From NCBI RefSeq assembly GCF_022760955.1, contig NZ_JAKTNU010000001.1, forward strand, positions 129,507 through 193,506: a stretch of 64,000 bases of DNA. Reading direction: 5' to 3'. Each line of letters starts with the position of its first letter. Position 1 is the first letter of the stretch. The stretch is from Thermus neutrinimicus (GTDB lineage Bacteria > Deinococcota > Deinococci > Deinococcales > Thermaceae). Of the stretch, positions 1-64,000 are shown in pieces. Position numbers and translations under genes: made by a program. The notes beneath the pieces were generated by a model. The model was not told where the DNA came from and did no database searches. It saw only the letters and a program-made list of their open reading frames with translations.

Positions 1-940
<940 letters not shown>

Positions 941-2098
941 TTACACCCGCAGGGGCACCACCACCGCCTGGTACCCCTCCCCTGCCTCCGCCGGGGAAGC
1001 CTCCCCTGGACGCACCAGGCTAGGGCTTGCAGGACCGGAAAGCAACAACACCGCCTGGCCGGAGAGGGGGGAAAGGGCCTCGAGGAGATAGCGGGCGTTG
1101 TAGGCCACCGCCAGGGGCGTGCCCTGGAGGCGCACGGGAACCACCTCCTGTCCCTTGCCGTAGTCCCCCTCCGCCGAGAGCAGCGCCCGCCCCTCCTCGA
1201 AGAGGAGGTCCACCCTGTGGTTTTGCCGGTCAGAAAGGACACTCACCCGGCGCAGGGCCTCGCGGAAGGCCTCCACTTCAAAAGCCGCCTTCAGGGGGAA
1301 CTCCTTGGGGATCACCCGCTCATAATCGGGAAACTCCCCTTCCATGAGCCGGACGGCCATGCGCAGTTGCCCCTTATCAATGGGGGCGGGGCCCTGCGAA
1401 CCCCTGGTGGACAGGCCCAGAACCCCCGGTCCCAGGGCCAGGGCTACCTCCCCTTCGCCCATGCCCTTCAAGACCCTCACCATCTCGTCCACGCTGCGGG
1501 CAGGCACCACCACCTTTTTGGCAAAGGGCTGGGGTCTGGCAAGCCTGTAAAGGGCCAGGCGGTACCCATCGGAGGCCACGGAACGCAGTCCACCCTCGGA
1601 AAACTCCAACTGGACGCCCCGAAAAATCGCCCGGTATTCCTCGTTGCTGGCCGCATAGCGCACGTGGGAAAGGGCTTTGAGGAGTTCCTCCACCGGTAAA
1701 AGGCTGTGCAGGGAATAGGGCTCCGCGGGGCCTTCCAGGCTGGGGAAGAAAAGCTCGGGGTAGCCTTCATCGGGAGCAAGGCTTAGCCGGGTGCTGAAGG
1801 AACCCGAGGAGAGGGAAAGCTCCGCGCCAAAGGAGAGCTCCACCTGATCCCCAGGAAGGCTGCGCACCAGCTGAAAGAAAGGCTGGGCAGGAACCAAAAA
1901 ATGTCCCTCTCCCTCCGTGGGAAGCTCCAGGCGCACCTCCAGGTCCACCTCACCGTTGGTGCCGAACAACACCAGGGCCTCCCGCGTAAGGGCTAGGCCT
2001 AGGTAGGTGAAAAGAGGGTTGGAGCTTCGCGTGGGAATGACCCGTTCCAGGAGGGCCACGTGTTCGGTAAGCAGGTTTTTTGGAACTGTCACCTTCAT
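941..2098 (-). CDS. dnaN: DNA polymerase III beta subunit (sliding clamp)
   Basis: Ring-forming processivity clamp of the replicative polymerase; it also recruits repair and DnaA-regulating factors. It has 385 residues, starting MKVTVPKNLLTEHVALLERV and ending in the typical GYQAVVVPLRV strand. It is about ten residues longer than the T. thermophilus protein as I recall it; the extra residues fall in a loop (VRPGEASPAEAGE) just before the last strand, so the fold should be intact. ATG at 2098 follows GGAGG. It is transcribed away from the origin, towards eno. No catalytic residues are expected in this family. Confidence 0.97.
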   Translation of the reverse strand: MKVTVPKNLLTEHVALLERVIPTRSSNPLFTYLGLALTREALVLFGTNGEVDLEVRLELPTEGEGHFLVPAQPFFQLVRSLPGDQVELSFGAELSLSSGSFSTRLSLAPDEGYPELFFPSLEGPAEPYSLHSLLPVEELLKALSHVRYAASNEEYRAIFRGVQLEFSEGGLRSVASDGYRLALYRLARPQPFAKKVVVPARSVDEMVRVLKGMGEGEVALALGPGVLGLSTRGSQGPAPIDKGQLRMAVRLMEGEFPDYERVIPKEFPLKAAFEVEAFREALRRVSVLSDRQNHRVDLLFEEGRALLSAEGDYGKGQEVVPVRLQGTPLAVAYNARYLLEALSPLSGQAVLLLSGPASPSLVRPGEASPAEAGEGYQAVVVPLRV

Positions 2099-2129
2099 GG
2101 GCTTTGCCTCCTCTCTACTGCTATTACTA

Positions 2130-2194
2130 TGGCTTTTTTAAAGATCTTAAAAGCATAGTAGTCGTAGTAGTAGGGGCTGTGGATATGTGGATAA
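2130..2194 (-). promoter_or_regulatory. Origin unwinding module: AT-rich tract, DnaA-trios, GC spacer, two DnaA boxes
   Basis: Read on the minus strand the order is box 2194-2186, box 2186-2178, GC spacer (2177-2174), then six triplets of the CTA type (2173-2156; one is CGA), then the AT-rich stretch with T and A runs around AGATCT (2142-2147). This box, GC spacer, DnaA-trio, AT-rich order is the basal unwinding module described for Bacillus subtilis and proposed to be widespread. The triplets would seat DnaA along one strand of the opening duplex. The order is seen directly; the function is inferred by analogy. Confidence 0.8.
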
Positions 2195-2273
2195 GGGGTA
2201 GAAAATGCCGTGTGGAAGCGAAAAGGGGTTGTGGAAAACTCTTGTGGATAACCGGGCCTAGGCTGTGGATAAG

Positions 2274-2301
2274 TTGTGGATAACTGGCCAGTTATCCACA
2301 A
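2274..2301. repeat. 28-bp perfect palindrome made of two converging DnaA boxes
   Basis: Positions 2274-2301 are an exact inverted repeat. A minus-strand DnaA box (2275-2283) and a plus-strand box (2292-2300) face each other across the self-complementary centre CTGGCCAG (2284-2291). This is exactly where the box orientation switches across the origin. Confidence 0.9.
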
Positions 2302-2399
2302 GCCCGGAAGGGGGGTGGGTTTTCCACAGGTTGTCCACAGGGTTATCCACAGAAAAACCCGGGTTATCCACAGGGTTATCCACAGGTTATCCACAGGGG

Positions 2400-3713
2400 T
2401 CATGTCAGGGCCTCTTTCAGGTTGCGGAGCAGCTTCTGCACCTCACGGTCGCTTTCCGAAAGCTCCTGGACCTTTTGGATGGCATAGAGGACGGTAGTGT
2501 GGTCCCGCCCCCCGAAGAGCTGGCCTATTTCGGGAAGGGAGGAGCGGGTGAGTTCCCTTACCAGGAACATGGCAATCTGCCGGGGTAAAACCACCTCCTT
2601 GCGCCGCCCACCCCCCAACAGGTCCTCCGGACGCAGGGCGAAGTACTCCGCCACCTTACGCACGATCTCCTGGGGATCCACCTCCACTTCCTTGGAGGCA
2701 AAGATGTCAGAGAGCGCCTTGGCGGCCACGGCGCGGGTGAGCTCCACCCCGTTTAGGGATGCGTAGGCGATGGTGCGCATCAGGGCACCCTCCAGCTCGC
2801 GGATGTTGGAGGTCACCTGCCGGGCGATGTACTCCAGCACCTCCTCGCCGATCCTGAGACCCCGTTGCTCAGCGTTCATCTTGAGGATGGCGATGCGGGT
2901 TTCTAGGTCGGGGGGCTGGATGTCGGTGATGAGGCCCCACTCAAACCGGCTTCTTAGGCGGGCCTCGAGGGTCAGGATGTCCTTGGGGGGCCGGTCGGAG
3001 GAGAGGATGATCTGCTTATGGGACTCGTAAAGGGCGTTGAAGGTGTGGAAGAACTCCTCCTGGGTGCGTTCCTTGCCGGCGATGAACTGGATGTCGTCCA
3101 CCAGGAGGAGATCCACGGAGCGGTACCGCTCGCGGAACTCCGTCATGCGGTCCTCGCGGATGGCGTTGATGAGCTCGTTGGTGAAGGTTTCCGTGGACAC
3201 GTACTCGATCTTGAGGTGAGGGAAGCGCTTGGCCACGGAGTGCCCCACGGCGTGCATGAGGTGGGTCTTGCCCAGGCCCACGCCCCCGTAGATGAAAAGG
3301 GGGTTGTAGGCCCGCCCTGGGGACTCCGCCACCGCCACCGCCGCGGCATGGGCCATGGAGTTGTTGGGCCCCACCACGAAGTTTTCAAAGGTGTACTTGG
3401 GGTTGAGGTTGGGCTTGGAGGCCTCGGAAGGGGTGGGGGTGTGGAAGATATCCTCCTGGACGGCCACGCTGGGGACCACCTTGAGCTCGAACCGAGGAGG
3501 CTGGGCCCCGAGAAGGCCCAGGGCCTCCTGGATCAGCTCGGCATAGTGGCGCTTGATCCAGTCCTGGGCGAAGGAGGTGGGCACCGCCAGCTGGAGGACG
3601 CCATCCTGGATGCCCAAGGGGCGGATGCGCTCAAACCAGGTGTGGAACTCCACCTCGGTGATGTTGCGGCGGATGTGCTCCAGGATGTGTTGCCAGACGG
3701 CCTCGTGGGTCAA
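2400..3713 (-). CDS. dnaA: Chromosomal replication initiator DnaA
   Basis: AAA+ ATPase that binds the DnaA boxes next door and melts the origin. It has 437 residues: N-terminal helicase-loading domain (about 1-85), linker, AAA+ core with Walker A GGVGLGKT (143-150) and Walker B LLLVDD (202-207), and a C-terminal box-binding helix-turn-helix with the family signature GGRDHTTV near residue 400. The start is TTG at 3713, chosen because it gives [14 protein letters not shown], which matches the T. thermophilus N-terminus; an ATG would be internal. A TAGAAT hexamer (3741-3746, minus) lies 27 bp upstream. The stop codon abuts the origin, so DnaA boxes may also feed back on expression. Confidence 0.97.
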
Positions 3714-3777
3714 GGCTACCCCCCGCGTTTCCGGAGGAACATTCTACGCCAAGGCCTTGGGTAAAGTGGAGGGTGGG

Positions 3778-7061
<3,284 letters not shown>

Positions 7062-7078
<17 letters not shown>

Positions 7079-7874
7079 CGGCTTGGGGAGGGGCCTCGAG
7101 GCCCTCCTGCCCAAGGGGGGCGGGGGGGTGGTCCGGCTTCCCCTGTCCGCCATCCGGCCCAACCCCCACCAGCCCCGCCGCAGGTTCGCCCAAGAGAGCC
7201 TGGAGGAGCTGGCGGCTTCCATCCGGGAGAAAGGGCTGCTTCAGCCCCTGCTGGTCCGCCCCAAGGGGGAGGGGTACGAGCTGGTGGCCGGGGAGAGGCG
7301 CCTTAGGGCGGCGGAGATGGCGGGCCTAAAGGAGGTTCCCGTCCTCATCCGTGACCTCACGGACCAGGAGGCCATGGAGGTGGCCCTGGTGGAAAACCTG
7401 CAGCGGGAGGATCTCACTCCCCTGGAGGAGGCCCGGGGTTACCAGGCCCTCCTGGGTCTGGGCCTCACCCAGGAGGAGGTGGCCAAGCGGGTGGGCAAGG
7501 CCCGCTCCACGGTGGCCAACGCCTTAAGGTTGCTCCAGCTTCCCCAGGAGGTGCTAGAGGCCCTAGACCAGGGGCTCATCAGCGCGGGCCATGCCCGGGC
7601 CCTTTTGATGCTGGAGCCCGAGGACCGGCTTTGGGGACTGAAGGAGATCCTAGACAAGGGGCTTTCCGTGCGGCAGGCGGAAGCCTTGCGGGAGCGCTTG
7701 GTTCGGGAACGGGAGCGCAAGGCCCAGGAACCTTCCCCCCTTTCCCTGGAGCTTTCCCGGCACCTGGGCCTGCCGGTGAAGGTGGTGGGGGGCAGGAAGG
7801 GGAAGGTGGTCATCCACTACCGTTCCCTAGAGGAGCTGGAGGCCCTTTTGCGACGCCTGGGTTACCAGGCGTAG
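7062..7874 (+). CDS. parB: Chromosome partitioning protein ParB/Spo0J
   Basis: CTPase clamp that loads at parS and spreads along DNA. It has 270 residues from GTG 7062 inside the end of parA. The N-terminal [11 protein letters not shown] peptide is the ParA-stimulating tail. GERRLRAAE (77-85) and ENLQRED form the CTP pocket. A helix-turn-helix follows ([21 protein letters not shown]), then a C-terminal dimer domain. The stop overlaps the convergent comEC end by 13 bp. The cognate sites are probably the parS-like elements at 5576 and 9495. Confidence 0.96.
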
Positions 7875-9907
7875 CCGAAAAGGACCCGCACCGCCCCGTG
7901 TTGGTCGGTGCGGTAGACCTTTACCCCGTGGTGGGCCAGGCGCTCCAGGACCTCGAGGTGAGGGTGGCCGTGGGGGTTCCTCCCCACCCCTATCAAGGCC
8001 ATCTGGGGCTGGATGCGTGCCAGGAGGGCCTCGTCCGTGCCCGTGCGGGAGCCGTGGTGGCTCACCTTGACCACTGCCACCCGTGGTGGGCTTAGCCTTT
8101 TCTCCACCTCCTGGGGCACATCCGCAAGGAGAAGGGCCTTGGGCCCGGAGAAGTCCAGGAGGAGGACCAAGCCGCTAGGGTCATCGGTGGGGTGCCGGTG
8201 GGATGGCCAGAGGACCTCGAGGCTACCCCTTCCCACCCGGAGGCGGCTTCCCGTCCCGGGGAAGAGGAGGGGCACCCCTCTGGCCCGAAGGGCCTGAACC
8301 AGGGGGTGATCCTGGGTAAAGGCGGGGGAAAGGAGGGCGAGGCCGACGGGCACCTCCTCCACCACCCTTAGGAGGCCCCCGTAGTGGTCGGCGTCGGGGT
8401 GGGTGGCCACCAGGACCTCGAGGGCCTGCACCCCCAAGGCCCTCAGGGCGCGCACCACCTTCTCCCCCTGCTCCGGCCTCCCACCATCCACCAGCACTTC
8501 GGCCCCGCCCAGGCGGGCCAAAAGGGCATCTCCTTGGCCCACGTCCAAGGCCCAGAGGTCCAAGGGCTTGGGCCAGGCGGAAAGGAGGCTAAGGAGGAGG
8601 GGGAGGCTGGTTAGGAGGGGGGCCTTCCGCCAAGGGAGGTGCCGGTAAAGGGCAAGGAGGGGCGGGAGGAGCCCCAGGTAATAGAGGGCGAAACCCATAG
8701 GGGAGATCTCCCCCCATCGGAGAAGGGGGCCTTGGCTGGAGAGTTGGGCCAAAAGGAGCAGGGCCTGGGCCAGGGGTTCCACCAGGGGGGCGAGGAGGCC
8801 CCCCAGGAGAAGTTTCAGGACACCCAGGGGTACCAGGAGGGCCACCAGGGGGAGGGCTAGAAGGTTGATGAGGGGAGAGAGGAGGGGGAGGAAGCCGAAC
8901 CGGTGGAGGAGGAGGGGAACGAGGAAGGTCTGGGCGGCTAAACTGGCCAGGAGGGTTCCCAGGAGGTACCCCCGTATTCCCTGGGGGAGACGGAGGGGAG
9001 ACAGGACCAGGGCAAGGCCCAGCACCGCCAGGTAGGAAAGCTGCAGGGAAAGGCTAAGGAGGCCCTGGGGGAGCCAGAGGAGTTGGAGGAAGAGGGCAAG
9101 GCCCAGGGCCTGGAGCACCCCGGCGGCCCCTAGGCCCAAGAAGAGGCCCAGGAGGGAGAAGCCTGCCATCAGGCTGGCCCGCACCAAGGAGGGGCTAGCA
9201 CCCGCCAGCCAGAGGTACAGGGGTAGGGCCAGGAGGGCCAAAAGGTACCGCCAGCGGCCAAAGGGGGTGAAGGCCAGGAGGAGGCTTGCCACCAGGAAGC
9301 CCACGTGCAGGCCGGATAGGGCCAGGAGGTGGGCCAGGCCTGCCCTTTGGAACCACAGGTAGGCCTCCTCGAGCCCCTTCTTTTCCCCCAGGGTCAGGCC
9401 CTCCATGACCTCCTTGACCCCGGGGCTCAGCCCTTGGGCCAGGCGTTCCCTAAAGCCCCTTCGCGGGTCCGGCAGGGGGGCCAGGAGCTCCGCCCGTTCC
9501 ACGTGAAACACCCCCTTCACCCCTTGGGCCAAGAGCCACGTCCTCTGGTCGAACCCGCCCGGGTTCCGCCTGCCTTCCGGTGGGGCCAGATATCCCTTTA
9601 GGCGGTAAGAACCCCCCTCCAGGGGCGGGAAGTGCTTCACCCACAGCCGGTGCCCGTCCCTGGTGGTAAACCCTCCCTCCACCTGGAAGGTCCCTTCCAG
9701 GCGCACCCCGTAGGGGGGCTCGGGGACGGGGAGAAGGAGGCCCCTCAGGACCACCAGGGTTATCCCCAAGGCCAAGGGGAGGCGGAGGAAGGGGAGGAGG
9801 ACCAAGGCTACCCCGAAGACCCCGGGTTGGAGCAGGCCCCAGGCCCCCAAAAGCCCTCCTAGCCCCAGGCCCACGCCAGGGGTTTGGAGAAGGGCAGCGA
9901 GGCTCAT
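7862..9907 (-). CDS. comEC: Competence DNA channel protein ComEC
   Basis: Inner-membrane channel that carries single-stranded DNA into the cell during natural transformation. It has 681 residues: N-terminal hydrophobic segments, a soluble OB-like region (about 65-150), the competence membrane core with ALSGLHVGF near residue 200, and a C-terminal metallo-beta-lactamase-like domain. That domain starts at LDVGQGDA (about 462) and carries the HPDADHYGG metal motif near 502, which suggests the nuclease function is retained. ATG 9907 lies directly against the comEA stop, so the two are co-transcribed. A parS-like 16-mer lies inside the gene at 9495. Confidence 0.95.
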   Translation of the reverse strand: MSLAALLQTPGVGLGLGGLLGAWGLLQPGVFGVALVLLPFLRLPLALGITLVVLRGLLLPVPEPPYGVRLEGTFQVEGGFTTRDGHRLWVKHFPPLEGGSYRLKGYLAPPEGRRNPGGFDQRTWLLAQGVKGVFHVERAELLAPLPDPRRGFRERLAQGLSPGVKEVMEGLTLGEKKGLEEAYLWFQRAGLAHLLALSGLHVGFLVASLLLAFTPFGRWRYLLALLALPLYLWLAGASPSLVRASLMAGFSLLGLFLGLGAAGVLQALGLALFLQLLWLPQGLLSLSLQLSYLAVLGLALVLSPLRLPQGIRGYLLGTLLASLAAQTFLVPLLLHRFGFLPLLSPLINLLALPLVALLVPLGVLKLLLGGLLAPLVEPLAQALLLLAQLSSQGPLLRWGEISPMGFALYYLGLLPPLLALYRHLPWRKAPLLTSLPLLLSLLSAWPKPLDLWALDVGQGDALLARLGGAEVLVDGGRPEQGEKVVRALRALGVQALEVLVATHPDADHYGGLLRVVEEVPVGLALLSPAFTQDHPLVQALRARGVPLLFPGTGSRLRVGRGSLEVLWPSHRHPTDDPSGLVLLLDFSGPKALLLADVPQEVEKRLSPPRVAVVKVSHHGSRTGTDEALLARIQPQMALIGVGRNPHGHPHLEVLERLAHHGVKVYRTDQHGAVRVLFGYAW
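9495..9510. promoter_or_regulatory. Second parS-like site, inside comEC
   Basis: CGTTCCACGTGAAACA has the full ACGTGAAACA half of the consensus and one mismatch at the outer base (C for T; the fourth-to-fifth position allows C). It is 7 kb from the origin and 1.6 kb past parB. It lies within coding sequence, which is common for parS sites. Confidence 0.65.
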
Positions 9908-10216
9908 CTAGGGGCGCACGTAGGGCCTGAGCCGCTCCAGGGTGGCAGGGCCTATGCCCTTGACCCTCAGGAGGTCCTCCACCTGAGCGTAGGGCCTTCC
10001 CTCCAGGATCCTCTGGGCCAGCACTGGGCCGACCCCGGGAAGGGCCATGAGCTCCTCGAGGCTCGCCTGGTTCAGGCTGATGGGTTCAGGGGCTGGGGGC
10101 TGGAAGCTGGCCTCCACCAGGGTTTCCACCCGCACCGGCTGGGGCCTGGGGACCAGCTTGGGCCAAAGGTTGAAGAGGCCCAGGAGGGCTACCGCGAGGA
10201 GGTAGACGAGGACCAC
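9908..10216 (-). CDS. comEA: Competence DNA-binding protein ComEA
   Basis: Membrane-anchored DNA receptor that pulls double-stranded DNA through the periplasm. From GTG 10216 it has 102 residues: one N-terminal membrane segment (VVLVYLLAVALLGLFNLW), a proline-rich linker, then two helix-hairpin-helix motifs (LMALPGVGPVLAQRIL and LLRVKGIGPATLERL). GTG was chosen because the upstream open frame is proline- and glycine-rich shadow sequence of the preceding gene. It overlaps that gene by 28 bp, and its stop abuts the comEC start. The exact start is uncertain. Confidence 0.88.
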   Translation of the reverse strand: MVLVYLLAVALLGLFNLWPKLVPRPQPVRVETLVEASFQPPAPEPISLNQASLEELMALPGVGPVLAQRILEGRPYAQVEDLLRVKGIGPATLERLRPYVRP

Positions 10217-10833
10217 TCCGTCAAGGCCAGCCCCAGCCCGCCTAGGAGAACCCCGGCCAAGACCCAAGGATCCGCCCCGGGGTTCAGGGCCACGAAGGCC
10301 ACGGTGTAGGCCAGGGTGAGGAGGGAGAGGACCTTTAAGGGGAGGGCCAAAGGGTTTCTCCCTCCTCCGGCCTTGGCCATGGGGGCTGGGGGAGGGGATT
10401 CCGGCTCCGGAGCCAGCTCCACCGAGTCCCGCTTGGGAGGGGGTTCCTCCTCCCACACCGGGGCCTTGGCGGGCTCGGGAGGAGGGGGTGGGGGCGCGGT
10501 TTCCTGCGTCAGAGAAGCTTTCGGGCCTTGGGCCGAGGTGGCCTTGCGGGCCCGGGCCACGTGGGGTTTCAACCCCTCCAGAAAGGCCTTTAGCTCCTCC
10601 AAGGGGAAGGCCTTCAGGGGGAGGACCAGGGAGTCCCCCTCCCCTTGCACCAGCAGGGTACCGGCCTCCCCCTTGCCCACCCGGCGGATCCTGGAAAGCT
10701 CCAGGCGCCTAATCCCCGTGTCGTCCACGAAGACCAGGTGGGCCTCGGTGACGGCCAGAAAGCCACCCGGCCCTTCCAGCTTGGCCAGGGCTTCCTCACC
10801 CAGGCGGGAAAACTCCGTTTCATACTTGCCCAT
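10189..10833 (-). CDS. PH-like domain protein with proline-rich linker and C-terminal membrane hairpin
   Basis: A 214-residue protein of unknown function. Residues 1-90 (MGKYETEFSRLGEEALAKLE and following) look like a small PH/GRAM-type beta domain. Residues 95-160 are a Pro/Glu-rich linker with a PPPPPPEP run. Residues 165-205 contain two hydrophobic segments (LPLKVLSLLTLAYTVAFVAL and DPWVLAGVLLGGLGLAL). It is the first gene of the leftward comEA-comEC unit, so a role in DNA uptake or its membrane site is possible but unproven. ATG 10833 lies 6 bases after a TACAAT hexamer (10840-10845 on the minus strand), suggesting a leaderless transcript. Confidence 0.75.
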   Translation of the reverse strand: MGKYETEFSRLGEEALAKLEGPGGFLAVTEAHLVFVDDTGIRRLELSRIRRVGKGEAGTLLVQGEGDSLVLPLKAFPLEELKAFLEGLKPHVARARKATSAQGPKASLTQETAPPPPPPEPAKAPVWEEEPPPKRDSVELAPEPESPPPAPMAKAGGGRNPLALPLKVLSLLTLAYTVAFVALNPGADPWVLAGVLLGGLGLALTEWSSSTSSR

Positions 10834-10839
10834 GGCCCC

Positions 10840-10849
10840 ATTGTATACT
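10840..10849. promoter_or_regulatory. Overlapping divergent -10 elements
   Basis: TATACT on the plus strand (10844-10849) precedes GTG 10857 by 7 bases. TACAAT on the minus strand (10840-10845) precedes ATG 10833 by 6 bases. Both genes would be transcribed from, or within a base or two of, their start codons. The two hexamers share two base pairs, so the promoters should exclude each other. No good -35 element was seen for either. Confidence 0.6.
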
Positions 10850-10856
10850 TGCCCTC

Positions 10857-11507
10857 GTGCCCTTGCGTTTGGGACACCGCGGCGCCCCTCGCCTGGCGGC
10901 AGGCGGGGCCCAGGCCTATGTGGAAAATACCCTGGAGGCCTTTCGCCAGGCCTTGGAGGCCGGGTTGGATGGATTTGAGCTGGACGTGCACCTCACCCGG
11001 GATGGGGTGTTGGTGGTGCACCATGACTTCACCCTAGGAGGCGTCCCTATTAGCGGAATTTCCTCTAAGGAGCTCCCGGCCTACGTGCCCCCCCTCGAGG
11101 AGGTGCTAAGGGCCTTCCCCGGGGTCTGGATCAACGTGGAGCTGAAAAGCCTTCCCCCGGAGACCGACGGCCGGGAGGAGGCCTTGGCCAGGCTTCTGGC
11201 CCGCTACCCCTCGGAAAGGATATGGGTGAGCTCCTTCGATCCCTTGGCCCTGGTGCGCCTTAAACGGCTTGGGGTGGGGCCCCTGGGCCTGCTTTACCAG
11301 CACGTGGAGGCCGAGGCCCTGGCCCCCTGCCTGGGGGTGGAGTGGGTGCATCCCGAGGCTTCCTTGCTCACGGAGGACAAGGTCAGGGAGCTTAAGGCCC
11401 GCTACCGGATCCTGGCCTGGACGGTGAACCGCCGCCAGCAAGCCCAAGAGCTTGCCGGCTGGGGCGTGGATGCCCTGGTGACCGATTTCCCGGAGGTCCT
11501 CGTATAA
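10857..11507 (+). CDS. Glycerophosphodiester phosphodiesterase family protein
   Basis: Hydrolyses glycerophosphodiesters to glycerol 3-phosphate and an alcohol. It has 216 residues in a TIM-barrel layout: GHRGAP near the N-terminus (catalytic His and Arg), then ENTLEAFRQAL, the metal ligands in FELDVHLTRDGVLVVHHD, WINVELK, and the closing AWTVNR and LVTDFP strands. All catalytic positions are present. GTG 10857 is used, apparently leaderless. There is no signal peptide, so it acts in the cytoplasm. The stop codon TAA lies inside the -10 hexamer of ppa. Confidence 0.92.
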   Translation: MPLRLGHRGAPRLAAGGAQAYVENTLEAFRQALEAGLDGFELDVHLTRDGVLVVHHDFTLGGVPISGISSKELPAYVPPLEEVLRAFPGVWINVELKSLPPETDGREEALARLLARYPSERIWVSSFDPLALVRLKRLGVGPLGLLYQHVEAEALAPCLGVEWVHPEASLLTEDKVRELKARYRILAWTVNRRQQAQELAGWGVDALVTDFPEVLV

Positions 11508-11508
11508 T
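11503..11508 (+). promoter_or_regulatory. ppa promoter -10 element containing the upstream stop codon
   Basis: Perfect TATAAT at 11503-11508, nine bases before the ppa ATG. The GDPD stop codon TAA (11505-11507) is part of the hexamer. The best -35 candidate, GTGACC (11478-11483), is 19 bp away and weak. Confidence 0.65.
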
Positions 11509-11517
11509 GGGGGGGCT

Positions 11518-12048
11518 ATGGTGAACCTGAAGAGCCTTCCCGTGGGTAAGGGTGCGCCCGAGGTGGTGAACATGGTCATCGAGGTGCCCAGGGGTTCCGG
11601 GAACAAGTACGAGTACGATCCGGACCTTGGGGTTATCAAGCTGGACCGGGTTCTCCCCGGAGCCCAGTTCTATCCCGGGGACTACGGGTTCATTCCCTCC
11701 ACCCTGGCCGAGGATGGGGATCCCCTGGACGGCCTTGTCCTTTCCACCTACCCCCTCTTGCCCGGGGTGGTGGTGGAGGTGCGGGTGGTGGGCCTCCTCC
11801 TCATGGAGGACGAGAAGGGTGGGGACGCTAAGGTCATCGGGGTGGTGGCGGAGGACCAGCGCCTGGACCACATCCAGGACATCGCCCATGTGCCCGAGGG
11901 GGTGAGGCAGGAGATCCAGCACTTCTTTGAGACCTACAAGGCCCTCGAGGCCAAGAAGGGCAAGTGGGTGAGGGTCACCGGCTGGCGGGACCGGCAGGCC
12001 GCCTTGGAGGAGGTGAGGGCCTGCATCGCCCGCTACGGGACCCGTTGA
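11518..12048 (+). CDS. ppa: Inorganic pyrophosphatase, family I
   Basis: Hydrolyses pyrophosphate and so drives biosynthetic reactions; a cytoplasmic hexamer in relatives. It has 176 residues and is nearly identical to my recollection of the T. thermophilus enzyme. The signature EDGDPLDGLV with its three metal-binding aspartates is present, as are KYEYD and the GDAKVIGV segment. ATG 11518 is used. It is followed by a strong intrinsic terminator, so it is probably monocistronic. Confidence 0.97.
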   Translation: MVNLKSLPVGKGAPEVVNMVIEVPRGSGNKYEYDPDLGVIKLDRVLPGAQFYPGDYGFIPSTLAEDGDPLDGLVLSTYPLLPGVVVEVRVVGLLLMEDEKGGDAKVIGVVAEDQRLDHIQDIAHVPEGVRQEIQHFFETYKALEAKKGKWVRVTGWRDRQAALEEVRACIARYGTR

Positions 12049-12073
12049 GGCCCGTCCCCGGGAGAAGCCGCGT

Positions 12074-12102
12074 GGCCTGGCCCAGGGGCCAGGCCTTTTT
12101 TT
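12074..12102 (+). terminator. Intrinsic terminator of ppa
   Basis: GGCCTGGCC (12074-12082) pairs with GGCCAGGCC (12087-12095) around a four-base loop and is followed by seven T (12096-12102). Confidence 0.9.
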
Positions 12103-12130
12103 GGGCCTACAATGGGGTTGGAGGAGGCTT

Positions 12131-12628
12131 ATGGTCTGCCCGGCATGCGGGGAAACCCTGGAGCTAGAGGGATACAAGGCGGGGGACCTCGTGGACTGCG
12201 AGGCCTGCGGGGCGGTTTTGCGCCTGCTTTCCGACGGTACCCTGGAGCTGGTGGAGGCCCCCCCCGAGGAGGAAGGGGAGGCCCTTTGGGGGCTTACCGC
12301 TTATGGGGAGGGGGAAGAGGCGGTTCTGATCTTTTCCGACGGTACCCTGGAGGAGGAGGTGCGGACCCTTAAGGCCGACCTCCTGGAGGCCCTGCGCCGC
12401 CTGGAGGAGGGGGTGGGGGAGGAACCCCCTAAGGAAGCCGAGGATGAGCCCAACCTGGAGCCCGACTACCTGACGGCCCACGTGGAAACCGACCAGGGCC
12501 CCATGGCCCTGCGCCGCGTCCTTTTCCCGGGAAGCCCGGACCTCTTGGAGTTCACCCTGCCCTCGGGCTCGGTGTACCAGTTCACCTTTCGCGAGGTCCA
12601 GGAGCTTCTAAAGCCCCTACTCCTCTAA
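12131..12628 (+). CDS. Protein with N-terminal LysW-like zinc ribbon; function unknown
   Basis: 165 residues. The first 35 (MVCPACGETLELEGYKAGDL onward) carry two CxxC knuckles (CPAC, CEAC), resembling the zinc ribbon of LysW, the amino-group carrier of Thermus lysine synthesis. It lacks the LysW C-terminal EDWGE tail and continues into an acidic linker and a C-terminal alpha/beta region ending LLKPLLL. It is therefore not LysW itself. ATG 12131 follows GAGGAGG, and a TACAAT hexamer lies at 12108-12113. Its stop is one base before rsmI, so they are co-expressed. Confidence 0.75.
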   Translation: MVCPACGETLELEGYKAGDLVDCEACGAVLRLLSDGTLELVEAPPEEEGEALWGLTAYGEGEEAVLIFSDGTLEEEVRTLKADLLEALRRLEEGVGEEPPKEAEDEPNLEPDYLTAHVETDQGPMALRRVLFPGSPDLLEFTLPSGSVYQFTFREVQELLKPLLL

Positions 12629-12629
12629 G

Positions 12630-13442
12630 GTGCGCCTGGTCCTGGTACCCACCCCCATCGGCAACCTGGAGGACATCACCCTGCGGGCCCTGAGGGTGCT
12701 TCAGGAGGTGGAGGTGGTGGCCTGTGAGGACACCCGGCGTACCGGGCTCCTCCTCCGCCACTACGGCATCCCTACCCCTACCCTGCGCCTGGACCAGCAC
12801 ACGCTGGGAAGGGCCAAGGAACTCCTTTCCCCTTACGCTTTCGTGGCCTACGCCACCGATGCCGGCACCCCGGGCATCTCCGATCCCGGGGCGGAGCTGG
12901 TGCGCCTGGCGTTAGAATGGGGCTGGCGGGTGGAAGCGCTTCCGGGCCCCACCGCCCTTATCCCCGCCTTGGTGGCCTCGGGCCTGCCCACCCACCGCTT
13001 CACCTTTGAGGGATTTCTGCCCAAGGGGGGCAGGGAGCGCAAGGAGCGGCTTCTGGCCCTGGCCCGGGAAGGGAGGACCGCGGTGCTTTACGAAAGCCCC
13101 CATCGCCTGCAGAGGACCCTGGAGGATCTCGTCTCCGTCTATGGCCCAAAGCACCCCGTGGCCGTGGCCCGGGAGATCAGCAAGGTGCACGAGGAGATCT
13201 TCCGGGGCCCCCTGGAGGAGGCCTGGAGGCACTTTCAAAACCCTAGGGGCGAGTTCGTCCTGGTGCTGGGGCCCAAGGAGGCGCCCCCTGTGGAGGCCAA
13301 GCGGGCCTTGGAGGAGCTGAAGGCCCAGGGCCTTAAGGGCAAGGAGCTTTTCCGGGCCCTTCTGGAGAGGGGGGTTCCCAGGAACGAGGCCTATCGCCTG
13401 GCCCTGAAAGGGGAGAAGGAGCCATTGGAGGAGGGGGAATGA
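12630..13442 (+). CDS. rsmI: 16S rRNA C1402 2'-O-methyltransferase
   Basis: SAM-dependent methyltransferase acting on C1402 in the decoding centre of 16S rRNA. It has 270 residues from GTG 12630, beginning MRLVLVPTPIGNLEDITLRA, the diagnostic N-terminus of the family. CEDTRRTG, TDAGTPGISDPG and PGPTALIPALVASGLP follow in canonical order. The stop overlaps the pfkA start by four bases (ATGA). Confidence 0.95.
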   Translation: MRLVLVPTPIGNLEDITLRALRVLQEVEVVACEDTRRTGLLLRHYGIPTPTLRLDQHTLGRAKELLSPYAFVAYATDAGTPGISDPGAELVRLALEWGWRVEALPGPTALIPALVASGLPTHRFTFEGFLPKGGRERKERLLALAREGRTAVLYESPHRLQRTLEDLVSVYGPKHPVAVAREISKVHEEIFRGPLEEAWRHFQNPRGEFVLVLGPKEAPPVEAKRALEELKAQGLKGKELFRALLERGVPRNEAYRLALKGEKEPLEEGE

Positions 13443-14407
13443 AGCGCATAGGGGTGTTTACTTCCGGCGGCGATGCCCCGGGGATGAATGCGGCCATCAG
13501 GGCCGTGGTGCGCCAGGCCTATGCCTTGGGCCTCGAGGTGATCGGCATCCGCCGGGGCTATGCGGGCATGGTCCTGGGGGAGATGGTGCCCTTGGGGGTG
13601 CGGGATGTGGCCAACATCCTCCAGCGGGGGGGGACCATCCTCCTCACCGCAAGGAGCCAGGAGTTCCTGACGGAGGAGGGAAGGGTCAAGGCGGCGGAGA
13701 GGCTCAAAGCGGCGGGGATCGAGGGCCTGGTGGCCATCGGGGGGGATGGTACCTTCCGCGGGGCCATGCGGCTTTTGGAGGAGCACAGGATTCCCGTGGT
13801 GGGGGTGCCCGGCACCATCGACAACGACCTCTACGGCACCGACTACACCATCGGCTTTGACACCGCGGTGAACACGGCCCTCGAGGCCATAGACCGCATC
13901 CGAGACACCGCGGCCAGCCACGAGCGGGTCTTCTTCATCGAGGTCATGGGGCGGGACTCTGGATTCATCGCCTTGGATGTGGGGCTGGCCGGGGGGGCCG
14001 AGGTGATCGCCGTGCCCGAGGAGCCCGTGGACCCCAGGGCCATCGCCGAGGGGCTTCTGGAGTCCCTACGCCGGGGTAAGTCCAGCTCCATCGTGGTGGT
14101 GGCGGAAGGGGCCTACCCTGGAGGGGCCGCGGGGCTTCTTGCCGCCATTAGGGAGCACGTGCCGGTGGAGGCCCGGGTCACGGTCCTGGGCCATATCCAG
14201 CGGGGCGGGAGCCCCACCGCCAAGGACCGCATCCTGGCCAGCCGCCTGGGGGCGGCGGCGGTGGAGGCCTTGGCCGGGGGGACCAGTGGGGTCATGGTGG
14301 GGGAGGTGGAGGGGGAGGTGGAGCTCACCCCCCTCAAGGAGGCGGTGGAGCGCAAGAAGGACATCAACCGCACCCTTTTGGCCCTATCGCGGGTTTTGGC
14401 CCTCTAG
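13439..14407 (+). CDS. pfkA: ATP-dependent 6-phosphofructokinase
   Basis: Commits fructose 6-phosphate to glycolysis. It has 322 residues in the bacterial short form. FTSGGDAPGMNAAIRA binds ATP at the N-terminus; AIGGDGT (about 101-107) and PGTIDNDL with the catalytic Asp follow, then the MGRDSG substrate loop. Gly in the GGDGT motif fits ATP rather than pyrophosphate use. Start ATG 13439 overlaps rsmI. It ends 6 bp before the convergent CvpA-like gene. Confidence 0.96.
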   Translation: MKRIGVFTSGGDAPGMNAAIRAVVRQAYALGLEVIGIRRGYAGMVLGEMVPLGVRDVANILQRGGTILLTARSQEFLTEEGRVKAAERLKAAGIEGLVAIGGDGTFRGAMRLLEEHRIPVVGVPGTIDNDLYGTDYTIGFDTAVNTALEAIDRIRDTAASHERVFFIEVMGRDSGFIALDVGLAGGAEVIAVPEEPVDPRAIAEGLLESLRRGKSSSIVVVAEGAYPGGAAGLLAAIREHVPVEARVTVLGHIQRGGSPTAKDRILASRLGAAAVEALAGGTSGVMVGEVEGEVELTPLKEAVERKKDINRTLLALSRVLAL

Positions 14408-14413
14408 GTGGCC

Positions 14414-14869
14414 TTACGGCTGGCCTAGGCCGAGGCCCCGCCTGAGCCAGGGGGAGGACCAGGCCAGGTGGAAGGCTTCCCGGCCGAAGGGGCTTTGGCT
14501 CACCCCGTCGTATACCGCGGTGGGAAGGTTGAGGGAGGGGTAGCGGAGGCTTCCGGCGGCGGTTTTTTCCCAGGGATAGCCGGTCCAGATGGCCAGGGCC
14601 AGAAATAGGCCCAAAAGGAGCCCTCCCAGGGAGCCCAGGAGGACCTCGAGGCCCTGGGAAAGGGAGGGAAGGGGGAGGCTTTTGGCTAAAAGCCCCAGGG
14701 CGATCCCCAGGCCCAAACCCCACCAGGGGCCGGCAAACCCCGCCTGGGCCAAGAGGAGGTAGAGCACCACCCCAAGCCCGGCGAAGGCCCCTTGGAGGCC
14801 ACTTCGGTAGCCCCAGGCCAGGGCCACGGCCAGGCTTAGGAGAGCCAGGAGGTCCACCCAGGTGAGCAT
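14414..14869 (-). CDS. CvpA-like integral membrane protein
   Basis: 151 residues with four predicted membrane segments in the first 100 (LTWVDLLALLSLAVALAWGY, GVVLYLLLAQAGFAG, WGLGLGIALGLLA and LGGLLLGLFLALAIW). The N-terminal W-V-D-L-L pattern and the G-Y-R-x-G turn resemble the CvpA family. The family is linked to colicin V export and membrane stress, but its biochemical role is not settled. ATG 14869 is used. It is downstream of pheT on the same strand after 14 bp and is probably read with it. Confidence 0.7.
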   Translation of the reverse strand: MLTWVDLLALLSLAVALAWGYRSGLQGAFAGLGVVLYLLLAQAGFAGPWWGLGLGIALGLLAKSLPLPSLSQGLEVLLGSLGGLLLGLFLALAIWTGYPWEKTAAGSLRYPSLNLPTAVYDGVSQSPFGREAFHLAWSSPWLRRGLGLGQP

Positions 14870-14883
14870 GCCCCCAGTCTACC

Positions 14884-18293
<3,410 letters not shown>

Positions 18294-18304
18294 TTAGAGA
18301 ATAC

Positions 18305-18344
18305 CCTGCCCCGTCCTTGGCGTGGGGGGCAAGGGCGGGGCAGG
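18305..18344. repeat. Inverted repeat upstream of pheS
   Basis: CCTGCCCCG (18305-18313) and CGGGGCAGG (18336-18344) are perfect complements. The interior also pairs (CCTTG with CAAGG), giving a long cruciform or hairpin. No T run follows on either strand. It ends two bases short of the pheS -10 hexamer, so it may be an operator-like element or the end of the upstream transcript; its function is unknown. Confidence 0.55.
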
Positions 18345-18417
18345 TGCCCCTACTCCCAGAAAGGCCGGAAAATAGTCCCTGTCTACCCTTTTGATTCCCA
18401 GGCGGGAACCTTAGATC

Positions 18418-19077
18418 CTAAAGCGCTTGGGCAAGCTTCTGGAAGGCCTCGGGGGGCTTTGGGGCCCTGCCCCCATCCGCCCAGGAAAAGCGGAGGTCCC
18501 TCAAGGGACCCTCCCCCACCCCCATCCCCTGGGGGAAGAGGGGCCTAAGGTCCAGGGGTCTGGCCTCCGCCCCGCCGAAGGCCTCTTGGAAGCGGGCTAC
18601 CTCCTTCTCGTGGCCGAAGTGGAAGGCGTAAAGCCACCACCTCCCTTCTTCCAGGAGGGCGAAGAGGAAGCGGGGGCTGGGGGTAAGCTCCGGAAACTCT
18701 CCAGCAAAGGGCTTCTTTAAAAAGACGGAGGCCTGCCCCGGCCTCAGGCGGAAGACCACCTCGAGGGCCTGTCCCAACAGGCCAAAGCTTCCCACAAAGG
18801 GGCGTACCAGGTCGTAGCCCTGCACGTTCTTCACCACCACCCCCCCGGCCCGCACCACCCTTCCCCTAGGGGTCTTAAAGGTCAGGCCCAGGACTTCTGC
18901 GGGAAAGAAGAAGGTCTGGCCAAAGCCCCCCCGTTCCACAAGCCCCCCTACCCCGCCGGGGAGTTCCACCGGGGGGAAAGGGGGGTAAAGCCGCGTGCCG
19001 GATAGCCTTTCGTACACGGAAAGAAGCCCGGCTTCCCCGGGGGCCACCAGGTACTGGTCGGCAGCGTGGAGCTCCAT
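18418..19077 (-). CDS. Short GlcE-like FAD-binding protein
   Basis: 219 residues resembling the FAD-binding (PCMH-type) glycolate oxidase subunit Glc[38 protein letters not shown] and [20 protein letters not shown] follow the family order of FAD contacts. Full GlcE proteins have about 350 residues, so the C-terminal domain is short or absent. No glcD or glcF is adjacent. ATG 19077 is chosen because TACCAT (19084-19089, minus) ends exactly six bases before it; an in-frame TTG at 19110 would add 11 residues. The substrate is unknown. Confidence 0.65.
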
Positions 19078-19117
19078 GGGGTTATGGTAGCGGGCGAAGG
19101 CCCCCAGCAAAAAGGGA

Positions 19118-20167
19118 CTACCTGACGGGGGCCAGGAGGAGGGCGACCAGGCCCAGGGCCATCCCCACCGCCACCGCCAAGGGGAAGCTATGGAGAAAAA
19201 GGGGATAAAGGAGCCCTGCCAGAGTGCCTCCCAGGTAGAAGGCGGCCACGTAGGTGCCGCTTACCCCCGCGCCCCTTCTTCCCGCGGCACCCGAGGCCAG
19301 GCTTTGGGCGGTGAAGAGGGCGGCCATCAGGAGCACGAACCCCAGGACCAGGCCTAGGGGTGGCAGGAGCAGGAGCCCCAGGGCGAGGAGGACCAGGGAG
19401 AAGGCCAGGCGAAAGGTGGCTACCGCCCCGAACCGGCGGGCCAGGGGTCCGGAAAGGGCGCTTCCTGGGATGCCGAAAAGGTAGGCCAGGTACACGAGCC
19501 CCACCTCCCCTGGGCGGAAGCCCAGTTCCAGGAGGCGGTAGGGGAGAAGGTTGGCCAGGAAAAGGTTCAGGAAAAGGAGGACCGCGCCCACCAGGTACAG
19601 GGGGAAGGCGGAAAGGTCGTATCTTGGCCTGCCCAGGGAGGGAAGCCCCGCGGGAGCCCGGAGGAGGGCGAGGCCCAGGAGAAGGGCGGGCAGGGAAAGG
19701 AGGAGGAGGGCCTCCCTCACCCCGACCACGTCCGCCAAAACCCCCGCCAGCACCCGGCCCAGGCCCCCGCCCAGAACGTTCCCCGCCATGTACACCCCGG
19801 CCATCTCCCAGGCCTTCTGCGGGAAGAGGAGGGGGATGAGGGCGATGGCCAGGGTGGGCACGAGGGCAGCCCCCACTCCTTGGAGGATGCGGCAAAGGGT
19901 CCACAGGAAAAGGCTCGGGCTAAGGGCCCCCAGCACCCCCCCTAGGCCCACCAAAAGAAGGCCCCCGCCCAACAGGGTACCCGCGGGCAGGCCCAGGCGG
20001 GGTACCCAAGGGGAAAGGAGGACCAGAAGCAAGAGGGGGAGGCCCATGCCTGGCCCTGCGGCCCCCGGAGAAGCCGCGAAGAGTTTTTCCAGAAGGGGCA
20101 ACAGGGGCACCACCGCGTAGAGGGTGCTGTAGAGGGCTACCCCAGAGAGCGCCACCGCCCACCCCAT
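19118..20167 (-). CDS. Major facilitator superfamily transporter
   Basis: 349 residues with about twelve hydrophobic segments in two halves separated near residue 185 (RAPAGLPSLGRPRYDLSAFP). The R-x-L-Q-G-x-G segment and the GGGLGRVLAGVLAD motif are typical of drug or sugar-type MFS exporters. The substrate cannot be told. ATG 20167 is used; an upstream open extension rich in His and Pro is antisense to priA and rejected. TAGGAT (20175-20180, minus) lies 7 bases before the ATG, sharing sequence with the priA promoter. Confidence 0.88.
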   Translation of the reverse strand: MGWAVALSGVALYSTLYAVVPLLPLLEKLFAASPGAAGPGMGLPLLLLVLLSPWVPRLGLPAGTLLGGGLLLVGLGGVLGALSPSLFLWTLCRILQGVGAALVPTLAIALIPLLFPQKAWEMAGVYMAGNVLGGGLGRVLAGVLADVVGVREALLLLSLPALLLGLALLRAPAGLPSLGRPRYDLSAFPLYLVGAVLLFLNLFLANLLPYRLLELGFRPGEVGLVYLAYLFGIPGSALSGPLARRFGAVATFRLAFSLVLLALGLLLLPPLGLVLGFVLLMAALFTAQSLASGAAGRRGAGVSGTYVAAFYLGGTLAGLLYPLFLHSFPLAVAVGMALGLVALLLAPVR

Positions 20168-20188
20168 CCCCCTTATCCTATGGTCAGC

Positions 20189-22315
20189 ATGCGCCTTCTT
20201 CAGGTGGCCTTGCCCCTGCCCCTTCCCCCCATGACCTACCTGCCCCCCCTGGGCCCAAAGGGGGTAGATGGGGAAGAGGCCCTGGGGAAGCGGGTGGCGG
20301 TGCCCTGGCGAGGGGAGGTGCGGGTGGGGGTGGTGGTGGGGGAAGGTGGCAGGCCGAGCCATGCCCTACGGCATGCCATCGCCTACCTGGACTCGAGGCC
20401 CTATCTGCGCCCGGAGGAGATCCTTTTCCTGGAGGAGGCCGCCCGCTACCTCTTTGCCCCCTTGGGCCAGGTGCTTGCCGATTTCCTGCCCCCTTTCCCC
20501 GAGCTAAAGCACCGGGTGCGCCTCTACCCGGGGGCGGACCCAGCCCTTCTGCCCAAGGGGCTGGAGAGCCTTATCACCTGGCAGGAGGCCAAGGGCTTTG
20601 ACCCCAGGCTCTTGGATTACCTGCGGGAGGCTGGGGTTTTGCAGGAGGAGGTGGGCTTCAAGGAGGGGAGACGGGTCCTCCTCCCCTTGCAGGAGCGCCA
20701 TCCCGAGCCCCTTTTGGACGCCATCTTGCAGGTGCTCCGCTCCTTGGGGCAGGCGGAGAGCCTGGCGGCCTTGGCCCGGGCCGCCGGGGTGGGGGTGGGC
20801 CGGGTAAAGAGGCTTCTCGCCGAGGGGTATATCGGTTACGGAGCCCCCAGGGAACCCTCCCCCCAGGGCGAACCCCTGGAACCCCTTTTCCTGCCGGAAA
20901 GGCCAGAGAGGCTCAACGGGGGAAGGTTTGGGGAGAGGATGCGCCTCCTGGCGGGCCTGGTGAGCGCGGGAAGCCACCTGGTCCTCTTCCCCGAGGTGAG
21001 CCTTTTGGAGCGCTTCCTTCGCCACTTTCCCCAGGCTAGGCCCTACCACGGGGGCCTTTCCCGGGAGGCGCGGGAGGCCCTTTTTCGAAATCCCGGGGGC
21101 TTGGTTTTCGCCACCTATGGCGGGCTACTCCTCCCCTTCACCCCGGATTCCCTGGTGGTGGTGGAGGAGGGTAGCGAAAGCTACAAGCTTCCCTCGGGAA
21201 GCAGGGCCTTTGTACCCCCCTTGGCGGAGCTAAGGGCCAGGCTTTTGGGCGTGCCCCTCACCTACCTTTCCCTGGTTCCCGCGGTGGAGGTCTTGGAAAA
21301 GCCGGGCCTGGCCTTTCCCGTGCCCAGGCCGAGGCTTCTCCTGGTGGACCTGAGGAGGGAAAAGGGGTATCCCCTTGCGGGCAGGGCCTGGGCCCTTCTA
21401 AGGCAGGTGGAGGAGAAAGGGCGGCAGGCCCTGGTCCTTTCTTCCCGCCTGGGCTATAGCGCCCTCCTCCTCTGCGCTGACTGCGGGTACAAGCCCACCT
21501 GCCCCAACTGCGCCCTTCCCTTGCGCTACCACAAGGGGGGAAAGGGAGAGCTGGTCTGCCACCAGTGCGGCCACCGCCAGCCTCCCCCGGCCCTGTGCCC
21601 GGAGTGTGGCTCCCCCCTCCTCGAGCCCAAGGGGCCGGGGCTGGAGTGGCTAGAGGAGGAGCTGAAGGGGCGCCTTTCCCTGCCCGTGTACCGCTACTCC
21701 AAGGAGGGGAAGGACGACCTGGGCCCCCTTCTTGCGGGGGAGCCTGGGGTGGTGGTGGGCACCACCGCCTTACTCCGGGGCCCGGTGCTCCCCGAGCTGG
21801 CCTTGGTCCTCCTGCCCTATGCGGATGGCTTCCTCTACGATGCCGACTTCCGCGCCGCCGAGCGGTACCATCGCCTGCTTTGGGCCCTTACCGAGCTGAG
21901 GCCGGGAAGAAGGCCCCTTCTGGTCCTCCAGACCTACACCCCCGACCACCCAGCCCACGAGGCGCTTTTGCAGGGAAGCGTGGAGGCCTTCCCCTGGAGG
22001 GAAAAGGCCCTGCGGGAGGCCCTGGACTACCCCCCCAAGGTGCGGATGGTGAAGCTGGAGGTGGCCCACCGCAAGGAGGAGCGGGCCCTCGAGGAGGCCT
22101 ATGCCCTCCTCTCCGCCCTGAAGGGGGTGGCCCGGGAGGGGGAGGTGCTGGGCCCGGCCCCTGGCCCGGTGCCCCGGGTGAAGGGGCTGTACGTCTTCCA
22201 CCTCCTCCTAAAGGGAAGCACGGAGCGGCTTAGGGAGCTTCTTTCCCGCCTGGACCGCCGTCGCTTCAAGCTGGACCCCGATCCCCACCGCTTTGTGGGG
22301 CTTTTGGAGGATTAG
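20189..22315 (+). CDS. priA: PriA-family primosomal protein, helicase-inactive
   Basis: Replication restart protein of 708 residues. The N-terminal 3'-DNA-binding domain (MRLLQVALPLPLPPMTYLPP) and winged helix are present, as is the zinc region with eight cysteines in four CxxC pairs (CADC, CPNC, CHQC, CPEC). The ATPase motifs are gone: the Walker A site (GVTGSGKT in E. coli) reads GLVSAGS with about 18 residues missing, DEEH reads EEGS, and GSATP reads LSLVPA. D. radiodurans PriA is a described pseudohelicase, so this is probably a lineage trait. ATG 20189 is preferred; ATG 20180 would add three residues. Confidence 0.92.
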   Translation: MRLLQVALPLPLPPMTYLPPLGPKGVDGEEALGKRVAVPWRGEVRVGVVVGEGGRPSHALRHAIAYLDSRPYLRPEEILFLEEAARYLFAPLGQVLADFLPPFPELKHRVRLYPGADPALLPKGLESLITWQEAKGFDPRLLDYLREAGVLQEEVGFKEGRRVLLPLQERHPEPLLDAILQVLRSLGQAESLAALARAAGVGVGRVKRLLAEGYIGYGAPREPSPQGEPLEPLFLPERPERLNGGRFGERMRLLAGLVSAGSHLVLFPEVSLLERFLRHFPQARPYHGGLSREAREALFRNPGGLVFATYGGLLLPFTPDSLVVVEEGSESYKLPSGSRAFVPPLAELRARLLGVPLTYLSLVPAVEVLEKPGLAFPVPRPRLLLVDLRREKGYPLAGRAWALLRQVEEKGRQALVLSSRLGYSALLLCADCGYKPTCPNCALPLRYHKGGKGELVCHQCGHRQPPPALCPECGSPLLEPKGPGLEWLEEELKGRLSLPVYRYSKEGKDDLGPLLAGEPGVVVGTTALLRGPVLPELALVLLPYADGFLYDADFRAAERYHRLLWALTELRPGRRPLLVLQTYTPDHPAHEALLQGSVEAFPWREKALREALDYPPKVRMVKLEVAHRKEERALEEAYALLSALKGVAREGEVLGPAPGPVPRVKGLYVFHLLLKGSTERLRELLSRLDRRRFKLDPDPHRFVGLLED

Positions 22316-22316
22316 C

Positions 22317-23417
22317 ATGGAGCACGCCGTGGCGTCCTTGGAGGCCCGCGCCTGGATAGAGGTGGACCTCAAGGCCCTCGAGGCCAACTGGCTTCTCCTT
22401 AAGGCCAAGGCCAGGGGGGAGGTCATTCCCGTCCTCAAGGCCGAGGCCTACGGGCATGGGGCCCTGCCCCTGGCCCGGTTCCTCTTCCAAAAGGGGGCCA
22501 GGCGGGTGGCGGTGGCCACGGTGGGGGAGGGAAAGGCCCTAAGGCATGGGGGTGTGGCCGGGGAGATCCTCCTCTTGGGTAGCCTCCACCCCTTGGAGGC
22601 GGAAGAGGCCCTGCGCCTGGGCCTGGTGCCCACCCTTTCCACCCTCGAGGCGGCCCAGGCCCTGGCGGGAAGGGCCCAGGCCCTGGGGATTAGGCCTAGG
22701 GCCCACCTCAAGGTGGACACGGGGATGAACCGGGTGGGCTTCCCCTGGGAAAAGGCCAAGGAGGCCCTACGGGCCGTGGAAGCCCTGGGGATAAGGGTGG
22801 AGGGAGTCTATTCCCACCTGGCCACCGCTGGGGAGGACGAGGCCTTCCTCGAGGTGCAAAGAAGCCGTTTCCAAAGGGTGAAGGAGGCTTTGGGGGAAGG
22901 CCCCTTCTACCACCTGGAAAACTCCCACGGGCTTCTCCTCCACGGGGGGGAGAACGTGCGGGTTGGCCTTGCCCTCTATGGCCTCATCCCGGGCTTCGGC
23001 CTAAAGCCCATCCTCCGCCTCCGTGCCCGGCCCACCCTGGTGAAGAGGCTCAAGGCGGGTGACCGGGTGGGCTACGGAGGGGAGTACGTGGCCCGGGGTG
23101 GGGAGTGGCTTTTGACCTTGCCCGTGGGTTATGCCGATGGCCTCCCCCGGGGGGCGGTGCGCTTCGTGAAGGGCCCCGAAGGAGGCCTTTACCCGGTGGC
23201 GGGCCGCATCTCCATGGACCAGACCACGGTCCTTTCCCCGGGGCCCTGGCCCCTGGAGGCGGTCTTGGAGGTGCTCTCCCCGGATTTCGGCCCCACGGGG
23301 CTTTGCGCCTGGGCCGAGGCCCGGGGGACCATCCCTTATGAGGTGGCGGTGCACCTTTCCCGGAGGCTTCCCAGGGTTTATCGCTACGGGGAGGAGGTGC
23401 GGGAGGTTCTAAACTAA
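22317..23417 (+). CDS. alr: Alanine racemase
   Basis: PLP enzyme making D-alanine for peptidoglycan. It has 366 residues from ATG 22317. The PLP lysine is in VLKAEAYGHG (Lys 41). KVDTGMNRVGF, YSHLATAGE and NSHGLLL mark the barrel. The second catalytic Tyr is in the C-terminal domain (VGYGGEYVARGGEWLLTLPV), and GRISMDQT completes the site. The start is two bases after the priA stop; an in-frame GTG 24 bases further up overlaps priA and gives no family residues. Confidence 0.95.
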   Translation: MEHAVASLEARAWIEVDLKALEANWLLLKAKARGEVIPVLKAEAYGHGALPLARFLFQKGARRVAVATVGEGKALRHGGVAGEILLLGSLHPLEAEEALRLGLVPTLSTLEAAQALAGRAQALGIRPRAHLKVDTGMNRVGFPWEKAKEALRAVEALGIRVEGVYSHLATAGEDEAFLEVQRSRFQRVKEALGEGPFYHLENSHGLLLHGGENVRVGLALYGLIPGFGLKPILRLRARPTLVKRLKAGDRVGYGGEYVARGGEWLLTLPVGYADGLPRGAVRFVKGPEGGLYPVAGRISMDQTTVLSPGPWPLEAVLEVLSPDFGPTGLCAWAEARGTIPYEVAVHLSRRLPRVYRYGEEVREVLN

Positions 23418-23421
23418 AGGG

Positions 23422-23742
23422 GTGCAGGCGGTGCGCCTTTTCCAGGGCTACCTCTGGCATCCCCGGGGGCTTGCCCTGGACCCCATGGGCCTCCTTCCCC
23501 AGGAGGTGGAAGGGGCCAGGCTTCTCCTGGACGAGGTGCCGCCCCCCACGCCCTTCTTTGAGGACGGCACCCCCACCCACACCCAGCGCTTCTACCAGCT
23601 CACCCTTCTCCTCCTCACCGAGGAGGCACCCGAGGCCTTGAAGCCCGTGGCCCAGGCCCTGGCCCCCATCCTTCAGGGGATGTTGGAGGGGCTTCCCCGG
23701 GAGGTGGGCTGGCTTCTTTTGGAGGACCTGCGCCCCCTCTAG
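23422..23742 (+). CDS. Conserved-looking hypothetical protein
   Basis: 106 residues, not recognised. It is mildly acidic and helical, with a repeated Leu-rich stretch (RFYQLTLLLLTEEAPEAL) and no membrane segment or signal. GTG 23422 is four bases after the alr stop; GTG 23431 (MRLFQGYLWHP) is an alternative. Third-position G/C bias supports it being real. It overlaps the convergent gene end by four bases. It is probably translated with alr. Confidence 0.65.
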   Translation: MQAVRLFQGYLWHPRGLALDPMGLLPQEVEGARLLLDEVPPPTPFFEDGTPTHTQRFYQLTLLLLTEEAPEALKPVAQALAPILQGMLEGLPREVGWLLLEDLRPL

Positions 23743-24437
23743 CCCTTGCGGAGGAGAAAGGCCAGGAGGAGGGAGGCCCCACCCAGGGCAAAGGCCAGAA
23801 GGCTTTCCCTCCTAAGGGCCAACCCCTTGGGCCTTAGGGGCTTTAGGATTCCGGTTTCGTAGGCCCTCACTTGGTCCCGGGGGTCTTCCGCCAGAAGGTC
23901 CACCACCGGGGGGCTTCCCGGGGGGGCCCCCAGGGTCCAGGGGCCCCCTTCGGGGCTGGTGGGTCGCAGGTACCAGGGGGCAAAGGGATCAAAGAGGCCC
24001 ACGGCCCCGTAGTAACCGTAAGGCCCCGGGGGAAGCCCGGTGTCCACCGCCACCCAGTCCCCTTCCCGCCACACCCTCAGGGGCGTCCGTTCCCCGGTGG
24101 GGGTGCGCTTTTCCCCGCCAAACCCCGTGAGGACATAGGCCGCCTCAAAGCCCTGGCCGTGGGGGGTGGAAAGCCCGGGGAGCAGGGTTTCCTCTCCCCC
24201 CTCCCCCGTGTCCAGCCAGAGGACCACCGTGGCCAGGCTGAAGCCCAAAGGACCCTCGAGGGGGTTCGGGTAGCGGCTCAGCCGTACCCTTAGGACCAGC
24301 CTCCCCTCCCGTTCTTCCCCCGCCAGGGCCAGGAGGTCAGCATAGCCCTCCCCCGCCTCCTGGAAAAGGGCGGCCCGGGGATAGAGGTAGGCCAGGCCTT
24401 GGTCGTCGCCCAGGGGGTCCTGGAAGAGGAACAGCAC
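23739..24437 (-). CDS. Glucodextranase C-terminal-like (SLH-like binding module) protein with C-terminal anchor
   Basis: 232 residues. Starting at DPLGDDQGLAYLYP it follows the pattern of the C-terminal binding module of glucodextranases (D-P-x-G-D-D-x-G, then a DLLAL strand, a Pro-Asn-Pro turn and a GFSLATVVLWLDTG strand), a DOMON-like beta sandwich. A hydrophobic helix (LLAFALGGASLLLAFLLRKG) closes the protein. No N-terminal signal peptide is visible, which is odd for a carbohydrate-binding fold. GTG 24437 lies 7 bases after TATAAA (24445-24450, minus); TTG 24443 is an alternative. It is last in the yvcK run. Confidence 0.6.
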   Translation of the reverse strand: MLFLFQDPLGDDQGLAYLYPRAALFQEAGEGYADLLALAGEEREGRLVLRVRLSRYPNPLEGPLGFSLATVVLWLDTGEGGEETLLPGLSTPHGQGFEAAYVLTGFGGEKRTPTGERTPLRVWREGDWVAVDTGLPPGPYGYYGAVGLFDPFAPWYLRPTSPEGGPWTLGAPPGSPPVVDLLAEDPRDQVRAYETGILKPLRPKGLALRRESLLAFALGGASLLLAFLLRKG

Positions 24438-24445
24438 GCCCAACT

Positions 24446-25696
24446 TTATACCAGGGAAACCAGGGCCTTCACCACCTTTTGCGGATCGTGCTGGGCCAAG
24501 GGACCCTCCTCCCGGAAGTCCCCGGCCATCACCCGCACCCCGTCCACGGCGAAGGGCCTCGGGTCAAAGGCCACGGGGAAACGCCCTTCCTCGGCATAGC
24601 GCCTCAGGACCTCCTCGGGAATGGGGGCGGTGTGCACCAGCACCGCCTCGGGCCTCCTGCCCAGATGGTAGGCGATGGCCTTGTAATGGTCGTAAGCGGT
24701 GTAGCCATCGGTTTCCCCGGGCTCGGTCATGAGGTTCACCACATAGACCAGGGGCGCCTTGGCCTTGGCCAGGGCCTCCAGGAGGGGCTTGGGCAGAAAG
24801 CTGGGGATGACGCTGGTGTAGAGGCTTCCCGGACCCAGGACCAGGAGGTCCGCCGAGCGGATGGCCCTAAGGGCCTCCTCCATGACCCGCTTGGGTTCGG
24901 GTTCCAGGAAGACTTCCCGGATCCGTCCCACCCTCTCCCGGATGGCCACCTCCCCCACCACCTCCGTGCCGTCCCGGAAGCGGGCCTTAAGCCGCACCGC
25001 CTCGGGGGTGGCGGGAAAGACCTGGCCCCTCAGCTGCAGGATGGCGTTGGCCTCGAGGATGGCCTCGGCGAAATCCTTGGCCTCCTGGTTCAGGGTTAGC
25101 AGGAAGAGGTTGCCGAAGGTGTGGCCCTTAAACTCCCCTTCTTGGAAGCGGTGGTGCAGGAGCTTGGGAAGGGCGGGGTGGTCGGAAAGGGCCGCCAAGC
25201 AGTCCACCAGATCCCCCACCGCCGGCAGGCCAAAAGCCAGCCGGAGGCGGCCCGTGGAGCCCCCGTCGTCGGTCACCGCCACGATGGCGGTGGTGTTGGC
25301 CGTGTGCTCCTTTAGACCCCTAAGCACCCGGGAAAGCCCGGTCCCGCCGCCAAAGGCCACCACCTTGGGGCCTTGCTCCAGCCTCCTGCGCACGTAGACC
25401 CTTTCCGGCACCGCCTCGGGCTCGGTGAGGGCGGAGAGCATGCTGCGGTTCATGCTCCTTATCCCTCCCACCAGGAGGGCCAGGCCCAGGAGGACGAGGC
25501 CCAGGGCCCAGGGCTTTGGGGGTGGGGAAGGGAGGAAGCGGGCTAGGCCGTAGGCCATGAGGAGAATTCCCAGGCCCGCCAAGGCGGCGTAGCGCTTGAC
25601 CCGCATCCCCGGATAAAGCCAGCGAAGCGGGGGAAAGCGCCGGGCAAGTCCTTGGGCTACCCGGTACACCACCTCGTCACCCTTCCTTGTCCACAT
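24446..25696 (-). CDS. yvcK: YvcK/CofD-like UDP-sugar-binding protein with N-terminal membrane segments
   Basis: 416 residues. The C-terminal 310 form the CofD-like Rossmann core with VVAFGGGTGLSRVLRGLKEH, AVTDDGGSTGRLR and LVLGPGSLYTSVIP. YvcK proteins bind UDP-GlcNAc and tune peptidoglycan and central carbon metabolism. The first 85 residues add two membrane helices (YAALAGLGILLMAYGLARFL, ALGLVLLGLALLVGG) not found in the B. subtilis protein. It overlaps rapZ by 20 bp; ATG 25696 is used, although a downstream GTG near 25672 has a better Shine-Dalgarno. rapZ-yvcK adjacency is conserved in many Gram-positives. Confidence 0.92.
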   Translation of the reverse strand: MWTRKGDEVVYRVAQGLARRFPPLRWLYPGMRVKRYAALAGLGILLMAYGLARFLPSPPPKPWALGLVLLGLALLVGGIRSMNRSMLSALTEPEAVPERVYVRRRLEQGPKVVAFGGGTGLSRVLRGLKEHTANTTAIVAVTDDGGSTGRLRLAFGLPAVGDLVDCLAALSDHPALPKLLHHRFQEGEFKGHTFGNLFLLTLNQEAKDFAEAILEANAILQLRGQVFPATPEAVRLKARFRDGTEVVGEVAIRERVGRIREVFLEPEPKRVMEEALRAIRSADLLVLGPGSLYTSVIPSFLPKPLLEALAKAKAPLVYVVNLMTEPGETDGYTAYDHYKAIAYHLGRRPEAVLVHTAPIPEEVLRRYAEEGRFPVAFDPRPFAVDGVRVMAGDFREEGPLAQHDPQKVVKALVSLV

Positions 25697-26498
25697 CCCG
25701 GTGGCTCACCTCCGCCCGGAAGCGGCTTGAGAGCTCCTCGGCGAGCCGCTCGGCCACGGCCACGCTCCGGTGCCTCCCCCCCGTGCACCCCACGGCCACG
25801 GTGTAAAAGGCCCTTCCCTCCGCCTTGGCCCCTTCCGCCGCCAGCCCCACCACCGCCAGAAGGGCCCGGTAGTAGGGCTCGTGCTCTTCCCGGAACACAT
25901 AGGCCTGCACCTCGGGGTCCAGCCCCGTCTTGGGCTTGAGGCCGGGGTCGTAGTGGGGGTTGGGCAAGGGGCGCACGTCCAGGACCAGGTCGGCCTCCTG
26001 GGGTGGGCCCCACTTGAAGCCAAAGGAGATGAGGCGCAGGAGAAAGCCCGCCTCCTCCCCCAAAAAGCGCACCAGGGCGTCCTTTAGGGCCCTTGGGGAA
26101 AGCTCCGAGGTGTCCAGGACCAGGTGGGCCCTGGCCCTTAGAGGTCCCAGGATCCGGCGCTCCTCCCCGATCTCCCGCATGAGGTTCCCTGCCCCTAGGG
26201 GGTGGACCCTACGGGTCAGGTTGTAGCGGCGTAAGAGGACCTCGGGGCGGGCCTCGAGGTAGACCACGGTGGGCTTGAGCTGGTCCAGGGCCCTTTCCAG
26301 ATCCCCAAAGAAGGCTAAGGCCCGGGCGTCCAGCACCACCCCGGCCCGCTCCACCCCCCTTTGGGCCAGCTCCTGCAAGAGGGCTTCCCATAGGCCCGGA
26401 GGGAGGTTGTCCACCATGAAGTAGCCCAGGTCCTCCAGGTACCCCTTGGCCGTGGTCTTGCCCGCCCCGGAAAGCCCTGAAAGCACCAGAAACCGCAT
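25677..26498 (-). CDS. rapZ: RapZ/YvcJ nucleotide-binding protein
   Basis: 273 residues. It has a P-loop GLSGAGKTT (8-16) in the N-terminal kinase-like domain and the conserved FKWGPPQEADLVLDVR and GCTGGRHRSVAVAERLA segments in the C-terminal domain. In E. coli RapZ binds small RNAs and steers glucosamine-6-phosphate synthase mRNA; in B. subtilis YvcJ is needed for competence. No RNA partner is visible here. ATG 26498 fits the family; the long upstream extension overlaps the CPBP gene and is rejected. Confidence 0.93.
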   Translation of the reverse strand: MRFLVLSGLSGAGKTTAKGYLEDLGYFMVDNLPPGLWEALLQELAQRGVERAGVVLDARALAFFGDLERALDQLKPTVVYLEARPEVLLRRYNLTRRVHPLGAGNLMREIGEERRILGPLRARAHLVLDTSELSPRALKDALVRFLGEEAGFLLRLISFGFKWGPPQEADLVLDVRPLPNPHYDPGLKPKTGLDPEVQAYVFREEHEPYYRALLAVVGLAAEGAKAEGRAFYTVAVGCTGGRHRSVAVAERLAEELSSRFRAEVSHRDVDKEG

Positions 26499-26506
26499 CC
26501 CCTTGA

Positions 26507-27301
26507 CTATACCCGTCCTCTGAGCCAGAGGTTGAAAAGGGAAAGGAGGAAAAGCCCGGGAAGCCCCACCACCCCGATGAGGAGGTCGTGGGTGCGCTCC
26601 ACCACGAGAAGGGGAAAGCCTCCGATGGCGTTCAGGGTTCCGTGAAGGAGGGCTGGGGCCACCACGGAACCGCCTCTTTCCCGCACCCAGAGGAGGGAGG
26701 GGGTCAGGGCCAGGGTGAAGAGGATCATCATGGGTACGCCCAGGTAGGGCTCCCTGGGGTAGTTGTGGCCGGCCAGGACGAGGGGAGCGTGCCATAATCC
26801 CCACCAGAAGCCAATCTCCAGGCTGGCGGGCCAGAGGCCCCGCTCCTTAAGCCCCTCCCAGAGGTATCCTCGCCACAGGAGCTCCTCCCCCAAGGCGGCC
26901 AAGAGGTTCGCCGTGGCCCCCGCCACCAGGGCGGCGAGGATCAGGACCAGGGGGAAAAGCGTCCAGAGGGTTTCCGGGATCGCCTGGGCTGCATCCTGGG
27001 GTAGGGTTTGCCGGAGGGCTTCCCATCCTTTCCAGGCGCCGAAGGGAAGGCTTAGGGGAATGGAAAGCAGGGTGAGGGCCACGGGAAAGAGCCAGGCGAA
27101 AAGCCAGTAGCGGTTGGGCCTCAAGGCAAGGGGGAGGCGCATTCCCTCCTTGCGGGCGAAGTACAGGGCCACCAGGCCGGGAATCCACATGTAAAGGAAG
27201 CCAAAGGCCACGTAGGCAGGGCTCTCCACCCGCCCGCCCAACAGGTAAAAGACCAGGAAGGCCACCCAGGAAAGCCCCAGGGCCCAGTAAAGGGCTCTCA
27301 T
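26507..27301 (-). CDS. CPBP-family intramembrane metalloprotease
   Basis: 264 residues, about eight membrane segments. The CPBP (Abi) motifs are present: EELLWRGYLWEGL (the EExxxR type), then WWGLWHAPLVLAG (FxxxH-like) and the third motif ending ALLHGTLNA. These supply the two glutamates and two histidines of the membrane active site. ATG 27301 overlaps the preceding gene by four bases (ATGA), so it is translationally coupled. The substrate is unknown; the SPFH and ABC-2 neighbours point to membrane or peptide stress handling. Confidence 0.85.
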   Translation of the reverse strand: MRALYWALGLSWVAFLVFYLLGGRVESPAYVAFGFLYMWIPGLVALYFARKEGMRLPLALRPNRYWLFAWLFPVALTLLSIPLSLPFGAWKGWEALRQTLPQDAAQAIPETLWTLFPLVLILAALVAGATANLLAALGEELLWRGYLWEGLKERGLWPASLEIGFWWGLWHAPLVLAGHNYPREPYLGVPMMILFTLALTPSLLWVRERGGSVVAPALLHGTLNAIGGFPLLVVERTHDLLIGVVGLPGLFLLSLFNLWLRGRV

Positions 27302-27807
27302 GTCCCCTCCTTCCACCTCAACAAAGGCAGGGGGTCTTCCGGGTTGAGAAGAAGGCCTGCCCCGTTTTTAAGTACCAGGAGCACTCCCTCCCCCCGCCTG
27401 GCTCCCACGAAGGCCTCCACGGGTAGCCCCTCCAGGCGGAGCCTCCTGCGGTGGAAGCCAGGCATGGAGACCTCCCCCCGAAGGCTCCACCAGGGAAGGG
27501 CGAAGGAAAGGAGTCTTACCTCCACCACCTCGGAACGGTGAACCGTGCGTGGGCCCAAGGGCTGGTGGACGGTGAGCACCGGGCTGTTAAGCTCATAGAA
27601 AAGCCTTTGGGGGAATCCCGAGAGCCAGTAGAGGAGGCCCCCCGTTAGGAAGAGGTCTACTAGGAGGAAACCAAGGAGGAGGGGGAGGTTTTCTGGATCC
27701 TCCCGGGCAGCCATGAGGATGACCCCACCCAGGGCCGAAAGGAGGAGTAGGAAGAGGGCTAGGAAAAACCTTCTAGGGTTCCCTTCCCTCCTCGGATAAA
27801 GCCTCAT
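27298..27807 (-). CDS. PH-domain-like membrane protein
   Basis: 169 residues. Two N-terminal membrane helices ([39 protein letters not shown]) are followed by a small beta domain (residues 75-165) with strands such as [20 protein letters not shown], resembling bacterial PH (DUF304/YdbS-like) domains. It overlaps the ribbon-helix-helix gene by 35 bp and the CPBP gene by four. The function is not known; it is likely part of the same membrane assembly. Confidence 0.7.
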
Positions 27808-27961
27808 CCTTCCACCTCCCCGCCTTCTTGGCGGCTTCTTTGAGAAGGTATTCTATCTGGGCGTTCACGCTTCGTAGCTCGTCCTGGGCCCATTTCTCCA
27901 GCACCCGGTAGAGCCTTGGGTCAAGCCTCAAGAGGAAGCGTTTCTTCTCCTTTTCTCTCAC
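27773..27961 (-). CDS. Arc/CopG-type ribbon-helix-helix protein
   Basis: 62 residues. [18 protein letters not shown] gives the DNA-binding beta strand and first helix, and [19 protein letters not shown] the second helix. The R-S-x-N-x-Q-I signature is that of Arc-like repressors often placed beside SPFH genes. GTG 27961 begins 10 bases after the SPFH stop. It could repress its own unit (an operator candidate lies at 30742-30758) or serve as an antitoxin; no toxin is adjacent. Confidence 0.75.
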
Positions 27962-27971
27962 CCCATCCCCT

Positions 27972-28835
27972 TCAGGTGTACAGGGTACCCACGTTCATCA
28001 CCGGCTGGGCCTGGGCCTCGGCCACCAGGGCCACCATGAGGTTATTCACCATGGCTGCCCGGCGCTCCTCGTCCAGGGCGATACCCTGGGCCTCGAGGCC
28101 CGAAAGGGCCTCCTTCACCATGTTGGTGGCCGCCTCTACGATGAGCTTCCTGGCTGCCACCACCGCCAGGGCCTGCTGGCGGCGGAGCATGGCCTGGGCT
28201 ACCTCCGGGGCGTAGGCCAGGTGGGTGAGGCGGGCCTCCAGGACCTCCACCCCTGCCACCCTCAGGCGCTCCTGCACCTCCGCCTTAAGCTCTTCGGCGA
28301 TTTCCTCGGGGTTTCCTCTTAAAGACTTGCCCTCGGCATCATAGGGGTAGCGGCTCGCCAGGGCCCGGATGGCCGCCTCCGACTGTATGGCCACGAAGCT
28401 CTGGTAGTTCTCCACCTGGAAGAGGGCTTTGGCCGTATCCACCACCCGCCACACCACCACGGCGGCGATCTCAATGGGGTTGCCGTGGGCATCGTTCACC
28501 TTGAGCCGGTCCGAAGTGAAGTTGTGAACCCTTAGGGTGATCCGCTTCCTTTGGGCTAGGGGGTTGGCGAAGTGAAAGCCCTCATCCCGGATGCTACCCA
28601 CATAGCGTCCCAGAAAGACTAGGGCCACCGCCTCGTTGGGCTGCACGGTGAAAAGCCCTCCTACCAAGAGCCCCGAGGCGAGAAGGGCAAAGACGACGTG
28701 CCAGAGATAGAAAAGCTCCCTCTCGCTCAACAGCCGAACCCCTCCCCAGCCCAACCAAAGAAGGGCCAAGAGGAGGGCCAAAAGGGCCAGAAAGCCGCTT
28801 TGCCGCCACGCTGTGGTTTCCTTTACCTCGCGCAT
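27972..28835 (-). CDS. SPFH/band-7 (flotillin/HflK-like) membrane protein
   Basis: 287 residues. Two N-terminal hydrophobic segments ([36 protein letters not shown]) precede an SPFH domain (about 65-230) with [20 protein letters not shown] and [35 protein letters not shown] helical C-terminus follows. Such proteins form membrane-bound rings or microdomains and often regulate proteases or transporters. It is co-directional with the ABC exporter upstream (11 bp) and the RHH gene downstream. Confidence 0.88.
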
Positions 28836-28846
28836 ACCGCCTCCTT

Positions 28847-30025
28847 CTAGTTCCTAAAGACCACCTCTTCCCGGGCGAAGACCCGCACGGCATAGAAGAG
28901 GGCAAGGCCTGCGTAGACCAAGGTGGAGCCCCAGGTAAGGCCTGCCTGCAGGGGGTTTGCCATTCCCTTCAGGAGGGCGTCCATGAGGAGGGCCACGTTG
29001 AAAAGGGGGACCAAGTGGTGCCAGGGTTCCAGTTCAAAAAAGCCCCGGAATTGGAGAAAGAGCAGGGGAAAGAGGGCTAAAAGCTGGAGGGGAGCCATGT
29101 AGCTTTGGGCCTCCTTGAAGCTTCGGGCGTAGAGCCCTAGCCCCACCATCACCGCTCCCATGAGCAGGGCCAAAAGGAAGGCGGAGAGGAAAAGGGCCAG
29201 GAAGCTGGCGCCATCCAAGGCCACCCGCCCCCCTAGCTCCAGGGTATGTCCGGTTTCGGTGGGCAGGCCTGAGCCCAGGGCGCTTGCGATAGCCCCGCCG
29301 AGGGTCAGCCCCAAAAGCCCGGACGTTCCGGACAGGAGAGCCAGGGCCACCGCGGCCAGGGTCTTGCCCAGGGCCAGGTGCCAAAGGGGCACCGGAGCCA
29401 TGAGGAGGGCCTCGAGGGTCCCCTTCTCCTTTTCCCCCGCGGTGGCGTCCACCGCCACCACCTGTCCACCCGTGAGAACGAAAACCACCAGGAAGAAGGG
29501 GAGGAGAAAACCCAAAAGGCCCCCAGCCCTTTCCCGTTCCGGGGAGGCATCCACCACCTCTACCTGGAAGGGGTTGAGAACCTGGTAGGGGATGCCCCTC
29601 CTGGCCAAGGCCTCAGCCACCTTGGCTTCCCTGAGCGTTTGCAGGGCCCCTTGTACCTTCCCCACCGCCACTTGCCCCTCCGTGAGCCACCCAGCAAGGC
29701 GGCCGTAGACCCGGTACACCCCCTTCTCGTAGCGGACGCCCACGGGATACTTCCCCTCCCGCACGGCTCCCTCGGGATCGGGGTGGGCTTTAGGGGATAG
29801 CCCGGCCCGCTCCAGGGCGCGGAGGGCGTCTTGGGGTAGGTTCAGGACCGCCACCTCCTGCTCCTTCTCCTGAGCGCCCTGGATTAACCTTTGGAGGACC
29901 AGGGTGGGCCCGAACATGAAAAGGGGCATGAGCAGGACAGGCAGGACGAGGGTGGAGAAGACCAGCTTGCGGTCGCGGAAAACCTGCACGAGCTCCTTCC
30001 AAAAGATGCGGTGGATAGGCTTCAT
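28847..30025 (-). CDS. ABC-2 type exporter permease (NatB-like)
   Basis: 392 residues. The N-terminal helix ([20 protein letters not shown]) and a large extracytoplasmic loop (about 45-170) are followed by five membrane helices, including [20 protein letters not shown] and the [17 protein letters not shown] cytoplasmic motif, characteristic of NatB/YhgE-type ABC-2 permeases. It partners the ATPase encoded just upstream (four-base overlap). NatAB exports Na+ in B. subtilis, but related systems export drugs or peptides, so the substrate is open. Confidence 0.88.
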
Positions 30026-30741
30026 GCGGCCCCCCTTACCCTGCGCACGAACGCCTGTTCCAGGCTTCCTTCTCCCAAGGCCAGGGCTTCTTCCTTGCTT
30101 CCCTCATAGACCAGCCTGCCCTGGTGCAAAAAGCCTACCCGGTCCGCCACCTCCTCCGCCTCCGCCATCACGTGGGTGGAGTAGACGATGGTGTTGCCCA
30201 GCTGGCGGTAGGCCTTAACGAAGTCCAGAAGCGCCCTACGGGCAAAGACGTCCAGCCCGGCCGTGGCCTCGTCCAAGAGGAGGACGGGGGGACGGTGGAG
30301 GATGGCCCGGGCGATGACCACCTTTTGCCGCATGCCGGTGGACATCTCCATGACCTTTCGCTCCAGGGTTTCCTCCATTTCCAAAAGACCCACCGCCCAA
30401 TCCAACGCCTCCTGAAAGGCCCGGCCCTCGAGGCCGTAAAACCCGGCAAAGAACCGCAGTACCTCCCGCCCGGTAAGGCGGTCGTACACCCGCATCCCCC
30501 CGTTGACCAGGCCCAGGCGCCGGCGCACCTCGAGGGGTTCTTGGACCACATCAAACCCCGCCACCCTGGCCCTGCCCTTGGTGGGGCGGATGAGGGTGGA
30601 GAGAATCCGCAAGGTGGTGGTCTTCCCAGCCCCGTTAGGGCCTAGGAGGGCATAGACCTCCCCAGGAGCCACCTGGAAGGAAAGCTCCTTGACCGCTTGG
30701 TGCTGGCCGTAAACCTTGCTGAGGAGGGTGACCTCAATCAT
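30022..30741 (-). CDS. ABC transporter ATP-binding protein (NatA-like)
   Basis: 239 residues. Walker A GPNGAGKTT (34-42), the variant signature STGMRQKVVIARA, Walker B VLLLDEATAGLD and the STHVMAEAE switch His are all present. It pairs with the ABC-2 permease downstream. ATG 30741 (MIEVTLLSKVYG) is preferred over GTG 30759 because a -35/-10 pair places transcription start at or near this ATG. It heads the leftward run that reaches yvcK. Confidence 0.92.
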   Translation of the reverse strand: MIEVTLLSKVYGQHQAVKELSFQVAPGEVYALLGPNGAGKTTTLRILSTLIRPTKGRARVAGFDVVQEPLEVRRRLGLVNGGMRVYDRLTGREVLRFFAGFYGLEGRAFQEALDWAVGLLEMEETLERKVMEMSTGMRQKVVIARAILHRPPVLLLDEATAGLDVFARRALLDFVKAYRQLGNTIVYSTHVMAEAEEVADRVGFLHQGRLVYEGSKEEALALGEGSLEQAFVRRVRGAA

Positions 30742-30778
30742 ATATCTAAGTGATATCACACCGCCTGACCCAGGTCAA
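30742..30778 (-). promoter_or_regulatory. Promoter and operator candidate of the ABC-SPFH unit
   Basis: TTGACC (30773-30778) and TATCAC (30750-30755) are 17 bp apart on the minus strand, with ATG eight bases after the -10. The -10 is covered by an inverted repeat, ATATC-TAAGT-GATAT (30742-30756), and the -35 by TGACC-CA-GGTCA (30766-30777). The ribbon-helix-helix protein of the same unit is a candidate ligand of one of them. Confidence 0.55.
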
Positions 30779-30854
30779 GGGCTAGGATGCAGGACTCCGC
30801 AGCCCGGGAGCCCTTCATGACACCCTCCTGACCGTTGGGCCTTAGGCTCAGGCC

Positions 30855-31589
30855 ATGAAGATCCTGGTAACCAACGACGACGGCATCTTTAGCCCTGGGC
30901 TTTGGGCTCTGGCGGAGTCGGCAAGCCGGTTTGGGGAGGTCTATGTGGTGGCCCCCGACGTGGAGCAGAGCGGGGTGGGCCACGCCATCACCATCGCCCA
31001 CCCCGTGCGGGCCTTTCCCCACCCGGCCCCCCTGCCGGGGCCCCACTTCCCCGCCTACCGGGTGCGGGGCACCCCGGCGGACTGCGTGGCCCTGGGCCTC
31101 CATCTTTTCGGCCCCGTGGACCTGGTCCTTTCGGGGATCAACCTGGGGAGCAACCTGGGCCACGAGATCTGGCACTCGGGGACCGTGGCCGCTGCCAAGC
31201 AGGGAAGGCTTTTTGGCCTCTCCGCCGCCGCCTTCAGCACCCCCATGAACGGGCAAGGCCCGGACTTTTCCGCCCTGAGGCCCTGGGTGGAGCGGGTTCT
31301 CGAGGTCCTGCTGAGGCTGGAGCGGCCTTTTTTGGTGAACGTGAACCTGCCCCATAGGCCCAAGGGCTTCCTGTGGACCCGGCAGTCGGTGCGGGCCTAC
31401 GAGGGGGTAGTGGTGGAGGGAGAAGACCCCATGGGCCGCCCCCTCTATTGGTTTGCCGCCAGGCCCTTGAAGGAGGCGGAGGAGGGCACGGACCGCTGGG
31501 CGGTGGAGCAGGGGTTCATCGCGGCTACCCCTTTAAGGCTGGACCTCACCGATGAGGCCCGGCTGCAACCGGCCCTTGCCCATGATTAG
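30855..31589 (+). CDS. surE: 5'-nucleotidase/survival protein SurE
   Basis: Metal-dependent nucleoside-5'-monophosphate phosphatase. It has 244 residues; the acidic metal site NDDGI is at 7-11, and [25 protein letters not shown]-type residues around 95-120 supply Asn ligands and the phosphate loop. ATG 30855 is six bases after TAGGCT (30843-30848), fitting a leaderless start. The last eight bases overlap the glycosyltransferase start. A structure of the T. thermophilus SurE has been reported, as I recall. Confidence 0.94.
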
Positions 31590-32343
31590 CGTCCTCATCC
31601 CCACCCGGTACCGGCCAGGCCATCTGCGCCAGGCCTTGGCCTCCCTTCTGCGGCAGACCTTTCCCCGGTTTGAGGCGGTGGTGGTGGACGATGGGGATGG
31701 GGAGGGAATGGGGGTGGTGGCCTCCTTGGCCGACCCACGGCTACGGGCTTTCCCCAACCCTGGGCGGGGCCAGGTGGAGGCCCGGCAGCACGCCCTGGCC
31801 CAGGCCCGGGGGGAGGCAGTTCTTTTCCTGGACGACGACGATCTTCTCCTGGACCCCGCCTACCTCTACCGGGTTTGGCGCGTCCTCTCCCAGGAGGAGG
31901 CCCTGGTGTACGGGGAGGGGGTCTTGGACCTGGGCTTTTGGGAGATCCCCTTCCGCCCGGGGGAGCCCGGGGACTGGATCCTGAGGGACAACCGCATCCT
32001 GGCCTCGGGTACGGCGTTGCCCCTTAGGCTCCTCAGGAAGCTTGGGGGTCTTGACCCCAGCCTGGGGGATTACTGGGACTGGGACCTTTGGCTTCGAGCC
32101 TACCGGGCGGGGTTCCCCTTCCGCTACCTGAAGGGGAGGGGGATAGGGATAAGGGTCCACGGGGACAACCAGAGCCACGGGAACCGCCTCGAGGAGCGCC
32201 GCCTTTTCCTGGAGCACCTTTGCCGCAAGCATGGACTACCGCCTTTGCAGCTTAAGGATCACCTGGTTCTGGCCCTCGAGGCCCAGGCCGCGAAGGAAAG
32301 CCTGGCGCCGGCCTTATGCCCTCCGGGCATAGCCCCTCTTTAG
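31582..32343 (+). CDS. Family 2 glycosyltransferase
   Basis: 253 residues from ATG 31582 ([20 protein letters not shown]). GT-A fold markers are [12 protein letters not shown], the metal-binding [10 protein letters not shown] (a DxD equivalent) and a later [11 protein letters not shown] acceptor-region motif. No membrane segments are seen. The sugar and acceptor cannot be told; the neighbour SurE gives no clue. The upstream in-frame GTG at 31552 lies inside surE and is rejected. Confidence 0.85.
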
Positions 32344-32412
32344 AAGGCAGGTTAGGGCCTAAGGCCCTCCCCATAGGCTACCGAAGGCAGGGAGAAGGCC
32401 CAGGTGGGCCGG

Positions 32413-33132
32413 TTATCCCTTCCCTCGGATGGGGGCCATAGGGAAGGCGGCTAACCTTTTCGCCCTTTCTTCGAGGGGTTCCCTTTGCAAAGCAGCCGTC
32501 AGGGCCTCGGCCAGGGCCGCTGCCTCCTCGTCGGGCACTTCCAGGAGGTACTCCCGCAAAAGCCCCAGGAGCACCATCCCGTCCTGGAAGGAGCCCAGCT
32601 CCTCCTGGAGCTTCTTTTCCTCCCGGGTGGATAGCCCTAGGAACTCCTTGGCGTAGCGGAGGCGCCTAAGGGCCCGCCGGTAAGCGTGGAGGGCCTCAGG
32701 GCTAGGGTTTTCCCGCAGGTCCCTAAACCGCTTCTGGAGGCGCTTGGCCAGGCGGGATAACCCCCTGGTGGCGGTCCTTTCCCCCAAGGGGGGGAGTGCG
32801 GCCAGGGCCCGAAGCAAGGCCTCGGTCCAAGGGGAGGCCAGGAGGTCCGGCAGGCGGGCGCGGGCTTTCTTTAGCTCCCTTTCCAGGAAGTCCCGGAAGC
32901 CCTCGGGTAAGGTTTCCTTGGCCAGGGCCACCTCCAGGTCCCGCACCCGACCCGTGCCCCTTAGGAGGCGCTTTAGGTCGTCCTGGAGTACCCTAAAGCC
33001 CAGCAGGTCCAGGTATGCCCTGAGCCTCCGGGCGGCCACCCGCACCTGGTGCACCCCCTCGGGGTCCTCCCCGGAAAGGGCCAGGGGGATGTGGGTCCTA
33101 AGGTGTTCCGTCCAGGCTCGGGCGTCCCTCAC
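32413..33132 (-). CDS. CHAD-domain protein
   Basis: 239 residues, nearly all helical and rich in Arg, with the histidine/arginine helices of CHAD domains (GVHQVRVAARRLRAYLDLLG, EALHAYRRALRRLRYAKEFL). CHAD proteins bind polyphosphate. GTG 33132 overlaps the SixA-like gene stop (GTGA), so the two are co-translated; a CHAD-phosphohistidine phosphatase pairing suggests phosphate or polyphosphate signalling. A longer upstream frame is antisense shadow. Confidence 0.85.
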   Translation of the reverse strand: MRDARAWTEHLRTHIPLALSGEDPEGVHQVRVAARRLRAYLDLLGFRVLQDDLKRLLRGTGRVRDLEVALAKETLPEGFRDFLERELKKARARLPDLLASPWTEALLRALAALPPLGERTATRGLSRLAKRLQKRFRDLRENPSPEALHAYRRALRRLRYAKEFLGLSTREEKKLQEELGSFQDGMVLLGLLREYLLEVPDEEAAALAEALTAALQREPLEERAKRLAAFPMAPIRGKG

Positions 33133-33659
33133 AGGCGGAAGACCTTGGGCGGCAAGAGGGCCTTGAGGGCCATCCCTCCGGGCACGGGGCGGCCCTCCAG
33201 CCAGGCCACCCCTCCCTTCTTCAGGACAAAGCGGGTTCCCAGGGTCGCTTGGGCCGAGGCTCCGGCGAAGTCTCCGAAAAGAAGCCAGGCCAAAAGGGCG
33301 GAGAGGTAGGGCTCGTGTCCCACCAGGGCTACCCGCCCCTCCTGGGGTAGTTCCTCCAGAAGGGCCACGGAGGGCGGGGCGGCCAGGTGGGGGGTTATCC
33401 GCACCTCCCCTTCCAGAAGGTCGGTGAGGAGCTCGGCGGTTTCCAAGGCCCGCCTCTTGGGGCTGGTGAGGATCAGGTCCAGCTCCACCCCCAGCCCCCA
33501 AAGGCCCCGCACCACCTTGCGGAACCGCCGCACCCCCTTGGGGGTCAGGGGGCGAAGGTCGTCGGCGGTTTCCTCATCTGGGTGCGGGGTTCCTTCAGGG
33601 GAAGCTTCCACCGCCTCGGCCGGTAGGGCGCGGGCATGGCGTACCAGGAAGAGTTCCAT
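33129..33659 (-). CDS. SixA-like histidine phosphatase
   Basis: 176 residues. The catalytic LVRHARA (the RHG-type loop, His 8) opens the protein, LTSPKRRALETAELL gives the second Arg, and ALVGHEPYLSALLAWLL carries the second catalytic His. The small size and the VGHEP motif are SixA-like, meaning a phosphohistidine phosphatase. ATG 33659 is six bases after CATAAT (33666-33671, minus). It is operonic with the CHAD gene. Confidence 0.88.
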   Translation of the reverse strand: MELFLVRHARALPAEAVEASPEGTPHPDEETADDLRPLTPKGVRRFRKVVRGLWGLGVELDLILTSPKRRALETAELLTDLLEGEVRITPHLAAPPSVALLEELPQEGRVALVGHEPYLSALLAWLLFGDFAGASAQATLGTRFVLKKGGVAWLEGRPVPGGMALKALLPPKVFRL

Positions 33660-33773
33660 GGGAACATTATGCCCCTCCTCCTGGCGGGGGGCCAAGGCTC
33701 AGGGTTTTAGAGGGGCCCCATTTTGTCGGGACGGATGCGGGGCACGGCTTAGGTCCTGCCATAATGGGGTTGC

Positions 33774-34058
33774 ATGAAGGCCATGACCTTCTGGGTCAAG
33801 CCGCAAAGCTCCATCGAGGCCTTGCCTGAGGCCAGGGAGCTGGTGCAGGACCTCCTGGAGCTCTTTTACGAGTACTTCCCTGAGTATGAAGGTTGCCTGG
33901 GGTTTTCCCAGTCCCCGAGAAGGCCCCGCTACCTCTTTCTCTACATGGAAGGTCCTTGTGGGGGGCTTCTGCCCCTAGCGGCCCTTTTCCTTAAAGACCT
34001 TTTGGAAACCGCCTTTCCCGGGGCCGAGGTGAGGGTATACGGGAAGCCTTGGCCCTAG
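33774..34058 (+). CDS. Small hypothetical protein
   Basis: 94 residues, not recognised. An N-terminal strand and amphipathic helix (EARELVQDLLELFYEYFPEY) are followed by strands (RYLFLYMEGPCGGLLPLA) and a second helix; it looks like a compact soluble alpha/beta protein. ATG 33774 is 8 bases after CATAAT (33760-33765). It overlaps the convergent adenosyltransferase by four bases. The frame has strong G/C third positions. Confidence 0.65.
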   Translation: MKAMTFWVKPQSSIEALPEARELVQDLLELFYEYFPEYEGCLGFSQSPRRPRYLFLYMEGPCGGLLPLAALFLKDLLETAFPGAEVRVYGKPWP

Positions 34059-34618
34059 CGCCTCTTCTTCACCAGCCACCCCTCCTCCCGCACTCCCTCC
34101 CGGGCGTTTACCACCCGGGCCAGGACGAAGAGGAGGTCGGAAAGGCGGTTGAGGTAGCGGATGGCCTCCGGGTTCACCGGTTCCTCCCGGCTTAGGGCCA
34201 CCACCTTGCGCTCGGCCCGGCGCACCACGGTGCGGGCCAGGTGCAAAGCCGCCGCTGCCGGGTGCCCCCCGGGGAGGATGAAGCCCTGGAAAGGAGGGCT
34301 TTCCTCCATGTAGCGGTCGATGGCCCCTTCCAGCGCCTCCACATCCTGGGCGTCCATGCGGGCGATGTTCTTCTCGTAGGGGCTGCCCATGCGGGTGGCT
34401 AGGTCGGCCCCCAGGTCAAAGAGGGCGTTTTGGATACGCTCCAGGAGGTCGTGTAGGTCCAGGTGTTCCGGAGGAAGCAGGCTTCGGGCCAGGCCCAAGG
34501 CGGAGTTGGCCTCGTCCACGGTGCCGTAGGCCTCCACCCGGGGATGGGCCTTTACCACCCGCTCGGCCCCGTAAAGGCCGGTTTCCCCGGCATCCCCCGT
34601 CTTGGTGTAGATCTTCAT
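34055..34618 (-). CDS. Cob(I)alamin adenosyltransferase, PduO type
   Basis: Transfers the adenosyl group of ATP to cob(I)alamin to make coenzyme B12. It has 187 residues, a five-helix bundle; KIYTKTGDAGETGLYGAERV is the ATP-binding N-terminus, and RTVVRRAERKVVAL plus YLNRLSDLLFVLARVVN are the family signature helices. ATG 34618 is six bases after TACAAT (34625-34630, minus). The much longer open frame upstream runs through a tRNA gene and is false. Confidence 0.93.
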   Translation of the reverse strand: MKIYTKTGDAGETGLYGAERVVKAHPRVEAYGTVDEANSALGLARSLLPPEHLDLHDLLERIQNALFDLGADLATRMGSPYEKNIARMDAQDVEALEGAIDRYMEESPPFQGFILPGGHPAAAALHLARTVVRRAERKVVALSREEPVNPEAIRYLNRLSDLLFVLARVVNAREGVREEGWLVKKRR

Positions 34619-34641
34619 GCCCCCATTGTAGGGCCTGTCGG

Positions 34642-34670
34642 AAAAAACTCTCCCCGGGTTTCCCCGGGGA
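34642..34670 (-). terminator. Intrinsic terminator after tRNA-Arg
   Basis: On the minus strand TCCCCGGG and CCCGGGGA pair around a GAAA loop (34651-34670), then GAG and six T (34642-34647). Confidence 0.88.
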
Positions 34671-34673
34671 TTT

Positions 34674-34750
34674 TGGCGGGCCCGAGAGGATTCGAACCCC
34701 TGACCTGCTGATCCGTAGTCAGCCGCTCTATCCAACTGAGCTACGGGCCC
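34674..34750 (-). tRNA. tRNA-Arg(ACG)
   Basis: A complete cloverleaf reads on the minus strand: acceptor stem GGGCCCG/CGGGCCC, D-arm with AGTTGGATA, anticodon stem GCTGA/TCAGC with loop CTACGGA (anticodon ACG), and T-arm AGGGG-TTCGAAT-CCTCT. The discriminator is G and the CCA end is encoded (34674-34676). A34 would be deaminated to inosine, reading CGU, CGC and CGA. It has its own promoter and terminator. Confidence 0.97.
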
Positions 34751-34762
34751 AAGCCGACCCTC

Positions 34763-34792
34763 AAGGTAGCATGGGAAAGCCCTCCTTGTCAA
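34763..34792 (-). promoter_or_regulatory. Promoter of tRNA-Arg
   Basis: Perfect TTGACA (34787-34792) and TACCTT (34763-34768) with an 18-bp spacer on the minus strand, 12 bp before the tRNA. Confidence 0.75.
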
Positions 34793-34810
34793 TAATGGGG
34801 TTGGTGCGGG

Positions 34811-35014
34811 ATAAGCGTCTGGAAGCCCAACTTCTCCTTCTTCGTTCGGGAGCCCAGGACCCTCGAGGACCTCCACACCGCCCTCCATGCCCTACGCCCT
34901 GGCCTTCGCAAGGCCACCCTCTTCGCCCTTTTGGTGCGGCTTAGGCGGGAGGGGAGGGTGGCCTTTTGCCAGGGGCGTTTCTCAGCGAGGGAGGGAAAGG
35001 ACGCGAACATTTAA
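34811..35014 (+). CDS. Small hypothetical protein without a standard start codon
   Basis: A frame that reads SVWKPNFSFFVREPRTLED and continues as a helical, Arg-rich stretch of about 65 residues with almost every third base G or C, so it behaves like real coding sequence. It is open from 34796, after a TAA at 34793, but has no ATG, GTG or TTG before residue 40. The first plausible codon is ATA at 34811. Either an AUA start, a mutated ATG, or an upstream frameshift (the frame from GTG 34804 reads VRDKRLEA) would explain it. It overlaps the convergent protease gene by 33 bp. Function unknown. Confidence 0.45.
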   Translation: MSVWKPNFSFFVREPRTLEDLHTALHALRPGLRKATLFALLVRLRREGRVAFCQGRFSAREGKDANI

Positions 35015-37207
35015 CCCATCGGTAAGCTGGATCTCCCACTGCCCCCCTGGAGGGAGGTCCCTAAGGGCAAACCGCACCTCCCCTGCCCGGTGCCAAAGGC
35101 CCAAGGCGGTGCGGGTGCCGTCCTTGGCTATGTGGACGAGGGAGAAATAGGGGTAGCCCTGGACCCTGGCCACCAGGAACTCCCCTTCTTCCCTCAGCTC
35201 CACCTGGGGTTCGGCCAGGGGAAGCAGGGGACCCACCGCTTCTTTGAGGAGCTGGGATCCCAGGTAAAGCCCCACCCGCCCGTAAGGCCCCAGGGGCAAC
35301 CGGGCCTGGAAGTGGAGGATGCCCTCAGAGTCCCTCAGGACGAACACCGGGGCCTCCAGGGTTTCCCCGGTGGGCTTTGTCCCCCGCAGGCGGTAAGGGG
35401 AGGCTTCCCCCTCCGGGGAGGTTGCTATCCGAAGGGGTGGGTTGAACAGCACCTCCCCTTGGGCCATGCGCCCGGAGAAGAGGAGGCCCTCCTCCGGAAG
35501 GGACTGGGGTTTTGGCGGAGAGGCTTCCAGGAAACCTTGAGCCCCTCCGTAGGTGTAGTCGGAAATCCATTGGGGGCCGCAGTAGCTCATGAGGTCATAG
35601 AGTTGGCCCGGGTCCTTTAGGGAACCGTCGGCTAGGTCGTAGCCCCAGGTGCCAATCTTGCCGTCCGTATAGGGATAGTTGGGGTCGCCGGACACCCCAC
35701 AAGGGGCGTGTTCCCGGCCAAAGTTATGCCCCAGCTCGTGGGCCATTACCCTAGGAGCACTCTGGGGGTAGTCCCAGCCCACGGCCACGGGATGCCTCAG
35801 GTAGCCGATCCCGGCGATGCCCGAGGTGTAGGAAACCTTGACGAAGCCATAGTAGTAGCGCCCGCTTCCATCAGCCTGGCGCAGGATGCGCAGTTCGTCT
35901 AGGAGCTGGGACCAGGCATTTGCATCACTAGGACTCAGGGTTCCGGAGAAGGTATAGGGCGCGCGGGTGGTGGAGGAGACCTCCTTGAGGGGCCAGATGC
36001 GCCAAAGGGTCTGGCCGAAGCTGGGCACCTGGGCTTGTTGCCCTTGATGGATTACGGGCACCGCGGTCAGGTAAAGCACCGTGCCCGCACCCACGTTGGG
36101 GGTAAGGGTTAAGAGGTTGTCGCCCTCGTCGCTCTCAGTCACCTGGTCTTGGGGATCGGCCCGGAGTTCCACTCGTAGGCTCGAGGCCACCCAGCTTTCC
36201 GGTAGGGTGGCGGTGCAGGTGGTGGCGAGGCTTCCGGGGTCGGTGGCGGTGGGGATGGGGTTCGGGCAGGTAAAGGCCAGGTTGCCTTGGAAGGTGCTCC
36301 CCAGGTACACCGCTCCCGCCAGGGGGTTGCTTAAGGACATGGGGGAAGGGCTTGCCAGGAGGTGGACCCGAAGCAAGGCGGGCTTACCCGATACCAGGCG
36401 CAGGTTCTCCTTGAGCACGGTCTGCCCCCACTCGGCCTTAGCGATGCGCAGATTGACTTGGGAGGCTGCCGTGACCGTCAGGCTCAGGTTCGCCGTCTTG
36501 CTGAGGTTCCCCGCGGTGGCCTTCACCCTGAGGGGGTAGGTCCCCGTGGCCACGCTGCTATCCACGCTCAAGGTGAGGGCCTGGGTCACCGGGCCATTCC
36601 CCGTCACGCTCAGGCCGTTGGGGGAGAGGGTGATGCCACTTGGGGCTGGGCTCCCGTCCTGCCCTTCCAGGGTGAGGTTTACCTGCCCGGTGAAGCCGTT
36701 TTGGGGGGTGAGGGTGAGGGTCGTGGTCCCGCTACCTCCTTGCTGCACCGTGAGGCTGGTGGGGTTCAGGGAAATGGTGAAGTCCGGAGCGGGGGGCGGT
36801 GGCGCCTGCACGGTGAGGCTCAGGTTCGCCGTCTTGGTGAGGCTACCCGAGGTGGCCTTTACCCGGAGGGCGTAGGTGCCAGGCTGGACGCTTTGGGCCA
36901 CTGCCACTGTTAGGGCCTGGGTCACGGGGCTAGTACCCGTCACGCTCAGGCTGGTAGGACTCAGAGTGATGCCGCTTGGGGCATTGCCGTTTTGGTTCTC
37001 CAGGGTCAGGGCCACCGTCCCCGTAAATCCGTTCTTGGGGGTGAGGGTGAGGGTAGTGGTTTGGCTTTGCCCTTGGGCAACGGAAAGGGAGGAGGGCTTT
37101 AGTTCAAGCTGGAGGTCGCCAGTGGGGCGGTTGGGAAATAGGCTGTTGCAAGCCCCCAGGAGGAGTACCCAGACCAAGGCAAGGGACACCCGTGGGCCCA
37201 TCCCCAT
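34982..37207 (-). CDS. Secreted lipoprotein metalloprotease (metzincin-like) with two tandem beta repeats
   Basis: 741 residues. A signal peptide with lipobox LGAC (Cys 20) indicates membrane anchoring outside the cytoplasm. Residues 31-133 and 142-245 are two homologous Ig-like repeats rich in Thr and Ser, joined by a poly-Pro linker. Residues 251-375 form another beta domain (CARDB-like). The protease domain has HELGHNFGREH (490-500; zinc ligands and catalytic Glu 491) and a Met-turn LMSYCG (Met 540). A C-terminal beta domain ends the protein. ATG 37207 or ATG 37201 may start it. It probably degrades external protein; the substrate is unknown. Confidence 0.88.
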   Translation of the reverse strand: MGMGPRVSLALVWVLLLGACNSLFPNRPTGDLQLELKPSSLSVAQGQSQTTTLTLTPKNGFTGTVALTLENQNGNAPSGITLSPTSLSVTGTSPVTQALTVAVAQSVQPGTYALRVKATSGSLTKTANLSLTVQAPPPPAPDFTISLNPTSLTVQQGGSGTTTLTLTPQNGFTGQVNLTLEGQDGSPAPSGITLSPNGLSVTGNGPVTQALTLSVDSSVATGTYPLRVKATAGNLSKTANLSLTVTAASQVNLRIAKAEWGQTVLKENLRLVSGKPALLRVHLLASPSPMSLSNPLAGAVYLGSTFQGNLAFTCPNPIPTATDPGSLATTCTATLPESWVASSLRVELRADPQDQVTESDEGDNLLTLTPNVGAGTVLYLTAVPVIHQGQQAQVPSFGQTLWRIWPLKEVSSTTRAPYTFSGTLSPSDANAWSQLLDELRILRQADGSGRYYYGFVKVSYTSGIAGIGYLRHPVAVGWDYPQSAPRVMAHELGHNFGREHAPCGVSGDPNYPYTDGKIGTWGYDLADGSLKDPGQLYDLMSYCGPQWISDYTYGGAQGFLEASPPKPQSLPEEGLLFSGRMAQGEVLFNPPLRIATSPEGEASPYRLRGTKPTGETLEAPVFVLRDSEGILHFQARLPLGPYGRVGLYLGSQLLKEAVGPLLPLAEPQVELREEGEFLVARVQGYPYFSLVHIAKDGTRTALGLWHRAGEVRFALRDLPPGGQWEIQLTDGLNVRVLSLPR
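36467..37117 (-). repeat. Tandem intragenic repeat encoding two Ig-like modules
   Basis: Two roughly 310-bp coding repeats share peptides such as TTLTLTP, NGFTG, SGITLSP, LSVTG and PVTQALT in the same order and spacing, with many identical bases. This is a recent duplication of a single module. Confidence 0.85.
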
Positions 37208-37260
37208 AACCCTAGCCGATGCATGGGCCCGGAGGATGAGAGATGCTATCCTGACCCTTA

Positions 37261-38364
37261 ATGCGGCCGGGACTCGAGGCCAAGCGGCTGGTCATCAAGG
37301 TGGGAAGCGCAGTCCTGGCGGGGCCTGGGGGGCTAGAGGGGTGGGTGATGGGGGAGATCGCCCGCCAGGTCCTGGCCCTGCGCCAGGAGGGGCGGGAGGT
37401 GGTCCTGGTCTCCTCGGGGGCGGTGGCGGCGGGGATGGCGGCCTTGGGCCTGCCCCGCCCCCAGGACATGCCCACCAAACAGGCCCTAGCCGCCATCGGC
37501 CAGCCCCTCCTCATGGCAGCGTGGCGGGAGGCCTTTGCCCCCACCCCGGTGGCCCAGGTGCTCCTTACCGCTGAGGATTTGGCTAGCCGCGAGCGCTACC
37601 TGAACGCCAAGGCCACCCTTTTCGCCCTTCTCCGCCTGGGGGTGGTCCCCGTCATCAACGAAAACGACACCGTGGCCTTCCAGGAGATCCGCTTCGGGGA
37701 CAACGACCAGCTTTCCGCCCGGGTGGCGGCCTTGGTGGAAGCGGGGCTTTTGCTTCTCCTTTCCGATGTGGACGCCCTCTATGAGGACGACCCCAAGAGG
37801 AATCCCCGCGCCCGCCCCATCCCAGAGGTGGAGCGGGTGGAGGCGGTGCTGGCCCATGCCGGGGAGGGGAATCCCTTGGGAAGCGGGGGGATGCGCTCCA
37901 AGCTCCTTGCGGCCCGCATCGCGGGAAGGGTGGGGATACCCACCCTCCTCCTCCCGGGAAGAAGGCCCGGGGTGGTCCTCGAGGCCCTGGCAGGGGCTTC
38001 CTTGGGCACGTACTTCCACGCCAGAAGGCGCTACCGGGGCCAGCGGGCCTGGTTGTACGGCCTCCTTAAACCCAGGGGGGAGCTGGTGCTGGACGCGGGG
38101 GCGGTTCGGGCCCTAAAGGAGAGGGGAGCGAGCCTGTTGCCCGCCGGCATCAAGGGGGTGCGGGGGCGGTTTGGCCGGGGGGAGGCGGTGCGTCTCCTAA
38201 GCGAGGGGGGGGAGGAGGTGGGGATGGGCCTGGCCAACTACGCCGCCGAGGAGATAGAGCGCATCAAGGGACATAGGAGCACCGAGATCGAGGCCCTTTT
38301 GGGCTACCGCTACACCGAGGAGGTGGTCCATCGGGACCACCTGGTCTTGAAGGAGGAAGGATGA
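37261..38364 (+). CDS. proB: Glutamate 5-kinase
   Basis: First step of proline synthesis, feedback-inhibited by proline. It has 367 residues: an amino-acid kinase domain (LVIKVGSAVLAG, VVLVSSGAVAAGM, INENDTVA, LLLLSDVDALY) and a C-terminal PUA domain (about 270-350). ATG 37261 is 8 bases after TATCCT (37247-37252). The four-base ATGA overlap with proA couples the two. Confidence 0.96.
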   Translation: MRPGLEAKRLVIKVGSAVLAGPGGLEGWVMGEIARQVLALRQEGREVVLVSSGAVAAGMAALGLPRPQDMPTKQALAAIGQPLLMAAWREAFAPTPVAQVLLTAEDLASRERYLNAKATLFALLRLGVVPVINENDTVAFQEIRFGDNDQLSARVAALVEAGLLLLLSDVDALYEDDPKRNPRARPIPEVERVEAVLAHAGEGNPLGSGGMRSKLLAARIAGRVGIPTLLLPGRRPGVVLEALAGASLGTYFHARRRYRGQRAWLYGLLKPRGELVLDAGAVRALKERGASLLPAGIKGVRGRFGRGEAVRLLSEGGEEVGMGLANYAAEEIERIKGHRSTEIEALLGYRYTEEVVHRDHLVLKEEG

Positions 38365-39629
38365 GGGGGTTGGGTGCTTCCCAAAAGGGGCTGGAGGAAA
38401 CCCTGAGGAGGCTGGCGGAGGAGGCCCGGGCCCGGCTTCCGGAGATCGCCAAGGGAAACCGGGACGGGGCCCTTCTCGCCATGGCTCAGCTTCTGGAAGA
38501 GGCCTGGCCGGAGGTGCTAAGGGCTAACCGGGAGGACCTGGAGGAGGCCGCAAGGGCGGGCCTATCCCAGGCCAAGCTGGACCGGTTGGCCCTCAGGGAC
38601 AAGGACCTGAAAAGCCTCACGGAGGGCCTACGTCAGATCGCCGCCCTCCCCGATCCCTTGGGGAGGATTGAGGGGCTTAGCAAGAGGCCAAACGGCCTCA
38701 GGGTGGGAAGGATGCGCATCCCCTTGGGCCTCATCGGTTTCATCTACGAGGCCCGGCCAGGGGCCACGGTGGAGGCGGTTTCCGTAGCCCTGAAGGCGGG
38801 AAACGCCATGCTCCTACGGGGGGGGAAGGAGGCCTTCCGCTCCAACCAGGCTTTGGTTTCCCTATGGCATAGGGCCTTGAGGGAGGCTGGGCTTCCCGTG
38901 GAGGCGGTGAGCCTGGTGCCCACCACCCAGCGGGAGGCCATCCTGGCCCTGTGCCGCCTGGAGCTGTTGGACCTCCTCATCCCCCGGGGCGGGGAGGAGC
39001 TCATCCGCCTGGTGCAAAGGGAGGCCCGGGTGCCGGTTTTGGCCCACGCCAAGGGGGTGAACCACCTCTACGTGGACCGGAAGGCAGACCTTTCCATGGC
39101 CCTCCGCCTGGCCCTAAACGGCAAGACCCAGCGGCCTGCGGTGTGCAACGCCCTCGAGGCCGTCCTGGTCCACGAGGGAGTGGCAGAAACCTTCCTCCCC
39201 ATGCTGGAAAGGGCCATGCGGGAAAAGGGGGTGGAGCTTCGGGCCTGCCCTAAGGCCCTTCCCCTCCTCAAGGAGGCGGTGCCCGCCCGGGAGGAGGAGT
39301 GGGACGAGGAGTACCTGGACCTGATCCTCAGGGTGAAGGTGGTCTCTGGCCTGGAGGAAGCCCTGGAGCACATCGCCCGCCACGGTTCCCGCCACACGGA
39401 GGCCATCTGCACCGAGGACCCCCATGCCGCCTGGCGGTTTTTGGAGGAGGTGGACGCCAGCCTGGTCCTATGGAATGCCTCCACCCGTTTCAACGATGGC
39501 TTCCAGCTGGGCCTGGGGGCGGAGATCGGCATCAGCACCTCCAAGCTCCACGCCTTTGGCCCCATGGGGCCCATGGAGCTCACCACCACCAAGTGGGTGG
39601 CCCTGGGGGAGGGGCAGGAACGGGAGTAG
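38361..39629 (+). CDS. proA: Glutamate-5-semialdehyde dehydrogenase
   Basis: Reduces glutamyl-5-phosphate with NADPH in proline synthesis. It has 422 residues. The IGFIYEARPGATVEA segment and the GGKEAFRSNQAL loop bind cofactor, and the active-site cysteine is in QRPAVCNALEAVLVH. SSLVLWNASTRFNDGFQLG-type C-terminal residues are present as ASLVLWNASTRFNDG. It overlaps proB; no proC is nearby. Confidence 0.96.
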   Translation: MRGLGASQKGLEETLRRLAEEARARLPEIAKGNRDGALLAMAQLLEEAWPEVLRANREDLEEAARAGLSQAKLDRLALRDKDLKSLTEGLRQIAALPDPLGRIEGLSKRPNGLRVGRMRIPLGLIGFIYEARPGATVEAVSVALKAGNAMLLRGGKEAFRSNQALVSLWHRALREAGLPVEAVSLVPTTQREAILALCRLELLDLLIPRGGEELIRLVQREARVPVLAHAKGVNHLYVDRKADLSMALRLALNGKTQRPAVCNALEAVLVHEGVAETFLPMLERAMREKGVELRACPKALPLLKEAVPAREEEWDEEYLDLILRVKVVSGLEEALEHIARHGSRHTEAICTEDPHAAWRFLEEVDASLVLWNASTRFNDGFQLGLGAEIGISTSKLHAFGPMGPMELTTTKWVALGEGQERE

Positions 39630-39685
39630 GCCCCTGGGCCTAGGGGAGGAACCCTGCCCAGGAGGCGGGTGGGGAGGAAGAGACC

Positions 39686-40468
39686 GTGTTGCAGAAGATT
39701 TTCCGCCTGTACACCCAGGCCCACGTGCCCTTCTTCGCGGCCGCTTTGGCCTACTACGCCCTCCTTTCCCTCATGCCCCTTCTCTTTCTCCTGGTGGGGG
39801 TCTTCGGGCTTTTCCTCTCGGGGAGCGAGGCCCTAAGGGAGGGTTTTTTGGGGGGCGTAAGGGCCTTGGCCGAGGGCCTTTTCCCGGCCCGCCCTGAGCT
39901 GGCCCAGGACCTCTTGCGCTTCCTCACCCGGGGAGCCTTTCCCCTCACCCTGGCGAGCACCTTCTTCCTTCTTTGGTCCGGAAGCAACTTCTTCGCCGCC
40001 CTGAGCTACGCCCTGGGGCTTATCTTTGGCCGCCCCCCGGGCTTTCGCCACCGCCTTTTGGGCCTCCTCATGCCGGTCCTTCTGGGCCTTGCCCTCATTC
40101 TCCTCGCCCTTTTGGGTCTGGCCCTGGGGTTCCTTCTCCGCTTCCTCCCCCCGGAGTGGCGGGGGGCCTTGGGGCCCCTGGAGGCCTTTTTGCCCCTCCT
40201 CCTGGCCTTCTCCCTCTTCCTCCTCACCTACGCCTTTTTTCACGGCCTCAAGGGGTTTCGCCCCCTGGTGCCCTTGAGCGTGGGAGCGGGGGTGGCCTCC
40301 CTCCTCTTTGAGGGGGTGCGGCTTGGACTCCCCAGGCTTCTTCCCCGCTCCCAGTACGAGCTCCTCTACGGGCCCTTGGCGGGGTTTGTCCTGGCCCTCC
40401 TTGGCCTTTACCTGGTGCTTTGGGTCTTCCTGTTGGGAGCGGTGGTGGCGAAGGCGGTGGCGGATTAG
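39686..40468 (+). CDS. YihY/BrkB-type inner membrane protein
   Basis: 260 residues with six to seven hydrophobic segments. FFAAALAYYALLSLMPLLFLL is the family N-terminal signature, and SQYELLYGPLAGFVLALLGLYLVL the C-terminal one. Once annotated as ribonuclease BN by mistake; its real role is unknown. GTG 39686 follows GGGGAGGAAG. A 56-bp gap separates it from proA. A probable terminator overlaps its stop. Confidence 0.88.
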   Translation: MLQKIFRLYTQAHVPFFAAALAYYALLSLMPLLFLLVGVFGLFLSGSEALREGFLGGVRALAEGLFPARPELAQDLLRFLTRGAFPLTLASTFFLLWSGSNFFAALSYALGLIFGRPPGFRHRLLGLLMPVLLGLALILLALLGLALGFLLRFLPPEWRGALGPLEAFLPLLLAFSLFLLTYAFFHGLKGFRPLVPLSVGAGVASLLFEGVRLGLPRLLPRSQYELLYGPLAGFVLALLGLYLVLWVFLLGAVVAKAVAD

Positions 40469-40490
40469 GGCCCCCACGCCACGCTTTTTT
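40457..40490 (+). terminator. Probable terminator after the YihY gene
   Basis: GTGGCG (40457-40462) can pair with CGCCAC (40477-40482) around a 14-base loop, followed by GC and six T (40485-40490). The stem is short. Confidence 0.45.
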
Positions 40491-40514
40491 GCCGGGTTGC
40501 AGTATCATGTTCCC

Positions 40515-40541
40515 ATGAGCCCGGCCAGGCTAGTCCCCTAA
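40515..40541 (+). CDS. Putative leuS leader peptide (MSPARLVP)
   Basis: Eight codons, ATG at 40515 to TAA at 40539-40541. The Leu codon is CTA at 40530-40532, an uncommon Leu codon in this GC-rich window. The ATG is six bases after the -10 element, so translation would be leaderless. A ribosome halted at CTA would cover segment 1 of the attenuator but leave segment 2a free; one at the stop codon would cover 2a. Confidence 0.6.
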
Positions 40542-40562
40542 GGCGGGAAGGGGCCTGGCCGT

Positions 40563-40590
40563 CCCTTCCCCTTGGGGGAAGGGTTTTTTT
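40563..40590 (+). terminator. Attenuator terminator upstream of leuS
   Basis: Nine-base stem CCCTTCCCC (40563-40571) with GGGGAAGGG (40575-40583), then seven T (40584-40590), only 13 bases before the leuS ATG. Its position inside the leader, rather than after a gene, marks it as regulatory. Confidence 0.85.
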
Positions 40591-40603
40591 GAGGGAGGAG
40601 CGC

Positions 40604-43217
<2,614 letters not shown>

Positions 43218-43240
<23 letters not shown>

Positions 43241-43940
43241 GGAGGAGAATCCGGGTGGGGACCACCTTGGCCACCTCCCCCGCCACGGGGGTGAGGAAAA
43301 GCCCCTCGTCCCCTGCCCAGGCCAAAAGCCGCCCGTAACCCAGGAGGAACCCCTCCCCGTCCAAAAGGCCGTAAAGCCGGTGGGGCTCGGCGGGCTCCAT
43401 GGGGTATGCGGGCAGGCGGCCGAGGGGAAGGGGGCGGAGCCTGGCCCCTTGGAAGTGGGCAAAAAGCCTTTCCAACCGGTTCTTCCGCCTCTCCGCCAGG
43501 GTTTTCCTGCGAGTCCCAGGAGGGGGCGAGGCCAGGCGCGCCCTGAGGTCCTTCCGCCAGGATAGGGCCTGGTAAAGCTCCTCCCACCCCAGGACCAGCA
43601 CCTCGGCGGGCACCAGGGCCTCTATCTGCAAGAGCCGGAACCCGGGGTCCAGGTAGCCATCCGTGTCGGCCACGGTGGGGCTTCCTCTGGGGATGAGGCG
43701 GGCTAGGCGCAGGGCCCCCACCACCGCCTGCGCCTCCATCCCCCTAGGGGATAAGGCTCCCAGAAGGTGGCGGCGCAGGGGGGAGAGGGTTCCTTCCCGG
43801 TAGCGGAAAAGGGTGAAGGCCCCGGGCAGGGCCCCCTGTCCCGGGTCCAGGTCCAGGAGGTAGGCTTCCCCCGCCTTTTCCAAAAGCCTTAGGGCCAGGG
43901 TGGTCTTGCCGGTATCCGTGGGGCCAGCCAGGAGGAGCAT
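43218..43940 (-). CDS. Clp1/Grc3-type polynucleotide kinase-like P-loop protein
   Basis: 240 residues. GPTDTGKTT (6-14) is the P-loop, followed by [20 protein letters not shown], the Walker B-like DLDPGQG motif shared by Clp1, Grc3 and Nol9 RNA 5'-kinases. [10 protein letters not shown] and a C-terminal beta region complete it. Eukaryotic and archaeal homologues phosphorylate RNA 5'-hydroxyl ends; bacterial members are scarcely studied. The 3' end overlaps leuS by 23 bp (convergent). ATG 43940 is clear. Confidence 0.82.
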
Positions 43941-43997
43941 CCCCCTTGAAGCTACCCCATGGCCCGGGATTCCGGGGGAGTATGGGATGACGTATTT

Positions 43998-44025
43998 TTG
44001 CCATATGGCAATAAAGTGTTATACT
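43998..44025 (+). promoter_or_regulatory. Promoter and palindromic operator of the acyl-CoA dehydrogenase
   Basis: TTGCCA (43998-44003) and TATACT (44020-44025) are 16 bp apart. The exact 14-bp palindrome TTGCCATATGGCAA (43998-44011) covers the -35 and the start of the spacer, the classic place for a repressor. The ATG is nine bases after the -10. A TetR-type acyl-CoA-responsive repressor would fit, but none is in the window. Confidence 0.7.
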
Positions 44026-44034
44026 ACTCCCACC

Positions 44035-45198
44035 ATGGGGCTATGGTTTGAGGAAAGCCAGGAGGAGCGGGCGGTCTTGGGGCCCTTCCGCGAGTTTCTC
44101 AAGGCGGAGGTGGCCCCAGGGGCAGGGGAGCGGGACCGCACGGGGGCCTTTCCCTTTGAGCTCATCAGGAAGCTCGCCCAGTTCGGGGTCTTCGGGGCCA
44201 CGGTGCCCGAGGCCTATGGAGGGGCGGGGCTTAAAAGCCGGCTTTTCGCCCGCATGGTGGAGGAGATCGCCTATCACGATGGGGCCTTGGCCCTCACCGT
44301 GGCCAGCCACAACTCCCTGGCCACGGGGCACATCCTCCTGGCGGGGAACGAAAGGCAGAAGGAGACCTTCCTGCCCAGGCTGGCCTCGGGGGAGGCCCTG
44401 GGGGCCTGGGGGCTCACGGAGCCGGGTTCGGGCTCGGATGCCGCCGCCCTTAAGACCCGGGCCGAGCCGGTGGCGGGGGGATATGTGCTGAACGGCACCA
44501 AGCAGTTCATCACCCAGGGGAGCGTGGCCGGGGTCTACGTGATCGTGGCCCGCACCGACCCCGCCCCGAGCCCGGAAAGGAAGCACCTGGGCATCTCCGC
44601 CTTCGCCTTCTTCCGTCCGGAAAAGGGCCTTCGCATTGGCCGCAAGGAGGAGAAGCTGGGCCTGAACGCCTCGGATACCGCCCAGCTGGTCCTCGAGGAC
44701 CTCTTCGTGCCCGAGGAGGGCCTTTTGGGGGAGAGGGGCAAGGGGTTTTACGACGTGCTCAAGGTGCTGGATGGGGGCAGGATCGGCATCGCCGCCATGG
44801 CGGTGGGCCTGGGAAGGGCGGCCTTGGACTACGCCCTCCGCTACGCCAAGCAAAGGGAGGCCTTCGGCAGGCCCATCGCCGAGTACCAGGGGGTTTCCTT
44901 CAAGCTGGCGGAGGCGGCCACGGAGCTGGAGGCGGCCAGGCTCCTTTACCTGAAGGCGGCGGAGCTCAAGGACGCGGGAAGGCCCTATACCCTCGAGGCC
45001 GCCCAAGCCAAGCTCTTCGCCAGCGAGGTGGCGGTGAGGGCCTGCGACGAGGCCATCCAGGTCCTGGGGGGGTATGGGTATGTCAAGGATTACCCCGTGG
45101 AGCGCTACTGGCGCGACGCCCGCCTGACCCGCATCGGGGAGGGGACCAGCGAGATCCTGAAGCTCATCATTGCCCGGCGCCTTCTAGAGTCGGTGTGA
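44035..45198 (+). CDS. Acyl-CoA dehydrogenase
   Basis: FAD flavoprotein of fatty-acid beta-oxidation. It has 387 residues from ATG 44035. [16 protein letters not shown] and KQFITQG bind FAD and substrate, [17 protein letters not shown] and [11 protein letters not shown] form the helical core, and [20 protein letters not shown] precedes the catalytic-base segment RIGEGTSEI. The chain-length preference cannot be read from sequence. It stands alone with its own promoter and operator; the longer upstream frame includes the promoter and is false. Confidence 0.94.
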
Positions 45199-46216
45199 AG
45201 GTGAGGGCCTTGGGGACCCTTAGGGCCAGCTGGCCGCAAGCCGCCCCCACGTCCTGCCCTCGGCTCCAGCGGATGGAGGTGGGAATCCCAAGCCGCCTCA
45301 GCTCCTCCGCGAAGGCCAGGATGCCCGCTTTGGGGGTGCCTTCCACCGGGGCGCCTTCCCAGGGGTTAAAGGGGATCAGGTTCACGTGGGCGCCCATGCC
45401 CTTAAGGAGCTTGGCGAGAAGCCGGGCCTGCCAGGGGTGGTCGTTTAAACCCTTAAGCAGGGTGTACTCGAAGGTGATGCGCCTCTTGGTCCTGGCGTGG
45501 TAGTGGCGCACCGCCTCGAGGATCTCCCCCACGGAGTAGCGGTGGGCGGTGGGGATGATCCTCCTGCGGGTCTCGTCGTCGGGGGCGTGAAGGGAAAGGG
45601 CCAGGCGCACCCCGAGGTCCTCCTCCGCCAGGCGGTAGATGCCCTTGGGGATGCCCACGGTGGAGAGGGTGATGCGCCTTGGGCTCATGGCCAGGCCCTT
45701 GGGATGGAGCAGGGTGCGGATGGCCTTGAGCACGTTGTCCAGGTTCAGAAGGGGCTCCCCCATGCCCATGAGGACCACGTTGCGGATGTCCCTGGGAGAG
45801 ATGCCCTGGTGATGGGCGATGGTTAGGAGCTGGGAGAGGATCTCCGCCGCGGTGAGGTTGCGGCCAAAGCCCAGGGCCCCGGTGGCGCAGAAGGTACACC
45901 CTGCGGGGCAGCCCACCATGCTGGAAAGGCAGACGGTCTTGCGGTTCTCGTAGGGCATGTAGACCGCCTCCGTCTTCTTCCCGTCCAGCAGGGTGAAGAG
46001 GTATTTCACGCTTCCGTCCCGGCTTGGGTAGGCCTCCACCAGGGCGAACTCGGAGATGCGCCACTCCCTGGCCAAGGCTTCCCGCAGGCCCTTGGGCAGG
46101 TCGGTCATCTGGGAGAAGTCCATGGCCCCCCGGGCGTAGAGCCAGTGGGCGATCTGGGCCTTGCGGTAGCCCTCGCCGGGGAGTTCCTCGGGGGGGAGTT
46201 CCAGGATGGGTTTCAT
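45167..46216 (-). CDS. rlmN: 23S rRNA A2503/tRNA A37 C2-methyltransferase
   Basis: Radical SAM enzyme methylating A2503 of 23S rRNA and A37 of some tRNAs. It has 349 residues. The iron-sulfur cysteines are C103, C107 and C110 ([10 protein letters not shown]), and a late cysteine in DVGAACGQL serves as the methyl carrier. GMGEPLLN and SLHAPDD are typical. It overlaps the acyl-CoA dehydrogenase end by 32 bp (convergent) and Uma2 by four bases upstream. Confidence 0.95.
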
Positions 46217-46752
46217 GCCACGCCCTCGTGGATCTCCTTAAGCCTTAAGGTGCCTTCCGGGCAGGGCAGGATAAGGCTTTCCCCCACCTCTTCCTCCCGG
46301 AACCCCGAAGGGGTCTTGCGGTAGAGGATGCCTCCCGGCCTGGCCTCCTCCAGAAGAAGATAGGCCTGGAGGCTAGGGCGCCTGAGGTAATGGGAAAGCC
46401 TCTCCCTTCGGTCCTGGGCCTCGGTACCGGGGGAGAGGACTTCCCCCACCAGACAAGGGGCGGTTGCGTAAAGGGGATGGGCCTGGGGGCCGCAGAGCAC
46501 CATGGCGTCGGGGTAGTAGAAGGTGTCCTCGGAAACCTTAAGCCGGGCAGTTTCCCTATAGACCCGGCATCCTTGGTCCCAGGCCAAGGGTTTTAAAGGG
46601 GCCACCAGGTGGGTGACCATGAGGTTATGGTCCAGGCTGGCCCCGTCCATGGCGTAGGGGATTCCCCCCACCAGCCCGTGGCGCCCGGGGCCCCCCTCTT
46701 CCAGGGCCAGGTATTCCTCCTCCGTTAGCGGGCGCAAGGACCGCTCGGTCAC
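46213..46752 (-). CDS. Uma2-family putative nuclease
   Basis: 179 residues with the PD-(D/E)xK-like Uma2 layout: LTEEEYLALEE, a GIPYAMDGAS strand, YYPDAMVLCG and LVGEVLSPGTEAQDRRERL, then a LQAYLLLEEA strand. Uma2 genes are very common in Thermus and cyanobacteria, with unclear function. GTG 46752 is six bases after TACAAT (46759-46764, minus). Its four-base overlap with rlmN implies co-translation. Confidence 0.85.
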   Translation of the reverse strand: MTERSLRPLTEEEYLALEEGGPGRHGLVGGIPYAMDGASLDHNLMVTHLVAPLKPLAWDQGCRVYRETARLKVSEDTFYYPDAMVLCGPQAHPLYATAPCLVGEVLSPGTEAQDRRERLSHYLRRPSLQAYLLLEEARPGGILYRKTPSGFREEEVGESLILPCPEGTLRLKEIHEGVA

Positions 46753-46794
46753 CTTCCCATTGTAGGGGCTCGGGGAGGGGTTTGCCCAGGGGCC

Positions 46795-47019
46795 TCACCG
46801 CAACCGCCCGTACCCCAGGCCCAGGCCTAGAAGCAGGAGGAGAAGCCCTAGGGGCCTTGGCCTGGCGAGAATACCCAGAAAGGCTCCAAAAAGGACCAGC
46901 CCCAAGGCCACCCGCTTGCGCCCTTGCCGGTAGGCCCGGCCCGAGAGGAAGCCCAAGAGGAGGGGAAGGGCCCAAAGCACCAGAAGGAGGAGGCCCAGGA
47001 GGAAGGAGAAGGAGGCCAT
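46795..47019 (-). CDS. Small membrane protein, function unknown
   Basis: 74 residues: a first membrane helix (SFLLGLLLLVLWALPLLLGF), a basic turn (GRAYRQGRKR), and a second and third hydrophobic stretch (VALGLVLFGAFLGILA, LGLLLLLLGLGLGYG). ATG 47019. It is downstream of the MoaD-MoaE fusion by 13 bp on the same strand. No family was recognised. Confidence 0.6.
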   Translation of the reverse strand: MASFSFLLGLLLLVLWALPLLLGFLSGRAYRQGRKRVALGLVLFGAFLGILARPRPLGLLLLLLGLGLGYGRLR

Positions 47020-47032
47020 GGTTGGGGGAGGC

Positions 47033-47704
47033 CTAGAGCCGGTTTTCCTCCGGGGAGAAGCCCTCCACCCAGAAGCTCCCGTCGGGACGGTGTTCCTTTT
47101 TCCAAACCGGGAGGACCTGCTTTACCCGGTCTATGGCATACTGGCAGGCGGCGAAGGCCTCGGGGCGGTGCCGGGCCGAAACCACGATGGCGATGGAGGC
47201 CTCCCCGGGGTTCACCCGGCCCAGGCGGTGCCAAAGGGCCACCCGGCCCAGGGGAAAGCGGGAGCGCATCTCCCCGATGATCTCCGCCATGACCTTCTCC
47301 GCCATGCCCGGGTAGGCCTCGTACTCCAAAAAGGCCACCTCCTCCCCCCGGTTGGGGCTTCGGGTGGTGCCCAGGAAGCTCACCACCGCCCCGTACTCGG
47401 GAGAGGTGGCCCAGTCCACCAGGGCCTTAAGGTCCAGGGGCTCATGGGTGAGGCCGTAGGAGTCCTGCCCTCCCGAGACCGGGGGCAGAAAGGCCACCTC
47501 ATCCCCCTCCTTTAGGGGGGTTTCCCCTTGGGCCAAGGCCTGGTTCACCGCCGCCATGCCGCCATCCAGCCTAAGGCCGGGAAAGCGCTTCTCCAGGGCC
47601 TCTTTGGCATCAAGCACCCGGGCTCCCTCGGGAAGCTCCAAGAGGAGGCGGTCCGTGCCCGCCTGTTCCCGGTAAAGGGCGAAGAGCCGAACCTCAACCC
47701 GCAT
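47033..47704 (-). CDS. Molybdopterin synthase MoaD-MoaE fusion
   Basis: 223 residues that join the two subunits of molybdopterin synthase. Residues 1-79 are a ubiquitin-like MoaD (MRVEVRLFALYREQAGTDRL) ending in PVSGG; residues 80-223 are MoaE (EYGAVVSFLGTTRSPNRGEE, VSARHRPEAFAACQYAIDRV, PVWKKEHRPDG with the catalytic lysines). The Gly-Gly that must carry the thiocarboxylate is internal (78-79), so proteolytic cleavage after Gly79 would be needed, as reported for mycobacterial MoaX. It overlaps hrcA by 11 bp. Confidence 0.92.
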   Translation of the reverse strand: MRVEVRLFALYREQAGTDRLLLELPEGARVLDAKEALEKRFPGLRLDGGMAAVNQALAQGETPLKEGDEVAFLPPVSGGQDSYGLTHEPLDLKALVDWATSPEYGAVVSFLGTTRSPNRGEEVAFLEYEAYPGMAEKVMAEIIGEMRSRFPLGRVALWHRLGRVNPGEASIAIVVSARHRPEAFAACQYAIDRVKQVLPVWKKEHRPDGSFWVEGFSPEENRL

Positions 47705-48599
47705 GCTGTCCAGTATAGACCTGGCTGAGGCTTAAGGCTACGGAGAGGGCCTCGAGGTAGCGCATGCGCATGGGCCCCAGCAGCACCAGCTCCCCCAGCC
47801 ACTCCCCCCGGGCGAAGCCCGCCTGCACCTGGGCCAGGCCCTCCACCTCCCCCACCCGCACGTCCACCCGGCCGGGAGGGGTTAGGACCGCCTCCTCCCC
47901 CCCGGCCTCGTAAAGAGCCACCAGCCGCTCCAGAAAGCCGGGATCCTTGGCCTCCGGTTCCTTTAAGGCCTCGGCCAGACCCTCCCGGTAGACGAGGGAA
48001 AGGCCTGCGGAAAGGGCCCGGGAGAGGTGGGCGAAGAGCTCCTCCAGGCCGCGCGGAGCTGGGGGTAGGGTGGCAAAGGGCCCCGAGAGGGCTTCTTCCG
48101 CCTGTTTCAATCGCTCGGACGGGAGGGTGAGGGGAAGCCGGACCTCCTTCACCCTCCCCCCTTCCAGGACGAAGACCGCCAGGGTTCCTTCCGGCAGGGG
48201 GGAGAGGTGGACCTGGAGCACCTTGGGAGAGTTCCTGGGCCTGAGGCGGAGAAGGGCGGGGTACCCGGAAAGCCCCACCGCCATCTTCACCAAGAAGGCC
48301 TCGGGCTCCCGGGCCCCCTCCAGGGCCCGCTGGAGCCGTTCCTGGGTGGCCTCGGGCAAGGGTTTGGGGGGAAGGAGGGAGAGGGAGTACTGGCGGAAGG
48401 CCTGCCGGGTGGGGACCCGGCCCGCGGAGGCGTGGGGCTTGGAGAGGTAGCCCATCTCCTCGAGGGCGATGAGCTCATACCGGGCCAGGGCAGGGGAAAG
48501 CCCCAGGCCCTCGGCCAACCTCGCCGAGGGCACAGGGGCTTTGGTCTTGATGTACTCCACCACCAGGAGGTGAAGGATGGCCCGCTGCCTGGCCGTCAC
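47694..48599 (-). CDS. hrcA: Heat-inducible transcription repressor HrcA
   Basis: 301 residues. The N-terminal winged helix (QRAILHLLVVEYIKTKAPVP, HASAGRVPTRQAFRQY) binds CIRCE operators; a GAF-like middle and a C-terminal part (LGPMRMRYLEALSVALSL) follow. No CIRCE repeat or chaperone gene occurs in the window, so targets are elsewhere. GTG 48599 is six bases after TACAAT (48606-48611, minus), which overlaps the glnB stop codon. Confidence 0.92.
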   Translation of the reverse strand: MTARQRAILHLLVVEYIKTKAPVPSARLAEGLGLSPALARYELIALEEMGYLSKPHASAGRVPTRQAFRQYSLSLLPPKPLPEATQERLQRALEGAREPEAFLVKMAVGLSGYPALLRLRPRNSPKVLQVHLSPLPEGTLAVFVLEGGRVKEVRLPLTLPSERLKQAEEALSGPFATLPPAPRGLEELFAHLSRALSAGLSLVYREGLAEALKEPEAKDPGFLERLVALYEAGGEEAVLTPPGRVDVRVGEVEGLAQVQAGFARGEWLGELVLLGPMRMRYLEALSVALSLSQVYTGQHAG

Positions 48600-48603
48600 A
48601 CCC

Positions 48604-48954
48604 CTATTGTACCGGGGTCACCGCGGCCTCGTCCTCTTCCCCTGTGCGGATCCGGTAGACCTTCTCCACCGGCAAAACGAAAATCTTTCCGTCCCCCACC
48701 TCCCCGGTGCGGGCCGCTTTGAGGATGGCCTCCACCGTGGGCCGAACAAAGGGCTCGGACACCCCGATCTCCAGGCGCACCTTTTCGTGCAGGGCCATCT
48801 TCACCGTGGTCCCCCGGTAGGTTTCCACCCTTTCCGTCTCCCCTCCGTGCCCCTGGACCCTGCTGATGGATAGCCCCCGCACCTCCACCTTGAAGAGGGC
48901 TTCCAGGACCTCCTGGAGCTTCTCCGGCCGGATGATGGCCACGATGAGCTTCAT
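48604..48954 (-). CDS. glnB: Nitrogen regulatory protein PII
   Basis: Trimeric sensor of ATP/ADP and 2-oxoglutarate that plugs AmtB. It has 116 residues and is nearly identical to T. thermophilus PII as I recall it. The T-loop reads RVETYRGTTVKMA: Tyr46 is present but position 51, the uridylylated Tyr of enterobacteria, is Val, so control by GlnD-type uridylylation is unlikely. The C-terminal signature GKIFVLPVEKVYRIRTGE is intact. It is coupled to amtB by a four-base overlap. Confidence 0.96.
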   Translation of the reverse strand: MKLIVAIIRPEKLQEVLEALFKVEVRGLSISRVQGHGGETERVETYRGTTVKMALHEKVRLEIGVSEPFVRPTVEAILKAARTGEVGDGKIFVLPVEKVYRIRTGEEDEAAVTPVQ

Positions 48955-50279
48955 GCCTCACCTCCCAGGGGCTTAAGGGCTGGAGGGTTGGCCTCCGAGA
49001 GCACCAGGATGGCCCCCTCGCCCTCCACATAGGCTTCCTCCCCGTGCTGGGTCACATCCAGGCCCATCCCTTCCTCCTTGGGGCTGGCCCGCAAGGGGGT
49101 GAGAAGGTCCGTGAGCTTGAGGAGGAGGAAGGTACCCAAGGCGGAGTAGGCCACCGCCACCCCTACCGCCAGGGCCTGGATGGCGAGTTGCATGGGGTTG
49201 CCGAAGAGGAGGCCGTCCGCCACCCCGTTCCAGGCCTTCTCCGCCAGAAGGCCGGTGAGGAGGGCGCCAGTCATGCCCGCAATCCCGTGGGCGCCGAAGA
49301 CGTCCAGGGAGTCATCCAGCCGGGTCCTGGGCCGCCATAGGAGGAAGAAGTAGCTGGGGAAGGCGCTCACCGCCCCCAGCACCAGGGCGGACAGGGGGGA
49401 TACGAGCCCCGCCGCTGGGGTGATGGCCACCAAGCCCACCACGATGGCGGTGGCCAGGCCCACCGCCGTGACCTTGCCGGTGCGGAGGAGGTCCAGGAGA
49501 ACCCAGGCCACCAAAGCGGCCGCGGGGGCGAGGAGGGTGTTGACAAAGGCCAAGCTGGCCAGGGCCCCGGAGCCCAGGGCGCTTCCCCCGTTGAACCCGA
49601 ACCAGCCGAACCAGAGGAGAGCAGCCCCCAGAAGCGTAAAGGGTACGTTATGGGGCAGGATGGCCTGACGGCCATAGTCCTTCCGGGCACCCAGCACCAA
49701 GGCCCCCACCAGGGCGGCCACGCCGGCGTTGATGTGCACCACTGTTCCCCCGGCGAAGTCCAGGGCCCCTAAGGACCCCAAAAACCCCCCGCCCCAAACC
49801 CAGTGGGCCAGGGGAGCGTAGACCAAAAGCCCCCAGAGGCTGAGGAAGAGAAGGAGGGCAGGGAAGCGCATCCTTTCCACCATGCCCCCGGTGAGGAGGG
49901 CGGCGGTGATGATGGCGAAGGTGCCCTGGAAGGCCATGAAGAGGAGATGGGGGATCTCCCCCTTGGCCTCGAGGCCCACCCCCTTCAGAAGGGCGTGGCC
50001 CAGGTTCCCCAGCCAAGGACCGCCCTCGGCAAAGGCTAGGCTATAGCCCAGAAGGGCCCAGCCCACGCCCACGAAGCCTAGGGCGGCGAAGCTCATCATC
50101 ATGGTGTTCAAGCTGTTTTTGCTCCGCACCAGGCCGCCGTAGAAGAAGGCCAAAGCCGGGGTCATGAGGAGGACCAGGGCCGTGGAAACCAGCATCCAGG
50201 CCGTAGCCGCCCCGTCTACCCCCTCTGCCAAGGCCAGTCCTGAAAGCCCGCTTGCCGCTAGGAATAGGGTCTTCCGCAT
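48951..50279 (-). CDS. amtB: Ammonium transporter
   Basis: 442 residues: a cleavable signal peptide (MRKTLFLAASGLSGLALAEG) and eleven membrane helices. MTPALAFFYGGLVRSKNSLN, the phenylalanine gate region, the twin-His residues in HINAG and FGAHGIAGM, and AILPHNVPF are family markers. It is first in the amtB-glnB-hrcA run, under a strong promoter. Confidence 0.95.
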   Translation of the reverse strand: MRKTLFLAASGLSGLALAEGVDGAATAWMLVSTALVLLMTPALAFFYGGLVRSKNSLNTMMMSFAALGFVGVGWALLGYSLAFAEGGPWLGNLGHALLKGVGLEAKGEIPHLLFMAFQGTFAIITAALLTGGMVERMRFPALLLFLSLWGLLVYAPLAHWVWGGGFLGSLGALDFAGGTVVHINAGVAALVGALVLGARKDYGRQAILPHNVPFTLLGAALLWFGWFGFNGGSALGSGALASLAFVNTLLAPAAALVAWVLLDLLRTGKVTAVGLATAIVVGLVAITPAAGLVSPLSALVLGAVSAFPSYFFLLWRPRTRLDDSLDVFGAHGIAGMTGALLTGLLAEKAWNGVADGLLFGNPMQLAIQALAVGVAVAYSALGTFLLLKLTDLLTPLRASPKEEGMGLDVTQHGEEAYVEGEGAILVLSEANPPALKPLGGEA

Positions 50280-50302
50280 GGTCCGTCACCCCCTTGGGGC
50301 TG

Positions 50303-50331
50303 AGGGTACCACCGGGTGTGCATAATGTCAA
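50303..50331 (-). promoter_or_regulatory. amtB promoter
   Basis: TTGACA (50326-50331) and TACCCT (50303-50308) lie 17 bp apart on the minus strand; the start codon is 23 bp beyond. CAAGTA (50329-50334) and TACTTG (50355-50360) form an inverted repeat over and upstream of the -35, a possible nitrogen-regulator site. Confidence 0.78.
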
Positions 50332-50460
50332 GTAGTAGATTGACACTTGGCAAATACTTGCGGGACATATAGTTCACATAACACAAATAGGGCGCAGAAT
50401 GTCAACACTAAAGTTAGCAGATGTGCACTTATTATTGCACAAGACTCCTCGAAACCTGGC
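50320..50460. promoter_or_regulatory. AT-rich regulatory island between amtB and the AlbA_2 gene
   Basis: About 140 bp of markedly AT-rich sequence inside a GC-rich window. It holds direct repeats GCATAATGTCAA (50320-50331) and GCAGAATGTCAA (50394-50405), and an inverted repeat TGTGCA-N8-TGCACA (50422-50441) inside the first codons of the rightward gene. A TTGACA on the plus strand starts at 50340. This looks like a shared control region. Confidence 0.55.
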
Positions 50461-52030
50461 CGCATCAGGGGCCTCTCCCCTTAAACTGAGGCCCGTGACG
50501 TGGGAAGAGCTCTTGGAGCGGATTTCCTTGGGCCAGGACGAGCGCACCCTCTTCCTGCCCCCGGACCTTTCCCCGGAGGAGCTGGCCCGCTACGCCGCAG
50601 GCCTAGCCAACCACCGGGGCGGGATCCTCTTCCTGGGGGTGGACGGGGAAGGCCGGGTGGTGGGCGCCTCGGAGATCCATCCCTTGCAGATCACCCATGC
50701 CCTTTTCCAGCTCACCCAGGGGCTCCTCCTTCCCTATGTGGAGGTGATCGAGGGACCTATGGGCCGGGTTTTGGCCCTTCACGTGCCCCAGAGCCCGGCG
50801 GCCGTGGCCGTGGGGGCGGGAAGGGTTCCCTTTTGGGACGGCAAAAGGCTTACGGAGCTGAGGGTGGGGCAGGCCCTGCCGGAGCCCGACTTCACCGCCC
50901 AGGTTTTGCCGGCGGCGAGCCTTTCCGACCTGGACCCGGTGGAGGTCTTGCGCCTAAGGCGCATCCTGGAGGAGCGGGGGAGCAACCTGGCGGCCTTGCC
51001 GGATTTGGAGCTTCTCTTCGCCCTGGGGCTTTTGGAGCGGGTGGAGGGACAGGACAAGCCCACGGTGGCGGGGCTTCTTCTTGCGGGCACCCCCTTGGCC
51101 TTAAGGCGGCTTCTTCCCCAGGCGGAGGTGAGCTACTATTTCCACGAGAGCGAGGAGGGGTACACCTTCCGGGAGGATATGCTTCGCCCCATCCCCGCCC
51201 TTTTGCAGCGGCTTAGGGACCTGATCCAGGCCCGGAACCGGGTGCGCTACCTTACGGTGGGGTTATTCCGCCTCGAGGTCTGGGACTTTGACCAGGAGGT
51301 TTACCGGGAGGCCCTCCTAAACGCCCTGGTCCACCGGGACTGGCAGAGCCCGGATGCCATTCAGGTGCACCACTACCCGGATCGCCTGGAGGTTTCCAAC
51401 CCGGGAAGCCTCCCCCCCGGCATCACCCCGGAGAACATCCTCCGCCACCCCCCCAAAAGGCGGAATCCCCGCCTGGCCGAGGCCCTCTACCGGCTCGGCT
51501 ACGTGGAGCGGGCGGGAAGCGGGGTGGACAAGATGTACCGCCTCCTCCTCAAGTACGGCAAAGAGCCCCCGGAGTACCGGCTTTTCCCCGAGGCCCTCAC
51601 CCTGGTCCTCTACAACCCGGAACTGGACGAGGCCTTTGTGCGGGAGCTGGCGGAGGCCCAGGAGCGCCTGGGCGGCTTTAGCCTGGACCACCTCATCGCC
51701 GTGGGCCACCTGCGGAGGGTGGGGGAGGCCAGCCTCGAGGAGCTTTCCCGGGCCCTACAGCTTCCCTTGGAGGCGGCCCGCAAGGTCCTGGCCCGCATGG
51801 AGCGCATGGGCCTTTTGCGCAAGGAGGGGGGAAGGTACCACCTCCTGCGGCGCGATTCCTTGGGGGAAAGGGCCTTGGGCCTCCTAACCAATCCCCTCTC
51901 CCGGCGGGAGGTGGAGGCCCAGCTGGGGCTTTCCTCGAGGGCCGCCCTGGCCCTTTTGAACCGCCTCATCCGGGAAGGCAAGGTGGAGCGGGTGGGCCGG
52001 GGAGCGGCCACCCGGTACCGGCGCCTCTAG
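50399..52030 (+). CDS. AlbA_2/RecG-like ATP-binding transcriptional regulator
   Basis: 543 residues. Residues 33-150 are an AlbA_2 (Schlafen AAA_4-like) domain with NHRGGILFLGVDGEGRVVG. The GHKL-like C-terminal ATP-binding half has NALVHRDW, IQVHHYPDRLEVSNPGSLP and ERAGSGVDKMYRLL. Two winged-helix segments follow (LEELSRALQLPLEAARKVLARMER, RREVEAQLGLSSRAALALLNRL). The first 30 codons from ATG 50399 are AT-rich and unlike the rest; GTG 50495 (MTWEELLERI) is an equally good start. Divergence from amtB invites a role in nitrogen control, unproven. Confidence 0.8.
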   Translation: MSTLKLADVHLLLHKTPRNLAASGASPLKLRPVTWEELLERISLGQDERTLFLPPDLSPEELARYAAGLANHRGGILFLGVDGEGRVVGASEIHPLQITHALFQLTQGLLLPYVEVIEGPMGRVLALHVPQSPAAVAVGAGRVPFWDGKRLTELRVGQALPEPDFTAQVLPAASLSDLDPVEVLRLRRILEERGSNLAALPDLELLFALGLLERVEGQDKPTVAGLLLAGTPLALRRLLPQAEVSYYFHESEEGYTFREDMLRPIPALLQRLRDLIQARNRVRYLTVGLFRLEVWDFDQEVYREALLNALVHRDWQSPDAIQVHHYPDRLEVSNPGSLPPGITPENILRHPPKRRNPRLAEALYRLGYVERAGSGVDKMYRLLLKYGKEPPEYRLFPEALTLVLYNPELDEAFVRELAEAQERLGGFSLDHLIAVGHLRRVGEASLEELSRALQLPLEAARKVLARMERMGLLRKEGGRYHLLRRDSLGERALGLLTNPLSRREVEAQLGLSSRAALALLNRLIREGKVERVGRGAATRYRRL

Positions 52031-52032
52031 CC

Positions 52033-52482
52033 ATGCCCCACCTGGTCCTTTTTCAGCCGGAAATCCCCCAAAATGCTGGGAATATCGCCCGCACCGCCGC
52101 TGCCCTGGGCTGGCCCTTGCACCTCATCCGCCCCTTGGGCTTCCGCCTGGGCGACCCCAGGCTCAAACGGGCGGGCCTGGACTACTGGCCCCACGTGGAC
52201 CTGCGCCTCCACGACACCTGGGAGGCTTTCCTGGAAAGCCTGCCCTCCGGGGCGCAGGTCTGGGCCTTTAGCGTCAGGGGGCAGAGGAGCCTCTACCAGG
52301 TGCGTTTCCAGGGGGAAGATTACCTCCTCTTCGGCCCTGAAACCCGGGGGCTTCCTGGGGAGGTGCTGGAGGCCTTTCCCAGCGTGTACATCCCCATGCC
52401 GGGACCGGTTCGCTCCTTAAACCTGGCGGTGGCCGTGGGGGTTGCGGCCTACGAGGCCTACCGGCAGCTCCATGGGGCATGA
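52033..52482 (+). CDS. trmL: tRNA (cytidine/uridine-34 2'-O)-methyltransferase
   Basis: SPOUT-fold methyltransferase modifying position 34 of tRNA-Leu. It has 149 residues, the minimal single-domain size. LFQPEIPQNAGNIARTAAALG is the N-terminal signature, and LLFGPETRGLP plus IPMPGPVRSLNLAVAVGVAAYEA the trefoil knot. ATG 52033 lies two bases after the previous stop. Confidence 0.94.
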   Translation: MPHLVLFQPEIPQNAGNIARTAAALGWPLHLIRPLGFRLGDPRLKRAGLDYWPHVDLRLHDTWEAFLESLPSGAQVWAFSVRGQRSLYQVRFQGEDYLLFGPETRGLPGEVLEAFPSVYIPMPGPVRSLNLAVAVGVAAYEAYRQLHGA

Positions 52483-52489
52483 TGGAGGC

Positions 52490-53371
52490 GTGCGGGCCTA
52501 CACCACTGCCCACCTGAAGGTGGACCTCCCCCAGGGCCACCCTTTCCCCCTCTACAAGTACCAAGGGGTGGCGGAGGCCCTGAAGGATCTCCTTCCCGTC
52601 CTGCCTGCCCCAGAGGTGCCCCGGGAGGCCCTCCACCTGGCCCACCGCCCGGAGTACGTGGAAAGGCTTTTCAGCGAGGGGCTTTCCCGCCAGGAGTCCT
52701 TGCGCCTGGGCCTGCCCTTTAGCCCAAGCCTCCTCAGGCGGGCCCTCTTTGCGGCGGGAGGGACCCTGGCGGCGGCCTTGGATGCCTTGGAACTGGGCCT
52801 CGGCCTAAACCTCTCCGGGGGCACCCACCATGCCTTTCCCGACCGGGCCGAGGGGTATAGCCTCTTCAACGATGTGGCGGTGGCCGTGGCCTGGCTGAGG
52901 CGGGAGGGTTTTTCCGGCCGGGTTTTGGTGGTGGATCTGGACGCCCACCAGGGAAACGGCACCGCGGTCTTTTTCCAGGCAGATCCCACCGTTTTCACCC
53001 TTTCCCTCCACGGGGAGCGGAACTACCCCTTGAAGAAGGAGCGGAGTGACCTCGATGTGGGCCTTCCCGACGGGGTGGGGGACGAGGCCTACCTCTTTGC
53101 CCTGGAGGAGGCTTTGGAAACGGCCCGGGCTTTCCGGCCCGAGCTGGTCTTCTACAACGCGGGGGTGGACGTGCTGAGGGGGGATCGGTTTGGCCGCCTG
53201 GGCCTGAGCCTTAAAGGGGTGCGGAAGCGGGATGAGCGGGTTTTCCGCCTGGTAAAGGCCTTAGGGGTGCCCTTGGTGGTGGTGATGGGCGGGGGGTACA
53301 ACCGCGATCCCCGGCTCATGGTGGAGGCCCATGCGGAGACCTACCGCCTGGCCTTAAGCTCCTTGGCGTAG
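52490..53371 (+). CDS. Histone-deacetylase-family amidohydrolase (AcuC-like)
   Basis: 293 residues. LPQGHPFPLYKYQGV is the N-terminal signature; NLSGGTHHAF carries the twin His, VVDLDAHQGNGTA the zinc Asp and His, and a later Asp is in GVDVLRGDRFG; VVVMGGGYNRD ends the active site. Bacterial members deacetylate acetoin-pathway enzymes, lysines or polyamines; the substrate here is unknown. GTG 52490 fits the family length, but ATG 52472 (MGHDGG) is possible. The 3' end overlaps the convergent GNAT gene by 31 bp. Confidence 0.9.
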   Translation: MRAYTTAHLKVDLPQGHPFPLYKYQGVAEALKDLLPVLPAPEVPREALHLAHRPEYVERLFSEGLSRQESLRLGLPFSPSLLRRALFAAGGTLAAALDALELGLGLNLSGGTHHAFPDRAEGYSLFNDVAVAVAWLRREGFSGRVLVVDLDAHQGNGTAVFFQADPTVFTLSLHGERNYPLKKERSDLDVGLPDGVGDEAYLFALEEALETARAFRPELVFYNAGVDVLRGDRFGRLGLSLKGVRKRDERVFRLVKALGVPLVVVMGGGYNRDPRLMVEAHAETYRLALSSLA

Positions 53372-54195
53372 GTGGCCACGGCCTCTTCCAGGCTGAACCC
53401 CAGGTTGCGGTAAAGCTCCAAGGCCCCGGTCTCGTGGTCGTGGGCCCGGACCCTGAGGAGGGTGGCCCCTTTTGTCTGCGCCAGCCTCGCCGCCTCCGCC
53501 AAGAGGGCCCGCCCGATGCCCTGGCCCCGGGCCTTGGGCACCACGCCTATGTAGGCCACGCTGGCTTCCCTATCCTCCAGCTCCACCTCGGCCAGGCCCA
53601 CGGGTTCGTCCCCCCGGTAGGCCACCAGGAGGTGGACATGGGGATCCTGGAAATGTTCCCAAAGCTCCTCGTCCGTCCATTTGAGGCGTAAGGCCCAGCC
53701 CTCCTCGCTTTCCCGGTAGAGCTCCCGATATACCCCGGGTCCCGGGAAACCCCTTCGGATGACCACGTCCTCAGGGGGTGGGTAGTCCAGGCCCTCCGGG
53801 TTTTTCACGAAGAAGTAGGTGAGGTGCAAAAGGCCGAAGTCGGCCCCCTCCAGCACTTGGCGCAGGGTGTGGTTTTCCTCCCGGGGGAAGGCGTAAAGCC
53901 GTTCTATGCGAAGCTCCTGGGCCCGTGTTTCCGCGGCCTGGAGAAGAGGGGGAAGGTCCTCCTCCTGGTAGGCCAGGGGCCCCTCGAGGGCCGCTCCATC
54001 CCAAAAGGCATAAAGGCCCACGTACCCCGCCACCTCCCCGTCCCTCAGGAGGACCAGGCCGTCCTCCAGTTCCTCGGCCAGGCCCTCGAGGTCCCGGGCC
54101 TCCGGGGCCAGAACTCCCCGCTTGGGGCTTTCGTCCATCCAGCGGAGGAGCCCAAGGAGCCCGGGAAGGTCCTGGCGGGTCACGGGCCGGATCAT
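53341..54195 (-). CDS. Tandem GNAT acetyltransferase
   Basis: 284 residues with two GNAT halves. The N-terminal half (MIRPVTRQDLPGLLGLLRWM) has a weak acetyl-CoA motif. The C-terminal half is canonical: AEVELEDREASVAYIGVVPKA then RGQGIGRALLAEAARLA (motif A) and a NLGFSLEE end. The duplicated layout resembles mycothiol synthase MshD, but Thermus is not known to make mycothiol; the acceptor substrate is unknown. It is convergent with the deacetylase, an intriguing but perhaps chance pairing. Confidence 0.85.
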   Translation of the reverse strand: MIRPVTRQDLPGLLGLLRWMDESPKRGVLAPEARDLEGLAEELEDGLVLLRDGEVAGYVGLYAFWDGAALEGPLAYQEEDLPPLLQAAETRAQELRIERLYAFPREENHTLRQVLEGADFGLLHLTYFFVKNPEGLDYPPPEDVVIRRGFPGPGVYRELYRESEEGWALRLKWTDEELWEHFQDPHVHLLVAYRGDEPVGLAEVELEDREASVAYIGVVPKARGQGIGRALLAEAARLAQTKGATLLRVRAHDHETGALELYRNLGFSLEEAVATYAKELKARR

Positions 54196-54242
54196 GCCCT
54201 TAGTCTACTCCCGGTGGCCTAGGGCGGAGCCAGGGACAAATG

Positions 54243-54890
54243 TCAAGACCGCTCCTCGAGCTGGCCCAGATTGAGGGCTTTAACCACCCCTTCCTCCCCG
54301 TAGAACTCCACCACGGAAAGCCGGGCGTAGTCCTGCTCCACCCTGAGGCCCTCTTCCACGGGAAGGGGCAGGGCCAGGCTCAAGGCGGCCCGGTTCAACG
54401 TGCAGTTCCCCACCACCAGGAGAGCCTGACCCCGATGCTTTCCCAGGAGGCTTTTGATCGCTTCCCGGCCCCTTTCCCAGGCTTTCCCAAGGCTTTCCCC
54501 GCCTGGAGGGGTAAAGCCGGCCTCGTCCTCCATCCAGGCGGCCACCTCCTGGGGGTACCGCTCCCTTACCTGGGGAAAGCTCAGCCCTTCCCACCTCCCC
54601 CAGCTGCGTTCCCTCAGTTCCGGGAGGAGGGAAAAGGGCACCTGGAGGGCCTCCGCGAGAAGCCGGGCCGCCTCGGCCTCGGCCAGGCTGTCGGCGGCGT
54701 AGACCCAGGCCACGGGGTAGCCCTGGGCCAGCCTGGCCAGGGAGCGGAGGGCCTGCCTGCCCTGTTCCGCAAGGGGAAGGCCCGGATGGCTGTAGAGGAC
54801 GTGTTCCGGGTTTTCCACCGGCCCGGCCCGGGTGAGGAGCAGGGTGGTCTTGGGATGAGGGCCCTTCAGGAAATGGGCCAGAAGCCCCAT
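54243..54890 (-). CDS. Catalytically degenerate histidine phosphatase family protein
   Basis: 215 residues with the phosphoglycerate-mutase-like fold: ELRERSWGRWEGLSFPQVRE keeps the acid/base glutamate region. The catalytic RHG is RAG (21-23), the second His region reads VVGNCTLNRAAL instead of a VxHG form, and the usual SxxxRAxxTA Arg is lost (YAADSLAEAEAA). It is thus a likely pseudo-enzyme, perhaps a ligand-binding or scaffold protein. ATG 54890 is six bases after TATTCT (54897-54902, minus). Confidence 0.8.
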   Translation of the reverse strand: MGLLAHFLKGPHPKTTLLLTRAGPVENPEHVLYSHPGLPLAEQGRQALRSLARLAQGYPVAWVYAADSLAEAEAARLLAEALQVPFSLLPELRERSWGRWEGLSFPQVRERYPQEVAAWMEDEAGFTPPGGESLGKAWERGREAIKSLLGKHRGQALLVVGNCTLNRAALSLALPLPVEEGLRVEQDYARLSVVEFYGEEGVVKALNLGQLEERS

Positions 54891-54895
54891 GGGTC

Positions 54896-54902
54896 TAGAA
54901 TA
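54896..54902. promoter_or_regulatory. Two -10 hexamers overlapping back to back
   Basis: TAGAAT on the plus strand (54896-54901) ends six bases before GTG 54908; TATTCT on the minus strand (54897-54902) ends six bases before ATG 54890. Five base pairs are shared, and the whole intergenic gap is 17 bp. Confidence 0.7.
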
Positions 54903-54907
54903 CGGGG

Positions 54908-55828
54908 GTGGAAAGGTGGGTCATCGTCAACCCGGCGGCGGGGCGGGGGAAGGTGGGGAGGCTTTCCGGCTTCATCCTAAAGGCCGCTCGGGAAAAAGGG
55001 GCTAAGGCCTTTCTCACCGAGGGCCCAGGCCACGCCACGGAGATCGCCCAGGCGGCTCCGGCGGGGGCGCGGGTGGTGGCGGTGGGGGGGGACGGCACGG
55101 TGCATGAGGTTTTACGGGGTCTTGCGGGTGCGGAAAAGGTTTTAGGGGTGGTGCCCATCGGTAGCGGCAACGACTTCGCCCGCATGCTGGGCCTGAAGGG
55201 ACTTCCCTGGAAAGAGGCCTTGGACCTGGCCCTCTTCGCCCAGGAGGAGGCCATAGACCTCTGCTGGGTAAACGGCGAACCCTTTGGGGCCTCCCTGGGC
55301 ATCGGCTTTGACGCCCTGGTGGCCAAGAAGGCCCTCACCGCCCCCGCCTTCCTCCGGGGCATGCCCCGCTACCTCTACGCCCTATTCGGGGTGCTTAAGG
55401 AACTCCGTCTGCCCGAGGGGCGGGTGGTGGTGGAGGGGGAGGAGGTGCACCGGGGGCCCCTCCTCCTGGTGGCGGTGATGAACGGGCCCGCCTATGGGGG
55501 TGGCATCCCCATCGCCCCCATGGCCGATCCCCGGGATGGCCAGCTTTCCTTGGTCCTAGCCCGCTCCTTCACCCGGCCCGGGGTGGTCTTCATCCTGCCC
55601 CGGCTCCTCTTGGGCAAGCACCTTTCCCATCCTCAGGTGGTGGCCTTTATGGGCCGGGAGGTGAGGGTGGAGTTTGCCCATCCTGTCCCCGCCCATGCCG
55701 ACGGGGAGCTTCTTCCCGAGGCCAGCCTGTACTGGGCCCGGGTGGAGCCATTGGGCCTTAGGGTGGTGGGGGGAAGGGCAGGGCAAAAGGGGGAAAGGCC
55801 CCTCCTGAGCCCAGTGGGAGCGGGTTGA
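54908..55828 (+). CDS. Diacylglycerol/sphingosine kinase-family lipid kinase
   Basis: 306 residues. VNPAAGRGKVGRL starts the domain; VVAVGGDGTVHEVLRGL is the nucleotide-binding GGDGT motif, and PIGSGNDFARMLG follows. PAYGGGIPIAPMADPRDGQL and PAHADGELL are in the C-terminal beta domain (YegS/DgkB-like). It phosphorylates a lipid, probably diacylglycerol in phospholipid turnover. GTG 54908 appears leaderless. Confidence 0.9.
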   Translation: MERWVIVNPAAGRGKVGRLSGFILKAAREKGAKAFLTEGPGHATEIAQAAPAGARVVAVGGDGTVHEVLRGLAGAEKVLGVVPIGSGNDFARMLGLKGLPWKEALDLALFAQEEAIDLCWVNGEPFGASLGIGFDALVAKKALTAPAFLRGMPRYLYALFGVLKELRLPEGRVVVEGEEVHRGPLLLVAVMNGPAYGGGIPIAPMADPRDGQLSLVLARSFTRPGVVFILPRLLLGKHLSHPQVVAFMGREVRVEFAHPVPAHADGELLPEASLYWARVEPLGLRVVGGRAGQKGERPLLSPVGAG

Positions 55829-55998
55829 GGCGGGAAGGCGCAGGGGCTTGAACCCGGCACAGTGACCCCGTGCTGTGTTCCATGCTGGATGGGAACCGGG
55901 GGGAGTCCCGGATTCCCGTTGGCCAGGGGTTGGTCCCTCCTGATGGTCCAACCGTACCGGGAAGAGTTCTTGGATAGGTCTCGAGGAATCCAGTGGGT
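55829..55998. other. Structured intergenic region without a gene
   Basis: 170 bp with no coding frame I can support. GGGAACCGGG (55891-55900) pairs with a CCCGG-a-TTCCC arm (55907-55917) around a six-base loop, a ten-pair hairpin with one bulge but no T run. On the minus strand near 55850 a GGGTTCAAGCCCC stretch resembles a tRNA T-arm, but I could not build a complete tRNA. It may be a tRNA remnant, an RNA 3' end or a small RNA. Confidence 0.35.
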
Positions 55999-56397
55999 CT
56001 AGGTGCCCTTCCCCTCTACTTCCTCTAGCCTCTGCAAAAGGTGGCGGAACCTTTCCAAGGTGTTGGGCAGTTCCCCATAAACCTTCTCTGCCAGGGCTTC
56101 ATCGTAGGTGTGGCTGGTAAGGTTTCGAAGCTCCAGCATTTCCAGCCAGCCTGGGTCCTCCGGCAAAAGACCCACTTGGAAGGCGCTCCGGATGGCTGCC
56201 CTAGGGGAGCGGGCCTCGATGCCTTGATATTCCAGGTACTCCTTGAGGACCTTCCAAGCCAGTTCGAAGGTGAACTCAAAGCGCTGGATGGCGGAGTCCC
56301 GCAGGAACTCGTTCTTGGGCTGGGCCAGGACACTGGCCAGGCCATCCACTGCCCGGCGGAAAAGGTGCAAGCGCTCCCTAAGCCTCTCCTTCCCCAA
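55999..56397 (-). CDS. HEPN-type nucleotidyltransferase substrate-binding protein (HI0074-like antitoxin/toxin partner)
   Basis: 132 residues, all helical. FEFTFELAWKVLKEYLEYQG and LRNLTSHTYDEALAEKVY are the family signature, the second being the variant R-x4-H HEPN motif (R-N-L-T-S-H). Such proteins pair with minimal nucleotidyltransferases in toxin-antitoxin modules. ATG 56397 overlaps the MNT gene by 20 bp. Confidence 0.88.
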   Translation of the reverse strand: MGKERLRERLHLFRRAVDGLASVLAQPKNEFLRDSAIQRFEFTFELAWKVLKEYLEYQGIEARSPRAAIRSAFQVGLLPEDPGWLEMLELRNLTSHTYDEALAEKVYGELPNTLERFRHLLQRLEEVEGKGT

Positions 56398-56689
56398 TGA
56401 GGATCCCCTCCTCCTCCACGGTCTTCTGAAGCCCTGGAGCCCAGGAGAGCTCCACCAGGTCTACCCTTTGCAGGATGGGAAGCTCCTCCAGGGCTTCCCG
56501 GATGCGGGCCAGGGTGGCCAAGTCTAGGGGCGGGTCAGCCCATAGGGCCAGGTCGTAGTCCGAGCGGGGGCTAGCCTCTCCCCGGGCCCGGGAGCCAAAG
56601 AGGTAAAGGCGGTAGCGTCTTCCCTTAAGGAGCTTCCCTATCCGCCTCGAGGCCTCCTTTAGCACCTCTTCCCGGGCTCCTTCCCCCAC
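56378..56689 (-). CDS. Minimal nucleotidyltransferase (MNT, HI0073-like)
   Basis: 103 residues. LYLFGSRARGEASPRSDYDLAL holds the GS-x10-DxD catalytic motif of pol-beta-type nucleotidyltransferases, and a third acidic residue is in RVDLVELSW. In characterised HEPN/MNT pairs the MNT AMPylates and silences the HEPN RNase. GTG 56689 is six bases after TACAAT (56696-56701, minus). Confidence 0.9.
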   Translation of the reverse strand: MGEGAREEVLKEASRRIGKLLKGRRYRLYLFGSRARGEASPRSDYDLALWADPPLDLATLARIREALEELPILQRVDLVELSWAPGLQKTVEEEGILIGEGEA

Positions 56690-56695
56690 CCCCGC

Positions 56696-56712
56696 ATTGT
56701 AGCCCGTATACT
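56696..56712. promoter_or_regulatory. Divergent leaderless promoters of MNT and aspC
   Basis: TACAAT on the minus strand (56696-56701) and TATACT on the plus strand (56707-56712) each end exactly six bases before their start codons (56689 and 56719). The intergenic gap is 29 bp. Confidence 0.68.
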
Positions 56713-56718
56713 TATGCC

Positions 56719-57876
56719 ATGCGCGGCCTTTCGCAAAGGGTAAGGGCCATGAAGCCCTCGGCCACGGTGGCGGTGAACGCCCGGGCTTTGGAGCTGAGGC
56801 GACAAGGGGTGGACCTGGTGGCCTTGACGGCGGGGGAACCGGATTTTGACACCCCCGAGCACGTGAAGGAAGCGGCCCGGCGCGCCCTGGCCCAAGGGAA
56901 GACCAAGTATGCCCCTCCGGCGGGGATTCCCGAGCTTCGGGAAGCCCTAGCGGAGAAGTTTCGGAGGGAAAATGGCCTTTCCGTTACCCCAGAGGAGACT
57001 ATCGTCACCGTGGGGGGGAAGCAGGCCCTGTTTAACCTCTTCCAAGCCATCCTGGACCCCGGGGATGAGGTGATCGTCCTGGCCCCTTACTGGGTGAGCT
57101 ACCCGGAGATGGTGCGCTTGGCCGGCGGGGTGCCGGTGGAGGTGGAAACCCTTCCCGAGGAGGGCTTTGTGCCCGACCCCGAGCGGGTGAAAAGGGCCAT
57201 CACGGCCCGCACCAAGGCCTTGGTGGTGAACTCCCCCAACAACCCCACGGGGGCGGTCTATCCCCGGGAGGTCCTCGAGGCCTTGGCCCGGCTTGCCCTG
57301 GAGCACGACTTCTACCTGGTCTCCGATGAGATCTACGAGTACCTCATCTACGAGGGGGAGCACTTCTCCCCGGGGCAGGTGGCTCCGGAGCACACCATCA
57401 CCGTGAACGGGGCGGCCAAGGCCTTCGCCATGACCGGTTGGCGCATCGGCTACGCCTGTGGCCCCAAGGCGGTCATCAAGGCCATGGCGGACGTTTCCAG
57501 CCAGTCCACCACCAGCCCCGACACCATCGCTCAGTGGGCCACCCTCGAGGCCCTCACGGACCAGGAGGCCTCGAGGGCCTTTATAGAGATGGCCCGGGAG
57601 GCCTACAGGAGGCGGCGGGACCTTCTCCTAGGGGGGCTTTCCCAGCTTGGGCTGAAGGCGGTGCGCCCGAGCGGGGCCTTCTACGTCCTCCTGGACACCT
57701 CCCCCTTCGCCCAGGACGAGGTGAAGGCGGCGGAGAGGCTCCTTGAAGGGGGGGTGGCGGTGGTGCCGGGCACGGACTTTGCCGCCTATGGGCACGTGCG
57801 CCTCTCCTACGCCACGGGCGAGGAAAATCTGAGGAAAGCCCTGGAGCGCTTTGCGCGGGTTTTGCAAAGGGTCTAG
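56719..57876 (+). CDS. aspC: Aspartate aminotransferase
   Basis: PLP-dependent class I aminotransferase, 385 residues, near-identical to the T. thermophilus enzyme as I recall it. SPNNPTGAVYP, SDEIYEYLIYEG and NGAAKAFAMTGWRIGYACGP (PLP lysine in AAKAF) are in order, and RLSYATGEENL carries the C-terminal substrate Arg region. In this family prephenate can also be an acceptor. ATG 56719 appears leaderless. Confidence 0.96.
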   Translation: MRGLSQRVRAMKPSATVAVNARALELRRQGVDLVALTAGEPDFDTPEHVKEAARRALAQGKTKYAPPAGIPELREALAEKFRRENGLSVTPEETIVTVGGKQALFNLFQAILDPGDEVIVLAPYWVSYPEMVRLAGGVPVEVETLPEEGFVPDPERVKRAITARTKALVVNSPNNPTGAVYPREVLEALARLALEHDFYLVSDEIYEYLIYEGEHFSPGQVAPEHTITVNGAAKAFAMTGWRIGYACGPKAVIKAMADVSSQSTTSPDTIAQWATLEALTDQEASRAFIEMAREAYRRRRDLLLGGLSQLGLKAVRPSGAFYVLLDTSPFAQDEVKAAERLLEGGVAVVPGTDFAAYGHVRLSYATGEENLRKALERFARVLQRV

Positions 57877-57924
57877 GCTCTCAGGTTGCGTCCCATACCG
57901 GAGGGGCCTCCCAGGGGAAGCGCC

Positions 57925-58076
57925 TCAGGGCCTTGGGCTGGGGAAGCCGCTTAGGATTTCAATGCCCAAAGGTTTCCCCTCTGCATCCCGTCTAGGGCAA
58001 CCCCTTCCCCGGTGGCCGGTCCCTCGCCCAAGGCGATGTAGAGGGCATCGGCCTCAGGGTTATAGGTAATCCGCAT
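57925..58076 (-). pseudogene. DUF2283 protein broken by a one-base frameshift
   Basis: The frame from ATG 58076 reads MRITYNPEADALYIALGEGP and on to VALDG, the DUF2283 N-terminus. The rest of the family (DAEGKPLGIEILS) then continues in the next frame and stops at 57925. Adding one base to the G run in GACGGGATG (near 57990) would restore a 50-residue protein. The start follows GAGGAGAGG, and it lies 16 bp downstream of lspA. It is too short for most gene callers. It could also be a sequencing error. Confidence 0.75.
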
Positions 58077-58092
58077 GCCTCTCCTCTAGGCC

Positions 58093-58542
58093 CTAAAAAC
58101 GGCGCTTCCGCCTGGGAGCCAAAAGGATCAGGGCGGCCCCCGCCGTCACGCACACATCCGCCAGGTTGAAGACGGGAAAGGTGGCGATAAGGGGGATGGA
58201 GGTTCCCAGGTCCAGATAGTCCACCACGAAGCCCCGGCCCAGGCGGTCTATCCCGTTGCCCAAAGCCCCCACGGTGATAAGGGAAAGGGCCAGGGTTTGC
58301 CAGAAGGCGTAACGCCTTCGGGCTAGGAGGCAGAGGAGCAGGGTCCCTGCCCCCAGGCTGAGCCAGCCCAGGAGGAAGGCCCGGCCCTCGAGGAGCCCAA
58401 AGCCCGCCCCCGTGTTCTTGACCAGGGTGAGGTAAAGGAGGTCTCCCAGGAAGGGCCTTGGCACCGGGGAGAGGTTTTCCAGGGCCCAGAGCTTGAGGAT
58501 CTGGTCAAAGGCCAGGAGGAGGGGCACCAGGATCGTGGGCAT
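58093..58542 (-). CDS. lspA: Lipoprotein signal peptidase (signal peptidase II)
   Basis: Aspartyl membrane protease that removes lipoprotein signal peptides, such as that of the metzincin lipoprotein in this window. It has 149 residues and four membrane helices. LVKNTGAGFGLLEG is box C; GALGNGIDRLGRGFVVDYL carries the first catalytic Asp, and FPVFNLADVCVTAGA the second. ATG 58542 is 7 bases after TAGACT (58550-58555, minus). Confidence 0.95.
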   Translation of the reverse strand: MPTILVPLLLAFDQILKLWALENLSPVPRPFLGDLLYLTLVKNTGAGFGLLEGRAFLLGWLSLGAGTLLLCLLARRRYAFWQTLALSLITVGALGNGIDRLGRGFVVDYLDLGTSIPLIATFPVFNLADVCVTAGAALILLAPRRKRRF

Positions 58543-58575
58543 CCCCTAAAGTCTACCGAAAGCCCTCCTTTGTGC

Positions 58576-58581
58576 TATACT
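58576..58581 (+). promoter_or_regulatory. rpmB promoter -10 element
   Basis: TATACT at 58576-58581, 34 bp before the rpmB ATG, which has its own GGGAGG ribosome-binding site (58605-58610). The untranslated leader makes rpmB an exception to the leaderless pattern of its neighbours. No convincing -35. Confidence 0.5.
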
Positions 58582-58615
58582 CCATAGGGTTTGCCTTCGG
58601 GCACGGGAGGGTCTT

Positions 58616-58912
58616 ATGTCCAAGGTGTGCGAGATCAGCGGAAAGAGGCCCATCGTGGCCAACAGCATACAGAGGCGGGGCAAGGCCAAGCGGGAAGGGG
58701 GCGTGGGTAAGAAGACCACCGGCATCTCCAAGCGTCGGCAGTACCCCAACCTCCAGAAGATCCGCGTCCAGGTGGCGGGCCAGGAGATCACCTTCCGGGT
58801 GGCGGCCAGCCACATCCCCAAGGTCTACGAACTCGTGGACCGGGCCAAGGGGCTTAAGCTGGAGGGCCTTTCCGCCAAGGAGATCAAGGAAAGGCTCCTT
58901 AGGTTGCTCTAA
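58616..58912 (+). CDS. rpmB: 50S ribosomal protein L28
   Basis: 98 residues, starting [20 protein letters not shown], the L28 signature (C-x-x-x-G-K-x-P), then [20 protein letters not shown] and a basic, helical C-terminus [14 protein letters not shown] 58616 has a strong Shine-Dalgarno. It is followed by a terminator and is monocistronic. Confidence 0.95.
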
Positions 58913-58929
58913 GGCCTTGCCCCATTGGC

Positions 58930-58954
58930 AAAGCCCCCAAGGGGGGCTTTTTTT
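58930..58954 (+). terminator. Intrinsic terminator of rpmB
   Basis: AAGCCCCC (58931-58938) pairs with GGGGGCTT (58942-58949), with a short loop, followed by T up to 58954. Confidence 0.88.
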
Positions 58955-58967
58955 GTAGCATGGGTTC

Positions 58968-59663
58968 ATGGTCTGGAAGCCGGGGCATTACCTCCTCTTG
59001 GCCCTGGCCCTCTACAGCCTGGTGGTCACCCTGGGGTTTTCCCTAAGGGGAAGGCAGCTTTCCAGCCTGCGCCAGGAGGTGGGGATTCTCAGCCAGAAGG
59101 CGGCGTTGGCTCCCGAGGGGTACCTTCTTCCCCTACCCGGGGCCTGCCTGCCCGCTAGGCGGGAAAACCTCCCGAATGCTCCCCGCCCCTACCGCAAGGG
59201 GGTGAGCGCGGGCTTCGTGTTCATCGGGGGGGATGCCTGCGTGCCCGTGGTGCGGGGGATGGGGGTGGTGGCCGCCTTTGGGGGAGAGGTGGTGAAGGTG
59301 GAGGGGGATTACCGGGAGCCCTCTTCCGAGGAGTACCGAAGGCTTCTGGAGGCGGTGCGAAACGGGGCTTCCCCGGAGCAGATGGATCTTCTTCGGGGCC
59401 TCGAGGTCTGGATCCGCCACCCCGATGGGCGCACCACGGTTTACGCCCACCTCGAGGGTCCTTACCGGGGTCTACGGGTAGGCCAGAGGGTTCACCGGGG
59501 GGACCCCATCGGCTACGTGGGGAACACGGGGCTTTTGGGCGGGGCTCCCCGCCTCCTCTTTGAGATCTGGGAGGGGGAGCCCGACCGGGGGCGCTTCCTC
59601 TTCCAGGGTTTGGAGGGGGAGGCCCTTTTGAAAGAAGCCAGGGCTTTCTTCCGCTTAGAATAG
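58968..59663 (+). CDS. Degenerate LytM/M23-domain membrane-anchored protein
   Basis: 231 residues. An N-terminal membrane helix (LLLALALYSLVVTLGFSL) and a short coiled-coil (SLRQEVGILSQKAAL) precede an M23-like domain (about 75-205): GVVAAFGGEVVKVEG, RTTVYAHLEGPYRGLRVGQRVHRGDPIGYVGNTG. Of the zinc ligands only His161 (YAHL) remains; the HxxxD motif is VSAGFVF and the HLHFE motif is RLLFEI. It is probably an inactive amidase activator or scaffold, like EnvC-type dLytM proteins. ATG 58968 is six bases after TAGCAT (58956-58961). Confidence 0.82.
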   Translation: MVWKPGHYLLLALALYSLVVTLGFSLRGRQLSSLRQEVGILSQKAALAPEGYLLPLPGACLPARRENLPNAPRPYRKGVSAGFVFIGGDACVPVVRGMGVVAAFGGEVVKVEGDYREPSSEEYRRLLEAVRNGASPEQMDLLRGLEVWIRHPDGRTTVYAHLEGPYRGLRVGQRVHRGDPIGYVGNTGLLGGAPRLLFEIWEGEPDRGRFLFQGLEGEALLKEARAFFRLE

Positions 59664-59667
59664 CCCC

Positions 59668-60765
59668 ATGCGCGAGGCCTTCGCCCGGGTCTGGGAGAAC
59701 CCCTATGTGCGGGTCCTCGTTTACCTCCTTCTCTTCCTCCTCCTCTACCGCTTTCTCCTCCGGGCCTGGCCGGCCCTTTCCATCCTTCTCTCCGCCTTTG
59801 CCATCGCTTACCTCACCCATCCCGTGGTGCGCTTCTTTGAGGCCAGAAGGCTTCCCCGGCTTTTGGGGGTGGTCTTGGTCTACCTGGGCCTGGGCCTCTT
59901 CCTGGGCCTGGCCTCTTTCCTTACCGCCCAGACGGTCTTGCAGCTTTCCCGCCTGGCCCAGGAGCTTCCCGGGCTCCTGGACCCCTTTCTTTCCTGGCTT
60001 TTGGACCTACCCAACCGGGTGCGGGCCATACCCATCCCCGAAACCCTGAAGCCCGTCTTGGCCGAGGCCAGCCGGGGACTCCAGGGCCTTTTGCAGGGAT
60101 TCCTGGAGACCCTGGTGCGCTGGCTTCAGGGGCTTCTCTCCCAAGGGGGAAACCTCCTGGGCTTTTTCACCTCTTTGCTGGGCGGTATCTTCCAGCTCCT
60201 CACCGCCCTCACCCTTTCCCTCTACCTCCTCTATGACCTTCCTCGCCTGGGGCAGGCGGCCTTACGGGTTTTCCCGGAACCCTACCAGCCCCTGGTGGCC
60301 GAGCTGGCCCATAAGCTGGACCGAAGCGTGGGGGGCTATGTGCGGGGGCAGCTTTTGGTGGCCTTTCTGGTGGGGCTTCTGGTGGGGGTGGGGCTAGGGC
60401 TGGTGGGGGTTCCCCTGGCCCCCAGCCTGGGCTTTTTGGCCGGGGTGTTCAACCTGATCCCCTTCGTGGGGGTGATCGTCTCCGGGGTGCCCGCCTTGCT
60501 CCTGGCGGCCACGGGAGGGTGGGGCAAGGTGCTTTTGGCCTTTTTGGTCCTTTGGCTGGCCAACCAGCTGGAGGGGAATCTCCTGGGGCCTCTCATCGTG
60601 GGCCGCGCCACCAGGCTCCACCCCGTGACCGCCATCGCCGCCATCCTGGTGGGCGCCACCTTGTTCGGCCTTTGGGGAGCGCTCCTGGGGGTGCCTGCCG
60701 CCGCCTTCCTCAAGGTGCTCCTGGAGGAGTACTACAGGAAAAGCCGCTTCTATCGGGAGGGCTAG
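59668..60765 (+). CDS. AI-2E family (PerM/YdiK-like) transporter
   Basis: 365 residues, seven to eight membrane segments. AIAYLTHPVVRFFEARRLPR, a long central amphipathic region (about 100-150), then LAGVFNLIPFVGVIVSGVPA and ANQLEGNLLGPLIVGRATRLHPVTA are the family motifs. Members transport autoinducer-2, Na+ or unknown solutes. ATG 59668 is six bases after TAGAAT (59656-59661), which overlaps the preceding stop codon. Confidence 0.9.
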   Translation: MREAFARVWENPYVRVLVYLLLFLLLYRFLLRAWPALSILLSAFAIAYLTHPVVRFFEARRLPRLLGVVLVYLGLGLFLGLASFLTAQTVLQLSRLAQELPGLLDPFLSWLLDLPNRVRAIPIPETLKPVLAEASRGLQGLLQGFLETLVRWLQGLLSQGGNLLGFFTSLLGGIFQLLTALTLSLYLLYDLPRLGQAALRVFPEPYQPLVAELAHKLDRSVGGYVRGQLLVAFLVGLLVGVGLGLVGVPLAPSLGFLAGVFNLIPFVGVIVSGVPALLLAATGGWGKVLLAFLVLWLANQLEGNLLGPLIVGRATRLHPVTAIAAILVGATLFGLWGALLGVPAAAFLKVLLEEYYRKSRFYREG

Positions 60766-60774
60766 GCTAGCCCT

Positions 60775-60849
60775 GGGGCCCCCACCCTGGCGAAGCCCGG
60801 GTGGGGTGGGACTGTCGGGGCCCCCACCCTGGCCCAGGCCAGGGTGGGG
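60775..60849. repeat. Two hairpins built from a direct repeat between convergent genes
   Basis: GGGGCCCCCACCCTGGC occurs at 60775-60791 and 60817-60833. Each copy can fold with a following GGGTGGGG-type arm; the second hairpin (60822-60832 with 60839-60849) has an 11-bp perfect stem. There is no T run, but the place, between the ends of convergent genes, suggests bidirectional transcript ends. Confidence 0.6.
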
Positions 60850-60854
60850 TGGCA

Positions 60855-62012
60855 TTACCAATGCCCCCCCGCCGCCATGGCCTCCCGGAACCAGGGGGGC
60901 ACCTGCGTGCCGAAGCGCCCTTCCGCAAACTCCCGGGCAAAGGCCCCGTAGGCACCCTTTCGGATGGCCTCCCGGGCCCTTTCCGTGAGGCGGTGAAGGA
61001 AGCGGAGGTTGTGCAGGGAAAGGAGGATGCCCCCAAGCATCTCCCCCGCGCGCACCAGGTGGGCGATGTAGGCCCGGCTGAAGGTTTGGCAGGCGTAGCA
61101 GTCGCACCCCTCTTCTAAGGGCCTGGGGTCTTCCAGGTACTGGGCATTTTTCAGGTTGATCCGTCCTTCCGGGACCAAGGCGGAGCCGAAGCGGCCCGTG
61201 CGGGTGGGGTAGACGCTGTCAAAGAGGTCCACCCCCAGGCCTATGGCCGCCACCAGGTCCTCGGGGTGCCCCACCCCCATGAGGTAGCGGGGCTTTACCT
61301 CGGGAAGGATCTCCGTGGAGAGGGCCACCATGGGGAACATCTCCTCCTTGCTCTCCCCCACCGCCAGGCCCCCGATGGCGTAGCCGGGGAGGTCAAAGCG
61401 CACCGTCTCCCGGGTGGAAAGGGCCCTTAGCCCGGGGTCCGTCCCCCCCTGGGCGATGCCGAAAAGGGCCTGGTCGGGCCTTTTTTTGGCCTCGAGGCTC
61501 CGTTCCAGCCAGCGCAGGGTGCGCTCCAAGGAGGCCCTTAGGTATTCGGGGGAGGACGGGTAAGGGGGGCACTCGTCAAAGGCCATGATGAGGTCCGCCC
61601 CCAAGGCCTCCTGGACGGCGATGCTCCCTTCCGGGGTGAGGCGGACCAGGCTTCCGTCCAGGTGGCTCTGGAAGACCACCCCTTCCTCGTCGATGCGCCT
61701 CAGGTGGCCCAGGCTCATCACCTGGAAGCCCCCGGAGTCCGTGAGCCAGGGGCCGTCCCAACCGGCGAAGCGGTGAAGCCCTCCCAGGGCCCTAACCCGC
61801 TCGGGCCCCGGACGGAGGAGGAGGTGGTAGGTGTTGGCCAGGAGGACCTGGCTGCCCATGGCCTTCAGGTCCTTGGGCAAAAGCCCCTTCACCGAGCCCT
61901 GGGTGCCCACGGGCATGAAAAGGGGGGTTTCCACAGGGCCATGGGGGGTGAAAAGAAGCCCCACCCGGGCCCGGCCGGAGCGGGCCTGGATGGCAAAGGA
62001 AAAGGGATCCAT
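60855..62012 (-). CDS. tgt: tRNA-guanine transglycosylase
   Basis: Swaps guanine 34 for preQ1 in tRNAs for Asp, Asn, His and Tyr. It has 385 residues. NTYHLLLRPG, LTDSGGFQVMSL (catalytic Asp), FDECPPYPS and GGLAVGESKEEM build the barrel; LFDSVYPTRTGRFG holds the nucleophile Asp. The zinc site is CDCYAC followed by a His. It is coupled to ispG by overlapping stop and start codons. Confidence 0.96.
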   Translation of the reverse strand: MDPFSFAIQARSGRARVGLLFTPHGPVETPLFMPVGTQGSVKGLLPKDLKAMGSQVLLANTYHLLLRPGPERVRALGGLHRFAGWDGPWLTDSGGFQVMSLGHLRRIDEEGVVFQSHLDGSLVRLTPEGSIAVQEALGADLIMAFDECPPYPSSPEYLRASLERTLRWLERSLEAKKRPDQALFGIAQGGTDPGLRALSTRETVRFDLPGYAIGGLAVGESKEEMFPMVALSTEILPEVKPRYLMGVGHPEDLVAAIGLGVDLFDSVYPTRTGRFGSALVPEGRINLKNAQYLEDPRPLEEGCDCYACQTFSRAYIAHLVRAGEMLGGILLSLHNLRFLHRLTERAREAIRKGAYGAFAREFAEGRFGTQVPPWFREAMAAGGHW

Positions 62013-63220
62013 CAGGCTTTGGAAAACCGCCCCTTTACGTAGTCTTCCAGGATGTTTAGGAAGTCCTGGGCCAGGTTCTCCCCTTTAAGGATGGTGAGGA
62101 GCTTCCCGTCCGCATAGACCGGGGCCTTGGGCTCCTCCCCGCTACCCGGCAAGGAGATGCCGATATGGGCGTGACGGCTTTCCCCAGGGCCGTTCACCAC
62201 GCACCCCATCACCGCCACCTTGAGCTCCTCCACCCCGGGGTACTTGGCCCGCCACTCGGGGAGCCTGGCCTTAAGGTGGGCGTTTACGGTTTCTGCCAGC
62301 TCCTGGAAGAAGGTGCTTGTGGTGCGGCCGCACCCGGGGCAGCTGGTGACCTCGGGGGCGAAGCTTCTTAAGCCCAGGGCCTGGAGGATCTCTTGGGCCA
62401 CCTCCACCTCCTTGGTGCGGGGTTCCTGGGGGCCTGGGGTGAGGGAGATGCGGATGGTGTCCCCGATGCCCTCTAGGAGGAGGGGAGCAAGGGCTGCGGT
62501 GCTGGCCACGATTCCCTTCACCCCCATCCCCGCCTCGGTGAGGCCCAGGTGGAGGGGGGCCGGGGTGCGGCGGGCGAGCTCCCGGTAGACCCACACCAGG
62601 TCTCTGGCCTTGGATACCTTGGCGGAAAGGACGATCTTGTCCTCCCCTAGACCCAGTTCCCGGGCCGCTTCGTAGGAGCGCACCGCGCTTTCCACCAGGG
62701 CCTGGAGAAGGACCTCGTGGGCGGTTTTGGGCTCTGGGCGGCGGGCGTTTTCCTCCATGAGCTCGGTGAGGAGGGCAGGGTCCAGGCTTCCCCAGTTGGC
62801 CCCGATGCGCACGGGTTTGCCCAGGTCCATGGCGATCCTCACCATCTCCCCGAAGTTTTCGTCCTTGTGCCGGCCGCGGCCTAAGGTGCCCGGGTTGATG
62901 CGGAACTTGTCCAGGGCCTCGGCCATTTGGGGGTATTTCCTGAGAAGCAGGTGGCCGTTGAAGTGGAAATCCCCCACGAGGGGCACCTCCACCCCCTCCT
63001 CCAGGAGCCTTTTCTTGATCTCCGGAACGGCCCGGGCCGCCTCCTCGTCGTTCACCGTGAGGCGCACGATCTCGCTTCCTGCATGAGAGAGGGCCAGGAC
63101 CTGGGCCACCGTGGCCTCCACGTCCCCCGTGGGGGTGTTGGTCATGGACTGCACGGCCACGGGGTGGGCGCCGCCCAGGGGAAGGCGGCCCACCCAGACC
63201 GTGGGGGTAGGGCGTCTCAT
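62012..63220 (-). CDS. ispG: 4-hydroxy-3-methylbut-2-enyl diphosphate synthase
   Basis: Iron-sulfur enzyme of the MEP isoprenoid pathway. It has 402 residues from ATG 63220 ([20 protein letters not shown]). A TIM-barrel is followed by the cluster domain with [12 protein letters not shown] and [12 protein letters not shown]: three cysteines and a Glu ligand. TACCAT (63228-63233, minus) lies 7 bases upstream. The eleven extra codons of the longer open frame contain that promoter and are not translated. Confidence 0.96.
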
Positions 63221-63274
63221 CCTTCCTATGGTACCGGAAGCGGCTAGGACCATATTGGTTTGGGCTACGGGGGC

Positions 63275-64000
63275 TTACTCCAGCTCCATCCCCATGATGT
63301 GGTACCCGGCGTCCACGTAGACCACCTCCCCGGTGATGCCGCTGGCCAGGGGGGAGAGGAGGAATAGCCCCAGGTTCCCCACCTCCTCCTGGGTGATGTT
63401 GCGCCTTAGGGGGGCCACCTGGGCCACCCGGTCGTACATCTTCATGAAGCCCGGGATGCTCCTGGCGGCCACGGTGCGCACGGGGCCTGCGGAGATGGCG
63501 TTCACCCGCACCCCCTTGGGGCCAAGCTCGTAGGCCAGGTAGCGGACGCTGGCCTCGAGGGCCGCCTTGGCGATGGCCATCACGTTGTACCTGGGCACCA
63601 CCTTCTCGCTGGCGTAGTAGGTGAGGGTGACCAGGCTCCCCCCCTCCTTTAGGAGGGGCTCCGCCCGCTGGGCCACGGCCACCAGGGAGTAGGCGGAGAC
63701 CTCGAGGGCCAGAAGCCAGTCCTGGCGTTTCGTGTCCAGGTACCGCCCCTCCATGGCCTCCCGGGGTGCAAAGGCGATGGCGTGGACCAGGTAGTCCAGC
63801 TCCCCCCAAGCCTCCCTAATCCCGGAGAAAAGCCCGTCCAGCTCCTCGTCCTTGGTGACGTCCGCCTGGAAGGTGAGGGCCTTAAGGGGGGCGGCCAGCT
63901 TCTCCACCTCCTCCTTAAGCCTTTCCCCCTGGTAGCTGAAGGCCAAGGTGGCTCCTGCCTGGTGCAGCTTCTCGGCGATGGCGTAACCCAGGCTTCGCTG
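63275..64000 (-). CDS. fabI: Enoyl-[acyl-carrier-protein] reductase (NADH), partial
   Basis: Last step of each fatty-acid elongation round. 241 residues are visible; the first 20 or so, with the nucleotide-binding Gly loop, lie beyond the window end. The visible N-terminus QRSLGYAIAEKLHQAG matches the family, as do the catalytic YNVMAIAKAALEAS (Tyr and Lys) and SIPGFMKMYD. The Y-x6-K spacing is FabI/InhA type rather than a general short-chain reductase. It ends 54 bp from ispG, on the same strand and upstream of it. Confidence 0.93.
   Translation of the reverse strand, partial: QRSLGYAIAEKLHQAGATLAFSYQGERLKEEVEKLAAPLKALTFQADVTKDEELDGLFSGIREAWGELDYLVHAIAFAPREAMEGRYLDTKRQDWLLALEVSAYSLVAVAQRAEPLLKEGGSLVTLTYYASEKVVPRYNVMAIAKAALEASVRYLAYELGPKGVRVNAISAGPVRTVAARSIPGFMKMYDRVAQVAPLRRNITQEEVGNLGLFLLSPLASGITGEVVYVDAGYHIMGMELE

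Follow-up and report, generated by a model that had tools for sequence, protein, structure and literature searches.

In the window (the whole 64,000-nucleotide stretch of Thermus neutrinimicus DNA that was analysed), the gene for leucyl-tRNA synthetase, leuS, occupies positions 40604–43240 of the forward strand (TIGR00396, 1075 bits). It is preceded on the same strand by a -10 element, TATCAT (40503–40508), and, after a spacing of 6 nt, by a short leader-peptide frame at 40515–40541, which reads ATG AGC CCG GCC AGG CTA GTC CCC TAA and would encode MSPARLVP. No good -35 element was found before the leader in this genome, and likewise none in Thermus. Leaderless genes are common in Deinococcota, where they account for about 39% of genes and are marked by TAnnnT boxes (PMC3160421). 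Since the -10 box ends 6 nt before the ATG, the A of that codon (40515) is the predicted transcription start, and the leader RNA would have no 5′ UTR. The leucine codon of the frame, CTA (40530–40532), is the putative regulatory codon; a tRNA-Leu(UAG) gene is present in the genome, alongside the CAA, UAA, CAG and GAG tRNA-Leu genes.

The leader would form a switch of about 76 nt, in which four segments can pair in alternative ways. Segment 1 (40522–40531) and segment 2b (40552–40561) are joined in the minimum free-energy fold by 10 pairs, one of them G-U. Segment 2a (GGGAAGGG, 40545–40552), the 5′ arm of the putative antiterminator, begins 15 nt downstream of the C of CTA and can form 8 perfect pairs with 40563–40570 of segment 3. 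Segment 3 (40563–40571) is common to antiterminator and terminator; it can form 9 perfect pairs with segment 4 (40575–40583), the 3′ arm of an intrinsic terminator with a U7 tract (40584–40590). Between this tract and the leuS ATG lie 13 nt, which contain the leuS Shine-Dalgarno region, GAGGGAGGAG (40591–40600). An eight-codon leaderless frame with a single CTA overlapping segment 1, a four-segment RNA with these three alternative pairings, and a 3:4 terminator with seven T residues 13 bases from the leuS ATG had all been put forward in a preliminary description of this DNA, and direct reading bears them out.

Conservation of the leader in Thermus and beyond

The comparison within the genus covered 27 Thermus genomes, with LeuS proteins that are 91–100% identical. 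The leader is present before leuS in all 27, each time with a TAnnnT box and, at a spacing of 6 nt, the start codon, followed by the CTA, a stop codon, an antiterminator and a terminator; the box is found at this spacing in most other leaders as well. While the peptide varies, the CTA, the stop codon and the two-codon spacing between them are constant. Two loci (L023, L025) have a divergent leader, GTG CGC GCG TCC CTA CGT CCC TAG, without the 1:2b pairing, and retain the CTA two codons before the stop together with the antiterminator and the terminator. T17 and A18 of the CTA are invariant in the Thermus alignment; in 1:2b, A18 is unpaired and T17 forms at most a G-U pair. The preliminary description had made its reading depend on conservation of the leader frame and of the competing stems, and the frame, CTA, stop logic, antiterminator and terminator are kept in 27/27 genomes, so that the reading withstood this check. 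It had also looked to a leader alignment for a conserved Leu codon and for covariation: the codon is conserved, whereas no pair (0) shows two-sided change within Thermus, where the stems are too conserved. Over 111 genomes, the pattern GCCAGGCTANNCCCCT has only four matches, in four genomes, besides the leuS leaders, and none of the four has a stop codon after CTA-NNN-CCC.

At L014 and L021 the upstream sequence differs, yet the unit from the -10 box to leuS is retained. The terminator thus sits after the promoter and the leader and is kept with both even where the sequence further upstream differs, which argues against the view that the locus consists only of an intergenic terminator and a constitutive leuS promoter, with a decorative leader. 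Furthermore, only 11–16 nt separate the U-run from the leuS ATG in Thermus, so that there is no room for a promoter after the terminator. This view draws some support from Meiothermus-like genomes, in which a TACAAT-like box between the terminator and leuS may be an unattenuated second promoter, and we judge it to be extremely unlikely.

Outside Thermus, the genus labels used here (Meiothermus-like, Marinithermus/Oceanithermus-like) were assigned from LeuS identity. In the sister genus (g5) the leader is MSTARLNP (peptides are given up to the stop codon), and a compensatory change from A-U to C-G is seen between segments 1 and 2b (GCCCGGC/GCCGGGC; locus L031). The Meiothermus-like genera (g2–g4; LeuS 73–76%) have leaders such as MQWFIHLELP, with CTA GAA CTA CCT TAG; in leaders with two CTA codons, the in-register first one never changes, and the position of the second shows CTA, CTG, TTA, CAG or CCA. 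Leaders of the Marinithermus/Oceanithermus-like family (f4) are MIWAGLART and MTRTGLPPA, and those of more distant families include MIRSGLLSLGALLG, MKIKHTQRLLLAEGPGH and MFLQVSNLFLLGGPRP. Across families the peptide, the stop position and the stem sequences change, and the in-frame CTA stays. Judging from these sequences, the leuS leader is not confined to Thermus, as its CTA frame and geometry continue in other families.

A leader detector was positive in 67 of 99 leuS upstream regions of relatives and in 0 of 80 leuS upstream regions of other phyla (outgroup control). Because of the shared ancestry of the lineages, the counts given here are not made up of independent cases. Some f5 and f4 genomes have no recognisable leuS leader, which is either lost or undetected. 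At the f5 loci L074, L077, L081, L098, L109 and L112, the distant leaders often contain CGACTA or CTA-CTA and, after it, GGnGGGCC in frame; the antiterminator arm is here part of the reading frame, which ends only beyond it, a stop-codon logic unlike that of Thermus. Such an arm within the frame is seen in some of the distant families. At L037, L040, L042 and other Meiothermus-like loci, about 70–100 nt lie between the attenuator and leuS, and the TACAAT-like box in this interval is conserved, which suggests a second leuS promoter that would bypass the attenuator.

The CTA codon and the placement of the stems

An unbiased set of 39 leaders was picked by -10 spacing (6–7 nt), short frame and terminator, with CTA not required. 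CTA is present in 38 of them and accounts for 57 of their 80 Leu codons; 57 copies of the triplet are in frame, and each of the other two frames has 2. For comparison, CTA makes up about 5% of the Leu codons (20/369) in six window genes. Thermus leaders have one copy and those of other families one to three, and the usual run of regulatory codons is absent. According to PMC1183508, CUA is by theory the most suitable one in E. coli, and a single regulatory codon predicts modest sensitivity.

The conserved CTA could also be part of an RNA or DNA signal, bound by a protein or a small molecule, with the frame being incidental. GGCCAGGCTA is nearly invariant in Thermus, as such a signal would be; across families, however, the flanking bases change and only the in-frame CTA is kept. 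The near absence of CTA from the other two frames, the retention of the start codon and of the -10 spacing, and the lack of an Rfam match likewise count against a signal of this kind, which we consider very unlikely. At the leuS leader no Rfam family reached its gathering score and none was credible below it; the low-score matches were set aside as chance.

A further reading is nascent-peptide arrest, in which the ribosome would be stalled by the leader peptide that it is making, with leucine or some other ligand as the trigger. The attenuation model also has the peptide translated, and R-L is conserved in most Thermus, but the peptides across families have just one Leu in common, and it is the codon rather than the residue that is conserved. 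A leader of 7–8 residues is also very short for arrest in the exit tunnel. Arrest of the TnaC/Erm type was rejected on the absence of a conserved peptide, and we give scarcely any credence to this reading.

The attenuation model can be examined in the spacing of codon and stems. A ribosome with a codon in its A site reaches about 12–13 nt past the first base of that codon. Counted from the first base of CTA, the antiterminator begins after 12–16 nt in Thermus, in g5, in f4 and, for the first CTA, in the Meiothermus-like genera; the spacing stays within this range throughout Thermaceae and the sister family despite differing stop, loop and stem sequences. The stop lies 1–7 nt before 2a in Thermaceae and the sister family, except that in two leaders it falls 13 nt beyond the first base of 2a. 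Given the position of its leading edge, a ribosome stalled at CTA would just free 2a, and one at the stop would cover it. The spacings support the earlier proposal that the positions of the stop and Leu codons fit ribosome masking of the trp type.

Stem placement was compared with shuffles that hold the terminator, the CTA positions and the composition fixed. None of 400 shuffled versions of this leader matched its 2a:3 stem 12–16 nt after CTA, and an equally strong stem at the place set by CTA was rare in shuffles (p at most 0.04) for 16 of 18 leaders; close relatives are among the 18, which do not amount to as many separate tests. For the f2 leader L078 and the f5 leader L091 the geometry fit was not significant. 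A simple terminator finder wrongly chose long imperfect stems, and a stricter finder was used for the results. The fold of the leader has z = -2.72, with 3 of 200 shuffles folding equally well.

With the RNA exposed from 40544 onwards (stalled ribosome), the structure predicted at 65 °C is the antiterminator (-10.8); with the RNA exposed from 40553 (ribosome at the stop), it is the terminator (-9.6), and for the complete RNA it is 1:2b plus the terminator (-25.4). At 37 °C, a partial transcript ending at segment 3 is predicted to form the antiterminator (-19.4). For the stalled RNA at full length, the terminator is slightly favoured over the antiterminator (-21.2 vs -19.7), so that co-transcriptional folding order or high temperature would be needed.

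Proposed attenuation of leuS

We put at about 90% the probability that the leader is a ribosome-mediated transcription attenuator of leuS that senses charged tRNA-Leu(UAG). It combines a short frame, predicted to be translated, that holds a codon for the relevant amino acid; an antiterminator (2a:3) and an intrinsic terminator (3:4) that are mutually exclusive; and a codon position from which a stalled ribosome would expose the antiterminator arm that a ribosome at the stop would mask. With transcription predicted to start at 40515, the first base of the leader ATG, the nascent RNA would be leaderless and would have to take up a ribosome at its very 5′ end. When tRNA-Leu(UAG) is charged, the ribosome would pass CTA, reach the stop and cover 2a; 3:4 would then form, and transcription would terminate before leuS. 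When LeuRS or leucine is short, charged tRNA-Leu(UAG) would become scarce and the ribosome would wait with CTA in its A site, covering segment 1 and the RNA beyond it up to about 40544 and leaving 2a free to pair with segment 3 from 40545. Formation of 2a:3 would block the terminator, and leuS would be transcribed. Without a ribosome, termination would be the default, since 1:2b would form first and hold 2a.

If this is true, the leader would be a very compact attenuator: it would span about 76 nt, lack both a 5′ UTR and a ribosome-binding site, and rely on one regulatory codon. It bears on whether ribosomes can load on a leaderless 5′ end quickly enough to decide termination some 70 nt further on, and on whether a single rare CUA codon suffices, a matter that selective-charging theory quantifies (PMC1183508).

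Known attenuators and other synthetase genes

The proposed mechanism is of the trp/leu/his attenuator type, which is already known. In leuL of the leu operon of Salmonella and E. coli, stalling at Leu codons likewise selects the antiterminator over the terminator, and CUA is regulatory. Several Leu codons (three CUA) and a ribosome-binding site are found in leuL, which controls biosynthesis, whereas the leuS leader is leaderless, has one CTA in 8 codons and controls a synthetase; the pheST leader of gamma-proteobacteria has several Phe codons and is SD-led. Replacing CUA by CUG in leuL lowered the sensitivity (Carter et al. 1986, cited by PMC1183508). The preliminary description had taken control of leuS by one uncommon Leu codon, with no T-box, to be potentially new, but a leader-peptide attenuator at leuS has a precedent: leuS attenuators were predicted earlier in two genomes, those of Streptomyces avermitilis and S. 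coelicolor (Seliverstov et al. 2005, PMC1262725). They also have a leader peptide, an antiterminator and a terminator before leuS, but they belong to an unrelated phylum and are known by prediction only. The source also mentions pheST, which is likewise an aminoacyl-tRNA synthetase under classical attenuation (PMC1262725), albeit for a different amino acid.

No paper on leuS regulation in Thermus was found in the literature searched, in which the leaderless, one-codon, phylum-wide form appears to be undescribed; the genus Deinococcus does not appear among its established carriers. We lean, with some reserve, towards an ancient, phylum-wide class of minimal leaderless attenuators in Deinococcota, in which the ribosome would load on the emerging RNA 5′ end and one rare codon would be sensed, with leuS (CUA) as the archetype and metS (internal AUG) as the second member.

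The preliminary description had excluded a T-box at leuS, and this stands: there is no Rfam family match, and a T-box identity was rejected because no RF00230 covariance match exists at the leader, whereas ileS of the Thermus genome G008 does match. Among the ileS loci L114, L117 and L119, the gathering score of RF00230 was passed in L117 only; L114 and L119 show the motif but score below it. Given the T-box upstream of Thermus ileS, leuS is regulated differently for reasons other than a lack of T-boxes in the genus. The ileS T-box similarly responds to tRNA charging, likewise at the gene for a branched-chain synthetase of Thermus, but it binds the tRNA directly and involves no translation. 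In a 2008 survey, T-boxes were reported in one of three Deinococcus/Thermus genomes, that of D. radiodurans (PMC2494555). The leuS leader suggests that Deinococcota solved the feedback control of leuS without a T-box.

No leader of the leuS kind was found at valS, thrS, proS, serS, hisS, trpS/tyrS or pheS of two Thermus genomes. At metS, most Thermus genomes have a leaderless leader, MKGMPxx, with an ATG or GTG start 6–7 nt after TAnnnT and a Met codon inside the frame. Next come a hairpin and an intrinsic terminator, directly before metS (L115 at about 570–640; L274–L277, L279–L289, L291–L293 and L120); from its sequence, this leader is likely a second synthetase attenuator. A leaderless leader, MSGRWFFG, was seen upstream of pheS at the Meiothermus-like locus L143 (about 1126). 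Upstream of ilvB, L269 and L270 have a candidate classical leader, MRFGLVLSLGLVLIVGPAGGRV, and then a terminator, with three CTA among the Leu codons in L269. Finally, L149 and L150 hold a leader, MLAFEKKLGRRGVG, with two Lys codons and a terminator, upstream of the homocitrate synthase gene (hcs). It matches the lysine attenuator of Thermus thermophilus, reportedly described by Tsubouchi et al. in 2005, which shares leader-peptide attenuation and the genus with the leuS leader and differs from it in serving a biosynthetic gene through two Lys codons.
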